The notes: generated from the letters alone by a model not told the origin. Shown: positions 1-64,000, counted from the first letter of the stretch. The stretch is 64,000 nucleotides of DNA from Nitrospiraceae bacterium (GCA_019637075.1 JAHBWI010000003.1:186001-250000), one strand, 5' to 3'. Numbers and translations: made by a program.

Positions 1-36
1 CGCGCGACACCTCCCGCGCCGGCCGGATAGGCATCG

Positions 37-870
37 ATGCCGAACCCCTCTCCCTTGCCTCCTCCGCTGAAACGGCTCGGTCAGAATTTCCTTATCGATC
101 CCAACATCGTCCGCAAGATCGTGGCCTTAGCCGGCGTGACTCCGCAAGACAACGTGTTGGAAATCGGCCCAGGCCGTGGGGCGCTGACCGAGGCATTGGC
201 GGCAGCGGCCGCCCGGGTCGTGGCGATCGAAATCGATCCGCTTCTGCATCAATATCTCATGGCGCGGCAGGCCGAGTGGCCCAACGTCGAGTTGATTTGT
301 GCCGATGCCTTGGAATATCCGACGGCGACGCTGCCGGTCGGGACCATCGTGGTGGCGAATCTCCCCTACTATATCTCCACGCCGTTGTTGTTCATGTTGT
401 TGGCGCAGCGAAACCGCTTTCCGCGGTTGGTTCTGATGGTACAGGAAGAAGTCGCCGATCGATTGGCCGCAAAGCCGGGTGAGGAGGCCTATGGCGTTCT
501 TTCCGTGATGGCTCAGTATGCGGCCGAGATCACGAAGGCGTTCCGTGTCTCAGCCAACTGTTTCCGACCCCGTCCCGATGTGGGCTCGGCGGTGGTGTCT
601 TTGCGGGTGAAGGAAGCGGGGAGTCTCGACTGCGGCAACTACGCCGACTTCAACGCGTTGGTGAAGGCTGGGTTCGCCCATCGCCGGAAGACGCTGGTGA
701 ACTCGCTGCGGAATGAAGGTTACAGTCAGGGAACAGTCGTCGAGGCACTTGCAGAGATGGACCTCCAGGCTACGGTGCGGGCCGAAACGCTGTCGGTAGC
801 TCAGTTTGTGGAATTGGCCCGACTCCTTCCGGCCCCAACCCCACGACCCTGTGCGGCTGAGAGGCAATGA
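37..870 (+). CDS. rsmA: 16S rRNA dimethyladenosine transferase RsmA (KsgA)
   Basis: SAM-dependent methyltransferase that dimethylates the two adjacent adenines of the 3' terminal helix of 16S rRNA during 30S maturation in the cytoplasm. Visible signatures are LGQNFLID near the N-terminus (residues 15-22), the SAM motif LEIGPGRGALTEAL (about 41-54), the catalytic NLPYYIS motif (about 108-114) and the C-terminal RRKTLVNSL helix. The 277-residue length fits the family. The ATG at 37 lies only a few bases after a possible upstream stop at 28-30, so the gene may follow another one outside the window. No ribosome-binding site is obvious. It converges with the Fnr-type gene, 20 bases away. Confidence 0.97.
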   Translation: MPNPSPLPPPLKRLGQNFLIDPNIVRKIVALAGVTPQDNVLEIGPGRGALTEALAAAAARVVAIEIDPLLHQYLMARQAEWPNVELICADALEYPTATLPVGTIVVANLPYYISTPLLFMLLAQRNRFPRLVLMVQEEVADRLAAKPGEEAYGVLSVMAQYAAEITKAFRVSANCFRPRPDVGSAVVSLRVKEAGSLDCGNYADFNALVKAGFAHRRKTLVNSLRNEGYSQGTVVEALAEMDLQATVRAETLSVAQFVELARLLPAPTPRPCAAERQ

Positions 871-874
871 GGAG

Positions 875-890
875 GGGCAGAAGACTGCCC
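875..890. terminator. Short perfect hairpin between convergent genes
   Basis: GGGCAG, a four-base loop AAGA, then CTGCCC sits in the 19-base gap between the rsmA stop and the stop of the convergent regulator. There is no T-run on either side, so intrinsic termination is only a guess. It could act on both strands. Confidence 0.35.
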
Positions 891-1702
891 TATGGCGCGG
901 TGCAGGGAGGAAATGTCACGGGAGGGGTTGAGGCTTTGCCGGATCCAGGCATTACGGCATCGACCAGTCCCTGGGATAGTTGGGCGGGGTTAAGAATGTC
1001 GATACTGTTGTCGCGACACTCGACAAGATTTTCTTCACGTAGCCTGCTGATCATACGGCTCACCGTTTCGGGCGATGCTCCCACCAGTTGAGCCAAGACC
1101 CGGCGATCGCACTTCAAGGGGATTGTGACTGAGTCTGCCGACACCCGGCCGATTTGGTCTGCCATCCATAGTAAGGTATGCGCAACCCGCGCATACACGT
1201 CGCAGGAACTCCGCAGATAATATCGGACCTCGAGCAGGTGAAGTTGCGCGCACAGGTAGCCGAGCAACTTGCGCATGATCTGCGGCGAATGCTGAAGACA
1301 ACGATTGACCAGCGGTTGGGGCAAGAAGATCAGCGTCGTCTCCGTCAAGGTCGTAGCGGTGACGGCTCCTCGACTTGGTTGTTGGAGTGCGGCCGCCGGA
1401 TCGATGAGTCCGCCTGGCCCAGTCAGCTGGCCGACCGGTTCCTGCCTGCCGTGGTCCCACCGCGATTCGAGCACCAGCCCCTGACACACGACGTGGACAC
1501 CCGTAGAGATACCGCTTTGGATTAAGAGAGCCTTGTTCGCCGGGTGGGTGGTTGCAACACACTCGTCCGGCGAAAGTTTTCTGCACTCGGCAAACAACTC
1601 ATCCGCCGAACACCGCTCCCTCACAAGACATTGCTCGCATCCTGGATGGGCAGAATTTGAGATGCGCTGAACCATCGTAAGGGGGTCAAAACAGCCTGGC
1701 AT
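890..1702 (-). CDS. Crp/Fnr-family transcription regulator with N-terminal cysteine cluster
   Basis: DNA-binding regulator with a cyclic-nucleotide-binding-like beta barrel followed by a Crp-type winged helix (recognition helix SPETVSRMISRL). The N-terminus carries C22-x2-C25-x5-C31, the spacing of E. coli FNR cysteines 20, 23 and 29, plus C40. The fourth FNR ligand (Cys122) is not at the equivalent place, where a Leu-Ile-Phe stretch is found, so if an Fe-S cluster forms its ligand set differs. Recognition-helix residues E-T-V-S-R resemble FNR rather than CRP. I chose the ATG at 1702 because GAGG lies five bases upstream and the 270-residue product puts the first cysteine at the FNR position. 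The frame stays open to a GTG at 1870, which would add 56 poorly conserved-looking residues. Probably an oxygen- or nitrosative-stress-responsive regulator (inference). Confidence 0.88.
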   Translation of the reverse strand: MPGCFDPLTMVQRISNSAHPGCEQCLVRERCSADELFAECRKLSPDECVATTHPANKALLIQSGISTGVHVVCQGLVLESRWDHGRQEPVGQLTGPGGLIDPAAALQQPSRGAVTATTLTETTLIFLPQPLVNRCLQHSPQIMRKLLGYLCAQLHLLEVRYYLRSSCDVYARVAHTLLWMADQIGRVSADSVTIPLKCDRRVLAQLVGASPETVSRMISRLREENLVECRDNSIDILNPAQLSQGLVDAVMPGSGKASTPPVTFPPCTAP

Positions 1703-2250
1703 GCGGTCCTCAAAGGGCAGTGAGAAATACGTAAATACCGTGTGGTATTTCATCATCATGCCATGGGTTTCTTCGATCGAAAAGCACTTTTCCTCTTCCC
1801 GCCGAATTCCCCATAAGCGTCGCATAAAGGTCCCGTGTTTGATCGGGGGCAGGTTCGTACGATGAACCACCTCGGGCCGGTCGATTCGTTGCCTCGGTTG
1901 TCAAACCTGAAGACAGAGTGTGACGAATAACGTCAATGACATGACCAAATCCGCACCTGGCAGTTCCAGCCAGTGATTCCGGTCACGGTGAGCGTGATGC
2001 AGATCACGCGATCCATGATTTCACCTGCCTGTTGTCGCCAGACATCACACGATGTGTAATCCCCTTGTCGGAGATATCCTAAGTATTTTGTGATTTTTCA
2101 GAGACTTAGGGCGTGTCGTCCCGACCGTCCTTTGGAATTCGATCAGGAGAGCCAGGGCCAAGGTCGTTATGGGCATAGGGCTTGCCTAGGTACACCCGCG
2201 CGTTGCGGAGGATCGGGAATCAACGAAGCAATGACGGTAGGGGAACCTTG
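1703..2250. other. Long intergenic region between divergent Fnr-type gene and GTPase operon
   Basis: About 550 bases without a convincing gene. It holds an FNR-like palindrome at 1992-2009 and a second inverted repeat at 2043-2056 (ACATC-ACAC-GATGT). Frames read through from either side (GTG at 1870 for the regulator, a start at 2182 for the GTPase), but both extensions lack supporting ribosome-binding sites. It probably contains the divergent promoters for both units. Confidence 0.6.
1992..2009. promoter_or_regulatory. FNR/CRP-like operator palindrome
   Basis: GCGTGAT-GCAG-ATCACGC is a perfect seven-base inverted repeat with a four-base centre. The core TGAT-N4-ATCA matches the spacing and core of FNR boxes (TTGAT-N4-ATCAA), with G/C at the outer positions where FNR has T/A. 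It lies in the region shared by the divergent Fnr-type regulator and the GTPase operon, so autoregulation or control of the operon is plausible. Confidence 0.6.
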
Positions 2251-3222
2251 ATGAAGACATGCAATCTGAAACTGCGGGGTCTATCCGCTCTGGACGAAGG
2301 ATTCATTCTGGCTATGCTGTCGCTGAACGCTCAACTCCGCTTGAACCCGGCGTGGCGGGTGGTGGGAGCGGAGGCGCCCCAGGCCGTGATCTACGATTTG
2401 GGGGATGCGGAGTCCTTCGTGGACTGGAGTCGTGCACAGCAGGACCGTGTTCCCGTACCGGTCGCCTTAGCGGAGCAACAGCCGATCGATGCTGGGTGGT
2501 TTTTGCAGAAACCCCTGCGGGCCGATCAATTGATCGAAGTGTTGAACGGAATTGCGGCTCAGCTCGGGAGTATTTCGACGACTTCCGCCCCGGTGATCGC
2601 GACGGGAGTCGCTCCCACCAAACAGGCTGAATCTCCGTTGCTCCACCGCTTAACCACGGTGGTCGAACGGCGTCAGGCATTGGGGCATATGAAACGCGAC
2701 ATCAAGCTTATTTTTGCGGGAACCACCGGGGCGGGGAAATCGACGGCGATCGGCGCGATCAGCGACATCAGACCTATCAGGACAGAGGCGCGTGCGACGG
2801 ACGAGGTGGCCAGGAAGAAAGAATTGACGACGGTTGCCATGGACTATGGGGAAATGATGCTCGGCGCGGACCGACGCGTGCGGTTGTATGGCGCGCCGGG
2901 GCAGGGCCGGTACGACTTCATGTCCCGGGTACTCAGCCAAGGCGCCTTGGGGCTGATTCTGCTGATCGACAATGTGTCGGTCGATCCTTTCCCGGAACTG
3001 GACTATTACCTCGACCTCTTCACTGATCTGATACGCGAAAGCGCTCTGGTGGTCGGGGTAACCCACATGGACTTGTCGGCCGATCCACCCTTGGAACGGT
3101 ATCGAGACCACCTCAGAAATCGAGGGTTTTCAGCGCCGGTCCATGCGGTGGATGCACGAAACAAGTCGGACGTGCTGATGTTGATCGAAGAATTGGTGAA
3201 TAGGCTCGAGGCTGCGGCATAG
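2251..3222 (+). CDS. MglA-like small GTPase with degenerate receiver-like N-terminus
   Basis: About 323 residues. Residues 1-105 look like a degenerate response-regulator fold (IYDL near 47-50 and a KPLRADQL-type end at 87-94) without a full phosphorylation site. Residues 150-323 form a Ras-like GTPase with P-loop GTTGAGKS (157-164), switch-I threonines at 193-194, APGQ at 215-218 and THMD (271-274) as the NKxD-like motif. The aspartate of the DxPG motif is absent, as in MglA of Myxococcus. MglA-type switches set cell polarity and motility direction with a roadblock protein as GAP, and two roadblock-like genes follow directly. The ATG at 2251 is preferred to one at 2182 because AGGGG lies just upstream. 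Confidence 0.88.
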   Translation: MKTCNLKLRGLSALDEGFILAMLSLNAQLRLNPAWRVVGAEAPQAVIYDLGDAESFVDWSRAQQDRVPVPVALAEQQPIDAGWFLQKPLRADQLIEVLNGIAAQLGSISTTSAPVIATGVAPTKQAESPLLHRLTTVVERRQALGHMKRDIKLIFAGTTGAGKSTAIGAISDIRPIRTEARATDEVARKKELTTVAMDYGEMMLGADRRVRLYGAPGQGRYDFMSRVLSQGALGLILLIDNVSVDPFPELDYYLDLFTDLIRESALVVGVTHMDLSADPPLERYRDHLRNRGFSAPVHAVDARNKSDVLMLIEELVNRLEAAA

Positions 3223-3229
3223 GGGGAGC

Positions 3230-3619
3230 ATGTACAACGATCTCGAAAATCGGGTGTTTCAAATGGCGGTCGATTCGATGAGCGAGCATTGCGACGTGCT
3301 CGATGCGGTCTTGGTCGCCTCGCTGGACGGACGCATGCTGGCCACGCACCAACGCGGGACTTACGCGGTCGAGCGGGCCGCGGCGATCGGAAGCTCGCTG
3401 ATGGCGTTGGGCGATGCGATGGCAAACGAGCTGAAACTCGGCACGTGTGAAGTCGTGATCGCGGAAAACAAAGAGGGGATCGTCGTCTTCAATCACATCA
3501 ACGAAGACGTGGTCTTGGTGAGCCTGACGCAGAGTAAAAGCGGCCTGGGAACGTTGCTGAGCTGGGCAAAAAAGACGGCGGCGGATACGGCCTCATACCT
3601 GAGGGCCGTCCAGCAGTGA
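3230..3619 (+). CDS. Roadblock/LC7-domain protein (MglB-like)
   Basis: A 129-residue single-domain protein with the roadblock/LC7 pattern: long N-terminal helix, then the strand pair VLVASLDGRMLAT (about 26-38), a central helix and VIAENKEGIVVF (about 75-86). In bacteria such proteins dimerise and act as GAPs or scaffolds for MglA-type GTPases. It starts seven bases after the GTPase stop with GGGGG just before the ATG, so it is almost certainly cotranscribed and the likely partner of that GTPase. Confidence 0.85.
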   Translation: MYNDLENRVFQMAVDSMSEHCDVLDAVLVASLDGRMLATHQRGTYAVERAAAIGSSLMALGDAMANELKLGTCEVVIAENKEGIVVFNHINEDVVLVSLTQSKSGLGTLLSWAKKTAADTASYLRAVQQ

Positions 3620-3709
3620 CGAATGCGCGGGCATTCATGACTCAACAAGGGAGTCAGTGTCGGGGGCGAGGAGCCCGTTTATCAACCAACTCATAAGGAG
3701 ACAGCAGCT

Positions 3710-4117
3710 ATGGCATCGTTGAATGATCTGTGTAAGGAAGTGATCACCAATGTGGATGGAGCGTTGGCCTGCGGCGTCGTGGACGTCAATACCGGTCTTC
3801 TGCTCGGGGTGTCGCACAACGTGCCCTATTTCACCCAGTCGTACCTGGACGCCGTCGCAGCCGCGGCAACGGACATGGTGCGGGGCAAGACCGTGCGGGC
3901 AGTCGAAAGCCTCCTGTCCACTCAGCGAGGCAAGAAGGTGGAGAACAGCATCAAGGAAATTCAGATGACGACGGAGGCCACCTATCACTTCATGGCCACT
4001 CTTCCGCAGAAGCCGAATTGCCTGGTGGTCCTGATTACCAGCAGAAAGACCAACATGGGTATGGGCTGGGCCGGTGTCCGCGGCAGCATGGACAAGTTCG
4101 CGCCCTTGTGCCCGTAG
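3710..4117 (+). CDS. Second roadblock-like small protein
   Basis: A 135-residue protein in the same operon, with AAGGAG nine bases before the ATG. The pattern ACGVVDVNTGLLLGVS (about 19-34) followed by a helix and a late beta pair (LVVLITSRK) resembles a divergent roadblock/LC7 fold, although similarity to the preceding gene is weak. The C-terminus has a GMGWAGVRG-type loop that I do not recognise. Possible roles are a second GTPase regulator or an adaptor. The fold assignment is inference from pattern. Confidence 0.7.
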   Translation: MASLNDLCKEVITNVDGALACGVVDVNTGLLLGVSHNVPYFTQSYLDAVAAAATDMVRGKTVRAVESLLSTQRGKKVENSIKEIQMTTEATYHFMATLPQKPNCLVVLITSRKTNMGMGWAGVRGSMDKFAPLCP

Positions 4118-4209
4118 TCGGCCGTCGGCGGTTAACGCCGACTTTCGGAGCCTGACCCGGCCGAGTCCGGGTCAGGTTCGAACCTGCGAAATGGAATGCA
4201 GGGGCATGA

Positions 4210-5799
4210 GTGCGGCGGCAGATCCTCTCAAAGGAGATGACACAGGCGGCGATGAGTTCGGAAGGTACCATCGAATTTCTGGGCGCGGTGGGTGGCGAGA
4301 CGGCCTATCGGCCTGAGGACGTTCAGCGACTGCGGGCCTTGCCTCAAGCGGCCCTGACGCACGGCGAACAGTTCACCGGGCGGCCTGCGACTCTGCTGTA
4401 TGCCGGGCGGCAGGATATCGTAAAGCTTCGAGCCGAGGTTCGGCTCGACCAGTTGAATGCCAGGCGATGGGCCATGCAAACGCTGGAGCGGGAACGGAAG
4501 CTTCAGGTGCATCATCCGGGAAAGACCTGGTTCCTGATCCATCATGCGAACCAGGATAGCCCGACGATCGGAAGTATTTGTCCGCTCCTGACCCCGCTGC
4601 ATACCTTGATGCGTCCCAAAGAATGCCAGCGGGACGGCGCGGAGCGGCGGATCGGATATTTGCTGGAGCTCTTCAGGCTTTACTTTCGAGTCTTCCGTGA
4701 CCATCAGTCCAGACTCGACGAAGGTCTGTCGAATTTCGGGCTCGACGAGCATCAACGGTTGTATTACCTGGACGACGATGTGTACGAAGCCGATGACCTG
4801 TCGGGCTTCGTCCAGATGCTCGGGGTCTATTTTCGTTCTCTGGAATGGCTGTCAGCCGAATGGGCGGCCCAATTCGGCATGCAGCTCCGGCAGGTGTTCC
4901 TCGAATACTTCGAAGATCCTCACCGCTTGTATTTCATCGGAAGCCTGCTCGGAGATCTCTGTATTCCCGCCCCGCCGAGACAGGCAGCGCTCGAGGCGTT
5001 CAAGCAGACGATGGTCGATCAGCGGCGTGCCCGACGTCAGGCTGTGCTGCTGCCGGATAAGGAAATCATCGCGGTCATGGCCGACGTCCATGCCAATTTG
5101 CCGGCCCTCGATGCTGTGATCGGATTCTTGCAACAACGGGGTGTCGATAAAGGCATCGTATTGGGCGATGTGGTGGGCTATGGCCCTCATCCCAATGAAT
5201 GCATCGCTCGCCTCCAGAAATCGGCCTACACCGTCTTGAAGGGAAATCATGACCTTGCCGCTGCCGTGGGGCGGGCCGGGGAAGGTTTCTCCCGCTATGC
5301 CCGTTGGGCCATGGAGTGGACGATACCGAAGTTGTCCGAAGAGTCCCGGCATTGGCTCGAGGAACTTCCTCCGGTCCTGCAGGGGGAAGGCTGGCTCGCC
5401 GTCCATGGTTCCCCGCTGGATCCGTCCTACCTGAACGCCTACGTGTACGAAATGACGTTTGAGGACAATCTCAATCTGCTTGAACGACGGCAACTGCATG
5501 TCTGCTTTCACGGGCATACGCATGTGCCCGGCGTGTACGCCCGTATCCCGAAGTCGCGGGACCGTCATGTGGTAGAGACCGAACAAACCTTGGGAGCCTA
5601 TGCGCACTGCCTTGTTTGCCCCGGGTCAGTCGGGCAGCCCAGGCAGGGGCAGCAGGGGGCTCAAGTGGCGCTCTACGAGGTTGCGGGAAAAACCCTCAGC
5701 TTTCACCAGATCGCCTATGACGTCCAACAGACCGTGCAGGACATGCGCGCGAATGATTTTCCCGAGACCCTGATATCGCGGTTGTTGACCGGCTACTAG
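4210..5799 (+). CDS. Kinase-like domain fused to calcineurin-type metallophosphoesterase
   Basis: A 529-residue protein. The C-terminal half (about 285-529) is a metallophosphoesterase with all motifs: ADVHAN (D292, H294), GDVVGYGP (D320), GNHD (345-348), VHGS (H399) and HGHTH (434-438). The N-terminal part looks kinase-like: VKLR with K72, then D170-EGLS-N175 and D188 in LYYLDDD. The D-N-D spacing (5 and 13 residues) equals that of the catalytic loop and metal-binding residues of protein kinases, and the surroundings recall LPS/Kdo-kinase or APH folds. A combined kinase-phosphatase role is inference. The start is GTG at 4210 with AGGGG five bases upstream; ATG codons at 4237 and 4252 are alternatives. 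It lies in the GTPase-roadblock cluster. Confidence 0.85.
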   Translation: MRRQILSKEMTQAAMSSEGTIEFLGAVGGETAYRPEDVQRLRALPQAALTHGEQFTGRPATLLYAGRQDIVKLRAEVRLDQLNARRWAMQTLERERKLQVHHPGKTWFLIHHANQDSPTIGSICPLLTPLHTLMRPKECQRDGAERRIGYLLELFRLYFRVFRDHQSRLDEGLSNFGLDEHQRLYYLDDDVYEADDLSGFVQMLGVYFRSLEWLSAEWAAQFGMQLRQVFLEYFEDPHRLYFIGSLLGDLCIPAPPRQAALEAFKQTMVDQRRARRQAVLLPDKEIIAVMADVHANLPALDAVIGFLQQRGVDKGIVLGDVVGYGPHPNECIARLQKSAYTVLKGNHDLAAAVGRAGEGFSRYARWAMEWTIPKLSEESRHWLEELPPVLQGEGWLAVHGSPLDPSYLNAYVYEMTFEDNLNLLERRQLHVCFHGHTHVPGVYARIPKSRDRHVVETEQTLGAYAHCLVCPGSVGQPRQGQQGAQVALYEVAGKTLSFHQIAYDVQQTVQDMRANDFPETLISRLLTGY

Positions 5800-5832
5800 C
5801 TTCGCGGCCGGTCAGGTGCGGGGGAGGAAGCG

Positions 5833-6297
5833 ATGGATCCTAAATCATGGCTCTGGTACGGGGTGGTTGCGACAATCACGGTTGCGTACGTCGTGGCCTT
5901 GGCCGGAATTCGAGCTGCCAAGCACCATGATGTCAGTCATCACAGCCGGCGGATGCTGACGGCGAGCGTGATCGTGGGCTTGTGGCTGATCGCCTATGTC
6001 ACGAAGCAAGTTCTATTCGGGCGTGAGCAGTTCGGCGGAAGTCGAGCGGAGTACTGGGGGCTCTATGTGCCGGTGTTTTCATTGCACATGCTCTGCGCCT
6101 GCCTGACGATCGCGATGGGATCCTACAATCTCTACATGGGGTTTACCCGGTTGTACATGGGAACGGGCGTCGGCGCGATGGTGGCCGGTGTCTCGTTACA
6201 CCGGCGGTTGGGTCGTTGGATCGTGTGGAGTTTCAGCGGCACGATGGCGACGGCGTATCTGATCTATTTGATGCTATTCGTCTGGTTCCCAGCCTAG
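5833..6297 (+). CDS. DUF420-like four-helix membrane protein
   Basis: A 154-residue integral membrane protein with four or five hydrophobic segments (about 8-27, 44-62, 80-105, 135-153). Conserved-looking histidines occur at the segment ends (KHHDVSHHSRRM, SLHML, SLHRRLGR), the pattern of DUF420/YozB-type proteins, which are often found near haem-copper oxidase or SCO genes and have no settled function. GGAGGAAG precedes the ATG. It is probably cotranscribed with the phosphoesterase upstream. Confidence 0.72.
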   Translation: MDPKSWLWYGVVATITVAYVVALAGIRAAKHHDVSHHSRRMLTASVIVGLWLIAYVTKQVLFGREQFGGSRAEYWGLYVPVFSLHMLCACLTIAMGSYNLYMGFTRLYMGTGVGAMVAGVSLHRRLGRWIVWSFSGTMATAYLIYLMLFVWFPA

Positions 6298-6389
6298 CAG
6301 GGTGATCGTAGAGGGAGCTCCCTTAGCAACCGGCCGACGAGTTGGCGATTCGGTTGAGATAGGCCGGACGAACGAGGAGAGAAGGTCGC

Positions 6390-6743
6390 ATGTCGACACA
6401 ATTGGGACACGACAACCGACGGTCTGGGGTGAGGTATCCGGTATCCATGGCCATTCGGTTCTCTTGCCTGGCCCAAGAGAGAACGGGGCATCTGGTCAAC
6501 GTGTCGGCGAAGGGGTGTTGTGTCGTCAGCCGCAACGGGACACGAGGGCTGACTGCGGGCAAAAGCTTTGTGATCGTCTGGATGAAACTCCCGGGTGAGT
6601 CGACGACGATTCGGGTGAACCCTGCCCGAGTTCGTTGGATACAGGACGACCGGTTCGGTCTCGAGTTCATTGCCGCCAAGAGTGCCGATTTCGTTCGCAT
6701 TGAGCGCTTTCTCAACACGTTGGCCGAGCCCGAGTCCCGATGA
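6390..6743 (+). CDS. PilZ-domain c-di-GMP-binding protein
   Basis: A 117-residue single PilZ domain. The N-terminal RRSGVRYPV (10-18) supplies the RxxxR c-di-GMP signature and NVSAKGC (about 37-43) the D/NxSxxG signature. The end (WIQDDRFGLEF) is the usual last strands. Such stand-alone PilZ proteins transmit c-di-GMP levels to motility or secretion machines by protein contact. GAGGAG lies ahead of the ATG. Its place next to an MglA/roadblock set is consistent with surface-motility control. Confidence 0.85.
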   Translation: MSTQLGHDNRRSGVRYPVSMAIRFSCLAQERTGHLVNVSAKGCCVVSRNGTRGLTAGKSFVIVWMKLPGESTTIRVNPARVRWIQDDRFGLEFIAAKSADFVRIERFLNTLAEPESR

Positions 6744-6801
6744 CGAACGGATGGAGAATCAGCAGGCGCGATCAGCCATCCACGCGCGAGGAGATGGAGC
6801 G

Positions 6802-7779
6802 ATGACCACTGGGCCATATATCAGCGAGCGAGCCGATCGTCTGCAGGTGATCGCCTGCGTAAGCCGATTGGAAGGGGACATTCCGACGCTGAGCCAGCGC
6901 TTCTACGATCACCTGACGGAGATCGATCCGGAGGCTAATGCTGCGTTGAAGGGAAGTGCGGCCTTTCGCCAACGGAAATTCGCCAACCTCTTCATGACGT
7001 TTCGCAGCCTCAAATATTTGGAAAGGATGGAGCCTGTCCTGCGGGACATGGGCGAGCGCCACCGTGGGTATCACCGCCAATTCCGGCTGTTCTTGCCCTC
7101 CATGAGGCAGGCTTTGTTGGAGACTCTGCGGGAAACGCTCGGCGCGGAATTTACGCCGGAAATGTCCCGCGCGTGGGAACGGGTCTACCATGATCTCACG
7201 CTGATCATGCGGGAGGCCGGCTCATTGGAGGAGCCGGAGCGTCGTGTGGTGGGAAATGGGCCCTGGAATGGGTCCGAGAGAAAGGGACCTTGGGGCAATG
7301 TGCGATGGGACAATGGCCTGCTGGAGGCGATCGGTGGGGAATCAATGGTTCGCCGGGTGCACCAAGTGTTTTATGACGCGATATTCGATGATCCTTGGAT
7401 TGGGCAATTCTTCTTCGGCAAGCCCAAGTCCCTCCTGGTGGACAAGCAAACCGAATTCATGGTCAGCGCATTCGGCGGGCCGCACCGGTATCAGGGGGCC
7501 ACTCCGGCCGTGGTGCACATGCATATGCTCATTACCGACGAACTCAGTGATCTTCGAGAGCGGTTTCTGAGACGCGCGATCCTCTCGCAAGGGCTCAGCG
7601 AAGAGATTGCAGACCGGTGGCTTGCGGTCGATCGATTGTTCAGACCCACCGTCGTGAAGAGCTCGGTGGAGGACTGCACCGTCACCACCATGGGGCAGTC
7701 GCCGATCGTCGCGGTGAAGCCCGCCGGCTACGAAGACCCTACGCTTCCCAAGCCGACGAATCAGGAGGATGCGGCCTGA
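6802..7779 (+). CDS. Two-globin fusion: M-type globin plus truncated haemoglobin
   Basis: A 325-residue protein. Residues 10-140 match a flavohaemoglobin/M-type globin: RFYDHL, FRQRKFANLF, MGERHRGYH with proximal-type H87, and FTPEMSRAWERVY. Residues 172-285 match a truncated haemoglobin: AIGGESMVRRVHQVFYDAIFDD, FGKPKS, FGGPHRYQG, then HMHMLIT whose first His (H239) occupies the proximal position, ending DRLFRP. A 30-residue Gly/Trp-rich linker joins them. No reductase or signalling output domain is present. Likely roles are O2/NO binding or NO detoxification with an external reductase, or sensing (inference). The ATG at 6802 is chosen because GAGGAG lies eight bases upstream; the frame is open from 6670 and overlaps the PilZ gene. 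Confidence 0.85.
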   Translation: MTTGPYISERADRLQVIACVSRLEGDIPTLSQRFYDHLTEIDPEANAALKGSAAFRQRKFANLFMTFRSLKYLERMEPVLRDMGERHRGYHRQFRLFLPSMRQALLETLRETLGAEFTPEMSRAWERVYHDLTLIMREAGSLEEPERRVVGNGPWNGSERKGPWGNVRWDNGLLEAIGGESMVRRVHQVFYDAIFDDPWIGQFFFGKPKSLLVDKQTEFMVSAFGGPHRYQGATPAVVHMHMLITDELSDLRERFLRRAILSQGLSEEIADRWLAVDRLFRPTVVKSSVEDCTVTTMGQSPIVAVKPAGYEDPTLPKPTNQEDAA

Positions 7780-7884
7780 CCCCACGTCTTCCTACCCGTC
7801 GTCAGTCCCGTTCGATCCAACCGCACTGTCTTCCGGCTCAGGCCTGCAGTATCTTCGCATCGCCGGACGACTTCCGTCGTTTGT

Positions 7885-7913
7885 TTGAATTGACTGCCCC
7901 CCTATGTTACGAT
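7885..7913 (+). promoter_or_regulatory. Promoter-like element abutting the ftsK start
   Basis: TTGAAT (7885-7890), a 17-base spacer and TACGAT (7908-7913) lie eight bases before ATG 7922, with no ribosome-binding site in between. Transcription from here would give a nearly leaderless message starting at ATG 7922. Each hexamer matches the sigma-70 consensus at four of six bases. Confidence 0.45.
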
Positions 7914-7921
7914 CCGCCGAT

Positions 7922-10357
7922 ATGGGTGTATCCACCACGGCGAAGCGCGGTGACGCCCGCTCAGCTCCTCCTCGTTCGTCACACGTCAAACGTGAAGTGA
8001 TCGGGGTTCTCCTGATCGCAGCCGGGCTGCTGATTTTGCTCAGCCTCGTGTCTTTTGTGCCCGGCGACGCCAAGATCCTCACGTCTGCCGGGAACATCTC
8101 GACTCAACCCAAAAATATGATCGGATCCGTCGGAGCCGTCGTGGCGGCCGGGTGTTTCTTTCTCATCGGCGGGGCGGCGTATTTGTTCCCGCTGTTACTG
8201 GGACTCCTTGGCGCGCGGTGCTTCACGCAGACTCCGCTGACGGTTCGTATCCGGAACGCCGGCAGTTCGGTCGCCGCGGTGCTGCTGCTTAGCGCGTTCC
8301 TCCATCTCGAGATGACTGCCGTACCGACGATTTCGAGCGGTATGGTCAACCGGGGCCTGGCCGGCGGGATCATTGGGCAGGTGTTCGCTGAAGGGCTCAG
8401 GGGCTACTTCGCCAATACCGGCGCGCACATTTTGATTCTTGCCGGATTGGTGGTTTCGCTGCTGCTGACCGTTCCTCTTTCGCTGTCCGTGTTGCTGCAA
8501 CGGGTGCCGGAATGGTGGGAAACTGCGCGTGAGTGGGGACTGGCTATGATGCCGGAATGGCCTGCGTCCAGCGAGCCGGCTCCCAAACGGGCGAAGCCCA
8601 AGGCCCAACGAGTCTCACGCGAACCCATTGAAGATGCTGAGGATCTCGAAGCTCGATTCATCGCCGAGTCCGTGGAAGCCGCGGCGCCTGTGGTGGAGCC
8701 GCCGAGGATTCAGCCGACGATTCGGGCCGAGAAGCGGTCGGTACCGGCGGAGCGACCGGAACGTGAAGTCGTGACGGGGCAGTCGGTCGGTAGCGGCTAC
8801 CAGTTGCCGGATCCGCAGGAGCTGCTGAGCGATCCGTCCGGCCCGCTCTCCCGCTTGAGCGACGACGAGCTCAAGGCTCAGTCGGAAGTCCTCACCAAGG
8901 CGCTGCGGAGTTTTGCGATCGAGGGGCGTGTGACCGAAGTGCGGCCAGGGCCGGTGGTGACGATGTACGAATTCGAACCCGCCGCCGGCACCAAAGTGGC
9001 GCGGATCGTCAATTTGGCGGACGATTTGGCACTGGCGCTCAAGGCCATCAGCCTCCGGATTGTCGCGCCTCTGCCGGGAAAATCGGTCGTCGGGATAGAA
9101 GTGCCGAATCCGTCCCGCGAAACCGTGTCTATGAAAGAAGTCGTGATGAGCGACTCGTTCACGCGCTGTCGGTCCAAGCTCGGTATGGCGCTCGGGAAAG
9201 ACATCTTCGGCAATCCCGTGACGGCGGATCTCAAGACGATGCCCCATCTCCTGGTGGCGGGTGCCACCGGCGCCGGAAAAAGCGTCAGCTTGAACACGAT
9301 GCTCTTGAGTCTCCTCTTCGCGGCTAAGCCCGACGAGGTGAAGTTATTGCTCATCGACCCGAAGATGTTGGAGTTTCAAAGCTACGATGGTATCCCGCAT
9401 CTCCTCCGGCCCGTCATTACCGATCCAAAATCAGCCTCGCGGGGGCTGGCCTGGGTGGTCCAGGAAATGGAACGCCGGTACAAGCTGCTGGCCGAGGCCG
9501 GCGTGCGGAACATCGATGCCTACAACCGTAAGGTGGCCGAGATTCAAGGCGTGGTGACGGATGCCTGGCAGACGAGCAAGCCGGAGCAAGCGGAACTGCA
9601 GTTCATGTCGGAGGAAGCGCGGCTGTCTCAAGGCGAGACCGCCGAGCCGGCCGGAGAGAACGGCCCCACCGATTCGGTCGCAACGCCGACGCCGCCGGAA
9701 CCGTTGCCCTATATCGTCGTCATGATCGACGAGCTGGCCGACCTGATGATGGTGGCTCCCAAAGATGTCGAGGACAAGATCGCACGCTTGGCGCAGATGG
9801 CGCGGGCATCCGGCATTCACTTGGTGCTGGCGACGCAGCGACCGTCGGTCGACGTCTTGACCGGTTTGATCAAGGCGAATTTTCCGGCCCGCATCGCGTT
9901 CCAAGTCTCGTCGAAAACCGACTCGCGGACGATCCTCGATGCCAACGGCGCGGAGGCGTTGCTTGGGCGCGGAGACATGCTCTATCTCGCATCCGGAACC
10001 GGGCGCCTGACCCGCTTGCATGGCTCCTTCGTGTCGGACGACGACGTGCGGCTGGTGGTCGAGTTCGTCAAGAAGCAGGCGCTGCCGTCCTATAACCAGG
10101 AACTGCAGTCGCTCAAGCAGGAAGAGGCGGCGGAAGAGGAAGCCAAGGACGAAGTGTACGAGCAGGCGAAGGACCTGGTGCTATCTACGGGCCAGGCTTC
10201 GGCGTCGTTGATTCAGCGTCGGCTGCGGGTCGGCTATCCGCGCGCCGCCCGGATGATCGAACAGATGGAAGCGGAAGGCCTCGTGGGGGCCGCCGGGCGC
10301 GATGGCCGCAGGGAAGTGTTAGGGCGACGGGGTCCCGTCGGGGGTGATGAGGTATGA
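7922..10357 (+). CDS. ftsK: DNA translocase FtsK/SpoIIIE family
   Basis: ATP-driven DNA pump anchored at the division septum that clears chromosome ends and supports dimer resolution. About 811 residues: four N-terminal membrane segments (within about 25-190), an acidic/Pro-rich linker (about 200-290), a motor domain with P-loop GATGAGKS (encoded from 9260) and Walker B YIVVMIDELADLMM, the ATQRPSVDVLTG stretch, and a C-terminal winged-helix gamma domain (SASLIQRRLRVGYPRAARMI) that reads KOPS-like sites. An ATG at 7904 would add six residues but lies over the promoter-like -10 element, so 7922 is preferred. Its last four bases overlap the lolA start (ATGA). Confidence 0.95.
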   Translation: MGVSTTAKRGDARSAPPRSSHVKREVIGVLLIAAGLLILLSLVSFVPGDAKILTSAGNISTQPKNMIGSVGAVVAAGCFFLIGGAAYLFPLLLGLLGARCFTQTPLTVRIRNAGSSVAAVLLLSAFLHLEMTAVPTISSGMVNRGLAGGIIGQVFAEGLRGYFANTGAHILILAGLVVSLLLTVPLSLSVLLQRVPEWWETAREWGLAMMPEWPASSEPAPKRAKPKAQRVSREPIEDAEDLEARFIAESVEAAAPVVEPPRIQPTIRAEKRSVPAERPEREVVTGQSVGSGYQLPDPQELLSDPSGPLSRLSDDELKAQSEVLTKALRSFAIEGRVTEVRPGPVVTMYEFEPAAGTKVARIVNLADDLALALKAISLRIVAPLPGKSVVGIEVPNPSRETVSMKEVVMSDSFTRCRSKLGMALGKDIFGNPVTADLKTMPHLLVAGATGAGKSVSLNTMLLSLLFAAKPDEVKLLLIDPKMLEFQSYDGIPHLLRPVITDPKSASRGLAWVVQEMERRYKLLAEAGVRNIDAYNRKVAEIQGVVTDAWQTSKPEQAELQFMSEEARLSQGETAEPAGENGPTDSVATPTPPEPLPYIVVMIDELADLMMVAPKDVEDKIARLAQMARASGIHLVLATQRPSVDVLTGLIKANFPARIAFQVSSKTDSRTILDANGAEALLGRGDMLYLASGTGRLTRLHGSFVSDDDVRLVVEFVKKQALPSYNQELQSLKQEEAAEEEAKDEVYEQAKDLVLSTGQASASLIQRRLRVGYPRAARMIEQMEAEGLVGAAGRDGRREVLGRRGPVGGDEV

Positions 10358-11073
10358 GCGGATTCGTGACGCGGTTGTCGGTGCTGGTTCTCTATGGCCT
10401 CCTGGCGGTGCCGAGCCTATTGCCGGCTCAGGACACCGTCGATGAGAAAGCGTTGCAGGAACTGCAGGAAGTCGTGACGAAGATCCAGGCCCGCTACGAA
10501 AAGACCAAAGATCTGCAGGCAACCTTTACGCAGAAAACGAAGATCGAGGGATTTTCCAAGCCGGTCGTGTCGAGCGGGCGATTCTATGTCAAGAAGCCGG
10601 GACGGCTGCGGTGGGATTATGCCGAACCCTCAACCGAGGAAATCTACGTCGATAAGGACGACGTGCGCATGTATGTGCCGGAGCACAAGCAGGTGCTGGT
10701 CGGAAAACTGACCAACATGGCGGCCTCGCAGGCCCCGTTACAACTGCTGCAGGGCGTCGGCAAATTGAATGAGGAATTCGATATCGAACCGACGGCGGCG
10801 AAGGAGCGTGGTGCGGGAGGCATTCCCCTGCTGTCCTTGACCCCGAAGCAGGGTCGATCGGAGCCTGAGCGGGCGGTGCAGCGGATCGTCATCGAAGTGC
10901 AACCGAAGACCTATTTTCTGAAGACGATCGCGCTCCATGAGGTCAGTGGAAACGTGGCCACGTTCGAGTTCGCCGACATCAAGCCGAATACCGGCCTGAA
11001 AGACGAGCTGTTTGATTTCAAGGTGCCCGCCGATGTAGAAATCGTGAGGGCACCGGTGATGAGTCGACCCTGA
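10354..11073 (+). CDS. lolA: Outer-membrane lipoprotein carrier protein LolA
   Basis: Periplasmic chaperone that carries lipoproteins from the LolCDE complex to the outer membrane. It has a signal peptide (hydrophobic 8-22, ending LLPAQ), the family pattern DLQATFTQKT and SGRFYVKKPGRLRWDYAEP-like strand (split around residues 70-88), and the length of 239 fits. It starts inside the ftsK stop codon (ATGA), so translation is probably coupled. ftsK-lolA adjacency is common in bacteria and supports the call. Confidence 0.93.
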   Translation: MSGFVTRLSVLVLYGLLAVPSLLPAQDTVDEKALQELQEVVTKIQARYEKTKDLQATFTQKTKIEGFSKPVVSSGRFYVKKPGRLRWDYAEPSTEEIYVDKDDVRMYVPEHKQVLVGKLTNMAASQAPLQLLQGVGKLNEEFDIEPTAAKERGAGGIPLLSLTPKQGRSEPERAVQRIVIEVQPKTYFLKTIALHEVSGNVATFEFADIKPNTGLKDELFDFKVPADVEIVRAPVMSRP

Positions 11074-11139
11074 CCGGTATCCCGTGGAGTTGTGTCCGAT
11101 GAGTGTTGGACCAAGACAGGCCGAGATTGTGAGGGGATC

Positions 11140-11901
11140 ATGAGCCGGGCGGTGGCGGGAACGGTAGCGGAAGCGGTGGACCGGGCGATTGCAGCTCTCG
11201 ACGTCGAGCGTCTTCAGCGGGAGTATTGGGACCAGAACGAATTCTTGTACATCAAGGAATTCTTGCCTCGGGATCTCGTGGACTCAGTGCTCGTGCCGGA
11301 CGCGCATGCGGTGAAGACCGATCTGAACCGCAACTACATTCCCGGTCACAAAAAGGGCGGGAGCGTCAGCTACTACACCGTCATTGAAAAGGCCCCCCAA
11401 TTCCTCGAGATCTATCGATCGGGCGCCTTTCGGAATTTTTTGAATCGGCTTACGAAGGTCACTCTGCTCCTGTGTCCGGACAACGATCCCCACAGTTGCG
11501 CCTTGTACTATTACACGGAGGCGGGTGACCACATCGGGTACCACTATGACACGTCCTACTATAAAGGGGCGCGCTATACGATCCTGATGGGATTGCTCGA
11601 CCATTCGAAACAGTGCCGCCTGGTGGCCGATCTGTACAAGGATGTGCCCGGCAAGCAGCCGATTCACATGGAGTTCGCCACCGCGCCGGGGGACTTGGTG
11701 ATTTTCAACGGCGACAAACTCTGGCACGCGGTGACGCCGCTCGGCGAACAGGAAGAGCGAATCGTCCTGACCATGGAGTATGTTACGAACCCGGATATGG
11801 GCGCGTTCAAGCGGTTGTATTCGAACCTCAAAGACTCCTTCGCGTATTTCGGCCTTCGCGCGGTCTTCAAGCGGGCCTATACCCCGGGCGTGAAATCCTG
11901 A
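11140..11901 (+). CDS. 2OG-Fe(II) oxygenase-like protein
   Basis: About 253 residues with the double-stranded beta-helix iron-binding pattern: HYDTSYY supplies His and Asp (HxD), the distal His is in LWHAVTPLG, and EERIVL supplies a 2-oxoglutarate-binding Arg. The substrate is unknown. Proteins of this type hydroxylate or halogenate small molecules or side chains. ATG 11140 is preferred over a GTG at 11092 because GAGGGG lies close upstream and the GTG has only a two-base spacer from GGAG. It follows lolA closely and converges with the response regulator. Confidence 0.8.
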   Translation: MSRAVAGTVAEAVDRAIAALDVERLQREYWDQNEFLYIKEFLPRDLVDSVLVPDAHAVKTDLNRNYIPGHKKGGSVSYYTVIEKAPQFLEIYRSGAFRNFLNRLTKVTLLLCPDNDPHSCALYYYTEAGDHIGYHYDTSYYKGARYTILMGLLDHSKQCRLVADLYKDVPGKQPIHMEFATAPGDLVIFNGDKLWHAVTPLGEQEERIVLTMEYVTNPDMGAFKRLYSNLKDSFAYFGLRAVFKRAYTPGVKS

Positions 11902-11923
11902 ATTGCCCGGTCGTTCTCACGCC
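11887..11923. terminator. Inverted repeat across two convergent stop codons
   Basis: GGCGTGA (11887-11893) and TCACGCC (11917-11923) are a perfect seven-base inverted repeat with a 23-base loop spanning the ends of the oxygenase and response-regulator genes. There is no T-run. Chance is possible. Confidence 0.25.
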
Positions 11924-12354
11924 ACGAACTGATCCTTGAACAGGACGTGGTCTTCGACGGCATTCTTCAGCACCCGCAACAAGTCCCGCTTCAGCACTGG
12001 TTTGACCAGATAATCCCGCACCCCCAGTTTCATCAACGAGATAGCCAGCTCGAAATCCGGATAGCCCGTCAGGACCACGATGGGAATCGATGGAAACTCC
12101 GAGCGAAAGAAGACAATCGCATCGACGCCGTCGATGTGAGGCATGCGGATGTCGCAGACAATCGCATCGACCATCAAGGGGTTGTCGCCTTCCCTGAGGG
12201 CTGACGCCGCCTGCCGACCGTCCGAAGCTTCGACGACTTCATAGCCCGCTTGGAGAAGGGCCAGCCTGACTGATTTGCGAATGGCATCCTCGTCATCTGC
12301 GAGGAGAATTCGCCCTTCCCGTTGCCCCCGGGGCACATGGATTTCACAACTCAT
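11917..12354 (-). CDS. CheY-like single-domain response regulator
   Basis: A 145-residue receiver domain without an output domain: LLADDEDAIRKS holds the acidic pair, VCDIRMPHIDG the phospho-acceptor Asp (about 68), VLTGYPD the conserved Thr and LVKPVLKRD the Lys. The first 14 residues are polar. It starts within the stop codon of the upstream receiver-kinase gene (overlap of three bases), with GGAGGAG four bases before the ATG, so the two are translationally coupled and this is the probable phosphate recipient of that kinase. Confidence 0.92.
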   Translation of the reverse strand: MSCEIHVPRGQREGRILLADDEDAIRKSVRLALLQAGYEVVEASDGRQAASALREGDNPLMVDAIVCDIRMPHIDGVDAIVFFRSEFPSIPIVVLTGYPDFELAISLMKLGVRDYLVKPVLKRDLLRVLKNAVEDHVLFKDQFVA

Positions 12355-15101
12355 GATGCTCCTCCGGTCTCCGGCAGTGAGGGAAATTGCAGACGGAACG
12401 TGGTGCCTCGCCCCTCTTCCGATTCCACGGTGATACGGCCTTCGTATTTGGTGACGATCTTGTGGACGATGCTCAAGCCGAGGCCGGTGCCCTTGCCCGG
12501 TTCCTTCGTGGTGAAAAAGGGGTCGAAGATTCTTGGAAGAATCTGTGTGGGTATTCCCGATCCGGTATCCGCAATGCTGACTTCAATCCGCGAATCCACC
12601 AGACACGTGGACAGAGTCAGGCGCCCGGCTCCGTTCATCGCCTGCGCGGCATTGCCGATGAGGTTGACGAACACTTGGTCGATTTCCCCTTTGCGCGCAA
12701 GGAGCAAGGCCGGGTTCTTGAACTCTGTGACGACGTCGATATATCCGAAATAGGGAGCGCGACGAACCATTTTCACGGCTTCCAGCAAACGCTCCGCAAG
12801 ATCAACTTCCGTATCGGCGTCGCGGGACGAAGACCGAGCGTAACTGGCAAAATCTCGCACTACCGTCGAGACGTGGCGGGCATACTGGACGATATCGGTG
12901 GCAAACTCCCGGATCGCAGCGGGATCGTTTTCGTCCTGAATGAGTTCCGCCATGCTCAAAATGGCTTGCGCAGGATTGTTGATTTCATGAGCCATTCCTG
13001 AGACCAGCGTTCCTAAACTGGAGAGTTTCTCTGCCTGGGCAAGCTGCTCTTGGAGCTGTTGGTGTTCGGTGATGTCCCAGAGCAGAATGCCCACTTGCGG
13101 ATCGACGTCGGGCGAGGCAGGCACCGCGAACAGGCGGTATCGAAAGACGCGCGTTCCAAGTTTGCATTCCTGTTCTGGCGACGTGGCCTTGTCCTCTGCG
13201 CACAGGCTGCTCCACACCTCCGTCAACTGCTGTCGAGTTTCCTGTCTGAAATCGAGTGCGTCCTTGATCATACGACCCGAAAGGGTGCCGCATGAGGAAG
13301 AAAAGTACTCGTGGGCCAGTGCGTTTGCATACTGGATGCGTTGATGCCGGTCACACAGGAGCATGGCAATGGGCAGGTTCGTCAGCAGACCCTGAATCAT
13401 TTCATGGGACGCGCGAACCGCCTGCCCGGCTTTGGCGCGATTCAGGAACTGTCCCAGTTTCATGCCTGTGTCGATCAGGGTCTGAAGGACAGCACCATCG
13501 GCTTTCCGAGCGTCTTCGGCGAACAGCTCGAGGACTGCATCGGGCCCCTCTACCGTCACGATGGGAATCGCGCAGGCCGTGTGGAGCCCGAGACGAGAGG
13601 CGGTAGGTGTGCGCGTAAACTGGGGAGCAGACAGTACATCCGATATCCACAAGGGGAGGCCGCCGCGGATCGCACTTCCAGGCAGATCGAGTCCTGATGG
13701 AAACGTAGTGCGACGGCATAGCGAAACAAAATCGGCCAAGTCATGAGTGGGGCGGGTCCAAGTCGCGATGCAGGACAGCGGAGACTGGGAGGAGGCTCGC
13801 TGCCAGAATAGGACGAGGTCCCACGCGCCGAGTTCAGCGATGACGGGAAGCAAGGCCGGGAGCGCAGCCTCCAGGTGATCCGACTGGGCCAGGATGTGAC
13901 TCACGGCCAACTGCGCATGCTGCCGTTCTTCCGCACGTTTGCGTTCGGAGATATCTTGGAATACGACCACCGCTCCCACTACGCGACCCTGTTCTCGAAT
14001 AGGGCTGGTGACGTATTCAACCGGAAGTGTCTGTCCATCGAGCCTGAGAAATTCATCATTCTGAATGCGATGGACGGTCCCATCACGGAGGGCGGAGTAG
14101 AGAGGGAGGGCGGGTAGTTCGCCGGATTCGTTCGGAGGTCCGGCACTCCGGACAAAGGGCCACACCTGGCAGCCGATTAATTCCTCTGCCGAAGCACCCA
14201 GCAGTCTGGCACCGGTTAGGTTGATAAAGGTGATCTTACCGGCCTGGTCCATACCGAAGATACCTTCTGCGGCGCTGTCCAGGATGAGGGCATTCCGATG
14301 GCTCAGCCGAAGGATGGCTTCTTCGGCTTGCTTCCGCTGGCTGATATCCCGAATCATCCCGCTGAAAAAGGTTCCCTCTGCGGTACGCCAGGAGGCCAGC
14401 GACAGTTCGATGGGAAACTCGCGTCCGTCTTTGTTCCTGCCGACAAGTTCGGCCGTCCGTCCCAATAGTTTCCCCGGTTCACCTTCGGTAATGCGTTTCA
14501 GCCCAGACTCATGTGGTATGCGGTAGCGCTCGGGCATGATGAGACCGAGACTGTGCCCGAGGGCATCATGTTTGGCGTACCCAAACATGCGTTCGGCGGC
14601 TCCATTCCACCAGATCATGTGTCCGCTCTGATCCGCCAGGATGATGGCATCGGTCGCGGATTCGACGAGGGCGCGGAAACGAGCTTCACTCGCGTAGAGC
14701 GCGTGCTCGACCTGTTCTGCGCGGTCGACCAACCCCTTCATCGATACAGCTCGACGGACCACCGCCTTCAGCTCTTGCGAATTGTAGGGTTTGGTCAGGT
14801 AGGCGAATGCCCCCTTGCTCAGGGAACCAACCGTATTTTCCGTCGTGGCGTTGCCGGTCACGATAATGATGGGGAGATCGGGGTCCAATTCCATCAGAAC
14901 CTTGAGGACGGAGAGGCCGTCGATATCCGGCAATTGAATGTCGAGCAAGACCGCGGCGTAGTGTTCGGCCTTGGCTAGTTCCAGCGCAGTGGAACCGGAT
15001 TGGGCGGTCTGGACGTCATAGCCCTCGTGCGAGAGCATGTCCCCTAGGGACTCTCTGATATCCGGGTCGTCGTCGATGACGAGGATGGGTGCGGCATGCA
15101 T
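12351..15101 (-). CDS. Receiver-PAS-PAS-GAF-PAS histidine kinase
   Basis: A 916-residue cytoplasmic kinase. Order: receiver (5-120; acidic D10-D12, phospho-acceptor D54, K104), PAS (about 138-258), PAS (about 265-390), GAF-like (about 395-560), PAS (about 570-690), then HisKA with MAHEINNP and HATPase with NLIGNAAQAM, DTGSGIP and TGLGLSIV. The N-terminal receiver means it can be driven by an upstream kinase, making it a phosphorelay node. AGGAAGG precedes the ATG. Its first 250 residues are clearly paralogous to the receiver-PAS protein further upstream. Most likely partners are the membrane kinase upstream and the CheY-like protein downstream. Confidence 0.93.
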   Translation of the reverse strand: MHAAPILVIDDDPDIRESLGDMLSHEGYDVQTAQSGSTALELAKAEHYAAVLLDIQLPDIDGLSVLKVLMELDPDLPIIIVTGNATTENTVGSLSKGAFAYLTKPYNSQELKAVVRRAVSMKGLVDRAEQVEHALYASEARFRALVESATDAIILADQSGHMIWWNGAAERMFGYAKHDALGHSLGLIMPERYRIPHESGLKRITEGEPGKLLGRTAELVGRNKDGREFPIELSLASWRTAEGTFFSGMIRDISQRKQAEEAILRLSHRNALILDSAAEGIFGMDQAGKITFINLTGARLLGASAEELIGCQVWPFVRSAGPPNESGELPALPLYSALRDGTVHRIQNDEFLRLDGQTLPVEYVTSPIREQGRVVGAVVVFQDISERKRAEERQHAQLAVSHILAQSDHLEAALPALLPVIAELGAWDLVLFWQRASSQSPLSCIATWTRPTHDLADFVSLCRRTTFPSGLDLPGSAIRGGLPLWISDVLSAPQFTRTPTASRLGLHTACAIPIVTVEGPDAVLELFAEDARKADGAVLQTLIDTGMKLGQFLNRAKAGQAVRASHEMIQGLLTNLPIAMLLCDRHQRIQYANALAHEYFSSSCGTLSGRMIKDALDFRQETRQQLTEVWSSLCAEDKATSPEQECKLGTRVFRYRLFAVPASPDVDPQVGILLWDITEHQQLQEQLAQAEKLSSLGTLVSGMAHEINNPAQAILSMAELIQDENDPAAIREFATDIVQYARHVSTVVRDFASYARSSSRDADTEVDLAERLLEAVKMVRRAPYFGYIDVVTEFKNPALLLARKGEIDQVFVNLIGNAAQAMNGAGRLTLSTCLVDSRIEVSIADTGSGIPTQILPRIFDPFFTTKEPGKGTGLGLSIVHKIVTKYEGRITVESEEGRGTTFRLQFPSLPETGGAS

Positions 15102-15124
15102 GGGGACCTTCCTTGCACTGAGAC

Positions 15125-15137
15125 GGCACGGTGTGCC
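15125..15137. promoter_or_regulatory. Small palindrome upstream of receiver-kinase gene
   Basis: GGCAC-GGT-GTGCC is a perfect five-base inverted repeat, 24-36 bases before the start codon at 15101. It could be an operator or a leader hairpin. Confidence 0.3.
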
Positions 15138-15167
15138 CCCTCAACGGATGCGCGCAAATCTCGTGCC

Positions 15168-15181
15168 GACACGTACGTGTC
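15168..15181. promoter_or_regulatory. 14-base perfect palindrome, putative operator
   Basis: GACACGTACGTGTC is a perfect 14-base palindrome in the 219-base gap between the membrane-kinase and receiver-kinase genes, 67-80 bases upstream of the latter. The gap contains no gene I can support, so it is likely an internal promoter region. LuxR/NarL-type regulators favour such palindromes; the binder is unknown. Confidence 0.45.
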
Positions 15182-15320
15182 AGCAAGCATCTGCGGGGAG
15201 GTTCAAATGCTGGACTTTCTTCAATGCGCTCGTTGAGACCATCGGTCATAGCGGCCAAGTGGTGCTCAAAACAATGCGTGCATTATCGGATGAGATACAG
15301 CCGGGCGGGTTAGAGGCCGG

Positions 15321-17651
15321 CTACAAACCCTTGGGGGATGACTCTACGGAGACGAGCGGAAGCGTGAATGTAAAGGCAGTACCGGTGCCTACGGTGCTCT
15401 CCACCCAAATCTGGCCGCCGTGTAAGCGGACCAGGCTTTTCGTGATGAATAGGCCCAGCTGCGCACCTTGTGAGGTGGGAAGAGAGGATTCGACTTTGGA
15501 GAATTCATTGAATATTTTGGGCAGCTCATGCGCGGCAATGCCGCATCCGGTATCAGCAATGGTGAGTTGCGCAAAACGGCTATCGCGAGCTTGGCAGTGC
15601 ACGGTTACACGTCCACCCTTGGCGGTGAACTTGATGGCATTGCCGACGAGGTTCCAGAGGATTTGTTCCAGCTTATCGCGATCGGCCTGGACGACGACCG
15701 AATGGTCGCAGGGCATGACCTCCAGCTGAATCGACTTCTCATCCGCCATGGTTTGAAAGCTTTCCACGACGTCTTTTGCAAATTCTCCCAAGCGCAGGGG
15801 TTCGGGTTTGATCTCGATGCGGCCCACATCGAGACGGGACCAGTCCAGCAGTTGGTTGATGATGCGGGTCAATCGATCGACATTGTGGCGGATTCTGTGG
15901 AGGTAGTGCACCTGGCGATCGGAGAGGTTGCCGGTCAGCCCGTCCAACATGTTCTCGACGAACCCTTTGATGGAGGTCATCGGCGTGCGCAGTTCATGCG
16001 AAGCGACCGACACGAATTTGGAGCGCCGGCGATCATGTTCCTGGAGGCGCTCATTGGCCGATTGCAACTCCTGGGTCCTCCCCAGAACGCGTTGCTCGAG
16101 GTTCTGGGTCAGTCCTTCCAATTCGGTGTACGCGCTGGCGTTGTCGATAGCGACGGCAACGTGGCTCCCGATGGTCATCAGGAGGTCCAGATCCTCCTGG
16201 CTGCAGACCTGTTCCCCTCGGTCTGCGCCCAGGTAGCCAAGGATTCGTTGCTGACTGCGCAGGGGAACGCCGACGAAGGAACGCATTCCGACTTGTCGAA
16301 CTAGCGGAAGGGCGACCGCCGAAATGCGCTGGGCCACCTGGTTGACGTCCGATACGAGAACGGGCTTGCCGTGGATCAGCATCTCCGCGAGAATCCCACC
16401 GTCGTCCCGCACGGGGATTTCCAACCGGCGAGCGGCTTGCTCAACGGCCGGGGGAACGCCGGCGATTTGCCCGACTGTGGCAAGGCCGTGTTCCCGATCC
16501 CAGAGGATCAGCACCATCCGCGTGAATCCAAGATTGTCGATCAAGAGTTGGAGTACGCTGGAGAGGAGCCGGTCCAAGTCCAAGGTGGAGGTGATGGCGG
16601 CGCTGGATTGATTCAGTGTGGTGAGCTGGGTGACGTGACGGCGGATGGTTTCCAGGTTGCTGGAAATGGCATGGTCCCGTTCCTGGAGTGATTTGGTCAT
16701 TAGATTGAACAGGCTCGTAAGTTGACCGACCTCGTCTTGGGTGGTCGGGAGCACAAAGGTCGACAGGTCGCCCTCCCCGACTTTTCGTGCCCCTGCAGCG
16801 AGGTTACGCAAGGGTGTGATGATGCGGCGAGCGAGGAGGATCGTGAGGATGATTCCCGTCGTAATAATGGCAAGCGTGAGCAGGATGAAGTTCCAAATTG
16901 CCGAGGAGAGCTCACGTTGGAGCGGGACCTCCGTCAAGCCGATCTGTACGACGCCATAGGCTTGAGGGAGACTGCGCGGGGCAACGGCTTTCGAAGTGGT
17001 TTCGTCCTGCAATGCCAGAGACTCGAGTCGAGACTCGCTGCGCCGCACCACTGGAACGGCCACATCGTAAAAGGTTTCGTCTCGGGCTGCCGTGGAAAAG
17101 AGGGACCACAGCCCTTCGTGTTCAGGGACCGGAACGGAGCCTGAGCCGCTTAATCGAAGGCGCGTCAGCAGCGGTTCTGCGGGTGGGGCCTTGATCATCC
17201 CTTCCGCGATATCCGGTCGAGGGAAGTATGGCCGCTCGGGGGACCGGACGGGGCTCGACAGACTCTCAAGTTTGCCCTTGCTCTTGGCGGCCAAGACCTG
17301 CCCTTTCGCCCCGGTGATCATCACGTACACCACTTCATCCACGCCCATGACCCCATCGATGAATTGGTCGAGGATGACACGTTCTTCGATGATGATCCCG
17401 TAGCGGACATTGTGCGCGAGATTCTTAACCAGGACCGTGCCCAGATCCCGCAGGCGCTTATGCATCGCCGTCTCCTTGCTTTCGACGAAGTACCAGCTGA
17501 GTGTCGAGCAGGCAACGATGATGATGAGACTGAAGAAGACCACGAATTTGGTCCGGAGACTGATGAATCGTCCGTGGACCAGGGTCCGGGCGGTTCCCAG
17601 CGCGGGTGAATCCTGGATCCGGGATGGGGTGGTGCGGTCAGTAGAGCTCAT
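15321..17651 (-). CDS. Membrane sensor histidine kinase (periplasmic sensor, HAMP, GAF)
   Basis: A 776-residue inner-membrane kinase: first membrane segment at about 35-55, periplasmic sensor (about 56-262, Cache/CHASE-like), second membrane segment (about 265-288), HAMP (about 289-345), GAF (about 365-520), coiled linker, HisKA (SVASHELRTPMTS) and HATPase (NLVGNAIKFTAKGG, DTGCGIA). Its start codon lies inside the end of the periplasmic-binding-protein gene (14-base overlap), so production of both is coupled. The natural hypothesis is that the binding protein presents its ligand to the periplasmic domain of this kinase. Confidence 0.93.
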   Translation of the reverse strand: MSSTDRTTPSRIQDSPALGTARTLVHGRFISLRTKFVVFFSLIIIVACSTLSWYFVESKETAMHKRLRDLGTVLVKNLAHNVRYGIIIEERVILDQFIDGVMGVDEVVYVMITGAKGQVLAAKSKGKLESLSSPVRSPERPYFPRPDIAEGMIKAPPAEPLLTRLRLSGSGSVPVPEHEGLWSLFSTAARDETFYDVAVPVVRRSESRLESLALQDETTSKAVAPRSLPQAYGVVQIGLTEVPLQRELSSAIWNFILLTLAIITTGIILTILLARRIITPLRNLAAGARKVGEGDLSTFVLPTTQDEVGQLTSLFNLMTKSLQERDHAISSNLETIRRHVTQLTTLNQSSAAITSTLDLDRLLSSVLQLLIDNLGFTRMVLILWDREHGLATVGQIAGVPPAVEQAARRLEIPVRDDGGILAEMLIHGKPVLVSDVNQVAQRISAVALPLVRQVGMRSFVGVPLRSQQRILGYLGADRGEQVCSQEDLDLLMTIGSHVAVAIDNASAYTELEGLTQNLEQRVLGRTQELQSANERLQEHDRRRSKFVSVASHELRTPMTSIKGFVENMLDGLTGNLSDRQVHYLHRIRHNVDRLTRIINQLLDWSRLDVGRIEIKPEPLRLGEFAKDVVESFQTMADEKSIQLEVMPCDHSVVVQADRDKLEQILWNLVGNAIKFTAKGGRVTVHCQARDSRFAQLTIADTGCGIAAHELPKIFNEFSKVESSLPTSQGAQLGLFITKSLVRLHGGQIWVESTVGTGTAFTFTLPLVSVESSPKGL

Positions 17652-18606
17652 CTGCTTTGCTCTCGATCTCCTTGGGAATATCGATTCCGAGATACTTGGC
17701 CGTTTTCAGATTGATGCTCAGTTCCAGGCGGTCGGGTGGAGCCGGCTTGAGCGGGAGCGCCAGGTGGCCGTCCAAGAGTCGCTGGGTGATTTGCCCGGCC
17801 TGCCGACCGATCTCCGTGTAATTGACGGACAGACAGAGCAGTGCCCCGCTCCGTGCAAACTCCTTGGAAAACCCGATGACCGGAACATGCTCTTCCAGCG
17901 AGGTGTTGAGAATGAATCGTAGCGATTCTTCCGATAATACCGTGGAATCAGGCATCAGCCAGAGGGCCCCCACGGAGGGGAGTAAGTTGCGAAGCGCCGA
18001 GGGTACCTCGCGTTCGCTGCCGATTTGGCTGGACAGCAGGTCCGTCCCGTTGGGTTTCACCAGGCGTCTGACCTCGTCGATGGTTCCGGCCGTCTTGGAC
18101 GGATCGTACAACGTACCGATCCGTTTGACGTTGGGCAGGACTGAACGGATAAGGGCCAGTTGCCGTTCCAGCGGTACCTCAAGCAGCACCCCGGTCATGT
18201 TGCGCGTGGTCAGGCCATACTTGGCCGGGTCGAGCACCATGGCATACACGACCGGAATGTCGACGATTTCCAGTTGCGCCGCCTTTGCGGCCTTCAGCCC
18301 GATGGCGAGGACCAGTGCCGGATCTGAAGCGCGGATCTTGCGCGCTAGTTTCCGTCCTTTCTCCAAATCGCCCTCCAGATCATATTCGGAGAGGGTGACG
18401 GAGCCTCCAAGAGAGGACTTGAAGCCGGCGATCGCCTGATCATAGGCCGCAATGTCGGACGATTTGAGAATGACGACCTCGGCGGCAAAGGCCGTTGTCG
18501 AAAGGGTTAACCAGCACCAGCACAACACCACCCATGCGGCTGCATGCTGTAGGAATGGGCGTCCCTGATCCCGAACAGGCGAGTATGAAGTCGCTGAGTT
18601 GGTCAC
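17638..18606 (-). CDS. ABC-type substrate-binding protein (PF04392-like), no transporter nearby
   Basis: A 322-residue periplasmic protein. A signal peptide covers the first 40 or so residues (hydrophobic AAAWVVLCWCWLTL, cleavage near AFAAE). It has the two-lobe binding-protein pattern of the TrpX/uncharacterised ABC_sub_bind family: VVILKSSDI, LVLAIGLKAAKAA, IPVVYAMVLDP, RIGTLYDPSKT, VGALWLMPDS and the late VNYTEIGRQAG motif. No permease or ATPase gene occurs in the window, so it more likely serves as a ligand receptor for the overlapping kinase. The start is GTG; no nearer in-frame ATG exists in the signal region. Confidence 0.9.
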   Translation of the reverse strand: MTNSATSYSPVRDQGRPFLQHAAAWVVLCWCWLTLSTTAFAAEVVILKSSDIAAYDQAIAGFKSSLGGSVTLSEYDLEGDLEKGRKLARKIRASDPALVLAIGLKAAKAAQLEIVDIPVVYAMVLDPAKYGLTTRNMTGVLLEVPLERQLALIRSVLPNVKRIGTLYDPSKTAGTIDEVRRLVKPNGTDLLSSQIGSEREVPSALRNLLPSVGALWLMPDSTVLSEESLRFILNTSLEEHVPVIGFSKEFARSGALLCLSVNYTEIGRQAGQITQRLLDGHLALPLKPAPPDRLELSINLKTAKYLGIDIPKEIESKADELY

Positions 18607-18665
18607 CGTGAACTCAAATTCCCTTCCGACATGTCACTGGAAGCGTCGACTGCCGCTGCATGTGA

Positions 18666-20624
18666 TCACCGGGGGCCGCTCGTATCGTGTACCGTCCCCA
18701 GCACGCGGGTCGGCACTCCGGATGCGTTTCTGCAAATCCGCCCGGACCAAACCAGCCAATGCAGCGAACCGTCCGGCCACACGACGCGGTGACTGACCCG
18801 AACGGAAGCGTGTTCCTGGAGGCTTTGCGCGACGGAGGCGAGCACCGAGCTGCGGTCTTCCCAATAAATCAAATCGAGGTAGGCGCTGTAGTTTCCTGGA
18901 AATGATCCCGAAGCTAACCCGAACAGGGCCTCTACGCCGGCGGACCAATACAGCCGTCCCGATTCGACGTCCCAGTCCCAGATGCCGACATGGGATGCGG
19001 AGAGCGCCATTCGCAGCCGTTCTTCACTGGCACGGAGTTGATCCTCGCTGCGTTTCCGTTCGGTGATGTCGGTGGAGATGCCGCACATGGCATAAGGGCG
19101 GCCGGTCTGGTCCGTGATCGGCACCTTGATTGAGAGATAGGTATGGAGCCCGTCGGAATGCGGCGCGCATTCTTCGGATTCCAGCGCGCGGCCGCTGGTG
19201 AGGACAATCTCGTCGTTGACGCGAAAGGCGTCGGCAATGCTCTTGGGGAAGATGTCGTGGTCTGTCTTACCGCGGATCGTGGAAGCCATGACGCCGAATA
19301 GTTGTTCGAAACGTCGGTTCACCAGCAGATAGGTGCCGTCGGCCTCTTTGGCATAGATTACGGCGGTCGAGTTGTTGACGATGGAGCGCAGCAGTGCTTC
19401 GCTGCGTTGCAGCGCTTCTTCTGCCCGCTTCCGATCGTTGATGCATTGCAGCGACCCGGCCATGCGGACCGGATTGCCTCGATCGTCTTGTTCGACCAAC
19501 TGTGCGCGGGCATGGAACCAGCGGTAGCCCTCGCATTTGGTCAGGAGTCGGTATTCGACATCATAGGACGGACGGCGCCCCTCGATATGGTCGGTCAGCG
19601 CGGCGAACACTCGCCCGGCGTCGTCGGGATGAAGTCTGGAGGCCCAGCTGCCGAGTTCATCGGGGAATTCTTCATCGGTATAGCCCAATAATTCTTTGAA
19701 TCGAGCGGAGTACCACACGGGGGTCGAGTGATAATGCCAGGGGCGTCCTTCCAAGATCCGTGCGTCCCAAAACCCGTCGTTGGAACCACGGATCACGTGC
19801 TCGAGCCGTTGCTCGCTGGCTCGGAGGGCGGCTTCGGCCCGTTTGCGCTCCGAGGTGTCTCGCAAGATGCCGCTAAAGAAGGTACCCCGTTTGGTGTTCC
19901 AGGTGGCGAGGGAGAGCTCCAGCGGAATTTCAGTGCCGTTTTTATGGAGGCCATAGAGCTCAACTGGCTTGCCGATCAAGTGGGCTCGACCAGTGGCCTG
20001 AAATCGCGCCATGCCCTGTAGATGGGCCTCGCGGAATCGTTCAGGCATCAGCATGGTCAAGGGATGGCCCAGGATTTCCTCAAAGGCGTAACCGAACAGC
20101 CTGGTGGCAGCTTGATTCCAAGAGACGACGCGGCCTTGCTGGTTGGCGACGATGATCGCATCGGTCGCAGAATCGACCAGGGAGCGGAAGCGTTCTTCGC
20201 TTTCGGTCAGTGCATGCTCGGCGTATTCGGCCTTTGCGGCGAGGGCTTGGACGCCGACGGCGCGTTGAAGGACTGCCCGGAGTTCGTCGCGGTTGTAGGG
20301 CTTGGTCAAGCAGGCGAAGGCCCCTTGAGTCAAGGATCCCACCGTGCGGTCGGCGCTCGTGTAGGCGGTCAGAATGATGACCGGGACTGAAGGATCGAAG
20401 TCCTGCAAACTTCGGAGCACTGACCAGCCGTCCCCGTCGGGCAGGCCGAGATCCAACAAGACCGCATTGAAATGATGGGCGCGGGCGCTGGCGATCGCCT
20501 CGGCGCAGGTGGCGGCCACGCTGACTTGGTAGCCGTCATGCTGCAGAAAATCTTCGAGTCCCAGCACGATGTCCGGGTCGTCATCGACGACCAGGACGGA
20601 ATGTTCTGCGGTTGTGGTTGTCAT
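18666..20624 (-). CDS. Receiver plus multi-PAS protein lacking any output domain
   Basis: About 652 residues: receiver (VVDDDPDI acidic cluster, VLLDLGLPDGDG acceptor, TKPYNRDEL lysine) followed by four PAS/PAC modules, the last ending at GTVHDTS. Nothing resembling HisKA, HATPase, GGDEF or a helix-turn-helix follows; the stop comes at the point where a kinase linker normally begins. The N-terminal receiver-PAS part is paralogous to the kinase at 12351-15101. ATG 20624 is preferred because GGGAGGG lies just upstream; a TTG at 20660 is the only longer option. It may act as a phosphorylation-dependent adaptor or be a kinase that lost its C-terminus. Confidence 0.88.
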   Translation of the reverse strand: MTTTTAEHSVLVVDDDPDIVLGLEDFLQHDGYQVSVAATCAEAIASARAHHFNAVLLDLGLPDGDGWSVLRSLQDFDPSVPVIILTAYTSADRTVGSLTQGAFACLTKPYNRDELRAVLQRAVGVQALAAKAEYAEHALTESEERFRSLVDSATDAIIVANQQGRVVSWNQAATRLFGYAFEEILGHPLTMLMPERFREAHLQGMARFQATGRAHLIGKPVELYGLHKNGTEIPLELSLATWNTKRGTFFSGILRDTSERKRAEAALRASEQRLEHVIRGSNDGFWDARILEGRPWHYHSTPVWYSARFKELLGYTDEEFPDELGSWASRLHPDDAGRVFAALTDHIEGRRPSYDVEYRLLTKCEGYRWFHARAQLVEQDDRGNPVRMAGSLQCINDRKRAEEALQRSEALLRSIVNNSTAVIYAKEADGTYLLVNRRFEQLFGVMASTIRGKTDHDIFPKSIADAFRVNDEIVLTSGRALESEECAPHSDGLHTYLSIKVPITDQTGRPYAMCGISTDITERKRSEDQLRASEERLRMALSASHVGIWDWDVESGRLYWSAGVEALFGLASGSFPGNYSAYLDLIYWEDRSSVLASVAQSLQEHASVRVSHRVVWPDGSLHWLVWSGRICRNASGVPTRVLGTVHDTSGPR

Positions 20625-20656
20625 CGCGCCCTCCCGCATTCGTTCAGATGGTGCCG

Positions 20657-22696
20657 TCAAAATCTCAACGTGAGCCAGCCCATGATCCGTCGTCCGATCT
20701 CCTGCCCCAATGGATATTCCTTGGCCTTGTCGTCGAGGGCGTTGAAGACAGTTGCCGCAACTTCAGCCTCGCGCTGGTACCCAGCCGCAGCCTTTTGGGT
20801 CCAGAAGCGGTACGCCGCCCGCATGTTCAATCGATTGTAGGATCCGACGAACGGATCGGGGAGGGTGGCGAGACCGGCTTGAGACAGTGTGCTGAACGAC
20901 GGCCCCGGCGGATACATGGCGGAGCCGTAGTAATGGTACACGGCTTCAGCGCTGACGCCGTTGTCCCACTCTCCCCTCATGCCCAGATTGAACTTGTTGT
21001 GTGGGCCACCGCGTCTGGTGCGTCCGGACGAATCCTGTCGAATGTCCTGGTAGGAATAGTTGGCAAAGCCGCTCAGCCAGCTGGTGGCGAGCCATTCGAT
21101 GCCGGCTTCCGCTCCATAGATATCGGCTGATCCATGGTCGTTCGTATAGATTGCCAGGGTGTCTGATTGATTGGTCACACTGATGAGATCAGAGACGTGG
21201 TTAAGAAAGACATCGGTACGGAGACGCAATCGGTGTTTCAGGTACCAACCCTGATACCCCGCCTCGTACGAAATAATCTGTTCCGGAGATAGATTGGGGC
21301 CGCCCAGGATCGAGGTTGTCGTTGGGGGCAACGGCGCGTTGCTGAGCACGAGTACGTCAGACCGCCTTTCGAGCAGTGTAGGCGGGCGATAGGCGACCGA
21401 TGCGGAAATCCGCAGGGTATGTTCCGGGGAAATATTGTAGACAAGTGCGATGCGGGGACTGACCGTTGGATGGATGAAGCTGTCCAGGTCGTAACGGACT
21501 CCGGCGATCATGGTCAGTGAGCGCGCGAGGTTCCACTCATCCTGCAGGAACAGGCCGAATCGATGTTCCGTGCTGTATTCCGAGGTCGAGTTACTGGACA
21601 GGGTGTTGTAGCGATAATTCGCGCCATATGTGAGCCGGTTGCTCGGCGATAGTTCGAACGCATGCTGTATGTCGAGATTGTAGGTGTTGCCGATGTGAAA
21701 CCCCTCCTGGGCGCCGTCGCGAGGCTGATAAGACAAGAATGGGGCCAGCGCCGGATTGAAGCGGACCAGGGAGTTGCTGTCGTATAGATTCCAGAAGGCG
21801 CGGATGAAAAAGTTCGGCCGTTCATAGGTCGCACTCCCATACGCCTGGGTCGGACGAGAGGGGTTGGTCACGTCCTGGTTGAGAATCGAGTTGAACGCGT
21901 TCGAATCGACCACGCCACCGGCGAGGCTGAGTTTGGCATTGCCAGACAGTGCGTAGGTGGTGAGCACGTTGACGAGACTATCGCGGAATCCGAGTGCGTT
22001 CCGGTTGGTCCAGTCGGCATTCTGGTTGTGACCGATGGACAAACGGTAGCCAAACTTGTCGATGGTGCCGGCCTGGACGGCTGATGTGGTGAGAGTGCCG
22101 AAATTTCCGCCACCAACCTGTAGCGTGGTGCCGCGCATTTCCTCCGGCGACTTGGTGATGATGTTGATCACGCCGTCGAAGGCATTGAATCCCCACACCG
22201 CGGAGGCAGGACCCTTCAAGACCTCGATCCGTTTGATCTCCGGCAGGGTGACCGGTAACAGCTTCCAATTGACGGTGCCTTGTACGTCGTTATAGATCGA
22301 GCGCCCGTCTACCATGACAAGGATCTTGTTGGCTCCCGTCTGGTTGTTACCGCGGACGCTTACGTTGAAATCCGCTCCGTTCATTTGCATGACCTCAAGG
22401 CCTGGGACGCGGCGCAGGATGGTCGGGATGTCTGTGGCTCCGGAATGTCGGATGTCTTCATCGGTAATGACGTAGACGTTGGACGGTGCCTGAGAGATGG
22501 GTTGCTCGTAGCGGGAGGCGACGCTGACCGTTTCCTCCTCCTTCAAGAGTTCCAGGTCGGCGCTCGCGTTTCCTTCCGGCGGGTGACGGGCGACCTCAAC
22601 GGAAGGCTCAAGCGCCAAGGTCGGACCGGGGAAACCAACGGCCACGAGGAAGGCACAGATAAGAAGTTTGCAAAGCATTCGGCTCAGCGTCACCAT
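20657..22696 (-). CDS. TonB-dependent outer-membrane receptor, copy 2
   Basis: About 679 residues: signal peptide (LCKLLICAFLVAVGF hydrophobic core), probable TonB box EETVSVAS, plug domain (SNVYVITDEDIRHSG, RRVPGLEVM, VMVDGRSIY, IKRIEVLKGPASAVWG) and a 22-strand-type barrel ending in WLTLRF, with the usual terminal Phe. Such receptors import siderophores, metal complexes, vitamins or glycans using TonB-ExbBD energy, or signal. The ATG at 22696 is seven bases after the stop of the paralogous receptor upstream. Frames open to 22789 would overlap that gene. The ligand cannot be read from sequence. Confidence 0.93.
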   Translation of the reverse strand: MVTLSRMLCKLLICAFLVAVGFPGPTLALEPSVEVARHPPEGNASADLELLKEEETVSVASRYEQPISQAPSNVYVITDEDIRHSGATDIPTILRRVPGLEVMQMNGADFNVSVRGNNQTGANKILVMVDGRSIYNDVQGTVNWKLLPVTLPEIKRIEVLKGPASAVWGFNAFDGVINIITKSPEEMRGTTLQVGGGNFGTLTTSAVQAGTIDKFGYRLSIGHNQNADWTNRNALGFRDSLVNVLTTYALSGNAKLSLAGGVVDSNAFNSILNQDVTNPSRPTQAYGSATYERPNFFIRAFWNLYDSNSLVRFNPALAPFLSYQPRDGAQEGFHIGNTYNLDIQHAFELSPSNRLTYGANYRYNTLSSNSTSEYSTEHRFGLFLQDEWNLARSLTMIAGVRYDLDSFIHPTVSPRIALVYNISPEHTLRISASVAYRPPTLLERRSDVLVLSNAPLPPTTTSILGGPNLSPEQIISYEAGYQGWYLKHRLRLRTDVFLNHVSDLISVTNQSDTLAIYTNDHGSADIYGAEAGIEWLATSWLSGFANYSYQDIRQDSSGRTRRGGPHNKFNLGMRGEWDNGVSAEAVYHYYGSAMYPPGPSFSTLSQAGLATLPDPFVGSYNRLNMRAAYRFWTQKAAAGYQREAEVAATVFNALDDKAKEYPLGQEIGRRIMGWLTLRF

Positions 22697-22703
22697 TCGG
22701 CAC

Positions 22704-24740
22704 TCATAGTTTGAGGGTAAGCCAGCCCATGACCCGACTACCCAGCGTATCGCCAAGTGGGTGCTCCTTATGCTGGTCGTTGAGGGCATTGTAGACCGCG
22801 ATCGCCACTTCCGCCTTGTCGTGCCAAAACCGGTAGCCGCCTCGAAGGTTCAACAAGGTATAGCTATCGACTGTGGTGCTTACCGGTGCGGGAAGTACGG
22901 GCGCCAGGGAAGCAAAGAATTCAATCAGCGGGTAAGTGGCGCCGGAGACGTAATGGACGGCCGCTTCCCCGTTGAATCCGGAATCCCATTCACCGCGGAC
23001 CCCGACATTGGCTTTCCAGTCCGGGGCGCCGCGGCGGGAGACACCCGTAAAGGTCTGTCCGACTTTCTGGTAGGACACGTTGGCAAATCCGCTCAAGGCC
23101 TGGGTGGCGAGAAATTCTACTCCCGCCTCCGTGCCATAAATATCGGCGTCGTTGCCGTTCACCAGCGTGCGGGTGTTTCCGACGGTTTGGAAGTTGATCA
23201 ACTCCGACAGATGATTGAAGAATAGGTCGACCCTCGTTCGGAGGCGATGCTTGAGCCACCAGCCCTGGTATCCGGCTTCATAGGAGATGATCTGCTCCGG
23301 TCCAAGCTTCTGGGAACCCACCAGCGGAAAAGGGGAGAAGAGCGGCGGGATCGTCGGGACAAAACGGAGATCCAGATTTGCTTCGAACAGGGTCGGGGGA
23401 CGGTAGGCCACGGATCCACTCAGTCGGAATGTATGATCGGGGGTCATGCTATAAACCAGGGCGATGCGCGGGCTCCACGTCCCCGCGATGCGGGTGTGCA
23501 TGTCATAGCGCACTCCGGCGACCGCCGTCAGGGCCGGGAGCAATTTCCACTCATCCTGCAGGTGAAAACCCAAACGATCTTCGCGTCCGAGCTGGGAGAC
23601 GGCGCTTCCGTCGACCGAGTTGTAGCGATAATTGATGCCGTAACTCAACCGATTCGTGGTACCGAGGTCAATGCCGTGCTGGAGTTCGAGATTGTAGGTG
23701 TTCGTGACGAACGACAGGTTATTCGTTCCGGCGGCGTTCGTCTGACGCAGAAACGGCGCGAGCAGCGGGTGGGTGACCGAGTCGACTGGCAGGTCGTTGC
23801 CCTGCCACCAGCCGCGCACCGTGAGCCCGTGAAACTGATAGTGCACATCGGCATAGCCCTGGTTGACCTGGCTCATCGGAACCAAGACATTGGACACCGG
23901 GCCGTCAAAACGGTTTGTATCAATGAACCCTCCGGCCACCCGCAACACGGAATCGCCGGAGAAGGCATATTGCGTCTGGACGTTGAATTTTTGCGACCGG
24001 AAGGCGAGCGCATCACGATTGCGAAATTGCTGATTCTGGTCTCGGCCGAGCGAAAGCCGGTAATCGAGACGACCGGCGGTCCCGGCATGGACGGCTGCGC
24101 TGGAGATGGTTCCGTACTCGCCCCCGCCAAACTGAAGGGTGGTGCCCTTGAGTTCCTGGGAAGACTTGGTGATGATGTTGATGACGCCGTCAAAGGCGTT
24201 GAAACCGTAAATCACCGAGGCCGGACCCTTCAAGATCTCAATGCGTTTGATTTCGGGAAGCGTGACAGGCAGCGCCTTCCAGAAGACGAGCCCTTGGCCG
24301 TCGATGTATATCGAGCGGCCATCCACCATCACCAGCATCTTATTGGCAAACAGCTGGTTATCGCCTCGCGCGCTCACGTTGAAGTCCGCTCCGGTCACTT
24401 GCATGATATCGAGCCCCGGGACGCGCCTGAGCACGCTCGGGATATCGGTGGCACCAGAGTGACGGATATCCTCATCCGTAATGACGTAGACGTTGGAGGG
24501 GGCCTGCGAAATCGGTTGCTCGTACCGAGTGGCGATGCTGACTGTTTCCTCTTCCTTGAGCAGTTTGAGTTCTTCGCTGACCACTCGATCATGCCCGAGG
24601 GCAGTGTCGACCTCGGGGGCGATCTCGGCATGGGCTTGGTGCAACCGGCAAACGACTAGGAACAGCCCAAGGATGAGCGGCGGGAAGGAACTCACTCGCA
24701 TGCGAGGCACATTGGATCGGACGTTGTGGGATGCGGCCAT
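22704..24740 (-). CDS. TonB-dependent outer-membrane receptor, copy 1
   Basis: A 678-residue receptor, first gene of the leftward signalling locus. Signal peptide (FPPLILGLFLVVCRLHQAHA), TonB box EETVSIAT, plug with DEDIRHSGATDIPSVLRRV, MVDGRSIY and EILKGPASVIYG, barrel ending GWLTLKL. It shares long identical stretches in the plug with the next gene, so the two arose by tandem duplication, while the extracellular-loop regions differ strongly, suggesting different ligands. No TonB, ExbB or ExbD gene is in the window. Confidence 0.94.
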   Translation of the reverse strand: MAASHNVRSNVPRMRVSSFPPLILGLFLVVCRLHQAHAEIAPEVDTALGHDRVVSEELKLLKEEETVSIATRYEQPISQAPSNVYVITDEDIRHSGATDIPSVLRRVPGLDIMQVTGADFNVSARGDNQLFANKMLVMVDGRSIYIDGQGLVFWKALPVTLPEIKRIEILKGPASVIYGFNAFDGVINIITKSSQELKGTTLQFGGGEYGTISSAAVHAGTAGRLDYRLSLGRDQNQQFRNRDALAFRSQKFNVQTQYAFSGDSVLRVAGGFIDTNRFDGPVSNVLVPMSQVNQGYADVHYQFHGLTVRGWWQGNDLPVDSVTHPLLAPFLRQTNAAGTNNLSFVTNTYNLELQHGIDLGTTNRLSYGINYRYNSVDGSAVSQLGREDRLGFHLQDEWKLLPALTAVAGVRYDMHTRIAGTWSPRIALVYSMTPDHTFRLSGSVAYRPPTLFEANLDLRFVPTIPPLFSPFPLVGSQKLGPEQIISYEAGYQGWWLKHRLRTRVDLFFNHLSELINFQTVGNTRTLVNGNDADIYGTEAGVEFLATQALSGFANVSYQKVGQTFTGVSRRGAPDWKANVGVRGEWDSGFNGEAAVHYVSGATYPLIEFFASLAPVLPAPVSTTVDSYTLLNLRGGYRFWHDKAEVAIAVYNALNDQHKEHPLGDTLGSRVMGWLTLKL

Positions 24741-24905
24741 TCAGTTTTCCTTGATATGCGGCGCAATGGATGTAGTTTGGGGCAGAAGTACACAGATCAG
24801 CTGCCGATCTTAAGCGTCGCAAAATGTATGCTTATGCTGCCTGAATGTCGAGGGGTGAACGAGCGAGCGATAGCTTCGAAATCAGGCTGTCGGCGCGATG
24901 GGTGA

Positions 24906-24934
24906 GAGCGGTCGGCCGATGATCACGACCGCTC
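24906..24934 (-). terminator. Strong hairpin after the ribbon-helix-helix gene
   Basis: GAGCGGTCG and CGACCGCTC form a perfect nine-base inverted repeat with an 11-base loop, six bases beyond the stop codon at 24941. There is no T-run, so it may be a Rho-assisted or mRNA-stabilising hairpin. The remaining 24741-24905 shows no gene and is the likely promoter region of the TonB-receptor locus. Confidence 0.5.
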
Positions 24935-24940
24935 CCATAG

Positions 24941-25234
24941 TTAGGCCGGTATCTGAGAGGATACAGCCTGTATTCCTTCGGATACAGAACTGTGGGGACC
25001 GATGTGTGCGCGCGGGCGGCCTGGCTTGAGATCGCCGAGACGGGGAAGGAACGGACGGCCGTTCTGTGCCTCCAACGAATGAAGAAAGTCTTCCAAGGCA
25101 TTGGAGATCAGTCCTGCCATGGTTTGTCCTTGAGTCCAGTAGGCGGCATCGCGCATCCGCTCGACAAGCTCAGCGGGCAGGCTGACGGTCATCCGTTGGC
25201 GCTTCTGGCTCCGCAAATACACGAATTGCTTCAT
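24941..25234 (-). CDS. Ribbon-helix-helix (CopG/Arc-type) DNA-binding protein
   Basis: A 97-residue protein. Residues 14-55 fit a ribbon-helix-helix fold: RMTVSLPAELVERMRDAAYW as strand plus first helix, then TMAGLISNALEDFLHSLE as second helix. The C-terminal 40 residues are Pro/Gly-rich and unrecognised. AGGAG lies seven bases before the ATG. Such proteins are often antitoxins or local repressors, but no toxin-like gene follows, so a role as regulator of the neighbouring TonB-receptor locus or of itself is possible (inference). Confidence 0.78.
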   Translation of the reverse strand: MKQFVYLRSQKRQRMTVSLPAELVERMRDAAYWTQGQTMAGLISNALEDFLHSLEAQNGRPFLPRLGDLKPGRPRAHIGPHSSVSEGIQAVSSQIPA

Positions 25235-25362
25235 GATGCGACTCCTCTTGATGCACCCATCAATGCAAGGAACCTATACCGGTTGGTTGCCATGCAGCGG
25301 TACAGGCTGGGCCGGGGGATTCCAAGGATATCGTTGTCCTGGTTGTTGAGGGATGGTGAAAG

Positions 25363-25452
25363 TCAGGTTGTGTGTTCCTGCCTGACGGCCATCACGAGTA
25401 GGACAAGCATCCCTGCCATCCCAAATAATAATCCTCCGATGATCAGTTCCAT
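25363..25452 (-). CDS. 29-residue single-pass membrane peptide
   Basis: A very short frame encoding a peptide that begins MELIIGGLLFGMAG, continues with a hydrophobic stretch and ends RQEHTT. Residues 3-22 form one membrane helix with a small-residue G-x3-G face, followed by a charged tail. AGGAG lies six bases before the ATG, an ideal ribosome-binding site. Its stop is about 130 bases upstream of the ribbon-helix-helix start on the same strand. Small peptides of this shape often bind larger membrane complexes. No homologue is recognised. Confidence 0.5.
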   Translation of the reverse strand: MELIIGGLLFGMAGMLVLLVMAVRQEHTT

Positions 25453-25820
25453 GTCGGGCTCCTAGGCCATTGAACCATTCGGCCAACGGATCGCTAGTCA
25501 TCCTCGGACCCTGCACGACACGCCTTAGGTAACAGCAACAGTCATGCCGATTGCCGAGTCAGGAAGGAGGCCCATGCGGCGAGATCGTATTTTCGCTGGT
25601 TTGTATGGAACCATTCATGGGGAAGATCGAGACGAAGCGGAAGCTTCCTGGATGGACAGATGTGAGTTGTATCGGAAACGATTCATGGCGTATCGAATCG
25701 GATAACGGAATGAAATGATCAAGGGTGGCCTGCGTTCTGACGGCTCTGCGGTGGAACAGGTATTGGGAGAGAGTGTTTACGAATCACTGCCGCACTGACG
25801 ACACTGCGGGAGGGGGCTGC
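25453..25820. other. Intergenic region with one possible small frame
   Basis: About 370 bases between the 29-residue peptide and the end of the FadL-like gene. The only candidate gene is the 43-residue frame at 25574-25705. The rest shows no RNA gene or repeat that I can support and probably holds the promoter for the small genes to the left. Confidence 0.5.
25574..25705 (+). CDS. Possible 43-residue small protein
   Basis: ATG at 25574 preceded by AAGGAGG with a short three-base spacer. The product is polar and charged (starts MRRDRIFAGLYG, ends FMAYRIG) with no membrane segment and no recognised motif. It runs opposite to both flanking genes. Support is only the ribosome-binding site, so it may be chance. 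Confidence 0.3.
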   Translation: MRRDRIFAGLYGTIHGEDRDEAEASWMDRCELYRKRFMAYRIG

Positions 25821-27209
25821 TTAGTAGTTGAATCGTAGAGAGACTGAGCCAACATGGACCTGCGTATCATATCGGCCGTTGACCGTTGGGTTCTGGTTGC
25901 CCGCCACGGTGCGGACTTCGTACAGCGCGAGTTGGTAGGAGAGGTCGATAGCAAACAGTTTGGGTTTCAACGGACCGAGGCCCATGTCGCCGCATTTGAA
26001 TAGGCCGAACATCGATCCAGATGCATTGCAGGCGAGCCCGAGACCGATCGAGGGAACGTGGGAATTTGCGGAGGGGACACCTGGATTGAACGTTCTGTCC
26101 GGTACTTGGGTTTGCTGATTCATATAACCGGCTCGAAGCGCCACCTCCCAGTCCGGGAGAGATGCCAAATGAAGCCAACGATATTCCGTCCCAAGCATGA
26201 CCGTATAGGCGCCTTGCCAGTTTTGCGGGAATGGAATGACGGTGCCGTTGGTCAGGTGAACGTCCAGGTTTCGGTTCGACTTCCAGCCGACGTAGTCAAC
26301 GTCCAATTCGAGTTTCCATTCGCGCTCACGGTTTCTAATAGGCCAGATGGCCAACCCGCTGGAAAAGACTTGCGGCAACACTAACGTTGCCGTAGTCGGC
26401 GAGACGAGCGAACCGTTGGCCAGCAGGTTTCCGGTGAGGTGAAGGGTGGCTTGGCTCCGGTAGACCAGGCCGATATTGGCGAGGGGTTTCCCATCCTGAT
26501 TTCTAAACGGAGTGTAAAGGAGGCTGACGTTGAATCCTGCCGTAGTGTCAGACCCGTTCAATTCGACCAGTGAGCCGGAGGAGATACCCAGCCCGCCTGG
26601 CCAGACCGACCGCTGTTCGACATGTCCTTCGCCGAAAAGTCCCGAAAATGTGTAAATGTCTGCTCCGAGTCCGAGCGACAGCTGATCGTTGAGTTTGTAG
26701 GCGAGTGTGGGTTTGATATCGAGCAACGGCAGTGTGGTGAAGGTGACTGCGGTACGAAATGGGCCGTCGTTTGGATAGCGCGTGAGGGACCCGAACGGAT
26801 TGTTGAACCCTACACCGGCACTGAGATCGCCCAAAGCCGTTAGGCCGAGGTCCTTTAGATTGGCGACGAGATAGACGTGACCGGGAGGCGGCCATGCCAC
26901 ACTCCCGTTGCGATCTCCGGTCACCTGAGTTCCCGTCGGACTCGTGAATTGTGTCGTACCGCCGATCAACGAGGTGCCAAAGAGCGACTGGAACCCGTGC
27001 AGCTGAGTCAGGCCCGCTGGATTGTAATGCAGCGCCGAAGGATCGTCGGCTTGGGCGGCAAAGGCATTTCCCATGGCCGCCGCCGCGGCGCCCTGGCCTT
27101 GAAGTCGAGGAGTCTGGGCGGAGACGGGTCCAGCGGGCAAGACAAACAGGATTCCCGCGAAGCCAAGCCAGAGGAAAAACTGAAACAACCGAAGGATCCA
27201 AGTGGTCAT
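25821..27209 (-). CDS. FadL/OmpP1/TodX-family outer-membrane transporter
   Basis: A 462-residue beta-barrel protein for uptake of hydrophobic molecules such as long-chain fatty acids or aromatics. Signal peptide (about 1-31, ending GPVSAQ), then the family hallmark GAAAAAMGNAFAAQADDPSALHYNPAGL-type region (residues about 40-65; NPAG visible), repeated amphipathic strands and a terminal VSLRFNY. The ligand is unknown. It is 42 bases downstream of the V4R-type hybrid kinase, which could control it or sense what it imports (inference). Confidence 0.9.
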   Translation of the reverse strand: MTTWILRLFQFFLWLGFAGILFVLPAGPVSAQTPRLQGQGAAAAAMGNAFAAQADDPSALHYNPAGLTQLHGFQSLFGTSLIGGTTQFTSPTGTQVTGDRNGSVAWPPPGHVYLVANLKDLGLTALGDLSAGVGFNNPFGSLTRYPNDGPFRTAVTFTTLPLLDIKPTLAYKLNDQLSLGLGADIYTFSGLFGEGHVEQRSVWPGGLGISSGSLVELNGSDTTAGFNVSLLYTPFRNQDGKPLANIGLVYRSQATLHLTGNLLANGSLVSPTTATLVLPQVFSSGLAIWPIRNREREWKLELDVDYVGWKSNRNLDVHLTNGTVIPFPQNWQGAYTVMLGTEYRWLHLASLPDWEVALRAGYMNQQTQVPDRTFNPGVPSANSHVPSIGLGLACNASGSMFGLFKCGDMGLGPLKPKLFAIDLSYQLALYEVRTVAGNQNPTVNGRYDTQVHVGSVSLRFNY

Positions 27210-27251
27210 GCGGTCAATGGGCCTTGGGGCCTGAGATCCTGCGGTGGTGTC

Positions 27252-29942
27252 TCAGGTCTGTTTGAACCAACGATCCACAACCTGTCTCAACTGCCCGGCA
27301 TCGAACGGCTTGAGCAGGTAGCCTTGGGCGCCGGCTTCAACGGCGGCCATAGCGCGATCAAGACCCTCCACGGCAGTCATCATCACGACCGGAACTTCCG
27401 GCTCGGTCTTCCGGAGGTCACGGAGAAGGTCCATACCGTCTGTGCCGGGCAGGGCGATGTCGAGGAGGACCCCATCGGTTGCTCCGGCCGAAATCGTGCG
27501 GAGAGCCGCCGGTCCCGTCTCTGCGACGAAGACGTCATATCCTTCTGCTTCGAGACGATCCTTGAGGAGCACGCCGATATCCCGATCATCATCCACCACG
27601 AGGAGGCGTCGGCATGATGGTGCCGACCGGCCTTGGGCCGCATCCTCCGGAGCACGAAGCGGCAGCGTAAACTCAAATTGCGTACCCCGTCCCACTTCGC
27701 TTCGCACCGAAATCGTGCCGCCATGGAGCTCGACCAAGTCCTTGACGATGGCCAGACCGAGACCCAGACCCTTCACCTGGTTCCGTTCTTGATGCTGCTG
27801 CACACGAAAGAACGGGTCGAATAGCTTCGGGATGGCTTCTTCCGGTATTCCCAGCCCGGTGTCACGCACGATGATGTGGGCCATTCGGTGAAGGTCCATC
27901 GACAGTTCGACAAGGATTTGACCCCCTTCCGGCGTGTACTTGATAGCATTATCGAGCAGGTTCGTCAAAATTTGGCTGAGCCGGTCGGGGTCAGCCCACA
28001 CCTGGATCGTCGGTTGCGACGACTGCATGGCCAGCTGCAGGCTTTTGCCGGCGGCGAGGGGGCGAAGTTGCTCGATGACGTCCGCGACGATGGTCGGGAG
28101 GGGCAGGAGGTCGAACGATAAAACGAGCTTGCCCGCTTCCACTCGGGACAGATCCAAAAGGTCCGTGATCATGCGGGCCAATCTGGTGCCGTTCGCTTTG
28201 ATGCGGGACAGGTATTGTTCTTGTTTTGCGTTCAGCGAGCCGACCAGCCCTTCGATCATATTGTCGGCAAAGCCGACGATGCTCGTCAGCGGTGTGCGCA
28301 ATTCGTGGGAAACGTGGGCCAGGAATTGAGATTTCAGCCGATCCATTTGCTTCAGTCGAGCGTTGGCGGACTCCAATTCGCTGGTTCGCTCGCGGACCCG
28401 CGCTTCAAGACCGGCGTTCAGGGACTCAATCTCCCGGTAAGCGCGGGCGTTGTCCAAAGCGATGGCGACCTGGCTTGCCAGTGTGGTCAGGATGTCGAGG
28501 TCTTCCTGAGTCAGTGCACGGTCGTGGGCACGGTCGACGGAGAGCGAGCCGATGACGAGGTCCTGTACTTTCAGCGGGACAGCAATGAACGACTTCACTT
28601 GCAACAGTGAGATCAAGTGTTGGTCGACCGGATGGAGACGGTCCCAGATCCCATGAATATCATTGGTGAGGAACGCTTCGCCTTTCAGCAAGACCGTGCC
28701 CTCGACCGTGCTGGGATCGGTCACGGCCACCTCCTGCGTTCGCAGCAACTCGGCAACGTTGGCCGGCACGCCGCGGACGCGAAAGTCGTAGGAGACCTGT
28801 CTGGTACGGTCGAACTGCGTGATCATGGCTCGATCGTAATGCAGGTCGCGAACAATTGCGTCCAAGACCTGCGTCAATAGCTGCTCCCGATCGAACGTTG
28901 AGCTGAACAAGAGCCCGGCGCGATGGAGCGCCGTCAGCTCGTTGACCTTGCGCCGCAATGTCACCGCGGTGCCTTGCTGCTCGAGGTAGGCTTCGCGCAG
29001 TTCCTCATGACGGGCATCGACGGCCTGCTCTTGGTCGCGAATCAGCCGCTGGAGCGGTTTGGCGGCCTGGCGTGTATGGGTGCTGATCATCCACCACAGC
29101 AGTGCCGGCGGGACCAAGGCCAGGCCGAGCGTCTCCAGCGTGGGAAACTCCGGATGCTGAACGTGCAGATAGGACAGCATGCCGCCTGCGACCAGGGCCC
29201 ACATGGCGAACGGTACCCAGTCTCGAACCTGCGGGGTCCAGGTAAATTCCCATTCACAGTAAGGATCGCCTTTGGCCGTGCAGGCGAGGTCCCGAACCGT
29301 CGCGGCGGGTGTGCCATGGACCTGTTGCTGGACACGCGCGATGCTGCTCTTGCACGACAGACAAATGACGTCGACGCAGCGCTTGCGATAGGCGCCGAAT
29401 TGCGCCAGCGCTCGCTCGGTGAATTTCATGCGGAGGATGGCCGAACGGCTGGTGACCTCACCCACCTCGAATTCGAGCACGCCCTTCACGTACTTGCTGC
29501 CGAAATACGGCCACATCTTGTACAGCTGCTGGGTTGAAAAAGGACGACCTAAGATTTGGATGAGCGGAGGCACCTTGCGTTGTGTCCCGACGTTCACATG
29601 GAAGTTGGGGTCGCCGGCAAGACGTTCGCAGAATTCGCGAAGGTAGCACACAAATTCGTAGGAGTAGCTATTCCAGGGATTGACCAGTGACTCGGGGGTT
29701 ACATGGTAGGTGTGGTCGGTAATACGCTCGTTCAACATCTGGCACAGGCGAGGGACGGCTTGGTCGGCGACAACAGGCCCGGCTGTGCGGCTGAGATAGT
29801 CTCGCAGGTAGTCAATGTTCGACTGGACCACGACCCCGCTCACATCGCAGATCTTCTCCCCCCGGTCGTCGATGCCGAACGGGCGGTACTCCATGGAGGG
29901 CCGTTCGAGAATGGAGTGGTCCTTGGTCAGTAGTTCAGTCAT
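27252..29942 (-). CDS. V4R-like sensor hybrid histidine kinase with C-terminal receiver
   Basis: About 896 residues. The N-terminal part (to about 225) contains a V4R-like ending, ACTAKGDPYCEWEF with paired cysteines, preceded by CLSCK; V4R domains bind small hydrophobic ligands in aromatic- and methane-related regulators. Two hydrophobic segments follow (about 240-258 and 268-287), then a coiled region, GAF (about 350-505), HisKA (FLAHVSHELRTPLTS), HATPase (NLLDNAIKYTPEGG, DTGLGIP, GLGLGLAIV) and a C-terminal receiver (VDDDRDI, LLDIALPGTDG, LLKPFDAGQ). ATG 29942 is preferred to a TTG at 30035. It sits next to FadL, suggesting sensing of a lipophilic compound. Confidence 0.9.
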   Translation of the reverse strand: MTELLTKDHSILERPSMEYRPFGIDDRGEKICDVSGVVVQSNIDYLRDYLSRTAGPVVADQAVPRLCQMLNERITDHTYHVTPESLVNPWNSYSYEFVCYLREFCERLAGDPNFHVNVGTQRKVPPLIQILGRPFSTQQLYKMWPYFGSKYVKGVLEFEVGEVTSRSAILRMKFTERALAQFGAYRKRCVDVICLSCKSSIARVQQQVHGTPAATVRDLACTAKGDPYCEWEFTWTPQVRDWVPFAMWALVAGGMLSYLHVQHPEFPTLETLGLALVPPALLWWMISTHTRQAAKPLQRLIRDQEQAVDARHEELREAYLEQQGTAVTLRRKVNELTALHRAGLLFSSTFDREQLLTQVLDAIVRDLHYDRAMITQFDRTRQVSYDFRVRGVPANVAELLRTQEVAVTDPSTVEGTVLLKGEAFLTNDIHGIWDRLHPVDQHLISLLQVKSFIAVPLKVQDLVIGSLSVDRAHDRALTQEDLDILTTLASQVAIALDNARAYREIESLNAGLEARVRERTSELESANARLKQMDRLKSQFLAHVSHELRTPLTSIVGFADNMIEGLVGSLNAKQEQYLSRIKANGTRLARMITDLLDLSRVEAGKLVLSFDLLPLPTIVADVIEQLRPLAAGKSLQLAMQSSQPTIQVWADPDRLSQILTNLLDNAIKYTPEGGQILVELSMDLHRMAHIIVRDTGLGIPEEAIPKLFDPFFRVQQHQERNQVKGLGLGLAIVKDLVELHGGTISVRSEVGRGTQFEFTLPLRAPEDAAQGRSAPSCRRLLVVDDDRDIGVLLKDRLEAEGYDVFVAETGPAALRTISAGATDGVLLDIALPGTDGMDLLRDLRKTEPEVPVVMMTAVEGLDRAMAAVEAGAQGYLLKPFDAGQLRQVVDRWFKQT

Positions 29943-30059
29943 GCCTGGGCCGAGCGGGTGCGTGTTCCTGAGTGTTGGCGTCGAGTCGATGTCCTGATGT
30001 GGGTTGCGCCATGGCTTCTGACTCACCAGTCCCAACGCAATGCGGTAGCCCCTCTCCGG

Positions 30060-31946
30060 TTAGTCGCGGCTTTGGGCCACAAAGGACCTGCACACTTTCG
30101 GCTGAGGCGCCTCAGGCCAGGCGATTTCATCCAAGTCACAGGTTTTGAGATATTCGATGATCTGCAAACGTTCTTGATGGCTCAGAGAGCATCCGATCAC
30201 GCCGGTCATGTCATACCCGCGTCGTTTCAGCTCCGACCAGCCCTCGTGTCCCTTTCCCTCCAAGAGATGGCATTCGTCCGCTGTGAGTTCATGCAGCGTG
30301 GCAGAGTCAACCTGGCCGTCTGGTTTGGTCAGCCGAACAGTCTGCCGAAATTCGTGTCCTTGATTGGAATTGCCCACGAGACTGGTGTCGAATCGGGAGT
30401 CAGGGGGCTGTTGGGTCAGACGCGCTGTTTCCGAACAGGTGTGCCGCGTGAACCCAATCAGAACGGGATCGAAGCTTATATCGCCCAACAGAAAGCAGTC
30501 GTCTCGGTCTTCCTTGGGACTCAGGAGCTGGTAGAGGTTTGGGACGGAGCCGTTATGGAGAAACGGCGGAGTCGCCCAGAGCCCGGCGTGAGGACGGGCC
30601 ATGAATCCGGGCCATGCTATCCAGGTGTTTGGCTCATACCGGCCGGCGGCTTCCATCAAGGTCGATGTGACCCGCTGCGTTGCCGTGCCCATGGCGATCC
30701 GTTCCGTGCCGAAATAGGCACTCAAGGGTCCCGTGCCGATGGTGCGGCTGGCAAAATTTTTCAAGTAAGTCGAATCAGTACCCACTTCCTCCAGATAGAC
30801 CATCGTCATTCGAAATCGTTGACCGAACGAGGTCGGGTGCTCCAGCGGTTCCGGAACGTGGCAATGTTTACAGCGATCCTTGTATAGGGCCTTGCCGAGG
30901 GTCGCGGACTTCACGTCGATGGCGCCGAACACGGCTTCCGGCCAAGCGGGCGGCCTAATCGTTTCCGTCAGGGATTCCAGTTCCGCGAGCCCCTTGAGAT
31001 CGAGGGAGGAGGTAAACTCCTTTCCAGGCTGCGCTAGGTTGGTCGGACTTTCGAAAAGGCCCGCGCCGATACCGATGATTTGGGCGATGTTTCGTGCCAG
31101 AGGGTTCTGTATCGAACCGCTCCATTGCACCCAGTCATAGTGCTGAATATTCCACAATGGAGGAATACTAACCGGGGCATTCACGTAGCGATAGTTATCG
31201 TGGTCTAGATTGGAATAGAGGCTATTCCCGGCCCGTCCCAATGCGTCGATCCGTCCGAGTCCCCAGGTTGCGACGTCCGGACGAGCCCGGCTCCGGAGCC
31301 CCTCTGCGGCACGACGGACGCCGATTCGAAGCGCGGCTCGGGCCTCCTGTCCATCCTGGGTTTTCAAAACCTGGCTGGCGAAACAGTCGAACGCAGCATC
31401 ATCGGCCGCCGTTCGTTGGAGCGACTCCAGGAGGCCCTTCATGAAGACGAAGTTGTCCTGAAATGACGAGGCCCCCTCGATGTAGAGATGGTGCTCACGA
31501 CTGTCAGGGGTTTTGTATGTCAAATGCGTCGTATGGCAGAAGGCGCAAGTGACTCCGGCGTATTCCCGGATCTGCCGGGGGTCTTGAGGGTAGGTGGTCT
31601 TAGCGAATCCCACAGGAAGTTGATCGGGATTGTGTGTTGCGTTCGGTCGGTCCGGAAGCAGCCGGAGGCTTGTGAGATGATCGGGATCGAGGAAGAACCC
31701 TGGTCCATGGCTGCGGGGCAAGGCCAGGAGCCATTCATAGGGGAGGAGTTGAGTTCCGCCGGAGAGATGATAGTACCGGGACTGATCCTCCGGTGATGAT
31801 CCGATCCGGTTGAGATAGTGTGTCGTTTGAGCCGAAACGGGAACGACCTGCCGGACGGGGCAGGTCTCCATGGCGAGGACTGGGCCAACGAAAAGGATCT
31901 GAGCCAGTACGATGCTTCCCACCATACACAAGAACCTGCGCGGCAT
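30060..31946 (-). CDS. Diheme c-type cytochrome (RoxA/diheme peroxidase-like)
   Basis: About 628 residues, exported (hydrophobic segment at about 8-25, MVGSIVLAQILFVG). Two haem-binding motifs, CAFCH (about 134-138) and CKHCH (in the second half), give two c-type haems. The surrounding NIQHYDWVQWSGS and NPLARNI stretches and the late WATPPFLHNGSVPNLYQLL are typical of the RoxA/LcpA and diheme cytochrome c peroxidase superfamily. Substrate is unknown; peroxide reduction or oxidative cleavage of an organic compound are options. ATG 31946 has GGAGG seven bases upstream; an ATG at 32048 would overlap the upstream hydrolase gene. Confidence 0.85.
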   Translation of the reverse strand: MPRRFLCMVGSIVLAQILFVGPVLAMETCPVRQVVPVSAQTTHYLNRIGSSPEDQSRYYHLSGGTQLLPYEWLLALPRSHGPGFFLDPDHLTSLRLLPDRPNATHNPDQLPVGFAKTTYPQDPRQIREYAGVTCAFCHTTHLTYKTPDSREHHLYIEGASSFQDNFVFMKGLLESLQRTAADDAAFDCFASQVLKTQDGQEARAALRIGVRRAAEGLRSRARPDVATWGLGRIDALGRAGNSLYSNLDHDNYRYVNAPVSIPPLWNIQHYDWVQWSGSIQNPLARNIAQIIGIGAGLFESPTNLAQPGKEFTSSLDLKGLAELESLTETIRPPAWPEAVFGAIDVKSATLGKALYKDRCKHCHVPEPLEHPTSFGQRFRMTMVYLEEVGTDSTYLKNFASRTIGTGPLSAYFGTERIAMGTATQRVTSTLMEAAGRYEPNTWIAWPGFMARPHAGLWATPPFLHNGSVPNLYQLLSPKEDRDDCFLLGDISFDPVLIGFTRHTCSETARLTQQPPDSRFDTSLVGNSNQGHEFRQTVRLTKPDGQVDSATLHELTADECHLLEGKGHEGWSELKRRGYDMTGVIGCSLSHQERLQIIEYLKTCDLDEIAWPEAPQPKVCRSFVAQSRD

Positions 31947-32013
31947 CACTCCACCTCCCACGATCCTTGGCCCGAGCATCACGGTTCGATCATGCCGGCA
32001 GCCAGCAGAGGGC

Positions 32014-33072
32014 TCATTGTGCTCGGACCCACGTCTTGTACGCCTCATAATGCCGACTTAGCTCGGGAAAGGGAATACGATTGTTGCTCCGGAGCCAGTC
32101 CAAGGCAGTTTTCCTTCCGACCAAATCGGCGACCGTGTGGTCGAACCAATAGAGAAAATGGCTCAACGGCGTCATTTGCATCAACCGATGGAGCGGGTTC
32201 CATCGTTGTCCGGCGTTGATCTCCATGTCCGCCAGGATACATTCGTCGTAGGTACGGTTCAGCTGTTTGAGGGGATAGGCCAGGATATCTTGCGGATCGT
32301 AGACGTTGACCCACACGCCGTGAGGATCGTGCAGTTGAACCGGCGGCGGGGCGCTGGTTTGCCGCAGTTCATGGCGCAACACATACAAGGCCAGCGGCGA
32401 GCCGACCGTAATGAAGTTGGCCAGCACGATTCCCGCAGGCCAGCGACGCCGCGCATCCGGGGCCGTCAGGCTCGCCATCAAGTCGGAGGCGATCACCGAT
32501 CCAAGGCTATGCGCCACGATGGTGAGCAATACCGGCTCGGGTGCAGCCGGGTTTTGGAACCCTTCGATCGCGGTCAACACTTCATCGTGAATGCGTTGGT
32601 ACTTGCTCCAGCCAGGGACGTACGAAATGGGGTCGCCGACATAACTGAGAATCAACTTTCTGAAGGAAGACCAATAGCTCAGACGTCGCAGCCAGGATCC
32701 CCAATGCGTAGAGGGCCCATCGCCGGATGAGGATGACCGATCCGGGAACAACCGATGCCATAAATGGTGTTGATCGTGCTGCGTGATGCCGGACCAGACG
32801 ACTTCGCGAACCAGAAGCCCGCCGTAGGGATGCTTCTGGCCAAGGCCTCGGACGGTCTTTGCAAAGGTTTTACGAATGCGCTTACCGAGCCCGCGATTGA
32901 ATCCATGCCGCTCGACCCCCACTCCGTGAATCAACAAGATACAGTGGGGCACCGAGGTGACGGGAGATTGCTGCTTGTAGGGGATGTCGTTCCGGACCGT
33001 CGACTTAGGGGCACGAGGACGGCAGGTTGTGTTAGTGCTGCCGTGGGTGGGAGTTGGTGCGGGAGTTATCAT
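32014..33072 (-). CDS. Alpha/beta hydrolase-like protein (lipase/esterase type)
   Basis: A 352-residue protein with LLIHGVGVERHG as oxyanion-type loop and AHSLGSVIASDL containing the nucleophile serine in an A-H-S-L-G elbow. A catalytic His and Asp probably lie toward the C-terminus but I cannot assign them. No signal peptide is clear. No ribosome-binding site precedes the ATG at 33072, and the first 40 residues are low in structure, so the true start may be an internal non-ATG codon. It is 68 bases upstream of the diheme cytochrome gene on the same strand. Confidence 0.75.
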   Translation of the reverse strand: MITPAPTPTHGSTNTTCRPRAPKSTVRNDIPYKQQSPVTSVPHCILLIHGVGVERHGFNRGLGKRIRKTFAKTVRGLGQKHPYGGLLVREVVWSGITQHDQHHLWHRLFPDRSSSSGDGPSTHWGSWLRRLSYWSSFRKLILSYVGDPISYVPGWSKYQRIHDEVLTAIEGFQNPAAPEPVLLTIVAHSLGSVIASDLMASLTAPDARRRWPAGIVLANFITVGSPLALYVLRHELRQTSAPPPVQLHDPHGVWVNVYDPQDILAYPLKQLNRTYDECILADMEINAGQRWNPLHRLMQMTPLSHFLYWFDHTVADLVGRKTALDWLRSNNRIPFPELSRHYEAYKTWVRAQ

Positions 33073-33286
33073 GGCGATCGAAATCCAACGTCATACGGGA
33101 CATGAGGAGGTGGTGTCACAGTACACGAAACGTGGTCGGTCCATTGAGCCGCGCAGATTTTACCGGACAATGCGGAAGCAACTCACATACCAACATTGGC
33201 TGATGGAACAGGTCGTGAAAGATAATGCCAACCTATTGAAAGTACATCAGGGATGCGATGCTGGGGCGCGCCAAATGTTTTACTGA
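33071..33286 (+). CDS. Possible 71-residue small protein
   Basis: ATG at 33071 with GGGAG five bases upstream. The product is basic and helical-looking, with a Tyr/His-rich middle (FYRTMRKQLTYQHWLMEQ) and no recognised family. It is divergent from the hydrolase, and its ATG overlaps the hydrolase ATG on the other strand, so at least one of the two starts is likely different. Moderate support only. Confidence 0.4.
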   Translation: MAIEIQRHTGHEEVVSQYTKRGRSIEPRRFYRTMRKQLTYQHWLMEQVVKDNANLLKVHQGCDAGARQMFY

Positions 33287-33388
33287 ATCAGTGGCGATGA
33301 AGATGGACGTATCGGATTACATACGTGGCAGGTATCCGGAAGGATACGCGGAAAGGGGCCAAGGTCACGGGTGCGATGAGACGGTTGA

Positions 33389-33907
33389 TTACTGATGGAG
33401 GTGTTTCATAGCCGCAGCACAAAGGATGATGAAGAATCCCATCCATAAGGCGGCGCGCTGAAACGGTACGGCTTCGTAGGCTTCCGACTCGTCCTGCTCA
33501 TCGTCCTCCTCGGATTTGAAGATGACGGTGTAGAGGAAGAGCGTGAGGAGACAGAGCACGAGCAAGAGCTTGATGCAGAAAATCCAGAGATATTTGCCAT
33601 GGTGCTGCATGCCCTGACCGGTCTGGGATGTCAGGACCTGGTTTACGTAGTGAACGTTGATGCCACCGGTAAAGAGCAGCACGACCAGCAACATACCGGC
33701 TACCCGCTTATAGTGCCGGTAAAATGCATCGATGATGGGGCGGATATGTTCCTTGGGCACCCCGCCTTCCTGCATCGCCGGTTTGACAGCCATGGCCAAA
33801 AATGCCAGCCCGCCAATCCAGATGACCGCGGAGACCAGATGAAACCAATGGTTGATGATGGGGATCAACTGGTTGAAGTCGAAAAAGATACTCTGAAGAG
33901 AATCCAT
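33389..33907 (-). CDS. CopD-like four-helix membrane protein
   Basis: A 172-residue integral membrane protein: segments at about 20-42 (HLVSAVIWIGGLAFLAMAV), 68-86, 105-128 and 150-168. The first segment, with its H-x-V-x2-V-I-W-I-G-G pattern and histidines (H20, H23) near the membrane face, resembles the copper-resistance D family. An acidic loop (EEDDEQDESE, about 133-142) is unusual and could bind metal. It is downstream of the radical SAM gene on the same strand, 85 bases away, so possibly part of that operon. Confidence 0.75.
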   Translation of the reverse strand: MDSLQSIFFDFNQLIPIINHWFHLVSAVIWIGGLAFLAMAVKPAMQEGGVPKEHIRPIIDAFYRHYKRVAGMLLVVLLFTGGINVHYVNQVLTSQTGQGMQHHGKYLWIFCIKLLLVLCLLTLFLYTVIFKSEEDDEQDESEAYEAVPFQRAALWMGFFIILCAAAMKHLHQ

Positions 33908-33992
33908 ACGGGAGTCGCTACTGGTAAATCGTGAAGCGCAACGCGCGTGAATGGCTCAAGTGGTGCATTATCGGCAGTCGGAGGCGCACATT

Positions 33993-35378
33993 TCAGAATT
34001 TGAAGACGGGCGCTTCATTGCCGAAACGTTTCTTCCGCAATTCTTCCATCAATTCGACCGTAATGAGGGCCACACCGTTTTCGCGTGCGTGCCGTTCGAC
34101 CCCTTTCTTCACCATGGCGCGGAGGAAGTAGGGAATCCGGCTGAGGCGGAGCTGCGAGGCCTCGTCCCAGGCCACTTCCGTCTCTTCCGGGGTGTTGAAC
34201 GCGACACGGATTTTCTCGCCGCCCTTTGGTGTATAAAGGCACCACTGGTCTTCATCCAACCAGTCACCGTGGTCCACATAGGGGCGGGCACGGCAGCCGC
34301 CGCAGATGTCCGTGTATTCGCAGTCGCCGCACTTGCCCTTCAGTTGCGGGTAGCGAAATGAATTGAAGATGTCAGAGCGTTCCCAGAGATCGACGAAACT
34401 GGCTTCCCGGACATTTCCCGCAGACAGGGGCATGTAGGGGCAGGGCGTGAGCTCGCCGTTCGGCGTGACCCTCGCATAGTTGGTCCCGGCCAAACAGCCG
34501 CCCCCCATGTATCCGGTCGCTTTGGTCAGCGGGGAATTGGGGTCTTTCTCGTAAGCGAGACGTTTGAAATGCGGGGCGCAACGGGCCCGCACCAACATGT
34601 CCTTGTATTTATCCTGGCAGTCAACCAGGTAACCAAGCACTTCCTCATACTGTTCAGGCGTAATGTCGGTGAGTTCTTCGCCTCGTCCTGTACAGACCAT
34701 GAAGAAGACATTCAGAACGCGGGCGCCAAGGTTGTGGGCCCAATCCACGACCGCAGGCAACTCCTTGTAATTCATCGGCTGAGCGCTGAAATGGATTTGG
34801 AACTGCAGGCCGTTCCGTTTGGCCGCCTCGATACCGGCCACCGCGCTGGCAAAGGCCCCGGAAACGCCGCGGAACCGGTCATGGGTGGCCGCGTCGAGTG
34901 AATCGATGCTGATCCCGACGCCCATCACGCCCATCTCGACGAGCGTCTTGGCCATGCGATCGTTGATCAGCATGCCATTGGTGCCGAACACGACCATGAA
35001 GCCGAGTTCAACCGCGTGCTTCGCGATGTCGAGAATGTCAGGGCGAACCAGTGGCTCGCCGCCCGTGATGACGAGCAGGCAGCCTTTATTCACCTCGGCG
35101 ATCTGGTTGATGAGCCGGAAGCACTCTTCCGTGGTGAGTTCATCTGAGCCTCCCCCTGCCTTGGTCGTCGCATCCAAATAGCAGTGGTCGCACTTGAGGT
35201 TGCAACGCTTGGTCAGGTTGAGGGCGACCAGGTAGGGCTTGAAATCATCGACGGTGCGTCCATCGTTCGGTGCAGGCGACGGCGAATCTGGCGAAAAGAA
35301 CTGTGTGATCTGCTGTTGAAGTGATCCCAGCATTCCTCCCATCGGAGGAACGTTGATGATCGGCAATGACTTACCCAT
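33993..35378 (-). CDS. Radical SAM/SPASM protein with C-terminal PCP_red domain
   Basis: A 461-residue iron-sulfur enzyme. The radical SAM motif C59-x3-C63-x2-C66 (in TKRCNLKCDHCYLD) binds the SAM-cleaving cluster, and GGEPL follows. A cysteine-rich SPASM-type region (CPYMPLS, then CGDCEYTDICGGC) binds auxiliary clusters. The last 60 residues (W-DEASQLRLSRIPYFL to TVELMEEL) match the small PCP_red domain known from the C-terminus of light-independent protochlorophyllide reductase subunit B. General style is close to haem-modifying NirJ/AhbC-type enzymes, but the substrate cannot be fixed. The ATG overlaps the stop of the USP gene (ATGA/TGATG), so the two are coupled. A frame open to 35615 is not the true start. 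Confidence 0.87.
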   Translation of the reverse strand: MGKSLPIINVPPMGGMLGSLQQQITQFFSPDSPSPAPNDGRTVDDFKPYLVALNLTKRCNLKCDHCYLDATTKAGGGSDELTTEECFRLINQIAEVNKGCLLVITGGEPLVRPDILDIAKHAVELGFMVVFGTNGMLINDRMAKTLVEMGVMGVGISIDSLDAATHDRFRGVSGAFASAVAGIEAAKRNGLQFQIHFSAQPMNYKELPAVVDWAHNLGARVLNVFFMVCTGRGEELTDITPEQYEEVLGYLVDCQDKYKDMLVRARCAPHFKRLAYEKDPNSPLTKATGYMGGGCLAGTNYARVTPNGELTPCPYMPLSAGNVREASFVDLWERSDIFNSFRYPQLKGKCGDCEYTDICGGCRARPYVDHGDWLDEDQWCLYTPKGGEKIRVAFNTPEETEVAWDEASQLRLSRIPYFLRAMVKKGVERHARENGVALITVELMEELRKKRFGNEAPVFKF

Positions 35379-37480
35379 CAGCGCCCGGCCCCGGTCTTCG
35401 GACCGGTCAGGTTGGCAATCATGTCTTTCAGATTGCCCGTCTTCATCGCTTCCGCCATGTAGCCCTTGGCCTGATCGATTCCTTCGGTGGCGACTTCCAG
35501 CGTGATGATGGTGGCGCCGATCTTTTCTGCATGTTTTTCGATCAACGCGCGCGTACATTCCCGCATGAATCCCTCGGGAGCTCGATCGAGGCGTGCCTGC
35601 GCATCTGCGGTCCAAGTGTAGGAAGAGGCGGGGGCTTCAGCGGTGGTACCCTCCTCCGCACCATTTCCGTTGGCCGTGGTGCCGTTGCCATTGGCCTGGT
35701 CCAGCATGGCTGCCGCTTCAGGCGCGGTTCCAGTTCCCTTGTTGGCGAAAATCGGCTGGTAGTCTTCGGCTGCCGCTTCTTGGATCATCGGGCCGGCATA
35801 TTCGAGCGTAATTGTCGTCATGCCCAGTTTGCGAGCGCTCTTCTCGATCTTGGCCTTGGCGCGACGACGCTGGAAGCCGGCAGGGACGGCCCTGATCGCT
35901 TCCTTGGCATCCTTGGTCCATTGCATCGGAATGTCGTCGTAGGCCACATCCATTTCCAAGCCGCCTTCGGTTTTCGCGGCGGATTCGAAAATCGACTTGT
36001 CGACCTGCTTAAACCGATTGCCTTCGGCGGAGCAGACGGGACACTTCACCGGAGTATCGCCCTTGCCGATGTAACCGCAGCCGTCGCAGACGAAATAATT
36101 CTGGCTCATACGATCCAGATACGCCTGAGTCGTGGAAGTGGGGGCCGGCTTCTCTTCGACCACCTTCGTCATCATACCGCTGAGCGTAGACCCCATGAGA
36201 TCCTGCGCAACCGCGTCATCCGCCTGCATTCTGTCACGGTCGATGCCGGAGGCGTCGAGGTTTCCGCCCAACGCGCGCATGGCATCCATAGCGCCCTTCG
36301 GCAGGATATGGCCCACGGCCGAGTCGACCACGGTGTTGCTGATGATAGTATGGCCCTTCTCGATCGCATAACGGTGAATGGCAGTCTTGGCTACGCCTCG
36401 GGCGAAGACGGGAATCTTCTCCATTCGACGCAAGGCTTCTTCCGTCCAGGCAATCGTGTACTCGGCCTGCGTGTCGATGGGCGGCACGTACTTGCGGTTG
36501 GAGATCAAGATATTGCAGGGAGCAGCGCGCAACAGGTTCTCGGTGTTGCTGCCGATGTCCATGTCCTCGTCGCTGTGGACGCCGATGCGGCCGACGATCA
36601 ACAGCGCCGGGTTTTCCTTCCGCACGTATTGAATGATCTTCTCGAAGGCCTTTCCGTCCAGCAAAGTGGTCTTGATGTCGGTTTCTTCGGCCTGCGCGAT
36701 TTCGCGGGAGATGTCGAGGTGTGACTGATAGATCTTGGCCAGCCCGCTGTCGATGACCTCTTCATGCAGCTTCTCTTGTTCCTTGAAACGGAAGACCTTT
36801 CCGGCCTCCTCGTTGAGCACCCCGGAGATGCTGTGGAATGCCGCGTAATGGAAGTAGGGGTCAAAGGCGGAAATGGCTTCGACCGGACGGTTGAACGCCT
36901 TGCCCAAGGCAAGGGCCGTCATGAGTCCGCCGAATGAATAGGGGCTGCCGTCCACCGCGACGACAATCTTACCGTTGCCCATCGGCTGGGTCTGCTTGAT
37001 GATGAGCATGTCCGAATTGCGGATGCGGCGAAGGACCCGTTCGGTATTACTGCCGATCACACTGTCTTTGACTGCGCCGACGCCAAGCGCGCCCATGATC
37101 ACTAGGTCATAGGCATTGGCGGCGATATCTTCGGCCAGAACTTTCCAGTTCCGACCTTCCAGCGAGCGGCGCTCCACCGGCAGGTTCGCCTCCGTGCATT
37201 TCTTGTCGACGTAGTCGAGATAGGAGTCGGTGATGATCTGGAGCCCGCGGGTGATCAGCGAGTCGTGAATCTGGCGCTGGCGGTCGAGTTCCTTCTCGTC
37301 ATGATATTCCTCGGGAAGGCCCGCTTCCATCTGCTTGAACCGTTTATCGTGCATTTTGGCCGCGTAGACGTGGCTCCCAACGATTTTGGAGCCGAACATC
37401 TTCGCGAGCTCGATTCCCACGTCGACCGCTTGGTTGGAATGGTCGGAGTTATCGACGGGGATATAGATCGTCTTGTACAT
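35378..37480 (-). CDS. Tandem universal-stress protein with zinc ribbon and three PCP_red domains
   Basis: A 700-residue cytoplasmic protein of unusual build. USP domain 1 (about 1-163) and 2 (about 169-330) both keep the ATP-binding G-x2-G-x9-G-S pattern (G130-S144 and G297-S311). PCP_red copies occupy about 345-388, 521-565 and 623-667, each with W-x3-A, a central P-x-F/G-F-x-R and a final ITxE-like strand. A rubrerythrin-type ribbon C465-x2-C468-x11-C480-x2-C483 lies between copies 1 and 2. PCP_red domains are otherwise known from tetrapyrrole/Fe-S enzymes. AGGAGG precedes the ATG. It heads the operon with the PCP_red radical SAM gene. Function is unknown; a redox- or tetrapyrrole-linked stress carrier is conceivable. 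Confidence 0.88.
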   Translation of the reverse strand: MYKTIYIPVDNSDHSNQAVDVGIELAKMFGSKIVGSHVYAAKMHDKRFKQMEAGLPEEYHDEKELDRQRQIHDSLITRGLQIITDSYLDYVDKKCTEANLPVERRSLEGRNWKVLAEDIAANAYDLVIMGALGVGAVKDSVIGSNTERVLRRIRNSDMLIIKQTQPMGNGKIVVAVDGSPYSFGGLMTALALGKAFNRPVEAISAFDPYFHYAAFHSISGVLNEEAGKVFRFKEQEKLHEEVIDSGLAKIYQSHLDISREIAQAEETDIKTTLLDGKAFEKIIQYVRKENPALLIVGRIGVHSDEDMDIGSNTENLLRAAPCNILISNRKYVPPIDTQAEYTIAWTEEALRRMEKIPVFARGVAKTAIHRYAIEKGHTIISNTVVDSAVGHILPKGAMDAMRALGGNLDASGIDRDRMQADDAVAQDLMGSTLSGMMTKVVEEKPAPTSTTQAYLDRMSQNYFVCDGCGYIGKGDTPVKCPVCSAEGNRFKQVDKSIFESAAKTEGGLEMDVAYDDIPMQWTKDAKEAIRAVPAGFQRRRAKAKIEKSARKLGMTTITLEYAGPMIQEAAAEDYQPIFANKGTGTAPEAAAMLDQANGNGTTANGNGAEEGTTAEAPASSYTWTADAQARLDRAPEGFMRECTRALIEKHAEKIGATIITLEVATEGIDQAKGYMAEAMKTGNLKDMIANLTGPKTGAGR

Positions 37481-37503
37481 CGAGATGCCTCCTGGGCAAA
37501 CGC

Positions 37504-37509
37504 ATCATA
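37504..37509 (-). promoter_or_regulatory. Probable -10 box of the USP/radical SAM operon
   Basis: Read leftward this is TATGAT, five of six to the sigma-70 -10 consensus, 24 bases before the ATG at 37480 and just ahead of a strong AGGAGG site. The matching -35 region falls into the palindrome at 37528-37553. Confidence 0.45.
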
Positions 37510-37527
37510 GGGGTGAACGAAACCCTG

Positions 37528-37553
37528 CAACCGATCGGAAATTCAATCGGTTG
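37528..37553. promoter_or_regulatory. Eight-base inverted repeat over the -35 region, putative operator
   Basis: CAACCGAT and ATCGGTTG form a perfect inverted repeat with a ten-base centre, 48-73 bases upstream of the USP start. It overlaps the place expected for the -35 element of the TATGAT promoter, so a regulator bound here could control the USP/radical SAM operon. Confidence 0.5.
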
Positions 37554-37649
37554 AACGAGACTCCACCCCAAAATGAGGGGGCATGATAGCACCGCCTTCT
37601 TTCGGATTGCAAGCAAACCGAGACCGTGGTCGAGGGGGAGAGGGCTGCG

Positions 37650-39296
37650 CTAACTCACTGAACCAACAGCAGACTTTTCGGTTGGAGTGGAAGGCGATTG
37701 GGAAGGTCTTCGCGACCGCAAAATCTCTTCCAAGGTCAGCAACGCTTCACGCCCCGAGTTATTCTGCACCCCGCGAATCAGATTGCCGTCGGCGTACTGG
37801 CTCGTGGGCTGGGCCTGAGCCTGGTCGGGGCCGGTTTGAGAAAGTGATCCGGTCCAGGCGCGCGGGTCACGGCTGCCTTCCTTACGTTGCCAGGCTGTGA
37901 GGCAAGCCTTGGCGATCAGTTTGTTCAGAGGGGCAGGATTGTAGAGCAGCTTTCTGATGCTGGTCGGGGTCAGCATCAAGGGGTTATACCCGGCCGAGAG
38001 GTACCCTTCCTCCAGCAGGCGATGTTCAAGATCGGTGTTGGGCTGGATGCCCAGGAAGAACATCAAGGGGAACACTCGCTCTTCGCCAAGGATCGAGGCA
38101 ACCTTCTTGTAAGACTCGACGCTCTGAAGCAGGCTCTCTTCGGTTTCCTTTGGGGAGTTGAGCGAATAGTTCAGGATGACCTTGCCCTTGAAGCCGGCTT
38201 CGGCCAGATAGCGACATCCATCATAGAGGCGCTCGAGCTTGAACCCCATATGGAGGTTGTTCAGGACCTCCTGTGATCCGGACGTGATGGCCACTTCCAA
38301 ATCTCCGACGCCTGATCGCACCATCAGCCTGGCCAGCTCGGGCGTGATCAAAGAGGTTCGGATATACCCCGACCATTCGATCTCCAGCTTTTCGCTGAGG
38401 ATTCGTTCCAGGATCTCAGTGCACTGTGGATAAGCCTCTTTGCCCGTGATGAATTGGGCGTCGGTAAACCAGAACCGGCGCGCTCCCCACTGATGATAAT
38501 GTTGGGCAATGTCACGGACCACCATCTCCGGGGGCCGATACCGCACACGTTTGCCTTCAATATAGGGATACAGACAGAAGGCGCAGTCATAAGGACAGCC
38601 GCGCTTGGTTTGTACCCCGATCGACTCGTCCTGATATGCCGCATGTTGCGGGAAAATCGACGTGAGATAGGGCAGGTCGACGGTCAGGGTATCCAATAAG
38701 GCCGGAGCCCGCTGCTCGCCTTTGCGGATGTGCTTGCCTTCGCGAACGATATACCGCTCACCTTCAAGGGATTCGCCGTTGACCACCTTGAGGATGGCAT
38801 CTTCTCCTTCACCGAGGATGCCGATCGTGCCTTCCGGCAGCTTCTCGATCAGCTGTTCGGCAAAGGCCGTGAACGCGCCCCCTCCGACCATGATCTGGCT
38901 CTTGGGGAACTCTTTGCGAATGAGCCAGGGGTAGGACAGGTTGGCCCGAATATGGCTGTAGTACCGGTAGAGCTGCTTCAAACCAGCGAAGGAAGCCATG
39001 ACCCGCTTCATCGGGTTGCTGGCGAAATAGAAATTGAAGGCGTGTTCCAGCGAGGCGTCCCCTTCGTGGGGAGAGAAAATCTGGATGTCGCGCCAGGAGA
39101 AACACACCAGGTCCGGTTTGAACTCGAGGGCCGTATCCCGAACCGCCTGGGTCCGCTGGGATTCCGAAAAAAGCGACAGATCGAGGATCCGTTGGCGGAC
39201 ATCGGGCCTTCGGCGGTGGATAAAGTCGGCCAGGTACGTCACCCCGATCGGGTAGACCTTCTTGCAGGGGAGAAAGATGTAGAGAATGGAATTCAT
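37650..39296 (-). CDS. B12-binding-type radical SAM protein
   Basis: A 548-residue enzyme. The N-terminal 200 residues look like the cobalamin-binding Rossmann region of class-B radical SAM proteins (ITYLADFI-like start, VCFSWRDIQIFS, MVGGGAF, ILGEGEDAIL), and the core has CPYDCAFC (C-x3-C-x2-C) followed by WFTDAQF and the late GxIQPNTDLE-type strand. The last 80 residues are Gln/Ser/Pro-rich and probably disordered. BchE-type and hopanoid-modifying enzymes have this layout, but the substrate here is unknown. No ribosome-binding site is seen. It lies between the USP operon and the methyltransferase on the same strand. Confidence 0.85.
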   Translation of the reverse strand: MNSILYIFLPCKKVYPIGVTYLADFIHRRRPDVRQRILDLSLFSESQRTQAVRDTALEFKPDLVCFSWRDIQIFSPHEGDASLEHAFNFYFASNPMKRVMASFAGLKQLYRYYSHIRANLSYPWLIRKEFPKSQIMVGGGAFTAFAEQLIEKLPEGTIGILGEGEDAILKVVNGESLEGERYIVREGKHIRKGEQRAPALLDTLTVDLPYLTSIFPQHAAYQDESIGVQTKRGCPYDCAFCLYPYIEGKRVRYRPPEMVVRDIAQHYHQWGARRFWFTDAQFITGKEAYPQCTEILERILSEKLEIEWSGYIRTSLITPELARLMVRSGVGDLEVAITSGSQEVLNNLHMGFKLERLYDGCRYLAEAGFKGKVILNYSLNSPKETEESLLQSVESYKKVASILGEERVFPLMFFLGIQPNTDLEHRLLEEGYLSAGYNPLMLTPTSIRKLLYNPAPLNKLIAKACLTAWQRKEGSRDPRAWTGSLSQTGPDQAQAQPTSQYADGNLIRGVQNNSGREALLTLEEILRSRRPSQSPSTPTEKSAVGSVS

Positions 39297-39388
39297 AGAA
39301 GGTGATCGCTAATGGCGCCTAGCTTATGGCAGAAACCAGACCACTCTCTTCAAGCTCAGGCTATCACCCATGCGCGACAGGCTCGTTG

Positions 39389-40165
39389 CTATTTTGTTGC
39401 CACGTGGATCGCCACGATTCCGCCTGTCAGGTTTCGGTATTCCACGGTGCGGAATCCGGCTTCCTTCAGCAGGGCGGCAAGCCGCTCCTGGTCAGGGAAG
39501 GTGCGGATCGAGGCAGGAAGATATTCATAGACACCGGTTTGGTCCCCGGCCACTTTGGTGCCGACCCAGGGCAAGAGGCGGAACGAGTACCAATCATAGA
39601 GGTTCCTGAGCCACCCATAGACCGGTCGCGAAAACTCCAAGCAGACGAACCGGCCGCCGGGGCGGAGGACGCGCCGGATTTCCATAAACGCCTGCATCAA
39701 ATTACCCACGTTTCTCATGCAGAACCCGGTCGTGACCGCATGGAAGGTATCGTCCGGAAAACCCAGGCGTTCCGCATTAGCCTGGAGGCAGGTGATGCGG
39801 GATTGCAGCCCGCGGCTTGACACCTTCCGCCAGCCTTCCGCCAGCATCGCATAATTTAAGTCCGAGGCGACCACATGTCCGCCTTGTCCCATCTTGGGCT
39901 CAATCAGCAATGCCAGGTCTGCCGTACCGGCACCGATATCCAGCGCACGGCCTTGATTGACCTCAGGTACATACGAGGCCGTGAGTCGCTTCCAGTGATA
40001 ATGAAGCCCAAAACTCAGCAGGGTATTGTTGAGGTCATAAACGCCCGCAATCGCGGTGAACATCCGCTGAACGGCCTGTTCCCGAGCCTGGCCAGACCAG
40101 GTGGAGACCGCCTGAGGCGCGGCCGACGATTGCTGGGGGATAGAGGGGTCCTCAACACGCAGCAT
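39389..40165 (-). CDS. menG: Demethylmenaquinone/ubiquinone methyltransferase UbiE/MenG
   Basis: About 258 residues. SAM-dependent C-methylation of the quinone ring, the last step of menaquinone synthesis. Family motifs: FTAIAGVYDLNNTLLSFG (MFDxIAxxYDxxN type), SAM motif ALDIGAGTADLAL, FCMRNV, RVLRPGGRFVCLEFS, then LLPWVG and the AGD-Q/Y-YLPASI stretch typical of UbiE. The start is taken at ATG 40165; a TTG at 40201 would lie on a consensus -35 hexamer. No ribosome-binding site is seen at either, consistent with a leaderless message. Symbol menG rather than ubiE is inferred from the respiratory style of the genome. Confidence 0.92.
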   Translation of the reverse strand: MLRVEDPSIPQQSSAAPQAVSTWSGQAREQAVQRMFTAIAGVYDLNNTLLSFGLHYHWKRLTASYVPEVNQGRALDIGAGTADLALLIEPKMGQGGHVVASDLNYAMLAEGWRKVSSRGLQSRITCLQANAERLGFPDDTFHAVTTGFCMRNVGNLMQAFMEIRRVLRPGGRFVCLEFSRPVYGWLRNLYDWYSFRLLPWVGTKVAGDQTGVYEYLPASIRTFPDQERLAALLKEAGFRTVEYRNLTGGIVAIHVATK

Positions 40166-40171
40166 GCCAGC

Positions 40172-40201
40172 GTGGTAGCACCCAGTTTCAAGCTTTGTCA
40201 A
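40172..40201 (-). promoter_or_regulatory. Promoter abutting the menG start (possible leaderless transcript)
   Basis: Read leftward: perfect TTGACA (40201-40196), 18-base spacer, then TGC-TACCAC, an extended -10 of moderate quality, ending six bases before ATG 40165. There is no ribosome-binding site between, so initiation at or next to the ATG is expected. Confidence 0.45.
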
Positions 40202-40243
40202 GGTTCGAGAACGAAACGGAGGGAGCCCACGTGACGCCGCGGC

Positions 40244-41023
40244 CTAGGCCGCGGCGCGAGTGGCAGCTTGAGGCGGTTCATTCTTCCACTGGCCGACCTC
40301 GAGGCTTTCCAGCCAGTTCAGGAGTTGGACGACCATCTCACCTTCGAAAATCGATCCATGTTGCGGGCAGATCATACGTGGGTTGATGGCTCGCACACGC
40401 TGCACCCATCCGCGCAAGGCTTCGGACGACGGCATCCACCGAAGGTGGAAGCCGCGCATGTACTGGATGTGTTGCTGGAAATCCGCTACCACTAGGCTGG
40501 ATTCATGGCTCGGTACCAGGGCGGATCCAATGTCGCCGGAGAAGAGAATGCCCGCGATCGGATCATACAGTGAAAAGTTGCCAGACGAATGGCAATAGTG
40601 AGCCGGGACCGCCTGCATCTCGGGGCCCCGCTCGCCGATCCTGATCCGCATACCTTCATCCGGAATGCCGCTCAGTTTAATCACCGTGCCGGCGCTGAAA
40701 TGGCTCACGAAGCTCGTCCAGAGACGCGAGCAATAGGTCTCGATCTTGGGATTCAGATCGATCCACATGGCCAGTGAGGAGACGATGTCCGGGTCCTGGT
40801 GACTGGCAAAAATCACCTCGATGTCCTGCATTCGAACGTATTTGGCCAACTCGGCGAGGACATGAGGAAAAATCTGGACGCCACCCGGATCGAGCAGCAT
40901 CGCTTTGCCCTTGTGGATAATGGCATATTCGTTCGTGTCGATCACGTGGCTGTCCTTGGCCGGGTCGCGCCCCAAGACGATCCACTGATGGCCGTCATTG
41001 TTGAAGAGCACCTTACTCTGCAT
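40244..41023 (-). CDS. Metallo-beta-lactamase-fold protein, ODP/flavodiiron-like diiron site
   Basis: A 259-residue single MBL-fold protein without a flavodoxin domain. Its metal motif HQDPD (H75, D77, D79) replaces the usual HxExDH of flavodiiron enzymes, with H142 in AHYCHSSGN, D164 in FSGDIGSA and a late CPQHG His. This combination is that of oxygen-binding diiron (ODP) proteins, which in Treponema denticola act as O2/iron sensors for a chemoreceptor. Its start overlaps the end of the upstream helical-protein gene by 11 bases, with AGGA eight bases before the ATG. Sensing or reduction of O2 is inferred. Confidence 0.82.
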   Translation of the reverse strand: MQSKVLFNNDGHQWIVLGRDPAKDSHVIDTNEYAIIHKGKAMLLDPGGVQIFPHVLAELAKYVRMQDIEVIFASHQDPDIVSSLAMWIDLNPKIETYCSRLWTSFVSHFSAGTVIKLSGIPDEGMRIRIGERGPEMQAVPAHYCHSSGNFSLYDPIAGILFSGDIGSALVPSHESSLVVADFQQHIQYMRGFHLRWMPSSEALRGWVQRVRAINPRMICPQHGSIFEGEMVVQLLNWLESLEVGQWKNEPPQAATRAAA

Positions 41024-41804
41024 AGACCTGTCCTTTCAGCAGCGAGGTCAACACCTCGCATCCGTGGTCGATGGCTCCTCGCATCGCTTTCATCTTGGCA
41101 TCGAGGTCATCGACGACCTCGTTGATTTCCGTGGCCAATGTCTTAAAGCTGGCTTCGGCCTCGGCCAAGCCCGCGGCTTCCGATGCGATACAAAAAGCCA
41201 TATAGCGCACCGTCGATCCGATAGTTTTCAGCCCGTTTAAGGCCTGATGGGTCTCTTCCAAACAACGAAGCGCAGCCGTCAGTTCGGCCTGCAGGTGCGT
41301 CAGATCCGAGCCGCAGAGTTCGGCGATGTAGGCGTAATTGTGCCGCTCCAAGCCCTCCGCCGCGACCAGTGAAGGGTGTCGGACGAGGACGGCCAGATCG
41401 TCCTGACTGGTGAAGTGGAGTAGGGACAAATCAGGGGTGTCGGTTCTCGTCGTCTGCGGCGCATGGACTGAGACCGCGAAGAGGAGGCTGGCAATCAACT
41501 GATGATACCGCCACACGATGCTGGAACTGCTTGCGGTGAGGCGGGCCAGCGTGGCGCATAACTCCTCGATGTGTTTGACTTCTGGTCTGATTTCCTTAGG
41601 GGTATTGCTCAGAATTTCGACCAGGGCCAGCATGGGACGTCCTTTGCCGCCGCTGATGCGGGCAGCCTGGACCACGCCATTGTTGGCAAGGATTTGCATC
41701 GAGAGCGAGAGCTGCTGCAGGGAGCGGCCGACGTTCAAAATTTCGACGCAGGTCCCAAACAACTGATTGATATTGCGTTTGTATTGTTCCAGACCGTTCT
41801 GCAT
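41013..41804 (-). CDS. Helical protein with chemoreceptor-tip-like segment
   Basis: About 263 residues, all helical in appearance, no membrane segment. Residues 32-56 ([18 protein letters not shown], then GGKGRP) resemble the conserved hairpin tip of methyl-accepting proteins, where Leu-Ala-x-Asn and Glu-Ala-Ala-Arg-Ala-Gly dominate, with Gln in place of Glu. The remainder is amphipathic helices (for example [17 protein letters not shown]). I do not recognise a family with certainty. The gene overlaps and precedes the ODP-like gene, so the two products probably work together, as ODP and its receptor do in Treponema. ATG 41804 is used; a frame open to TTG 41921 lacks support. Confidence 0.72.
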
Positions 41805-41955
41805 GATGAGTAGTGACCCAATGTGTGGGTTTGGGGTGGTACCTTGATCCAGGACTATATCGGCCGAACGACGAAGAAACTGTAGCTTGCGGGGAAGGGG
41901 CACTCCGTAAGGGAAGGGCAAGAAGGCCGGAACGTCGAGGCTGCAGATGAGCCCA

Positions 41956-41964
41956 TGTTATAAT
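41956..41964 (+). promoter_or_regulatory. Extended -10 promoter directly before uvrA
   Basis: TGT-TATAAT is a perfect extended -10 element, ten bases before the uvrA ATG. No -35 match and no ribosome-binding site are present, so a transcript would begin about three to five bases before the ATG (leaderless). No LexA-like box was seen. Confidence 0.6.
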
Positions 41965-41974
41965 CCCGCCTCCC

Positions 41975-44482
41975 ATGAGCAATTCCATCGTCATCAAGGG
42001 CGCGCGCGAGCACAATCTCAAGAACCTCGACGTCGAGATCCCCCGCGACAAGCTGGTCGTCATCACGGGCCTCAGCGGCTCAGGCAAGTCCTCGCTGGCG
42101 TTCGACACCATCTATGCCGAAGGGCAACGGCGATATGTCGAGTCCCTGTCCGCCTATGCCCGCCAGTTCCTAGAACAGATGGGTAAGCCCGATGTGGATT
42201 CCATCGAGGGCCTGTCGCCGGCGATCTCCATCGAGCAGAAGAGCACCAGCCACAATCCCCGCTCTACGGTCGGGACGGTCACCGAGATCTATGACTACCT
42301 GCGGCTTCTGTTCGCCCGGGTCGGGCGGCCCTACTGCTTTCAGTGTGGAAATGAGATCACCGCCCAAACCGTTCAGCAGATGGTCGATGCTATTCGGGAG
42401 TTGCCGGAAGGGGCAAAGTTCCAGATTCTCGCGCCGATCGTGCGTGGTCGAAAGGGAGAATACCGGAAGGAACTGCTCGAGATGCGGCGCGCCGGTTATG
42501 TGCGGGCGCGCATCGACGGCGAGATGGTCGACTTGGGCGATGACATCACGCTGGACAAGCAGAAAAAACATACAATCGAGATCGTCGTCGACCGATTGGT
42601 TATGAAGCCGGGGGAAGCCCTGGCCCGCAGGCTCGCTGATTCGGTGGAAAACTCCCTGAAACTGGCCGGGGGCTTGGTTGGTGTGCTGCCGGAGCAGGGG
42701 AAGGCGCAACTGTATAGCGAGCAACTGGCCTGCATCAGCTGCGGCGTGAGTTACCCTGAAGTGACCCCGCGAGTGTTTTCGTTCAACAGTCCCCACGGAG
42801 CCTGCCCGGCCTGCGACGGCATCGGGTATGCGGTGACGCCGGGCTGTCCAGAAGACGAAGACTTCACGCTGCTTGAACTCTGCCAGACCTGCCAGGGCGC
42901 CAGGCTGAAACCCGAAAGTCTCTCGATCAAAATTAATAAGCGCTCGATCGCCGAAGTCACGCGGTTGTCCGTCCGGGCGGCCGCGGATTTTTTCGGCGGC
43001 CTCAAGTTTAGCGAACGCGAACTGGTCATTGCCCATCGGATCCTCAAGGAAATCCGCGAGCGCCTGGGATTTCTGGTCAATGTGGGGTTGGATTATCTGA
43101 CGCTGGATCGGCCGGCCGCTACGCTTTCCGGCGGCGAAGGGCAGCGGATTCGCCTGGCGACACAGATCGGCTCCGGACTCGTCGGGGTCCTCTACATCCT
43201 GGACGAGCCCTCCATTGGGCTTCATCAGCGGGACAACCGGCGGTTGCTGCAGACCCTGCTGCGCCTGCGTGACCTGGGCAACACGGTGGTCGTAGTCGAG
43301 CACGATGCCGAAACGATGGATGCGGCAGACCACATCCTCGACCTGGGGCCAGGCGCAGGGACTCAAGGGGGCAAGATCGTCGCCCAAGGCACACCGGCTC
43401 AAATCAAGGCCAACCCCGATTCATTGACGGGGCAGTATCTCAAGGGGCAGATGGCCGTGTCCCTTCCGCAGCGGAGCCGCAAGCCGAAAGGCTATCTCAC
43501 GGTTGTCGGCGCAAAGAAACATAACCTCAAGGGCGTGACGGTCAAGATTCCGCTGGGGCTGATGACCTGCGTGACCGGTGTCTCGGGTTCCGGTAAGAGC
43601 ACCTTGGTGCTCGAGGTACTGTTCCATTCGCTCTCGCAGTTGCTGTATCACAAGAAGCCCAAGATCGACGGGTGCAAGAATTTATCGGGTGTTGATGCGT
43701 TGGACAAGGTCATCGACATCGACCAGTCGCCGATCGGTCGGACGCCGCGTTCCAATCCTGCGACCTATACCGGCCTGTTCACGTTCATTCGCGATCTGTT
43801 TTCCAACCTGCCCGAATCTCGCGTGCGCGGCTACAAGCCGGGGCGTTATAGCTTCAACGTCAAAGGCGGACGCTGCGAGGCTTGCCAAGGGGACGGCCTC
43901 ATCAAGATCGAAATGCATTTCCTGCCAGACGTCTACGTGACCTGCGAGGTCTGCAAGGGCCAGCGGTACAACCGAGAGACGCTGGACATCCAGTACAAGG
44001 GGCGCAGTATCGCCGATATCTTGAATATGACCGTCGATGACGCGCTGGAATTCTTCGAGCACATCCCCCACATCAAGGCCAAGCTTCAGACGCTGCATGA
44101 CGTCGGGCTGCATTACGTCAGGCTGGGCCAGTCAGCCACGACCCTCTCGGGAGGGGAAGCACAGCGGGTCAAGCTTTCGCGCGAATTGTCCAAGAGACCG
44201 ACCGGCCGCACGATGTACATCCTCGATGAGCCGACGACCGGCCTGCACTTCGCGGACACCCAGCGCCTGCTCGACGTGCTCAACCGATTGGTTGAAGCGG
44301 GCAATACCATCGTGATCATCGAACACAATCTCGACGTCATCAAGAACGCCGACTGGCTCATTGATCTCGGGCCGGAAGGTGGAGACCGTGGTGGCGAGAT
44401 TGTGGCCGAAGGGCCACCGGGCGAGATTGCCAAGGCAAAGCGTTCGTACACGGGCCAGGTGTTGAAAGAGGCGGGGCTGTGA
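41975..44482 (+). CDS. uvrA: Excinuclease ABC subunit A, insertion domain missing
   Basis: Damage-recognition ATPase of nucleotide-excision repair; loads UvrB. 835 residues, about 100 fewer than E. coli UvrA (940). Present are both ATPase halves: Walker [10 protein letters not shown] and GVSGSGKST, signature LSGGEGQR and LSGGEAQR, and the [18 protein letters not shown] stretch. The first zinc module has C253, C256, C277 and C280, the same numbering as in E. coli, and CEAC/CEVC the second. Between C280 and the next conserved CQTCQGARL (C303) only about 20 residues remain, where the insertion domain of about 100 residues normally lies. The reading frame is intact, so this looks like a natural domain loss. 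Confidence 0.95.
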
Positions 44483-44923
44483 AGCTCGTCAGCGACAAGG
44501 AACGGCGGAGGAAGGTTGACTCTTCTCTTATCCGTCGTAATGTCTTGGATAGGGTTTGCTTGTGTGCCGCCCGGCTTGGCCGTGTGCTCCTCTAGAGCGC
44601 GACCGGATGCGGCTCGTCGGCGCACGGCTGTCTGCTCTCGGCTCGTATTCCTGCCCGTCCCCCCTATAGCGGGTCGACGAAGTCCCACTCTTCCCAGCAA
44701 GGAAAGAAACGCTACGGCTGGGCGCGGCGATCGCCGTGAGCCGCCTGCAGGCGTTGTCTTCTCAACATCACTGCTCGCCAGGACCGACGTCACCGTGCCT
44801 GTTCTTCAAAGAACTGTCGAAATGTTTGCCCAACTCGTCCTCTCTCCCTAGTATGGAAGTAGAGAGGCGATGTGGTCTGCCTTTTTGAGTGGGCCCCTGA
44901 CGGACTAGGCGATCGGAGTCTCC
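44483..44923. other. 440-base intergenic region, no gene supported
   Basis: Between uvrA and the DUF486 gene. Open frames on both strands are short or extend antisense into uvrA and show no recognisable protein pattern or ribosome-binding site. No hairpin with T-run was found. It may hold the uvrA terminator and the promoter of the next gene; nothing more can be stated. Confidence 0.5.
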
Positions 44924-45253
44924 ATGCACACCATTGTCTTGCTGACGATCTCCAACATCTTCATGACCTTCGCGTGGTACGGCCATTTGAAGTACAAGGA
45001 TGTGCCGCTGTGGCAGGCGATCGTGGTCAGTTGGGGGATCGCCTTCGTCGAATACTGCTTTCAGGTTCCGGCCAACCGCATCGGGCACTATTCGTTTACG
45101 GCGGCGCAGTTGAAGACGATCCAAGAGGTCATCACATTAGTCGTCTTTTGTGCGTTTTCGGTGTGGTACCTCAAAGAACCGCTGAAGTGGAATTATCTGG
45201 TGGGCTTCGGGATGATGGTGGGAGCGGTCTTCTTTGTCTTCAAGGAGTGGTGA
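44924..45253 (+). CDS. DUF486-family small membrane protein
   Basis: A 109-residue protein with four membrane helices (about 3-19, 29-47, 63-82, 88-106). The pattern WYGHLKYK, FVEYCFQVPANRIG and KEPLKWNYLVGF is that of DUF486, a DMT-superfamily relative with unknown substrate. GGAG lies five bases before the ATG. Convergent with the next gene, one base apart. Confidence 0.85.
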   Translation: MHTIVLLTISNIFMTFAWYGHLKYKDVPLWQAIVVSWGIAFVEYCFQVPANRIGHYSFTAAQLKTIQEVITLVVFCAFSVWYLKEPLKWNYLVGFGMMVGAVFFVFKEW

Positions 45254-45254
45254 G

Positions 45255-46181
45255 TTACCGCCACCACCGCTCATACATGTACAGCAGGTCGAGCGTCAGC
45301 CGGGCGCCGAAGGTCGGGCCATAGTCTTTCTGATTGATGAGGTCGTTCCACGTTTCAAAACTGAAGGCCGAATAGCGGAACGCCAACGACACGAATCGTT
45401 CTTCCAACGAATCCCCCCGGTGGTCCACAAAGAGCCCTGAGTCGAAGGTCACGGCCAACTCGATTTCCCAGGGAGTGCAGTCCTCCCAATTCCGATAGTT
45501 GCCGAGGCCCACCGATGCCTGCCCCAGGTAGGATTGCGGCGCGGCTTGGTGAAAGGCGGCGCCGCTGTAAGGGCGGCCGTATCGCGCCATCGCTGAAAAG
45601 CGCAGATAGTCCCCGAGCAGAGGCAACGGATCGAGCAGGGAGAGTCTGCGGAACCCGGCTTGCGCATAGGGTTCGTAGTAGAGCGAGCCGCCCGCCGTTC
45701 CGATTCCCGCGAAAAACACGTCCTTCGTCCCGAGGAGGCCGAACCACCGCGTCAGGGACCCGCTCAGCATGAAATCGTCGGCATCGCGTTTGTTGCCGAC
45801 TGGTACCGGATCAAAGTTGCGCAGCTTGTGGATGACGTCGTTCTGGAGGAATCGACTGGGGCCGTCTCTAGTAGGGCCGCCGCCCGCCGTCAGATTGAGA
45901 TTCCAACCAGGAAGCGACGCAAGCGGCTCCGTCCAGCTGAGGGTAAAGAAATTGAATCCCATTGTTTCTCGGATGTCGTTGTAGCGCCGCCGTGCTCCGT
46001 CGAATTCGGTGAATCGGTCCATGACGGGTATACCCAAGGTCAGAGTGCGGTCGTGGTCGGGAAACGCAATGGCTCCCCAGTGAATGCTTTGAGGCGGAGG
46101 TTCGGCCTGCACGGGGGTGTCCACGGCGAGGAGCGCTCCAGTCAGCGACAGTATGAGTAATCCAAGGCAGCGTCGTAGCAT
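45255..46181 (-). CDS. Predicted outer-membrane/periplasmic protein, family unknown
   Basis: 308 residues with a clear signal peptide (RRCLGLLILSLTGALLAV, cleavage near VQAEP). The mature part alternates Gly/aromatic-rich beta-type stretches (LNLTAGGGPTRDG, YGRPYSGAAF, ERFVSLAFRYSAFSF, FGARLTLDLLYMYERWW), suggesting a beta-barrel, although it ends in Arg instead of the common Phe/Tyr. AGGA lies seven bases before the ATG. I do not recognise a family. LpxR-type lipid A deacylases were considered, but their catalytic residues could not be located. Confidence 0.72.
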   Translation of the reverse strand: MLRRCLGLLILSLTGALLAVDTPVQAEPPPQSIHWGAIAFPDHDRTLTLGIPVMDRFTEFDGARRRYNDIRETMGFNFFTLSWTEPLASLPGWNLNLTAGGGPTRDGPSRFLQNDVIHKLRNFDPVPVGNKRDADDFMLSGSLTRWFGLLGTKDVFFAGIGTAGGSLYYEPYAQAGFRRLSLLDPLPLLGDYLRFSAMARYGRPYSGAAFHQAAPQSYLGQASVGLGNYRNWEDCTPWEIELAVTFDSGLFVDHRGDSLEERFVSLAFRYSAFSFETWNDLINQKDYGPTFGARLTLDLLYMYERWWR

Positions 46182-46266
46182 TCGGCCATCCTGCCTACAT
46201 CGATCTCATTTGGCAACCGTCGATCTACGTAGGCTTCTCCCTGAAAGTTTTACGTGGTTGGGACGC

Positions 46267-46295
46267 TTGCAGTCTCGGCCGACCGTTACTAGAAT
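46267..46295 (+). promoter_or_regulatory. Promoter-like element for the HerA-like gene
   Basis: TTGCAG (46267-46272), a 17-base spacer and TAGAAT (46290-46295, five of six to consensus) lie 54 bases before ATG 46350. GGAG nine bases before that ATG completes a conventional leader. Confidence 0.45.
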
Positions 46296-46349
46296 GCCCC
46301 GGTCGATCCCTGTTTCTGCGCTCCAACCCATAGCCCGGAGTCTCAATCC

Positions 46350-48881
<2,532 letters not shown>

Positions 48882-48984
48882 CCTCAGCCGGCTAAGTGTC
48901 TGAACGGGGGCCAAACGGTCCTATGCCAATCCCGTTCGGCCCTGGTCGCTGCCTGGGGAGGTATGGTACAAAACGAGATTCCTA

Positions 48985-48994
48985 TACGTACGTA
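48985..48994. promoter_or_regulatory. TACGTACGTA palindrome upstream of the PAS kinase
   Basis: Ten-base self-palindrome, 34-43 bases before the kinase start codon. It shares the core ACGTACGT with the palindrome at 15168-15181, also upstream of a sensor-kinase gene. It could be the site of a LuxR/NarL-type regulator such as those encoded downstream; chance occurrence is possible. Confidence 0.3.
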
Positions 48995-49027
48995 AGCTTC
49001 ATCGAGTTCGCCGCTTGGGAGTGCTGA

Positions 49028-50377
49028 ATGGTGACGCACACCCTGCCATCTCATGAGACCGCTCGCGTGAGCGCTCTCGCACGCTTCGGGATTCTTGATA
49101 CCTCTCCCGAGGCCGCCTTCGACGACCTTGCGCAGTTGGCGGCGTCTCTCTGCAATACTCCCTTTTCCGTCATCGCGTTTGTCGACCGTGAGCGCGAATG
49201 GTTCAAGGCCACGGTTGGACTGACCACCGGCGGGACAAGCCGCTCTGCCGGATTCTCCTCCCACGCCGTTACGACTCGAGCTCCCTTCCTCGTTCCGGAT
49301 GCCCAGGCCGATCCCCGTTTTTCTTCGCATGAACTCGTGGTAGGGGACCCTCACGTGCGGTTTTATTGCGGCGTGCCGGTGGTGACGGAGGATGGCTATG
49401 CGATAGGAGCTATCGCTGTCATGGATCGGGTCCCTCGCACGCTTCTGCAGGAAGCAGTCCTGGCCCTGGGACGATTGGCGGGGCAAGTGGCCGCACAGTT
49501 GGAGCTGCGCCGATTGCGGCGGGACCCGACCGCCGTCGCTGGCGCAGCCGTTCGGAACATCGCCGACCAGATGGTGGACGCGGTCATTGTGACCACGCGG
49601 GACGGACAGGTCTCCTACATGAATCAGGAGGCGGAGCGACTTCTGGGCATCGCCGCATCGGAACTCGTGGGACAATCCCTGCACGAAGCCGTGCACCGTC
49701 ACGAGGTGGATGATCGTCGCCGTTCGGATTCCTCCTGTGAACTCAAGGACGCCTGTGCCGGAGATTTGGCCCGACGGTGTAGTGACGATAGATTTGTCAA
49801 AAAAGACGGCTCGATCGCTCATGTCAGCTGGACCATTGGGCCCTTGTCTCAAGGTGAGCAGTGTGTGGGCCACTTCCTGACGGTCAGGGACATCACGCTC
49901 CAGAAGCGGAAGGAGGAAGTCCTGCGGCTGATTGCCGGAACGAGACAGTCGACCGGCATGGCGTTTTTGCAGGAACTCGTCGAAACACTCGCACGGGCGA
50001 CCGGGGTGGAATATGCATTCTGTTCGCGGCAGCTGCCGGGTTTGCATCGAGCGCAGGCGTTGGCCGGCTGCGGACCTGACGGCCCGATGAAGTCGTTCGA
50101 GTACGATTTGGCCGGGACACCATGCGAGACCGTGGTGCATCGGGCCTTCTGTCACTATCCCACCGATGTCCAGGTTGCCTTTCCGCAGGACCATATGCTG
50201 CGCCGTCTCGCCATCACTTCCTACATGGCCCTGATTGTCCCCTCCAAGACCGGCGAGCCGATCGGCTGGATCGCCCTGCTCGGACGAGCGCCGCTGCGCG
50301 ACGCAGTGTGGGCGGAATCACTGCTGCGGGCCGAGCGGGGAGTGAGCTTGCCCGCGAGATGGCACAGCAGCGGCTGA
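49028..50377 (+). CDS. N-terminal part of split NarX-type kinase: GAF-PAS-GAF
   Basis: 449 residues. GAF (about 15-165, with FSVIAFVDREREWFK and FYCGVPVVTEDGY), PAS (about 178-295, DGQVSYMNQEAERLLG), GAF (about 305-430, EYAFCSRQLPG, YMALIVPSKTGEPIGW). The frame continues in the wrong register for the last dozen residues and stops at 50377, while the frame that carries on the kinase is shifted by one base at the GGGG run at 50337-50340. Restoring one G gives AESLLRAERGSELAREMAQQ and a single 1864-residue protein with the following gene. GGGAG six bases before the ATG. Confidence 0.85.
   Translation: MVTHTLPSHETARVSALARFGILDTSPEAAFDDLAQLAASLCNTPFSVIAFVDREREWFKATVGLTTGGTSRSAGFSSHAVTTRAPFLVPDAQADPRFSSHELVVGDPHVRFYCGVPVVTEDGYAIGAIAVMDRVPRTLLQEAVLALGRLAGQVAAQLELRRLRRDPTAVAGAAVRNIADQMVDAVIVTTRDGQVSYMNQEAERLLGIAASELVGQSLHEAVHRHEVDDRRRSDSSCELKDACAGDLARRCSDDRFVKKDGSIAHVSWTIGPLSQGEQCVGHFLTVRDITLQKRKEEVLRLIAGTRQSTGMAFLQELVETLARATGVEYAFCSRQLPGLHRAQALAGCGPDGPMKSFEYDLAGTPCETVVHRAFCHYPTDVQVAFPQDHMLRRLAITSYMALIVPSKTGEPIGWIALLGRAPLRDAVWAESLLRAERGVSLPARWHSSG
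50336..50341 (+). other. Putative frameshift site (G homopolymer)
   Basis: The bases CGGGGA hold a run of four G. A fifth G would join the frames of the two kinase parts cleanly. This could be a sequencing or assembly error, a natural mutation, phase variation or programmed frameshifting. Confidence 0.7.
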
Positions 50378-53300
50378 GAGACAGCGAAGAACGGTACGCG
50401 TTGGCGTTGGAGGGCACCTCGGACGGAATTTGGGATTGGAACCCGATCACCGGGGAACTTTATCTGTCACGCCGATGGAAGGAACTCCTCGGTTTTGCCG
50501 AAAGCGAATTGCCGAATAACGAGTCCGCCTTTTTCTCGAGAATCCATCCGGACGATGCCCAGGCGGTGGGTCTTGCGGTAAGGGAGCACCTTGGGCATGG
50601 GGTGCCCTACGATGTGGAATGTCGTCTGCTTCATAGGGACGGGAGTTATCGTTGGGTACGCAGCCGTGCAAAGGCCCTGCGAAACGAAGCCGGGGAAGTC
50701 TATCGGATGGTCGGGACGATTTCGGATATCACCGAACGAAAAATCCTGGAACTCGATGCGCAGCGATGGAAGCAGGTGTTCGAGCAGGCCGAATTTGGGT
50801 TGGCCTATGGTGATGTTCGGACCAATACCATTTTATCGGTCAATCAAGCATTTGCCAGGCAACTAGGATATCGAATCGACGAGTTGGTCGGCCAGCCGAT
50901 TCTCAACATCTATGCGCCAGAAGCCCGCGCGTTGATCAAGGGGCGGCTTGAGGCGGCCGACCGAGGCGGCCATCTGTCTTACGAAAGCATTTACCAGCGC
51001 AAGGATGGAACAATCTTTCCGGTCTGGATTGAAGTCACGGTGATTCGGGACGAACGGGGACAACCGATCTCGCGGGTGGCCTACGCCAAGGATATCACGG
51101 AGGGGAAGCGTGCCGAACGGGCGCTGATCGATCGCGAGGCGGAGTTGCGGATGGCGCTCGAGGCGGCCGAGGAAGGTACGTTCGACTACAATGTCCGAGA
51201 GGACCGCACGATCTTTTCGGAGAAGGCCTTGGCGATGTTCGGTTTTGGGCCGCAGGATCGAGCTACCTACGACGATTGCATCTCCCGTGTCCACCATGAC
51301 GATCGGCCGAGGGTCAGCGAGTGGTTCGCTCAATGTATGCGCGAAAAGACCGAGTACCAGGCGGAATATCGGGTGGAGTTGCCGAACGGAGAGGTCAAAT
51401 GGATCTTCGCGAAGGGGCGCGGGGTTTATGACCAGGCAGGGGAACTTGAGCGGGCGCTCGGCGTGCTGCTCGATATCACCGAACGCAAGCTGGCTGAACG
51501 GGCCTTGCTGGCGAGTGAAGAACGCTACCGACATTTGTTCATGGCGAGCCCCCATCCCATGTGGGTGTATGACCTTGAGACGCTGGCCTTCCTGGCGGTG
51601 AATGATGCAGCGGTGGCTCACTACGGGTACAGTCGCGACGAATTTTTGCAGAGGACCATTAAAGACATTCAGCCGGCGGAAGACGTCGAATCGGGCGTGG
51701 AGCGGACGGGAATCTCGCGTCACCTGAAAAAGAACGGCACTCCAATCGATGTCGAGATCACCTCGCACAGGCTTCAATTCGACGGGCGGCGGGCCGACTT
51801 GGTACTGGCATTCGACGTCACGGAGCGGATCGTAGCTGAAGCGGAGCTTCACGAGAGTCAGGAGCGGTTTCGGCAATTGGCGGAGAATATCAAGGAAGTG
51901 TTCTGGTTGACGACCGTCGATAAGGATCGCGTCATCTACGTCAGCCCGAGCTACGAGGAAATCTGGCGACGGAAATGCGAAAGCCTGGAAGTCGATCCCC
52001 GCTCCTGGTTGTATACGGTACACCCCGATGATCGAAGTCGCGTTCTCGAGGCGGCCCTCACCAAACAGGTGACGGGCGAGTATCGGGAGGAATACCGCAT
52101 TGTCCGGCCGGACGGGTCCGTGCGGTGGATCTTCGATCGAGCGTTTCCCGTGCGGGACAAGACCGGGCGTATCTATCGAATCGCCGGCATCGCAGAGGAT
52201 GTAACGGAACGAAAAGGATTTGAGGAGGCGCTTCGAGAAAGTGAACAGAAGCTAAGCCTTTTCGTCGAGCATGCACCGGCTGCAATCGCAATGTTCGATC
52301 GAGAGATGCGCTATCTCGCTGCCAGCAATCGTTGGTGTAATGGGTTCGGGGTTAGCAAAGAGGGACTCTTGGGACGGAGTCATTACGATCTGCTGCCGGA
52401 CCTCCCTGAACGGTGGAAAGAGGCCCATCGGCGTGGGCTTGCGGGGGCGATTGAAGGTTGCGATGCCGACGAATGGAAACGTGCGGATGGGCGGATCGAA
52501 TGGATCCGATGGGAAGTCCGTCCTTGGCCTGCGACGGGAACCGTCAAGGGCCTGATCATCTTTTCTGAAGTAATCACGGATAGGATACAGGCGGAGCAGG
52601 CGCTGCAACAGAGCGAAGCGCGATTCCGCAACGTGGTTGAAATGGCCCCCGCCGGGATGATCGTGCTGGATTCAGAGGAACGCATCATCCTCGTGAACGC
52701 CGCGCTGGAGAAGATTTTCGGGTATAGCCGGGAAGAACTTCTCGGCAAAACGGTCGACCTGTTACTGCCCGACGATGTACGCCGAAACCATGGGGAGGCA
52801 GTCCGCTCGTTTTTTAGGAATCCGGCGGCGCGGACGATGGGGGCAGGCCGCGATCTGAGAGGCCGATGCAAGGACGGAAGAATGGTCTTTGTCGAAATCG
52901 GCCTGTCGCCGATAGATACCATCCAGGGCATGGCGGTCTTGGCTTCGGTGGTCGATATCACCGAGCGCAAGCGTATCGAACGATTGGGCGAAGGGCAACG
53001 AGCCATTCTGGAATCGATCGAAAAAGGCTCGGCATTGTCCGATACGTTGACAATGCTGTGTCGTGTGATCGAAGGCCAGGCGGATGGTCTCTTCTGTACC
53101 ATTCTTCTCCGGGATGGCGACCGACTCCGGTTTGCTGCGGGTCCCAGCCTGCCGTCCGAGTACCATGCCTCCATCGGCGACATCAGGATCGGCCCGACGG
53201 CTGGTTCCTGCGGCACGGCAGCGTTTACCGGTGAAACCGTCGTGACGGACGATATCTCGACCGAACCGCGTTGGGATGGATACCGTGACCTCGCCTTGCA

Positions 53301-54621
53301 GTATGGGTTACGAGCCTGTTGGTCGACCCCGATTTGTGGCCGCGATGGGGCCGTATTGGGGACGTTCGCCGTCTATAGCCGTGAGCCGCACCGGCCGTCG
53401 GAGAGAGAGCTGAAGTTGGTACAGACCGGAGGGCATCTTGGAGGCATTGCCATCGAGCGGTATCGGACGGAGCGGTCGCTTCGGGACAGTGAGGAGCGAT
53501 TCAGGCTGGTTGCGGAGGCCACCAATGATATTTTGTGGGATTGGGATTTGACCACAAACGACCACTGGTGGAGCCCCAACGCGTGCGAGCGGTTCGCCTA
53601 TGACCCGCAGAATGAGCCGAGCGTCGAGGCTTGGATCAGCCGACTGCATCCCGATGACAAGGAACGGATCCTGACCCTTGCGGAGAGCGCCGTCCAATCA
53701 GACCTGCGATCATTTTCCGCCGAATACCGATTTCGCCTTGCCGACGGCACGTACGGCCATTTTTTGGACCGTGCCCACATCGTGCGGAACGAGGCAGGGG
53801 TTGCGGTCCGTCTGATCGGGGCCATGATCGACGTCACCGGATCGAAGCGAGCCTATGCCTCCTTGGAGGCTGCCTATCAGCGCCTGCAAGCTATGTCGCA
53901 GGAATTGCAGACAGTCGAGTCCAACGAGCGTCGCCGGCTCTCTCGTGAATTGCACGATGAGGTTGGGCAATTGCTTGCCTCCCTCAAGTTCGACCTCACC
54001 TCGGTCAAGCGGAGCCTCGCGGGGCGACTCAAGTCCGCCGGGGGGGCCAGCTACGAGCGGCTGGCGCGTGCGCTTGAGACGACGGATCTTTTGTTCACCC
54101 GGCTCCGCCAAATCGTACGGGCTCTGCGGCCGCCGGTGCTGGAAGAATTGGGATTGAAGGCCGGCCTAGAAGCCTTGATTGCGGATGTCCAAGCGAGGAC
54201 GGGATTGCGCTGCTCGCTGGAATTTGAACGGCGCGAACGTCGTGCGGCTCGGTCCCCGACGGTCGAGACGGCCATCTATCGGGTTGTTCAGGAGTTGCTG
54301 ACTAATGTGATCCGCCATGCGCAAGCCACGCAGGTTGCCGTGGTGGTTCATGAAAGTCGCCGAGAGTGGAGGCTGACGGTGAAGGATGATGGGATCGGAT
54401 TTGATGTCGCGGCGCTGTCCCCTACCGGAGGGTTCGGATTGCGTGGAATCAGGGAGCGGGTTGAGATCCTGGCCGGACAGGTGGACATTCTCTCCGCTCC
54501 CGGCGCCGGGACCACCGTTCAGGTGCGGATCCCGGCCCCGTTGCCCTCACGACCAAGTGAAAAGCGCGTGACAGGGGCGACGACACCGCGTCGCCGACGG
54601 AGGAGCCAAGCCCATGACTAA
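50342..54621 (+). CDS. C-terminal part of split kinase: eight PAS, GAF, NarX-type kinase
   Basis: The same frame is open from an ATG at 50122, but that part overlaps the preceding gene out of register and is not protein-like; sensible sequence begins at about 50341 (SELAREMAQQRLRDSEERY). Order: seven PAS/PAC modules, GAF (near SALSDTLTMLCRVI), an eighth PAS, then HisKA_3 (NERRRLSRELHDEVGQLL, phospho-acceptor His in ELHDE) and HATPase (VVQELLTNVIRHAQA, DDGIGFD, GFGLRGIRERVEIL). An independent start inside it, such as ATG 50359, has no ribosome-binding site. It overlaps the NarL-type regulator gene by eight bases, its probable partner. Confidence 0.88.
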
Positions 54622-55252
54622 GTATCGTTGTCTCATTGCTGACGATCATCCCGTTGTCCGACGGGGGGTGCGCGACTTGCTGGAAGATGAGGAGCTCTGT
54701 TCCGAGATCTGCGAAGCCAAGACCGGAGAGGAGGCGTTGGAAGCGGTTCGGCGCCGGCCCTGGGACCTCATGATTCTCGATATCGCGCTGCCGGATAAAC
54801 ACGGATTGGATGTGCTCAAGGAAGCCAAGTTGCTTCAGCCGAAATTGCCCGTGCTGATGCTGAGCCTCTACCCGGAACGGGAATTTGCCTGGCGGGCATT
54901 CAAGGCGGGGGCGTCCGGGTATCTGACCAAAGATCGGGCTCCGTCTGAGCTCATGGCGGCGGTGAGGCGCATCCTCCAGGGCGGCCGGTACATTACGGAC
55001 GCGCTCGCCGACCAAATTGCATCGATTCTGGAGACCGGGGAGTCCGGGCAGCTACACGAGCGTCTGTCTGACCGGGAAATGCAGGTTTTGCGATTGTTGG
55101 GAAAGGGGCAATCCATCTCCGCGATTGCGGCCCACATGTCGTTGAGCGTGAAGACGGTCAGTACCTACCGTTCGCGGCTATTGGAGAAACTGGAATTGCG
55201 CTCCACCGGCGAGCTCGTGAAGTACGCCATCGATCACCAACTGTCGGTCTGA
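54614..55252 (+). CDS. NarL/FixJ-family response regulator
   Basis: 212 residues: receiver (IADDHPVVRRG, ILDIALPDKHG acceptor, LSLYPERE and LTKDRAPSE lysine) and LuxR-type helix-turn-helix (LSDREMQVLRLLGKGQS, then MSLSVKTVSTYRSRLLEKL). It starts within the end of the kinase gene with GGAGGAG eight bases before the ATG, so it is the expected output of that NarX-type kinase. Confidence 0.95.
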   Translation: MTKYRCLIADDHPVVRRGVRDLLEDEELCSEICEAKTGEEALEAVRRRPWDLMILDIALPDKHGLDVLKEAKLLQPKLPVLMLSLYPEREFAWRAFKAGASGYLTKDRAPSELMAAVRRILQGGRYITDALADQIASILETGESGQLHERLSDREMQVLRLLGKGQSISAIAAHMSLSVKTVSTYRSRLLEKLELRSTGELVKYAIDHQLSV

Positions 55253-55448
55253 CCGCATCTGCCGTGCCCGCTGGGCACGCCGCGATCGGTTGCCGACTCG
55301 CTTCCACGCCGGCCACTGTAGGACTTCATCCGATCATAGAAATAGGTTCCCACTGATAGGTACTGCCGTACTGGATGCGGTACCCTACTGGTGCGCATCT
55401 GCCGCGATGACCGGCGGCTTGGTCGCAACATTGAAGGGAGGCAGTGGT

Positions 55449-56225
55449 ATGGGATCACATTGCACTGGCACCGGGACAGGGCGTCTACGGGAGCCGGCGA
55501 TCTGGCGTGAGCTGCGAGATGGAAGCGGTGAGGAGCGAGCCATTCGTGTATTGATCGCCGATGCGCAAGAAGTGGTGCGAATCGGTTTGCGAACCTTCCT
55601 GAGGGGTGAGCGAGACTTGCGAGTGGTCGGTGAGACGACGACGATCGACGAGACCCTAGGGGAGGCTGGTCGGCTAAAGCCGGACGTGATCCTGCTCGAT
55701 GGTCGATTGGCCGGCGACCTGGGGGGCGAGGCCTGCCGAAAACTCCTGGATGCGGTTCCGGAAGTCCGTATTTTTCTGTTGACGCAATCGGGCAGCGAAC
55801 TCGATCGGACGAAGGCGGCGGCTGTGGGCGCCCCTGGGTGGATCTCGAAGACGCTTGGGCGTGGGCAACTCCTGGAGGCCGTTCGTTCGGTGGTCTACAA
55901 GACCGGCCAGCCTCTGCCCTCGCCAGCGAGCGGCGGGGCACGTCGGGCATGGGATTCAGCGACCTGGTCGGAAGGGACCGTGGAGCATGTGCAGCGGTTG
56001 TCTCACCAGGAGAAGCGGATGCTCCCCATGGTGGCTGAAGGCAAGACCAACAAGGAAATCGCCAGAACGCTCGGCTTATCCGACAAGACGGTGAAGAATT
56101 ATTTGGCGAACGTATTTAGCAAACTCGGTGTCAGACGACGCTCCCAAGTCGCTGCGCTGTATGTGCAGGGTGCCGTGACGGTGGGCGAGACACGGGGATG
56201 GGACTCGAGCGTGATCGGGGGTTAG
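55449..56225 (+). CDS. NarL-family regulator with altered receiver acidic site
   Basis: 258 residues. Receiver about 30-150: LIADAQEVVRIG in place of the usual IADDHxxVR, so the second acidic (Mg-binding) residue is Ala; the acceptor Asp (ILLDGRLAG), Thr (LLTQSGS) and Lys (ISKTLGR) remain. LuxR-type helix-turn-helix near the end (LSHQEKRMLPMVAEGKTNKE, LSDKTVKNYLANVFSKL). The ATG at 55449 has GGGAGG seven bases upstream; the frame is open from 55290 but the extra part is not conserved-looking. Reduced or no Asp phosphorylation is likely. It follows the first NarL-type gene by about 200 bases. Its stop overlaps the convergent YqhA-like stop. Confidence 0.88.
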   Translation: MGSHCTGTGTGRLREPAIWRELRDGSGEERAIRVLIADAQEVVRIGLRTFLRGERDLRVVGETTTIDETLGEAGRLKPDVILLDGRLAGDLGGEACRKLLDAVPEVRIFLLTQSGSELDRTKAAAVGAPGWISKTLGRGQLLEAVRSVVYKTGQPLPSPASGGARRAWDSATWSEGTVEHVQRLSHQEKRMLPMVAEGKTNKEIARTLGLSDKTVKNYLANVFSKLGVRRRSQVAALYVQGAVTVGETRGWDSSVIGG

Positions 56226-56785
56226 TGCTTGCGCTCGCGCTGCATCAGCTTGTCGGTGTAGGCCAGGAGAATGGCGGATCCCAGGAAGGTCATGTGAATG
56301 TAGATCTGCCATTTCATATGTTCAGGCTGGACGTTGGCGATGTTGACGAAGGCCTTGAGCAAGTGGATGCTCGAGATGCCGATCAAGGACGCCGCCAACT
56401 TGATCTTAATCGTGCCGGGATCGACGTGGGTCAACCAGTCCGGTCGGTCGCGGTGGCCCTCCAGATCCAGTTTGCTGACGAAGGTGGCGTAGCCGCCGAT
56501 GATGACCATGGTCAACAGATTCGCCACCATGGTGATGTCGATCAACGAGAGGACCCCGAGCATGAAGATAGTCTCGCTGTGGTCCTGAATATGGTAGATC
56601 ATCTCCCACAGTTCGACCAAAAACTTGTACGCGTAGAGGAGCTCGGCGATGATCAGCCCGCCATAGAGGGGGGCCTGGATCCACCGGCTCGCAAAGACGA
56701 TCGTTTCGAAAACCTGCTCGACGCGATTGATCGATTCGGGTGAAACGGCTGGTTGTGGGGAATCGGACGGGGACGGGTGACTCAC
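56222..56785 (-). CDS. YqhA/UPF0114-family membrane protein
   Basis: 187 residues, four membrane segments (about 38-58, 75-97, 128-150, 160-180). Family hallmarks: ASRWIQAPLYGGL, LSLIDITMVANLLTMVIIGGY, DWLTHVDPGTIKIKLAAS and ISSIHLLKAF. Function unknown; suspected small-molecule or ion channel. The start is GTG at 56785; AAGGAGG is present but 12 bases away. Convergent with the NarL-type gene, sharing four bases at the stops. Confidence 0.9.
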   Translation of the reverse strand: MSHPSPSDSPQPAVSPESINRVEQVFETIVFASRWIQAPLYGGLIIAELLYAYKFLVELWEMIYHIQDHSETIFMLGVLSLIDITMVANLLTMVIIGGYATFVSKLDLEGHRDRPDWLTHVDPGTIKIKLAASLIGISSIHLLKAFVNIANVQPEHMKWQIYIHMTFLGSAILLAYTDKLMQRERKH

Positions 56786-56840
56786 GCGAACGTCGAACCT
56801 CCTTGCAACGGTCGTATCCTAGTCGGCGCGCGGGCTTCTG

Positions 56841-59684
56841 TCAACGTTCCAATCCTGATGATGAATCCGTTTCTGGGGAGTCGGTGCCGTCCTTGTTTGG
56901 TTGAGAAAGCCAGCGATTCACGACTGCCTTAAGCTGCGCGGGCATGATCGGCTTGCTGATGAAGTCGTCCATGCCTGATTTCAAGCAAGCGTTGCGGTCC
57001 CCTTCCATCGCATTGGCGGTCATCGCGACGATCGGCAGATGGTGCCCGGACAATTCCTGTGAGCGGATCAGCCGTGTGGTTTCAAAGCCGTCGAGCTCCG
57101 GCATCTGACAATCCATGAAGACGAGAGGGTACTCATGCCGACAGATGGCAGCCAGTGCTTCCATCCCATTACTCGCCACATCCACCCGGCATCCCAACTT
57201 TTCCAGCATCTTGACCGCCACTCGTTGATTGACAGGGTTGTCGTCCACGACCAAGACCCTATGCACGGGACGATTCTGAACCTCCGACATGGAGTGCCGA
57301 GTAATGAGCGGGGGAGCCTGGTGCTCGCCAGGTTCGCGGCCGAAGATCAAACGGATACAGTCTGCGAGATGGCGTTCACGGATTGGTTTGGTCAAATAGG
57401 CGGCGGCTCCGACTTCCTTCGCCGCGGCACTGTCGCCGCGCTGGCCGCAGGCCGTCAGCAAAATCAGCTGGGTATGCTGGATGGCGGGGTCCTGCTTGAT
57501 CAAGCGGCAAAGCTGTAACCCGTCCATTTCAGGCATGTGCACGTCGATGATGGCCAAGTCGAAGGGCGTGCCATCCTTAGCTGCGTTTCGGAGGAGCGAA
57601 AGGGCCGAGGGACCGTCGACTGCGCTTTGGTGTTCCATCTTCCACGCCGAAACGTGGTACTGCAGCAGACTCCGATTCGTGGCGTTGTCGTCAATCAAGC
57701 ACACTCGAAGTCCGCTCAAGTCTTTGAGCAGTACCGGAGGCTGGGCGGTGGAAACCGGAGCACTCTGGGTGCCGAATCGAATGGTGAACCAGATACAGGT
57801 TCCCAAGCCCGATATCGAGTGAAGCCCGATCTGCCCACCCATCAACTCGACCAGCCGTTTGCAGATCGTCAGGCCCAGCCCGGTTCCCCCATACTTGCGG
57901 GCCGTTGAGCTATCGGCTTGGGTGAAGGCCTGGAACATCTTTTCCTGTGCTTCGGGCGTCAGCCCGATTCCCGTGTCGATCACCTCAAAACGGAGCAAGA
58001 TGGAACTCGAACTTTCCTCGATCTGCAATACCTGGATCAGCACTTCCCCCTTCTCGGTGAATTTGACGGCGTTGCCGACCAGGTTGGTCAGGATCTGACG
58101 GACACGCCCGGGATCGCCGACCACCGTCCGCGGAGTCTGCGCATCGATGAGACCGACCAGTTCCAGCTGCCGTCCCTGCGCGGTGGGGGCAAGAAGATCC
58201 AGCGTATCCTCGATCGTGAGCCGCAGATCGAACGGGATGGCTTCGATCGCAAACTTGCCCGCTTCGATCTTCGAAAAGTCCAAAATGTCGTTGATGATCC
58301 GCAGCAAGGACTCGCCCGAGTGCTTGAGCGTATGCAAAAACTCCTTCTGCTCCGAAGTCAATTGCGTATCGAGCAGCAGGTTGGTCATGCCGATCACCCC
58401 GTTCATCGGGGTACGGATTTCGTGACTCATGGTAGCCAGGAAGTCGGATTTGGCCTGTCCGGCCCGGATAGCCTGGTCGCGGGCATCCAGAAGCTCTCGG
58501 TTCTTGGCTTCCAAGTCATGGGTGGCCTTGGCGAGGGCCGCTTCCGCCTGCCGGCGGGGGGTGATGTCGACGACCGAGGCGAGGGCGAGGGGCCCGGCGG
58601 CGGTGTCGATGGGATTCAGGCCCAGCTCGGCGGGAAACTCACTGCCGTCCTTGCGTAAGCCGTAGAGTTCGCGGCCGGCGCCCATGGCGCGGGACGAGGG
58701 GGCGGCGAAGTAGGCGATACGGTGGGCCGGGTGCCCGGCGCGGAATCGTTCGGGAATGAGGAGCTCTACCGATTGGCCGATCATCTCCTCGCGGCTGTAG
58801 CCGAACATCAGTTCGATTTGCTTGTTGACGAGGGTGATCACGCCGAGCGGGTTGATCATCAACATGCCGTTGGGGGCGGATTCGACGACCTGCCGAAACA
58901 AAGCCTCCGCCTGTTTGCGCGAAGAAAGATCGTGGATGATGCCGGTGAATTTCCGGACCCCCTCGACTATCATTTCGCTGACGCCCAGGCTGATCGGAAA
59001 CGTGAACCCGTCGCGGCGTTTCCCCACCACCTCACGTCCGATACCGATGACTTTCCTTTCCCCGGTGGTCAGGTAGTTCCGAAGATATTGGTCGTGTTCC
59101 GAATCGTACGGGGAAGGCATGAGCATCTTCACATTCTTGCCGATCAACTCCACGGGCTCGTATCCGAACAATCGCGTGACCGAGGGATTCACCGATTCAA
59201 TGGTGCCCCGTTCGTCGATGACGACGATGCCGTCCACTGCTGTGTACACGATGGCCTTCAACTCGGCTTCGCTTCGTCGAAAGGCGGCCTCCGCCCGTTT
59301 GATGTCGGACACGTCGAGATGCAAGACGATAGCGCGCGCCTTCGGTGCCCCCTGAAGCGCCGTGACCACGATGCGATACCGCTGTTGGGAATGTGCCGTA
59401 CCGGAAGAGGCATATTCGTGCGAGAAGATCTGCTGCGTTCCGGCAAGAACCTTTCGGACCCCGTCCGCGAGACGTCGACCGTTCATTTGGTTCTTGGCCG
59501 CATCGCAGATCTGCAGATAGTTCAGTCCGATGTGGGCGCCTGCAAACCCGTCGACTGTGGCGAGTCGCGCCCAGGCCTTGTTGATCGAGACGATGGTGCC
59601 GTCCGAGTCAAGAAGGGCGACATGGGCGGAGGTCCCCGATAGGAGGTCGCGGGACGATTCGGGATGCCGAGATGGGAGTGACAT
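56841..59684 (-). CDS. Hybrid histidine kinase with FixL-like haem PAS
   Basis: 947 residues: PAS (about 15-130), PAS (about 136-255), PAS (about 262-380), coiled linker, HisKA ([13 protein letters not shown]), HATPase (NLVGNAVKFTEKG, DTGIGL), receiver 1 (CLIDDNATN, IIDVHMPEMDG) and receiver 2 (VVDDNPVNQ, FMDCQMPELDG). The second PAS carries the FixL haem pattern: EHDQYL with H197 and GIGREVVGKRRDG with R217. The H-to-R spacing of 20 equals that of Bradyrhizobium FixL H200/R220, so O2 sensing is likely. No membrane segment. The upstream kinase gene ends 15 bases before its start, and AGGA lies ahead of the ATG. No output regulator is adjacent on this strand. Confidence 0.9.
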   Translation of the reverse strand: MSLPSRHPESSRDLLSGTSAHVALLDSDGTIVSINKAWARLATVDGFAGAHIGLNYLQICDAAKNQMNGRRLADGVRKVLAGTQQIFSHEYASSGTAHSQQRYRIVVTALQGAPKARAIVLHLDVSDIKRAEAAFRRSEAELKAIVYTAVDGIVVIDERGTIESVNPSVTRLFGYEPVELIGKNVKMLMPSPYDSEHDQYLRNYLTTGERKVIGIGREVVGKRRDGFTFPISLGVSEMIVEGVRKFTGIIHDLSSRKQAEALFRQVVESAPNGMLMINPLGVITLVNKQIELMFGYSREEMIGQSVELLIPERFRAGHPAHRIAYFAAPSSRAMGAGRELYGLRKDGSEFPAELGLNPIDTAAGPLALASVVDITPRRQAEAALAKATHDLEAKNRELLDARDQAIRAGQAKSDFLATMSHEIRTPMNGVIGMTNLLLDTQLTSEQKEFLHTLKHSGESLLRIINDILDFSKIEAGKFAIEAIPFDLRLTIEDTLDLLAPTAQGRQLELVGLIDAQTPRTVVGDPGRVRQILTNLVGNAVKFTEKGEVLIQVLQIEESSSSILLRFEVIDTGIGLTPEAQEKMFQAFTQADSSTARKYGGTGLGLTICKRLVELMGGQIGLHSISGLGTCIWFTIRFGTQSAPVSTAQPPVLLKDLSGLRVCLIDDNATNRSLLQYHVSAWKMEHQSAVDGPSALSLLRNAAKDGTPFDLAIIDVHMPEMDGLQLCRLIKQDPAIQHTQLILLTACGQRGDSAAAKEVGAAAYLTKPIRERHLADCIRLIFGREPGEHQAPPLITRHSMSEVQNRPVHRVLVVDDNPVNQRVAVKMLEKLGCRVDVASNGMEALAAICRHEYPLVFMDCQMPELDGFETTRLIRSQELSGHHLPIVAMTANAMEGDRNACLKSGMDDFISKPIMPAQLKAVVNRWLSQPNKDGTDSPETDSSSGLER

Positions 59685-59699
59685 ACAATGCGTCCTTGA

Positions 59700-62600
59700 T
59701 TAGCCCGTCGTGCCGGTTTTTGCCGGTTGATTTCCCAGCCAATTCTCGATTATGGCCTGGAGATCCTTGGCGCGGATCGGTTTGGCAATGTAGTCATCCA
59801 TTCCGGCCTCGAGGCACCGTTCCCGATCTCCTTTCATGGCATTAGCGGTCATGGCAACAATGGGGACGCGATTCCGACCGGGCGCAGGGTCGTGTTGCGA
59901 CAAGCTTTCAGATTCCCGCTGCCTGATCAGACGCGTGGCTTCGAAGCCATCCATTTCGGGCATCTGACAGTCCATCAGAATGAGCGGATAACGGGATCGT
60001 TGATAGGCGGCTACGGCTTCTTGACCATTCGCCGCCACATCGGCCCGATACCCAAACTTCTCCAGCATCTTGGTCGCTACCTTTTGGTTGATGGGGTTAT
60101 CCTCCACGAGCAACAGCCGGACGTGGCAAGGACCCTGGGACTCGGAGAGGCTATGTTTGGTAATGAGCGGAGCGGCAGTGCTATCGGTGGATTTCGACTG
60201 CGCGGCGCGATCGGAGAGAATCAGGCTGAGGCAATCCAGGAGTTGGCCTTGGCGCAGGGGTTTGGTCAAGTAGGCCGCGATACCGAATTCCTGGGCGATG
60301 ATTCCGTCCCCACGTCGACCAACCGTGGTGAGGATGACGGTCCGAATCGTTGCGGTCGCCGGGTCGGACTTCAAGATCTTTGCGAGTTCAAAGCCGTCTC
60401 TATCGAGCAAATGCAATTCGATCAAGGCGGCGTCGAAGGGTTCCTTCTCTGCTGCGGCACGAGCCATCGCGAGGGCCTCTTGCTCGGTGCCGGCGCTGAA
60501 ACTATAAATGCCGTTGGTCCGAAGGAGTTGTTCGACGGCTCGACGGGCGGACTGGTTGGGGTCAACCAGCAAGACCCGCCGTCCCCTCAATTGCTGCCAT
60601 GAGAGCGGCTGGACCGAGTTCGGAAGTGAGGCCTCCGGCAGTTGTGCGGTAAACCAAAATGTGCTGCCTGTGCCGGGTGCGCTCTCCACACCGATTTCGC
60701 CCTGCATCTGGGCGACGAGTCGTTTGCAGATAGCCAGCCCCAGCCCTGTTCCGCCGAAGCGTCGCGTGGTGGAACTGTCCGCCTGGGTGAAGGCTTGGAA
60801 CAATCGCTTTTGAACGTCCGGGGCAATGCCGATCCCCGTGTCCGTGACCGAAAACCGTAGCTTCAGGGGGCCCTCGCCCGGCACGCGGAGGACTTGGACG
60901 AAAACTTCTCCGGCCGATGTGAATTTGATACTGTTGCCGACCAGGTTTACGAGCACCTGTCGCAGGCGTCCCGGATCGCCAAACACCGCGTGGGGCAAGG
61001 AGGCGTCGACCAGACCGACCAGTTCCAGTCCCTTGCCCTGAGCCTGCTCGGCCAGTAGTTCGAGGGTGTCGTCGATCGTAGACCGCAGGTCGAAGGCAAT
61101 GTTCTCGAAGGCCAACTTTCCCGACTCGATCTTGGAGAAGTCCAGGATGTCATTGACGAGCGTGAGCAGCGCATCGCTCGAGCGTCGCACCGTATCCGCA
61201 AAGTCCCGCTGCTCATCGCTCAGCGCGGTTTCGAGCAAGAGGCCGGTCATGCCGATGATGGCGTTCATCGGGGTGCGGATTTCGTGGCTCATTGTAGCCA
61301 GGAAGTCGGCCTTGAGTTTCGCCGCCGCCAGGGCTTCATCTCGCGCGTGGGCCAATTCGGTATTCTTGAATTCAAGGTCCTGGGACGCTTGAGCCAGCGC
61401 CGCTTCCGACTCTTTTCGCTGGGTGATGTCTTTGGCGACGGCCAAGATTCCGGTGATGACGCCGGCCGGATTCCGGAGCGCGGTGATGGTGAGCAGCACG
61501 ATGAGCCGCCGGCCATCCTTACGGATGTACGTCCATTCCCTTTCGTCGTAGCCGCCCTGACGAGCATTTTCTACAAAGACGTCGAAGCCTTTGATCTGGC
61601 GCCCGAATTGGACCGTCAGTTCGTTGGCCCGCCGATCGATCTCAGCCATGTCGTGGAGTATGAGCGGCGTTTGTTTCCCGACCATTTCTTCCGCGGAATA
61701 CCCGAGAAGGTTGACCGCACCGCGGTTGAAGGTGGTGATTCGCCCGGAGGTGTCCGTGGCGATGATGGCAATGTGGGCGGCGGCATCCAAAATGCCCTGC
61801 AGTTGAAGGTTGGCCGACACCAGCGCACGCTCCAGCCGTTTTCTCGTCGTGACGTCCGTGACGATGCGTTGAATGGCGGGCCGGCCTTCGAAGGTGATCG
61901 GGGCGGCCGAGATCTCGATGTCGATCGTGGTCCCATCGAGCCGGATGAAGCGATCCTCCATCGGTGAAAGCGCCTTCCCGGTGATGGCGATTTCCTCGAT
62001 GCGAGCCTGAAAGCGCTCGCGGGATTCCGGCGGGATAAGAGAAAAAAAGTCCCGTTTCAGCAGTTGGGATTGGGTCGCAGCGCCGACGAGATGGAGACAG
62101 GCGCGGTTGGCGTACACGATGCGGCCGTCGCAGGTGACCAGCACGGCGTTGGGAGACTGCTCAACGAGCGAGCGATAACGCGTCTCGCTGGCCCGCACCG
62201 CTTCCTCCATCTGTTTCGCGGCGGTGATATCCTGAGCAATGCCTGCGAGACGGTAGGCCTGGCCGTGCTCATCCTTGATGGGAAAGCAGCGGTCGCGGAT
62301 CCATCGGACGTCTCCATCGGGGCGCACGATTCGATATTCCTCGTCGTAGGGCAGTTCCGCTTGACAGGCGGCGGCAATTTCGACCCGCTCACGGTCATCC
62401 GGATGTACGTATTGGAGCCAGAGCCCAGGGTTGGCATAGAGCTCAGTGCGGTTGCGACCCCAGATGGATTCGAAGGCGGGACTGAGGTAGATCAATTTCT
62501 TCTTGTCCGCCGGTACGAGCCAAAAGGCGGCATCGATATGCTCGGCAAGTTGCCGGAATCGTTCCTCGCTCTGGAGAACCTCTTCTGTCATCCCCTGGCG

Positions 62601-64000
62601 ATCGCTCACGTCGCTGACCATCGAGAGTACGTTGACGACGTTTCCCGCGGCATCACGCAGTGGAGTATTCGACCATTCGCAGATGATGCGTTTTCCGGAC
62701 TTCGTGACATTCTCATTGGTGCTGTGAGCGGTCCTGTCGCCCGCCAGTAGCCGGGCCCAGATTGCATCGACAGGAGGCCGGACATCAGCAGGGATGAGAC
62801 AGGCGGCGGAGCGCCCCATGATCTCCGCCGCGGTGTATCCGAAGATTCGTTCTGCGGCTGGGTTCCAGGAACGAACTCTGAAATCACGATCCCAGAGTAT
62901 GTGCCCGAGGGGAAGTTCGACGATCTGTTGCCGGAGGAAATCCTCGTTGGCGCGGAGGGATTCCGAGGTTTCTTTCAGCGCCGCTTGGGTCGTCCTGTGT
63001 TCGGTGACGTCTTGGATGGTCCCGGTCACCCCGACGGGGGCGCCGCCGTCGTTCCGATGCACGATCCCTCGGCAGTGCACCTGCCGCACTTCCCCGGTGG
63101 GGCGGATGATTCGGCACTCGACGTCGTAGGGGGCGGTGCCGTCGAATGCCTGCTCGATCGCCTTCAGCACCCGGTCCTTGTCGTCTTCGTGGAGCGCGCT
63201 GATGAACAAGTCGTAGGTGGGCGTTACCGATTCAGATGAGAGGCCAAAGATTCGGAACTGTTCTTCCGACCATCGCAGGGCTCCGGTATCGATGTCCCAT
63301 TCCCATGATCCCACATGGGCCAGACCCTGGGCGTCCTCCAGTGCCTGCCGTTGCCGCCGGAGCTCGTCTTCGGTTCTGGCTTGCGCCTCTTCGAGACGCT
63401 TCCGCACGCTGATGTCCATGTGGATACCGGCCGCGCGCACGGGCGTGCCGGACTCATCACGAACCAGTACCCGACCGGTGTCGAGCACCCATTTCCATTC
63501 TCCCTGTTTCGTTCTGAGCCGGTGTTCCGTGGAATAGGATGTCGTGTGGCCTTCGAGGTGAGCAGTGAGGGCGGCCATGACCCGGTTTTTGTCATCGGGG
63601 TGTACAAGGAGCTCCCATGCTCGCACATGGGGTTCGATCTCCTCGACCCGATAGCCGAGCATTTCAGCCCATCGTTGGTTGAAGGAGACTTTTCCCGACG
63701 GAATGTCCCAATCCCAGGTTCCCAATCCTCCACCGGTCAGGGCGATCTGAAGGCGGTCGGCCTGTGATTCTGCCGTCTGCTCCTGCACGGTCAGAAGCTT
63801 CTCGAGCAAGGCGATCTGGTTCATGAGCGTCGCGGCGGTATTGCGCGGCTCGAGACCTTGCGACCCTGTCTGGAGGTTTGCCGAGGCCGGGAGTATCTGT
63901 TCCGGGTGATCGAACGGGAGCAGGGCAATTTTGGCGCAGAGGGCCAGGGTTCTGAAGAGTTCGGCGGTTTGGCTGGTCACGGCATCTCGGCTGAACAAGA
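59700..64000 (-). CDS. Hybrid histidine kinase with six PAS modules (5' end cut by window)
   Basis: At least 1432 residues. Six PAS/PAC modules, HisKA ([14 protein letters not shown]), HATPase ([20 protein letters not shown]), receiver 1, and receiver 2 ([21 protein letters not shown]). Receiver 1 is altered: the acceptor position is Glu ([12 protein letters not shown]) and the acidic pocket is LLVDPNQ with only one Asp, so it is a pseudo-receiver. The frame is open to the window edge; the only starts in view are a TTG at 63998 and an ATG at 63824 without ribosome-binding site, so the true start probably lies beyond the window. The kinase core is paralogous to the neighbouring kinase downstream. 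Confidence 0.88.

Follow-up and report, generated by a model that had tools for sequence, protein, structure and literature searches.

A tandem universal stress protein with PCP_red domains is paired with a radical SAM enzyme in Nitrospira and co-occurs with cytochrome bd-like oxidases

Nitrospira, the most widespread nitrite oxidisers, encode a protein in which two universal stress protein (USP) domains are joined to three PCP_red domains and a cysteine ribbon. Its gene is coupled to that of a radical SAM enzyme that carries a PCP_red domain of its own (hereafter referred to as rSAM_PCP), and in the phylum Nitrospirota its presence closely follows that of the cytochrome bd-like oxidases. We tentatively propose, with a confidence somewhat short of probable, that the protein binds ATP and, with its PCP_red domains, serves as the scaffold of a radical SAM enzyme that produces or handles a tetrapyrrole destined for bd-like respiratory complexes. 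Since the gene set follows the bd-like oxidase with almost no exception among the members of the phylum sampled and includes a radical enzyme of the haem-side-chain type, oxidase assembly and haem content become directly testable; PCP_red, for its part, is placed outside photosynthesis and beside a definite partner. The stretch of DNA analysed comprises 64,000 nucleotides from a Nitrospiraceae bacterium (GCA_019637075.1, JAHBWI010000003.1:186001-250000; hereafter the window); its relevant features, and the PCP_red proteins of the host genome, are collected in Table 1. Neither RNA families nor tRNAs were found in the window.

Table 1. Features of the window and PCP_red proteins of the host genome
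Feature	Position	Strand	Remarks
Small CopD-like membrane protein	33389..33907	-	PF05425 21.5 bits, sub-threshold; about 4 TM; conserved HWxHL; downstream of rSAM_PCP
rSAM_PCP (radical SAM/SPASM, AhbD/NirJ2-like)	33993..35378	-	PF04055, PF13186, PF08369
PCP_red of rSAM_PCP (C-terminal)	34035..34169	-	PF08369 57 bits
USP-PCP_red ORF	35378-37480	-	700 aa
PCP_red 3	35489..35614	-	residues ~623-664; PF08369 42.1 bits
PCP_red 2	35801..35920	-	from residue 521; PF08369 41.8 bits
Rubrerythrin-type ribbon	36005..36106	-	residues 459-492; C465/C468/C480/C483 (CxxC...CxxC)
PCP_red 1	36317..36448	-	residues 345-388; PF08369 53.1 bits
USP domain 2	36497..36973	-	residues 170-328; second PF00582 stretch; ATP motif at residue 297
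USP domain 1	36992..37480	-	residues 1-163; PF00582; ATP motif GALGVGAVKDSVIGS at residue 130
B12-binding/radical SAM protein, Slr0320-like	37650..39296	-	NF045585 445 bits, cut-off 775; upstream neighbour
MpqE, methyl-plastoquinone methyltransferase	39389..40201	-	NF052510 409 bits, above cut-off
Host PCP_red protein 1			USP-PCP_red, 3 domains
Host PCP_red protein 2			rSAM_PCP, 1 domain
Host PCP_red protein 3			ribbon + 2 domains, after ApbC/NUBPL-type ATPase
Host PCP_red protein 4			4-domain protein
Host PCP_red protein 5	L045:7085-11154		ribbon + 2 domains, between DUF420 and bd-like oxidase

Pfam recognised Usp (PF00582) in the open reading frame with 119 bits over two stretches and PCP_red (PF08369) with 114.8 bits over three (E 1.8e-33). 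Both USP domains contain the motif G2xG9xG(S/T), from which ATP binding is likely, its purpose not being given by the motif. The second domain also features a family-specific motif, FRFKEQEKLHEE(V/I)IDSGLAKIYQ, defined by residues invariant among 16 divergent homologues. A full-length AlphaFold2 model (pLDDT 62; low global confidence, with the domains locally recognisable) retrieved tandem USP folds in Foldseek, including that of ATP-bound TTHA0350 (3ab8). A second model, of residues 335-700 (window 35381-36478), likewise had low global confidence (pLDDT 60), in both cases probably because close homologues alone were supplied.

PCP_red is the C-terminal domain of BchB/ChlB of the dark protochlorophyllide reductase (DPOR) of chlorophyll synthesis, and 2KRU and 2L09 are solved examples of it. 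The first-pass annotation had read the protein as USP-USP-PCP_red-ribbon-PCP_red-PCP_red and had looked to repeated PF08369 matches and a PCP_red-like predicted structure as its tests. Pfam and the six-frame scan bear out this order, the ribbon itself lying just under the Pfam cut-off, and each of the three PCP_red segments, scored alone in the six-frame scan, exceeds the gathering score of 32.5 bits. The predicted structure agrees as well: the top PDB folds for residues 335-700 were 2L09 and 2KRU (rmsd 1.5 A, TM to target 0.67/0.77, probability 1.00), with Foldseek E-values of 0.04-0.1, modest because each PCP_red domain is small, and with an alignment not tied to a given one of the three. 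Rubrerythrin and nigerythrin were the next folds. The ribbon scored 24.1 bits against RUBY_RBDX (PF21349; E 2.4e-5), below the cut-off of 26.5, and matched the nigerythrin NCBIfam model with an E-value of 2e-7. After the PCP_red structures, the C-terminal model also retrieved parts of the AAA+ proteins RuvB, RuvBL and MCM (~2-3 A over ~50 residues, E near 1), which hints at a possible likeness of PCP_red to a helical unit such as the lid of AAA+ proteins. We identified no haem-binding motif in PCP_red, and a search of the open literature, which leaves aside most subscription papers, returned nothing on the function of PF08369/PCP_red. Among 40 aligned Nitrospira proteins, conservation was highest in the USP domains and the first two PCP_red domains (92-96% identity), reached 88% in the ribbon and was lowest in the second linker (55%). 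Since the architecture is kept in these 40 proteins and, with three or five PCP_red domains, in the class's other families, it is not a chance assembly.

The host genome contains 12 PCP_red domains in five open reading frames of 258-708 residues (six-frame PF08369 scan), and genomes of the same family contain 10-12. The earlier remark that no photosynthesis gene is present holds for a photosynthetic DPOR, as none of the five is a nitrogenase-like BchB: the BchB body is absent from the 700-residue protein, as judged by Pfam, and from the other four, as judged by size and sequence. A remnant of photosynthetic DPOR was accordingly rejected as the source of the 12 domains. In the host, the gene for a cysteine ribbon with two PCP_red domains that adjoins the ApbC/NUBPL-type ATPase lies within a sulfate-assimilation cluster (L043:8248-9981); a similar gene lies near such an ATPase and other PCP_red genes in another family (L052:9263-10877). 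Many genomes of the Nitrospirota family f19 (e.g. G010, G028, G037) lack the USP module and have just one PCP_red match. The proximity to an ApbC/NUBPL-type Fe-S ATPase at these two loci, the recurrence of four-Cys ribbons and the membership of PCP_red in DPOR, itself an Fe-S enzyme, would fit a device for Fe-S assembly, repair or electron delivery in place of one for tetrapyrroles. We regard this as improbable, because no Fe-S assembly gene was seen beside the USP-rSAM pair and the radical SAM subgroup is a tetrapyrrole one.

The start codon of rSAM_PCP, the next gene downstream, overlaps the stop codon of the USP gene by one base (TGATG). The best NCBIfam models of its product are NirJ2 (TIGR04055, 320 bits) and AhbD (TIGR04545, 319 bits), both with a cut-off of 500 bits, so that the enzyme is AhbD/NirJ-like and a member of neither equivalog. 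The three radical SAM cysteines (CxxxCxxC) and eight further cysteines, including those of the SPASM region, are kept in 21/21 sequences. AhbD and NirJ work on the propionate side chains of haem (PMC7242693), and by analogy the substrate of rSAM_PCP is probably a tetrapyrrole. Since the enzyme belongs to the SPASM family and matches PqqE and mycofactocin models too, it could instead mature a peptide or protein, with the USP-PCP_red protein carrying the substrate. This seems very unlikely to us: those matches are far weaker (8e-33 for PqqE, against about 1e-95 for the models of tetrapyrrole side-chain enzymes), and no precursor peptide gene was recognised in an unsystematic look.

Most other Nitrospirota have a shorter AhbD-like paralogue without PCP_red, which forms a clade of its own in an unrooted tree; the five tested reached 443-449 bits against TIGR04545, under the cut-off too. 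The host genome has a ferrochelatase next to a HemY-type oxidase and four proteins of the Chlor_dismutase/HemQ family (C1:699483, C15:2692, C8:52202, C3:626791), with no match to siroheme decarboxylase (AhbA/B, PF17805) and no CtaA. On this inventory a second haem b route is possible and not required. A role of rSAM_PCP as the AhbD of a siroheme pathway is unsupported in a host that lacks PF17805 and has the ferrochelatase and HemY-type oxidase, and a role in haem A supply was rejected for want of CtaA. The closeness to AhbD, with which some organisms complete the coproporphyrin pathway (PMC7242693), and the ferrochelatase-HemY pair raise the prospect that rSAM_PCP and the scaffold form an alternative haem b synthase that, like AhbD, would make haem b from coproheme at low oxygen. 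We think it doubtful at best: the four Chlor_dismutase-family proteins could include ChdC, several genomes (G111, G176, G228) have both the AhbD-like paralogue and rSAM_PCP, and 13 group-specific positions set the PCP_red-bearing enzymes apart from the AhbD-like proteins.

The gene order MpqE - Slr0320-like - USP - rSAM_PCP - CopD-like is nearly fixed in Nitrospira (57/60, 61/69, 58/62 and 61/62 loci, in that order and with the USP gene as the reference); the 58/62 for the USP/rSAM_PCP adjacency refers to loci with room downstream. As the MpqE and Slr0320-like genes lie upstream of the USP gene in almost every one of these loci (37650-40201 in the window), the Slr0320-like protein might serve methyl-plastoquinone synthesis. 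In Nitrospira itself the neighbours of the pair are quinone genes and include no bd-like oxidase, which tells against the proposal made here.

The USP-PCP_red protein was found in all 62 genomes sampled of the same family (Nitrospiraceae; 84-91% identity; the G112 copy is a fragment), in 15 of the 16 genomes of the order's other family (79-82%) and in 9/11 genomes of the class's other families (about 58-66%), with one more as a fragment. The best 80 of 566 relatives are all from Nitrospira or near it, and the best named ones are from Nitrospira species (89% for Ca. N. defluvii). Within the class, the protein has either three PCP_red domains and one ribbon or five PCP_red domains and three ribbons. 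Beyond it, the families f12, f18 and f36 have two PCP_red domains, and f26, f27, f31 and f37 encode a tandem USP of about 360-430 residues that has no PCP_red and whose gene adjoins a PCP_red-bearing radical SAM gene. The two genes are adjacent in further families of this order and class, and also in 9/10 loci of the distant families whose USP lacks PCP_red; in the tenth (G156, f28) they are on the same contig, apart. Two genomes of f18 and G008 encode a fusion of the radical SAM enzyme with the four-PCP_red protein; such a fusion is seen in G049 (locus L057). The adjacency in distant loci and the varying domain counts indicate that USP and rSAM_PCP form the stable core and that the PCP_red number varies on the USP side, the direction of this change being inferred. 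A highly conserved soluble protein of about 240 residues, without a Pfam match and with motifs resembling YFSAHLPVM, VKGIGL and YQPDYPFGYLI, adjoins rSAM_PCP or USP in seven distant loci (L149:7882-8646, L059, L144, L150-L153).

In three distant loci (L145, L147, L148) the rSAM_PCP and USP genes immediately precede that of a bd-like oxidase in one operon, behind which come a NarJ-like chaperone, a molybdoenzyme and cytochromes c, and in two more (L057, L059) bd-like genes lie near the pair. Published work refers to these enzymes as bd-like or OR-N oxidases, one of which has been proposed as the Nitrospira terminal oxidase (PMC6606698, PMC12342949). The bd-like family is present in 112/246 genomes of the phylum sample, including all 89 of the host's class. 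We compared it with strong USP homologues in this Nitrospirota sample: among the 157 genomes outside the class, 23 have both, 2 the USP only, 0 the bd-like family only and 132 neither (agreement 155/157; Fisher 1.3e-25). In the five families with mixed presence the two agree in 35/36 genomes (exact chance 6e-6). Because the genomes are related, these p-values overstate independence, and the within-family comparison controls for relatedness only in part. A type II molybdoenzyme was also considered as the real correlate and rejected: a close relative of the enzyme at L059 occurs in 10/246 genomes, and G140 has the enzyme without the module. The distribution of this enzyme is thus not that of the module, and the bd-like family is the better match.

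The protein could instead be mainly a regulator, its tandem USP sensing ATP or oxygen and switching respiratory components, with PCP_red providing protein-protein contacts and rSAM_PCP as a target, not a cofactor partner. Several UspA proteins of Nitrospira marina, this one perhaps among them, rose most under low oxygen and adjoin co-regulated operons (PMC8115632), and a CRP-type regulator gene precedes the L145 operon, L147 having a homologue in the corresponding position. We hold this unlikely, since identity within the family extends over all 700 residues with an invariant motif, and the fixed pairing with one enzyme that carries the same PCP_red domain points to a dedicated partner.

We return to the scaffold proposal. 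The USP-PCP_red protein would be the large ATP-binding scaffold partner of the AhbD/NirJ-type rSAM_PCP, its tandem USP part binding ATP and linking the complex to the cell's energy status or oxygen status. The PCP_red domains of the scaffold, of rSAM_PCP and of the three further proteins would be docking or carrier modules for the enzyme, its tetrapyrrole or both, and the rubrerythrin-like ribbon may coordinate Fe or Zn, either for electron transfer or for structural purposes. The assembly would make, modify or deliver a haem-type cofactor to bd-like (OR-N) oxidases and the associated nitrite/nitrate respiratory complexes. In its favour are the USP/rSAM_PCP adjacency (58/62 Nitrospira and 9/10 distant loci) and the fusion in G049; an enzyme that keeps all its Fe-S cysteines and whose best models are tetrapyrrole side-chain enzymes; and the three operons, the co-occurrence and the host gene for a ribbon with two PCP_red domains between DUF420 and a bd-like oxidase. 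Of the idea of a stress protein handling a tetrapyrrole or redox cofactor, the tetrapyrrole link is supported indirectly, through an AhbD/NirJ2-like partner with its own PCP_red; a stress role is at most putative, and what the USP domains resemble is a partner of rSAM_PCP that binds ATP. A bolder version, in which the scaffold and the AhbD-paralogous radical SAM enzyme constitute an undescribed maturation system supplying the bd-like OR-N oxidases, presumed to be the terminal oxidases of Nitrospira, with a modified haem of a new kind, is unlikely, and we rate it only slightly above a regulatory role.

A USP joined to a PCP_red-type domain has been noted, from automatic annotation, in Methanomicrobiaceae (PMC12159084), which means that a fusion of this sort has a precedent. 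The combination was first described as highly unusual; unusual it is, yet the protein is universal in Nitrospira, and the methanogen protein shares USP and the same domain type. The accessible part of that account mentions neither the tandem USP with three PCP_red domains and a ribbon nor a radical SAM partner, and in the open literature, with most subscription papers outside our scope, we found no description of the three-PCP_red/ribbon form, the radical SAM partner or the bd-like tie. The bd-like OR-N oxidases of Nitrospira are tied to the module by co-occurrence and, in distant relatives, by operon, and their published accounts, as far as accessible, include no maturation system (PMC6606698, PMC12342949).

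The likeness to BchB/ChlB lies in the three segments above cut-off and the modelled fold match; unlike BchB/ChlB, the Nitrospira protein lacks the nitrogenase-like catalytic part and has PCP_red tripled and joined to USP and a ribbon. rSAM_PCP resembles AhbD haem b synthase and NirJ2 in its best models and in keeping all Fe-S cysteines, and differs from them in its score (~320 bits, cut-off 500), its extra PCP_red domain and a host without siroheme decarboxylase. With the tandem universal stress proteins TTHA0350, Rv2623 and UspE the protein shares two USP domains, the best PDB folds and the ATP motif in both domains, to which it adds the C-terminal PCP_red/ribbon extension, conserved family motifs and a fixed radical SAM partner.
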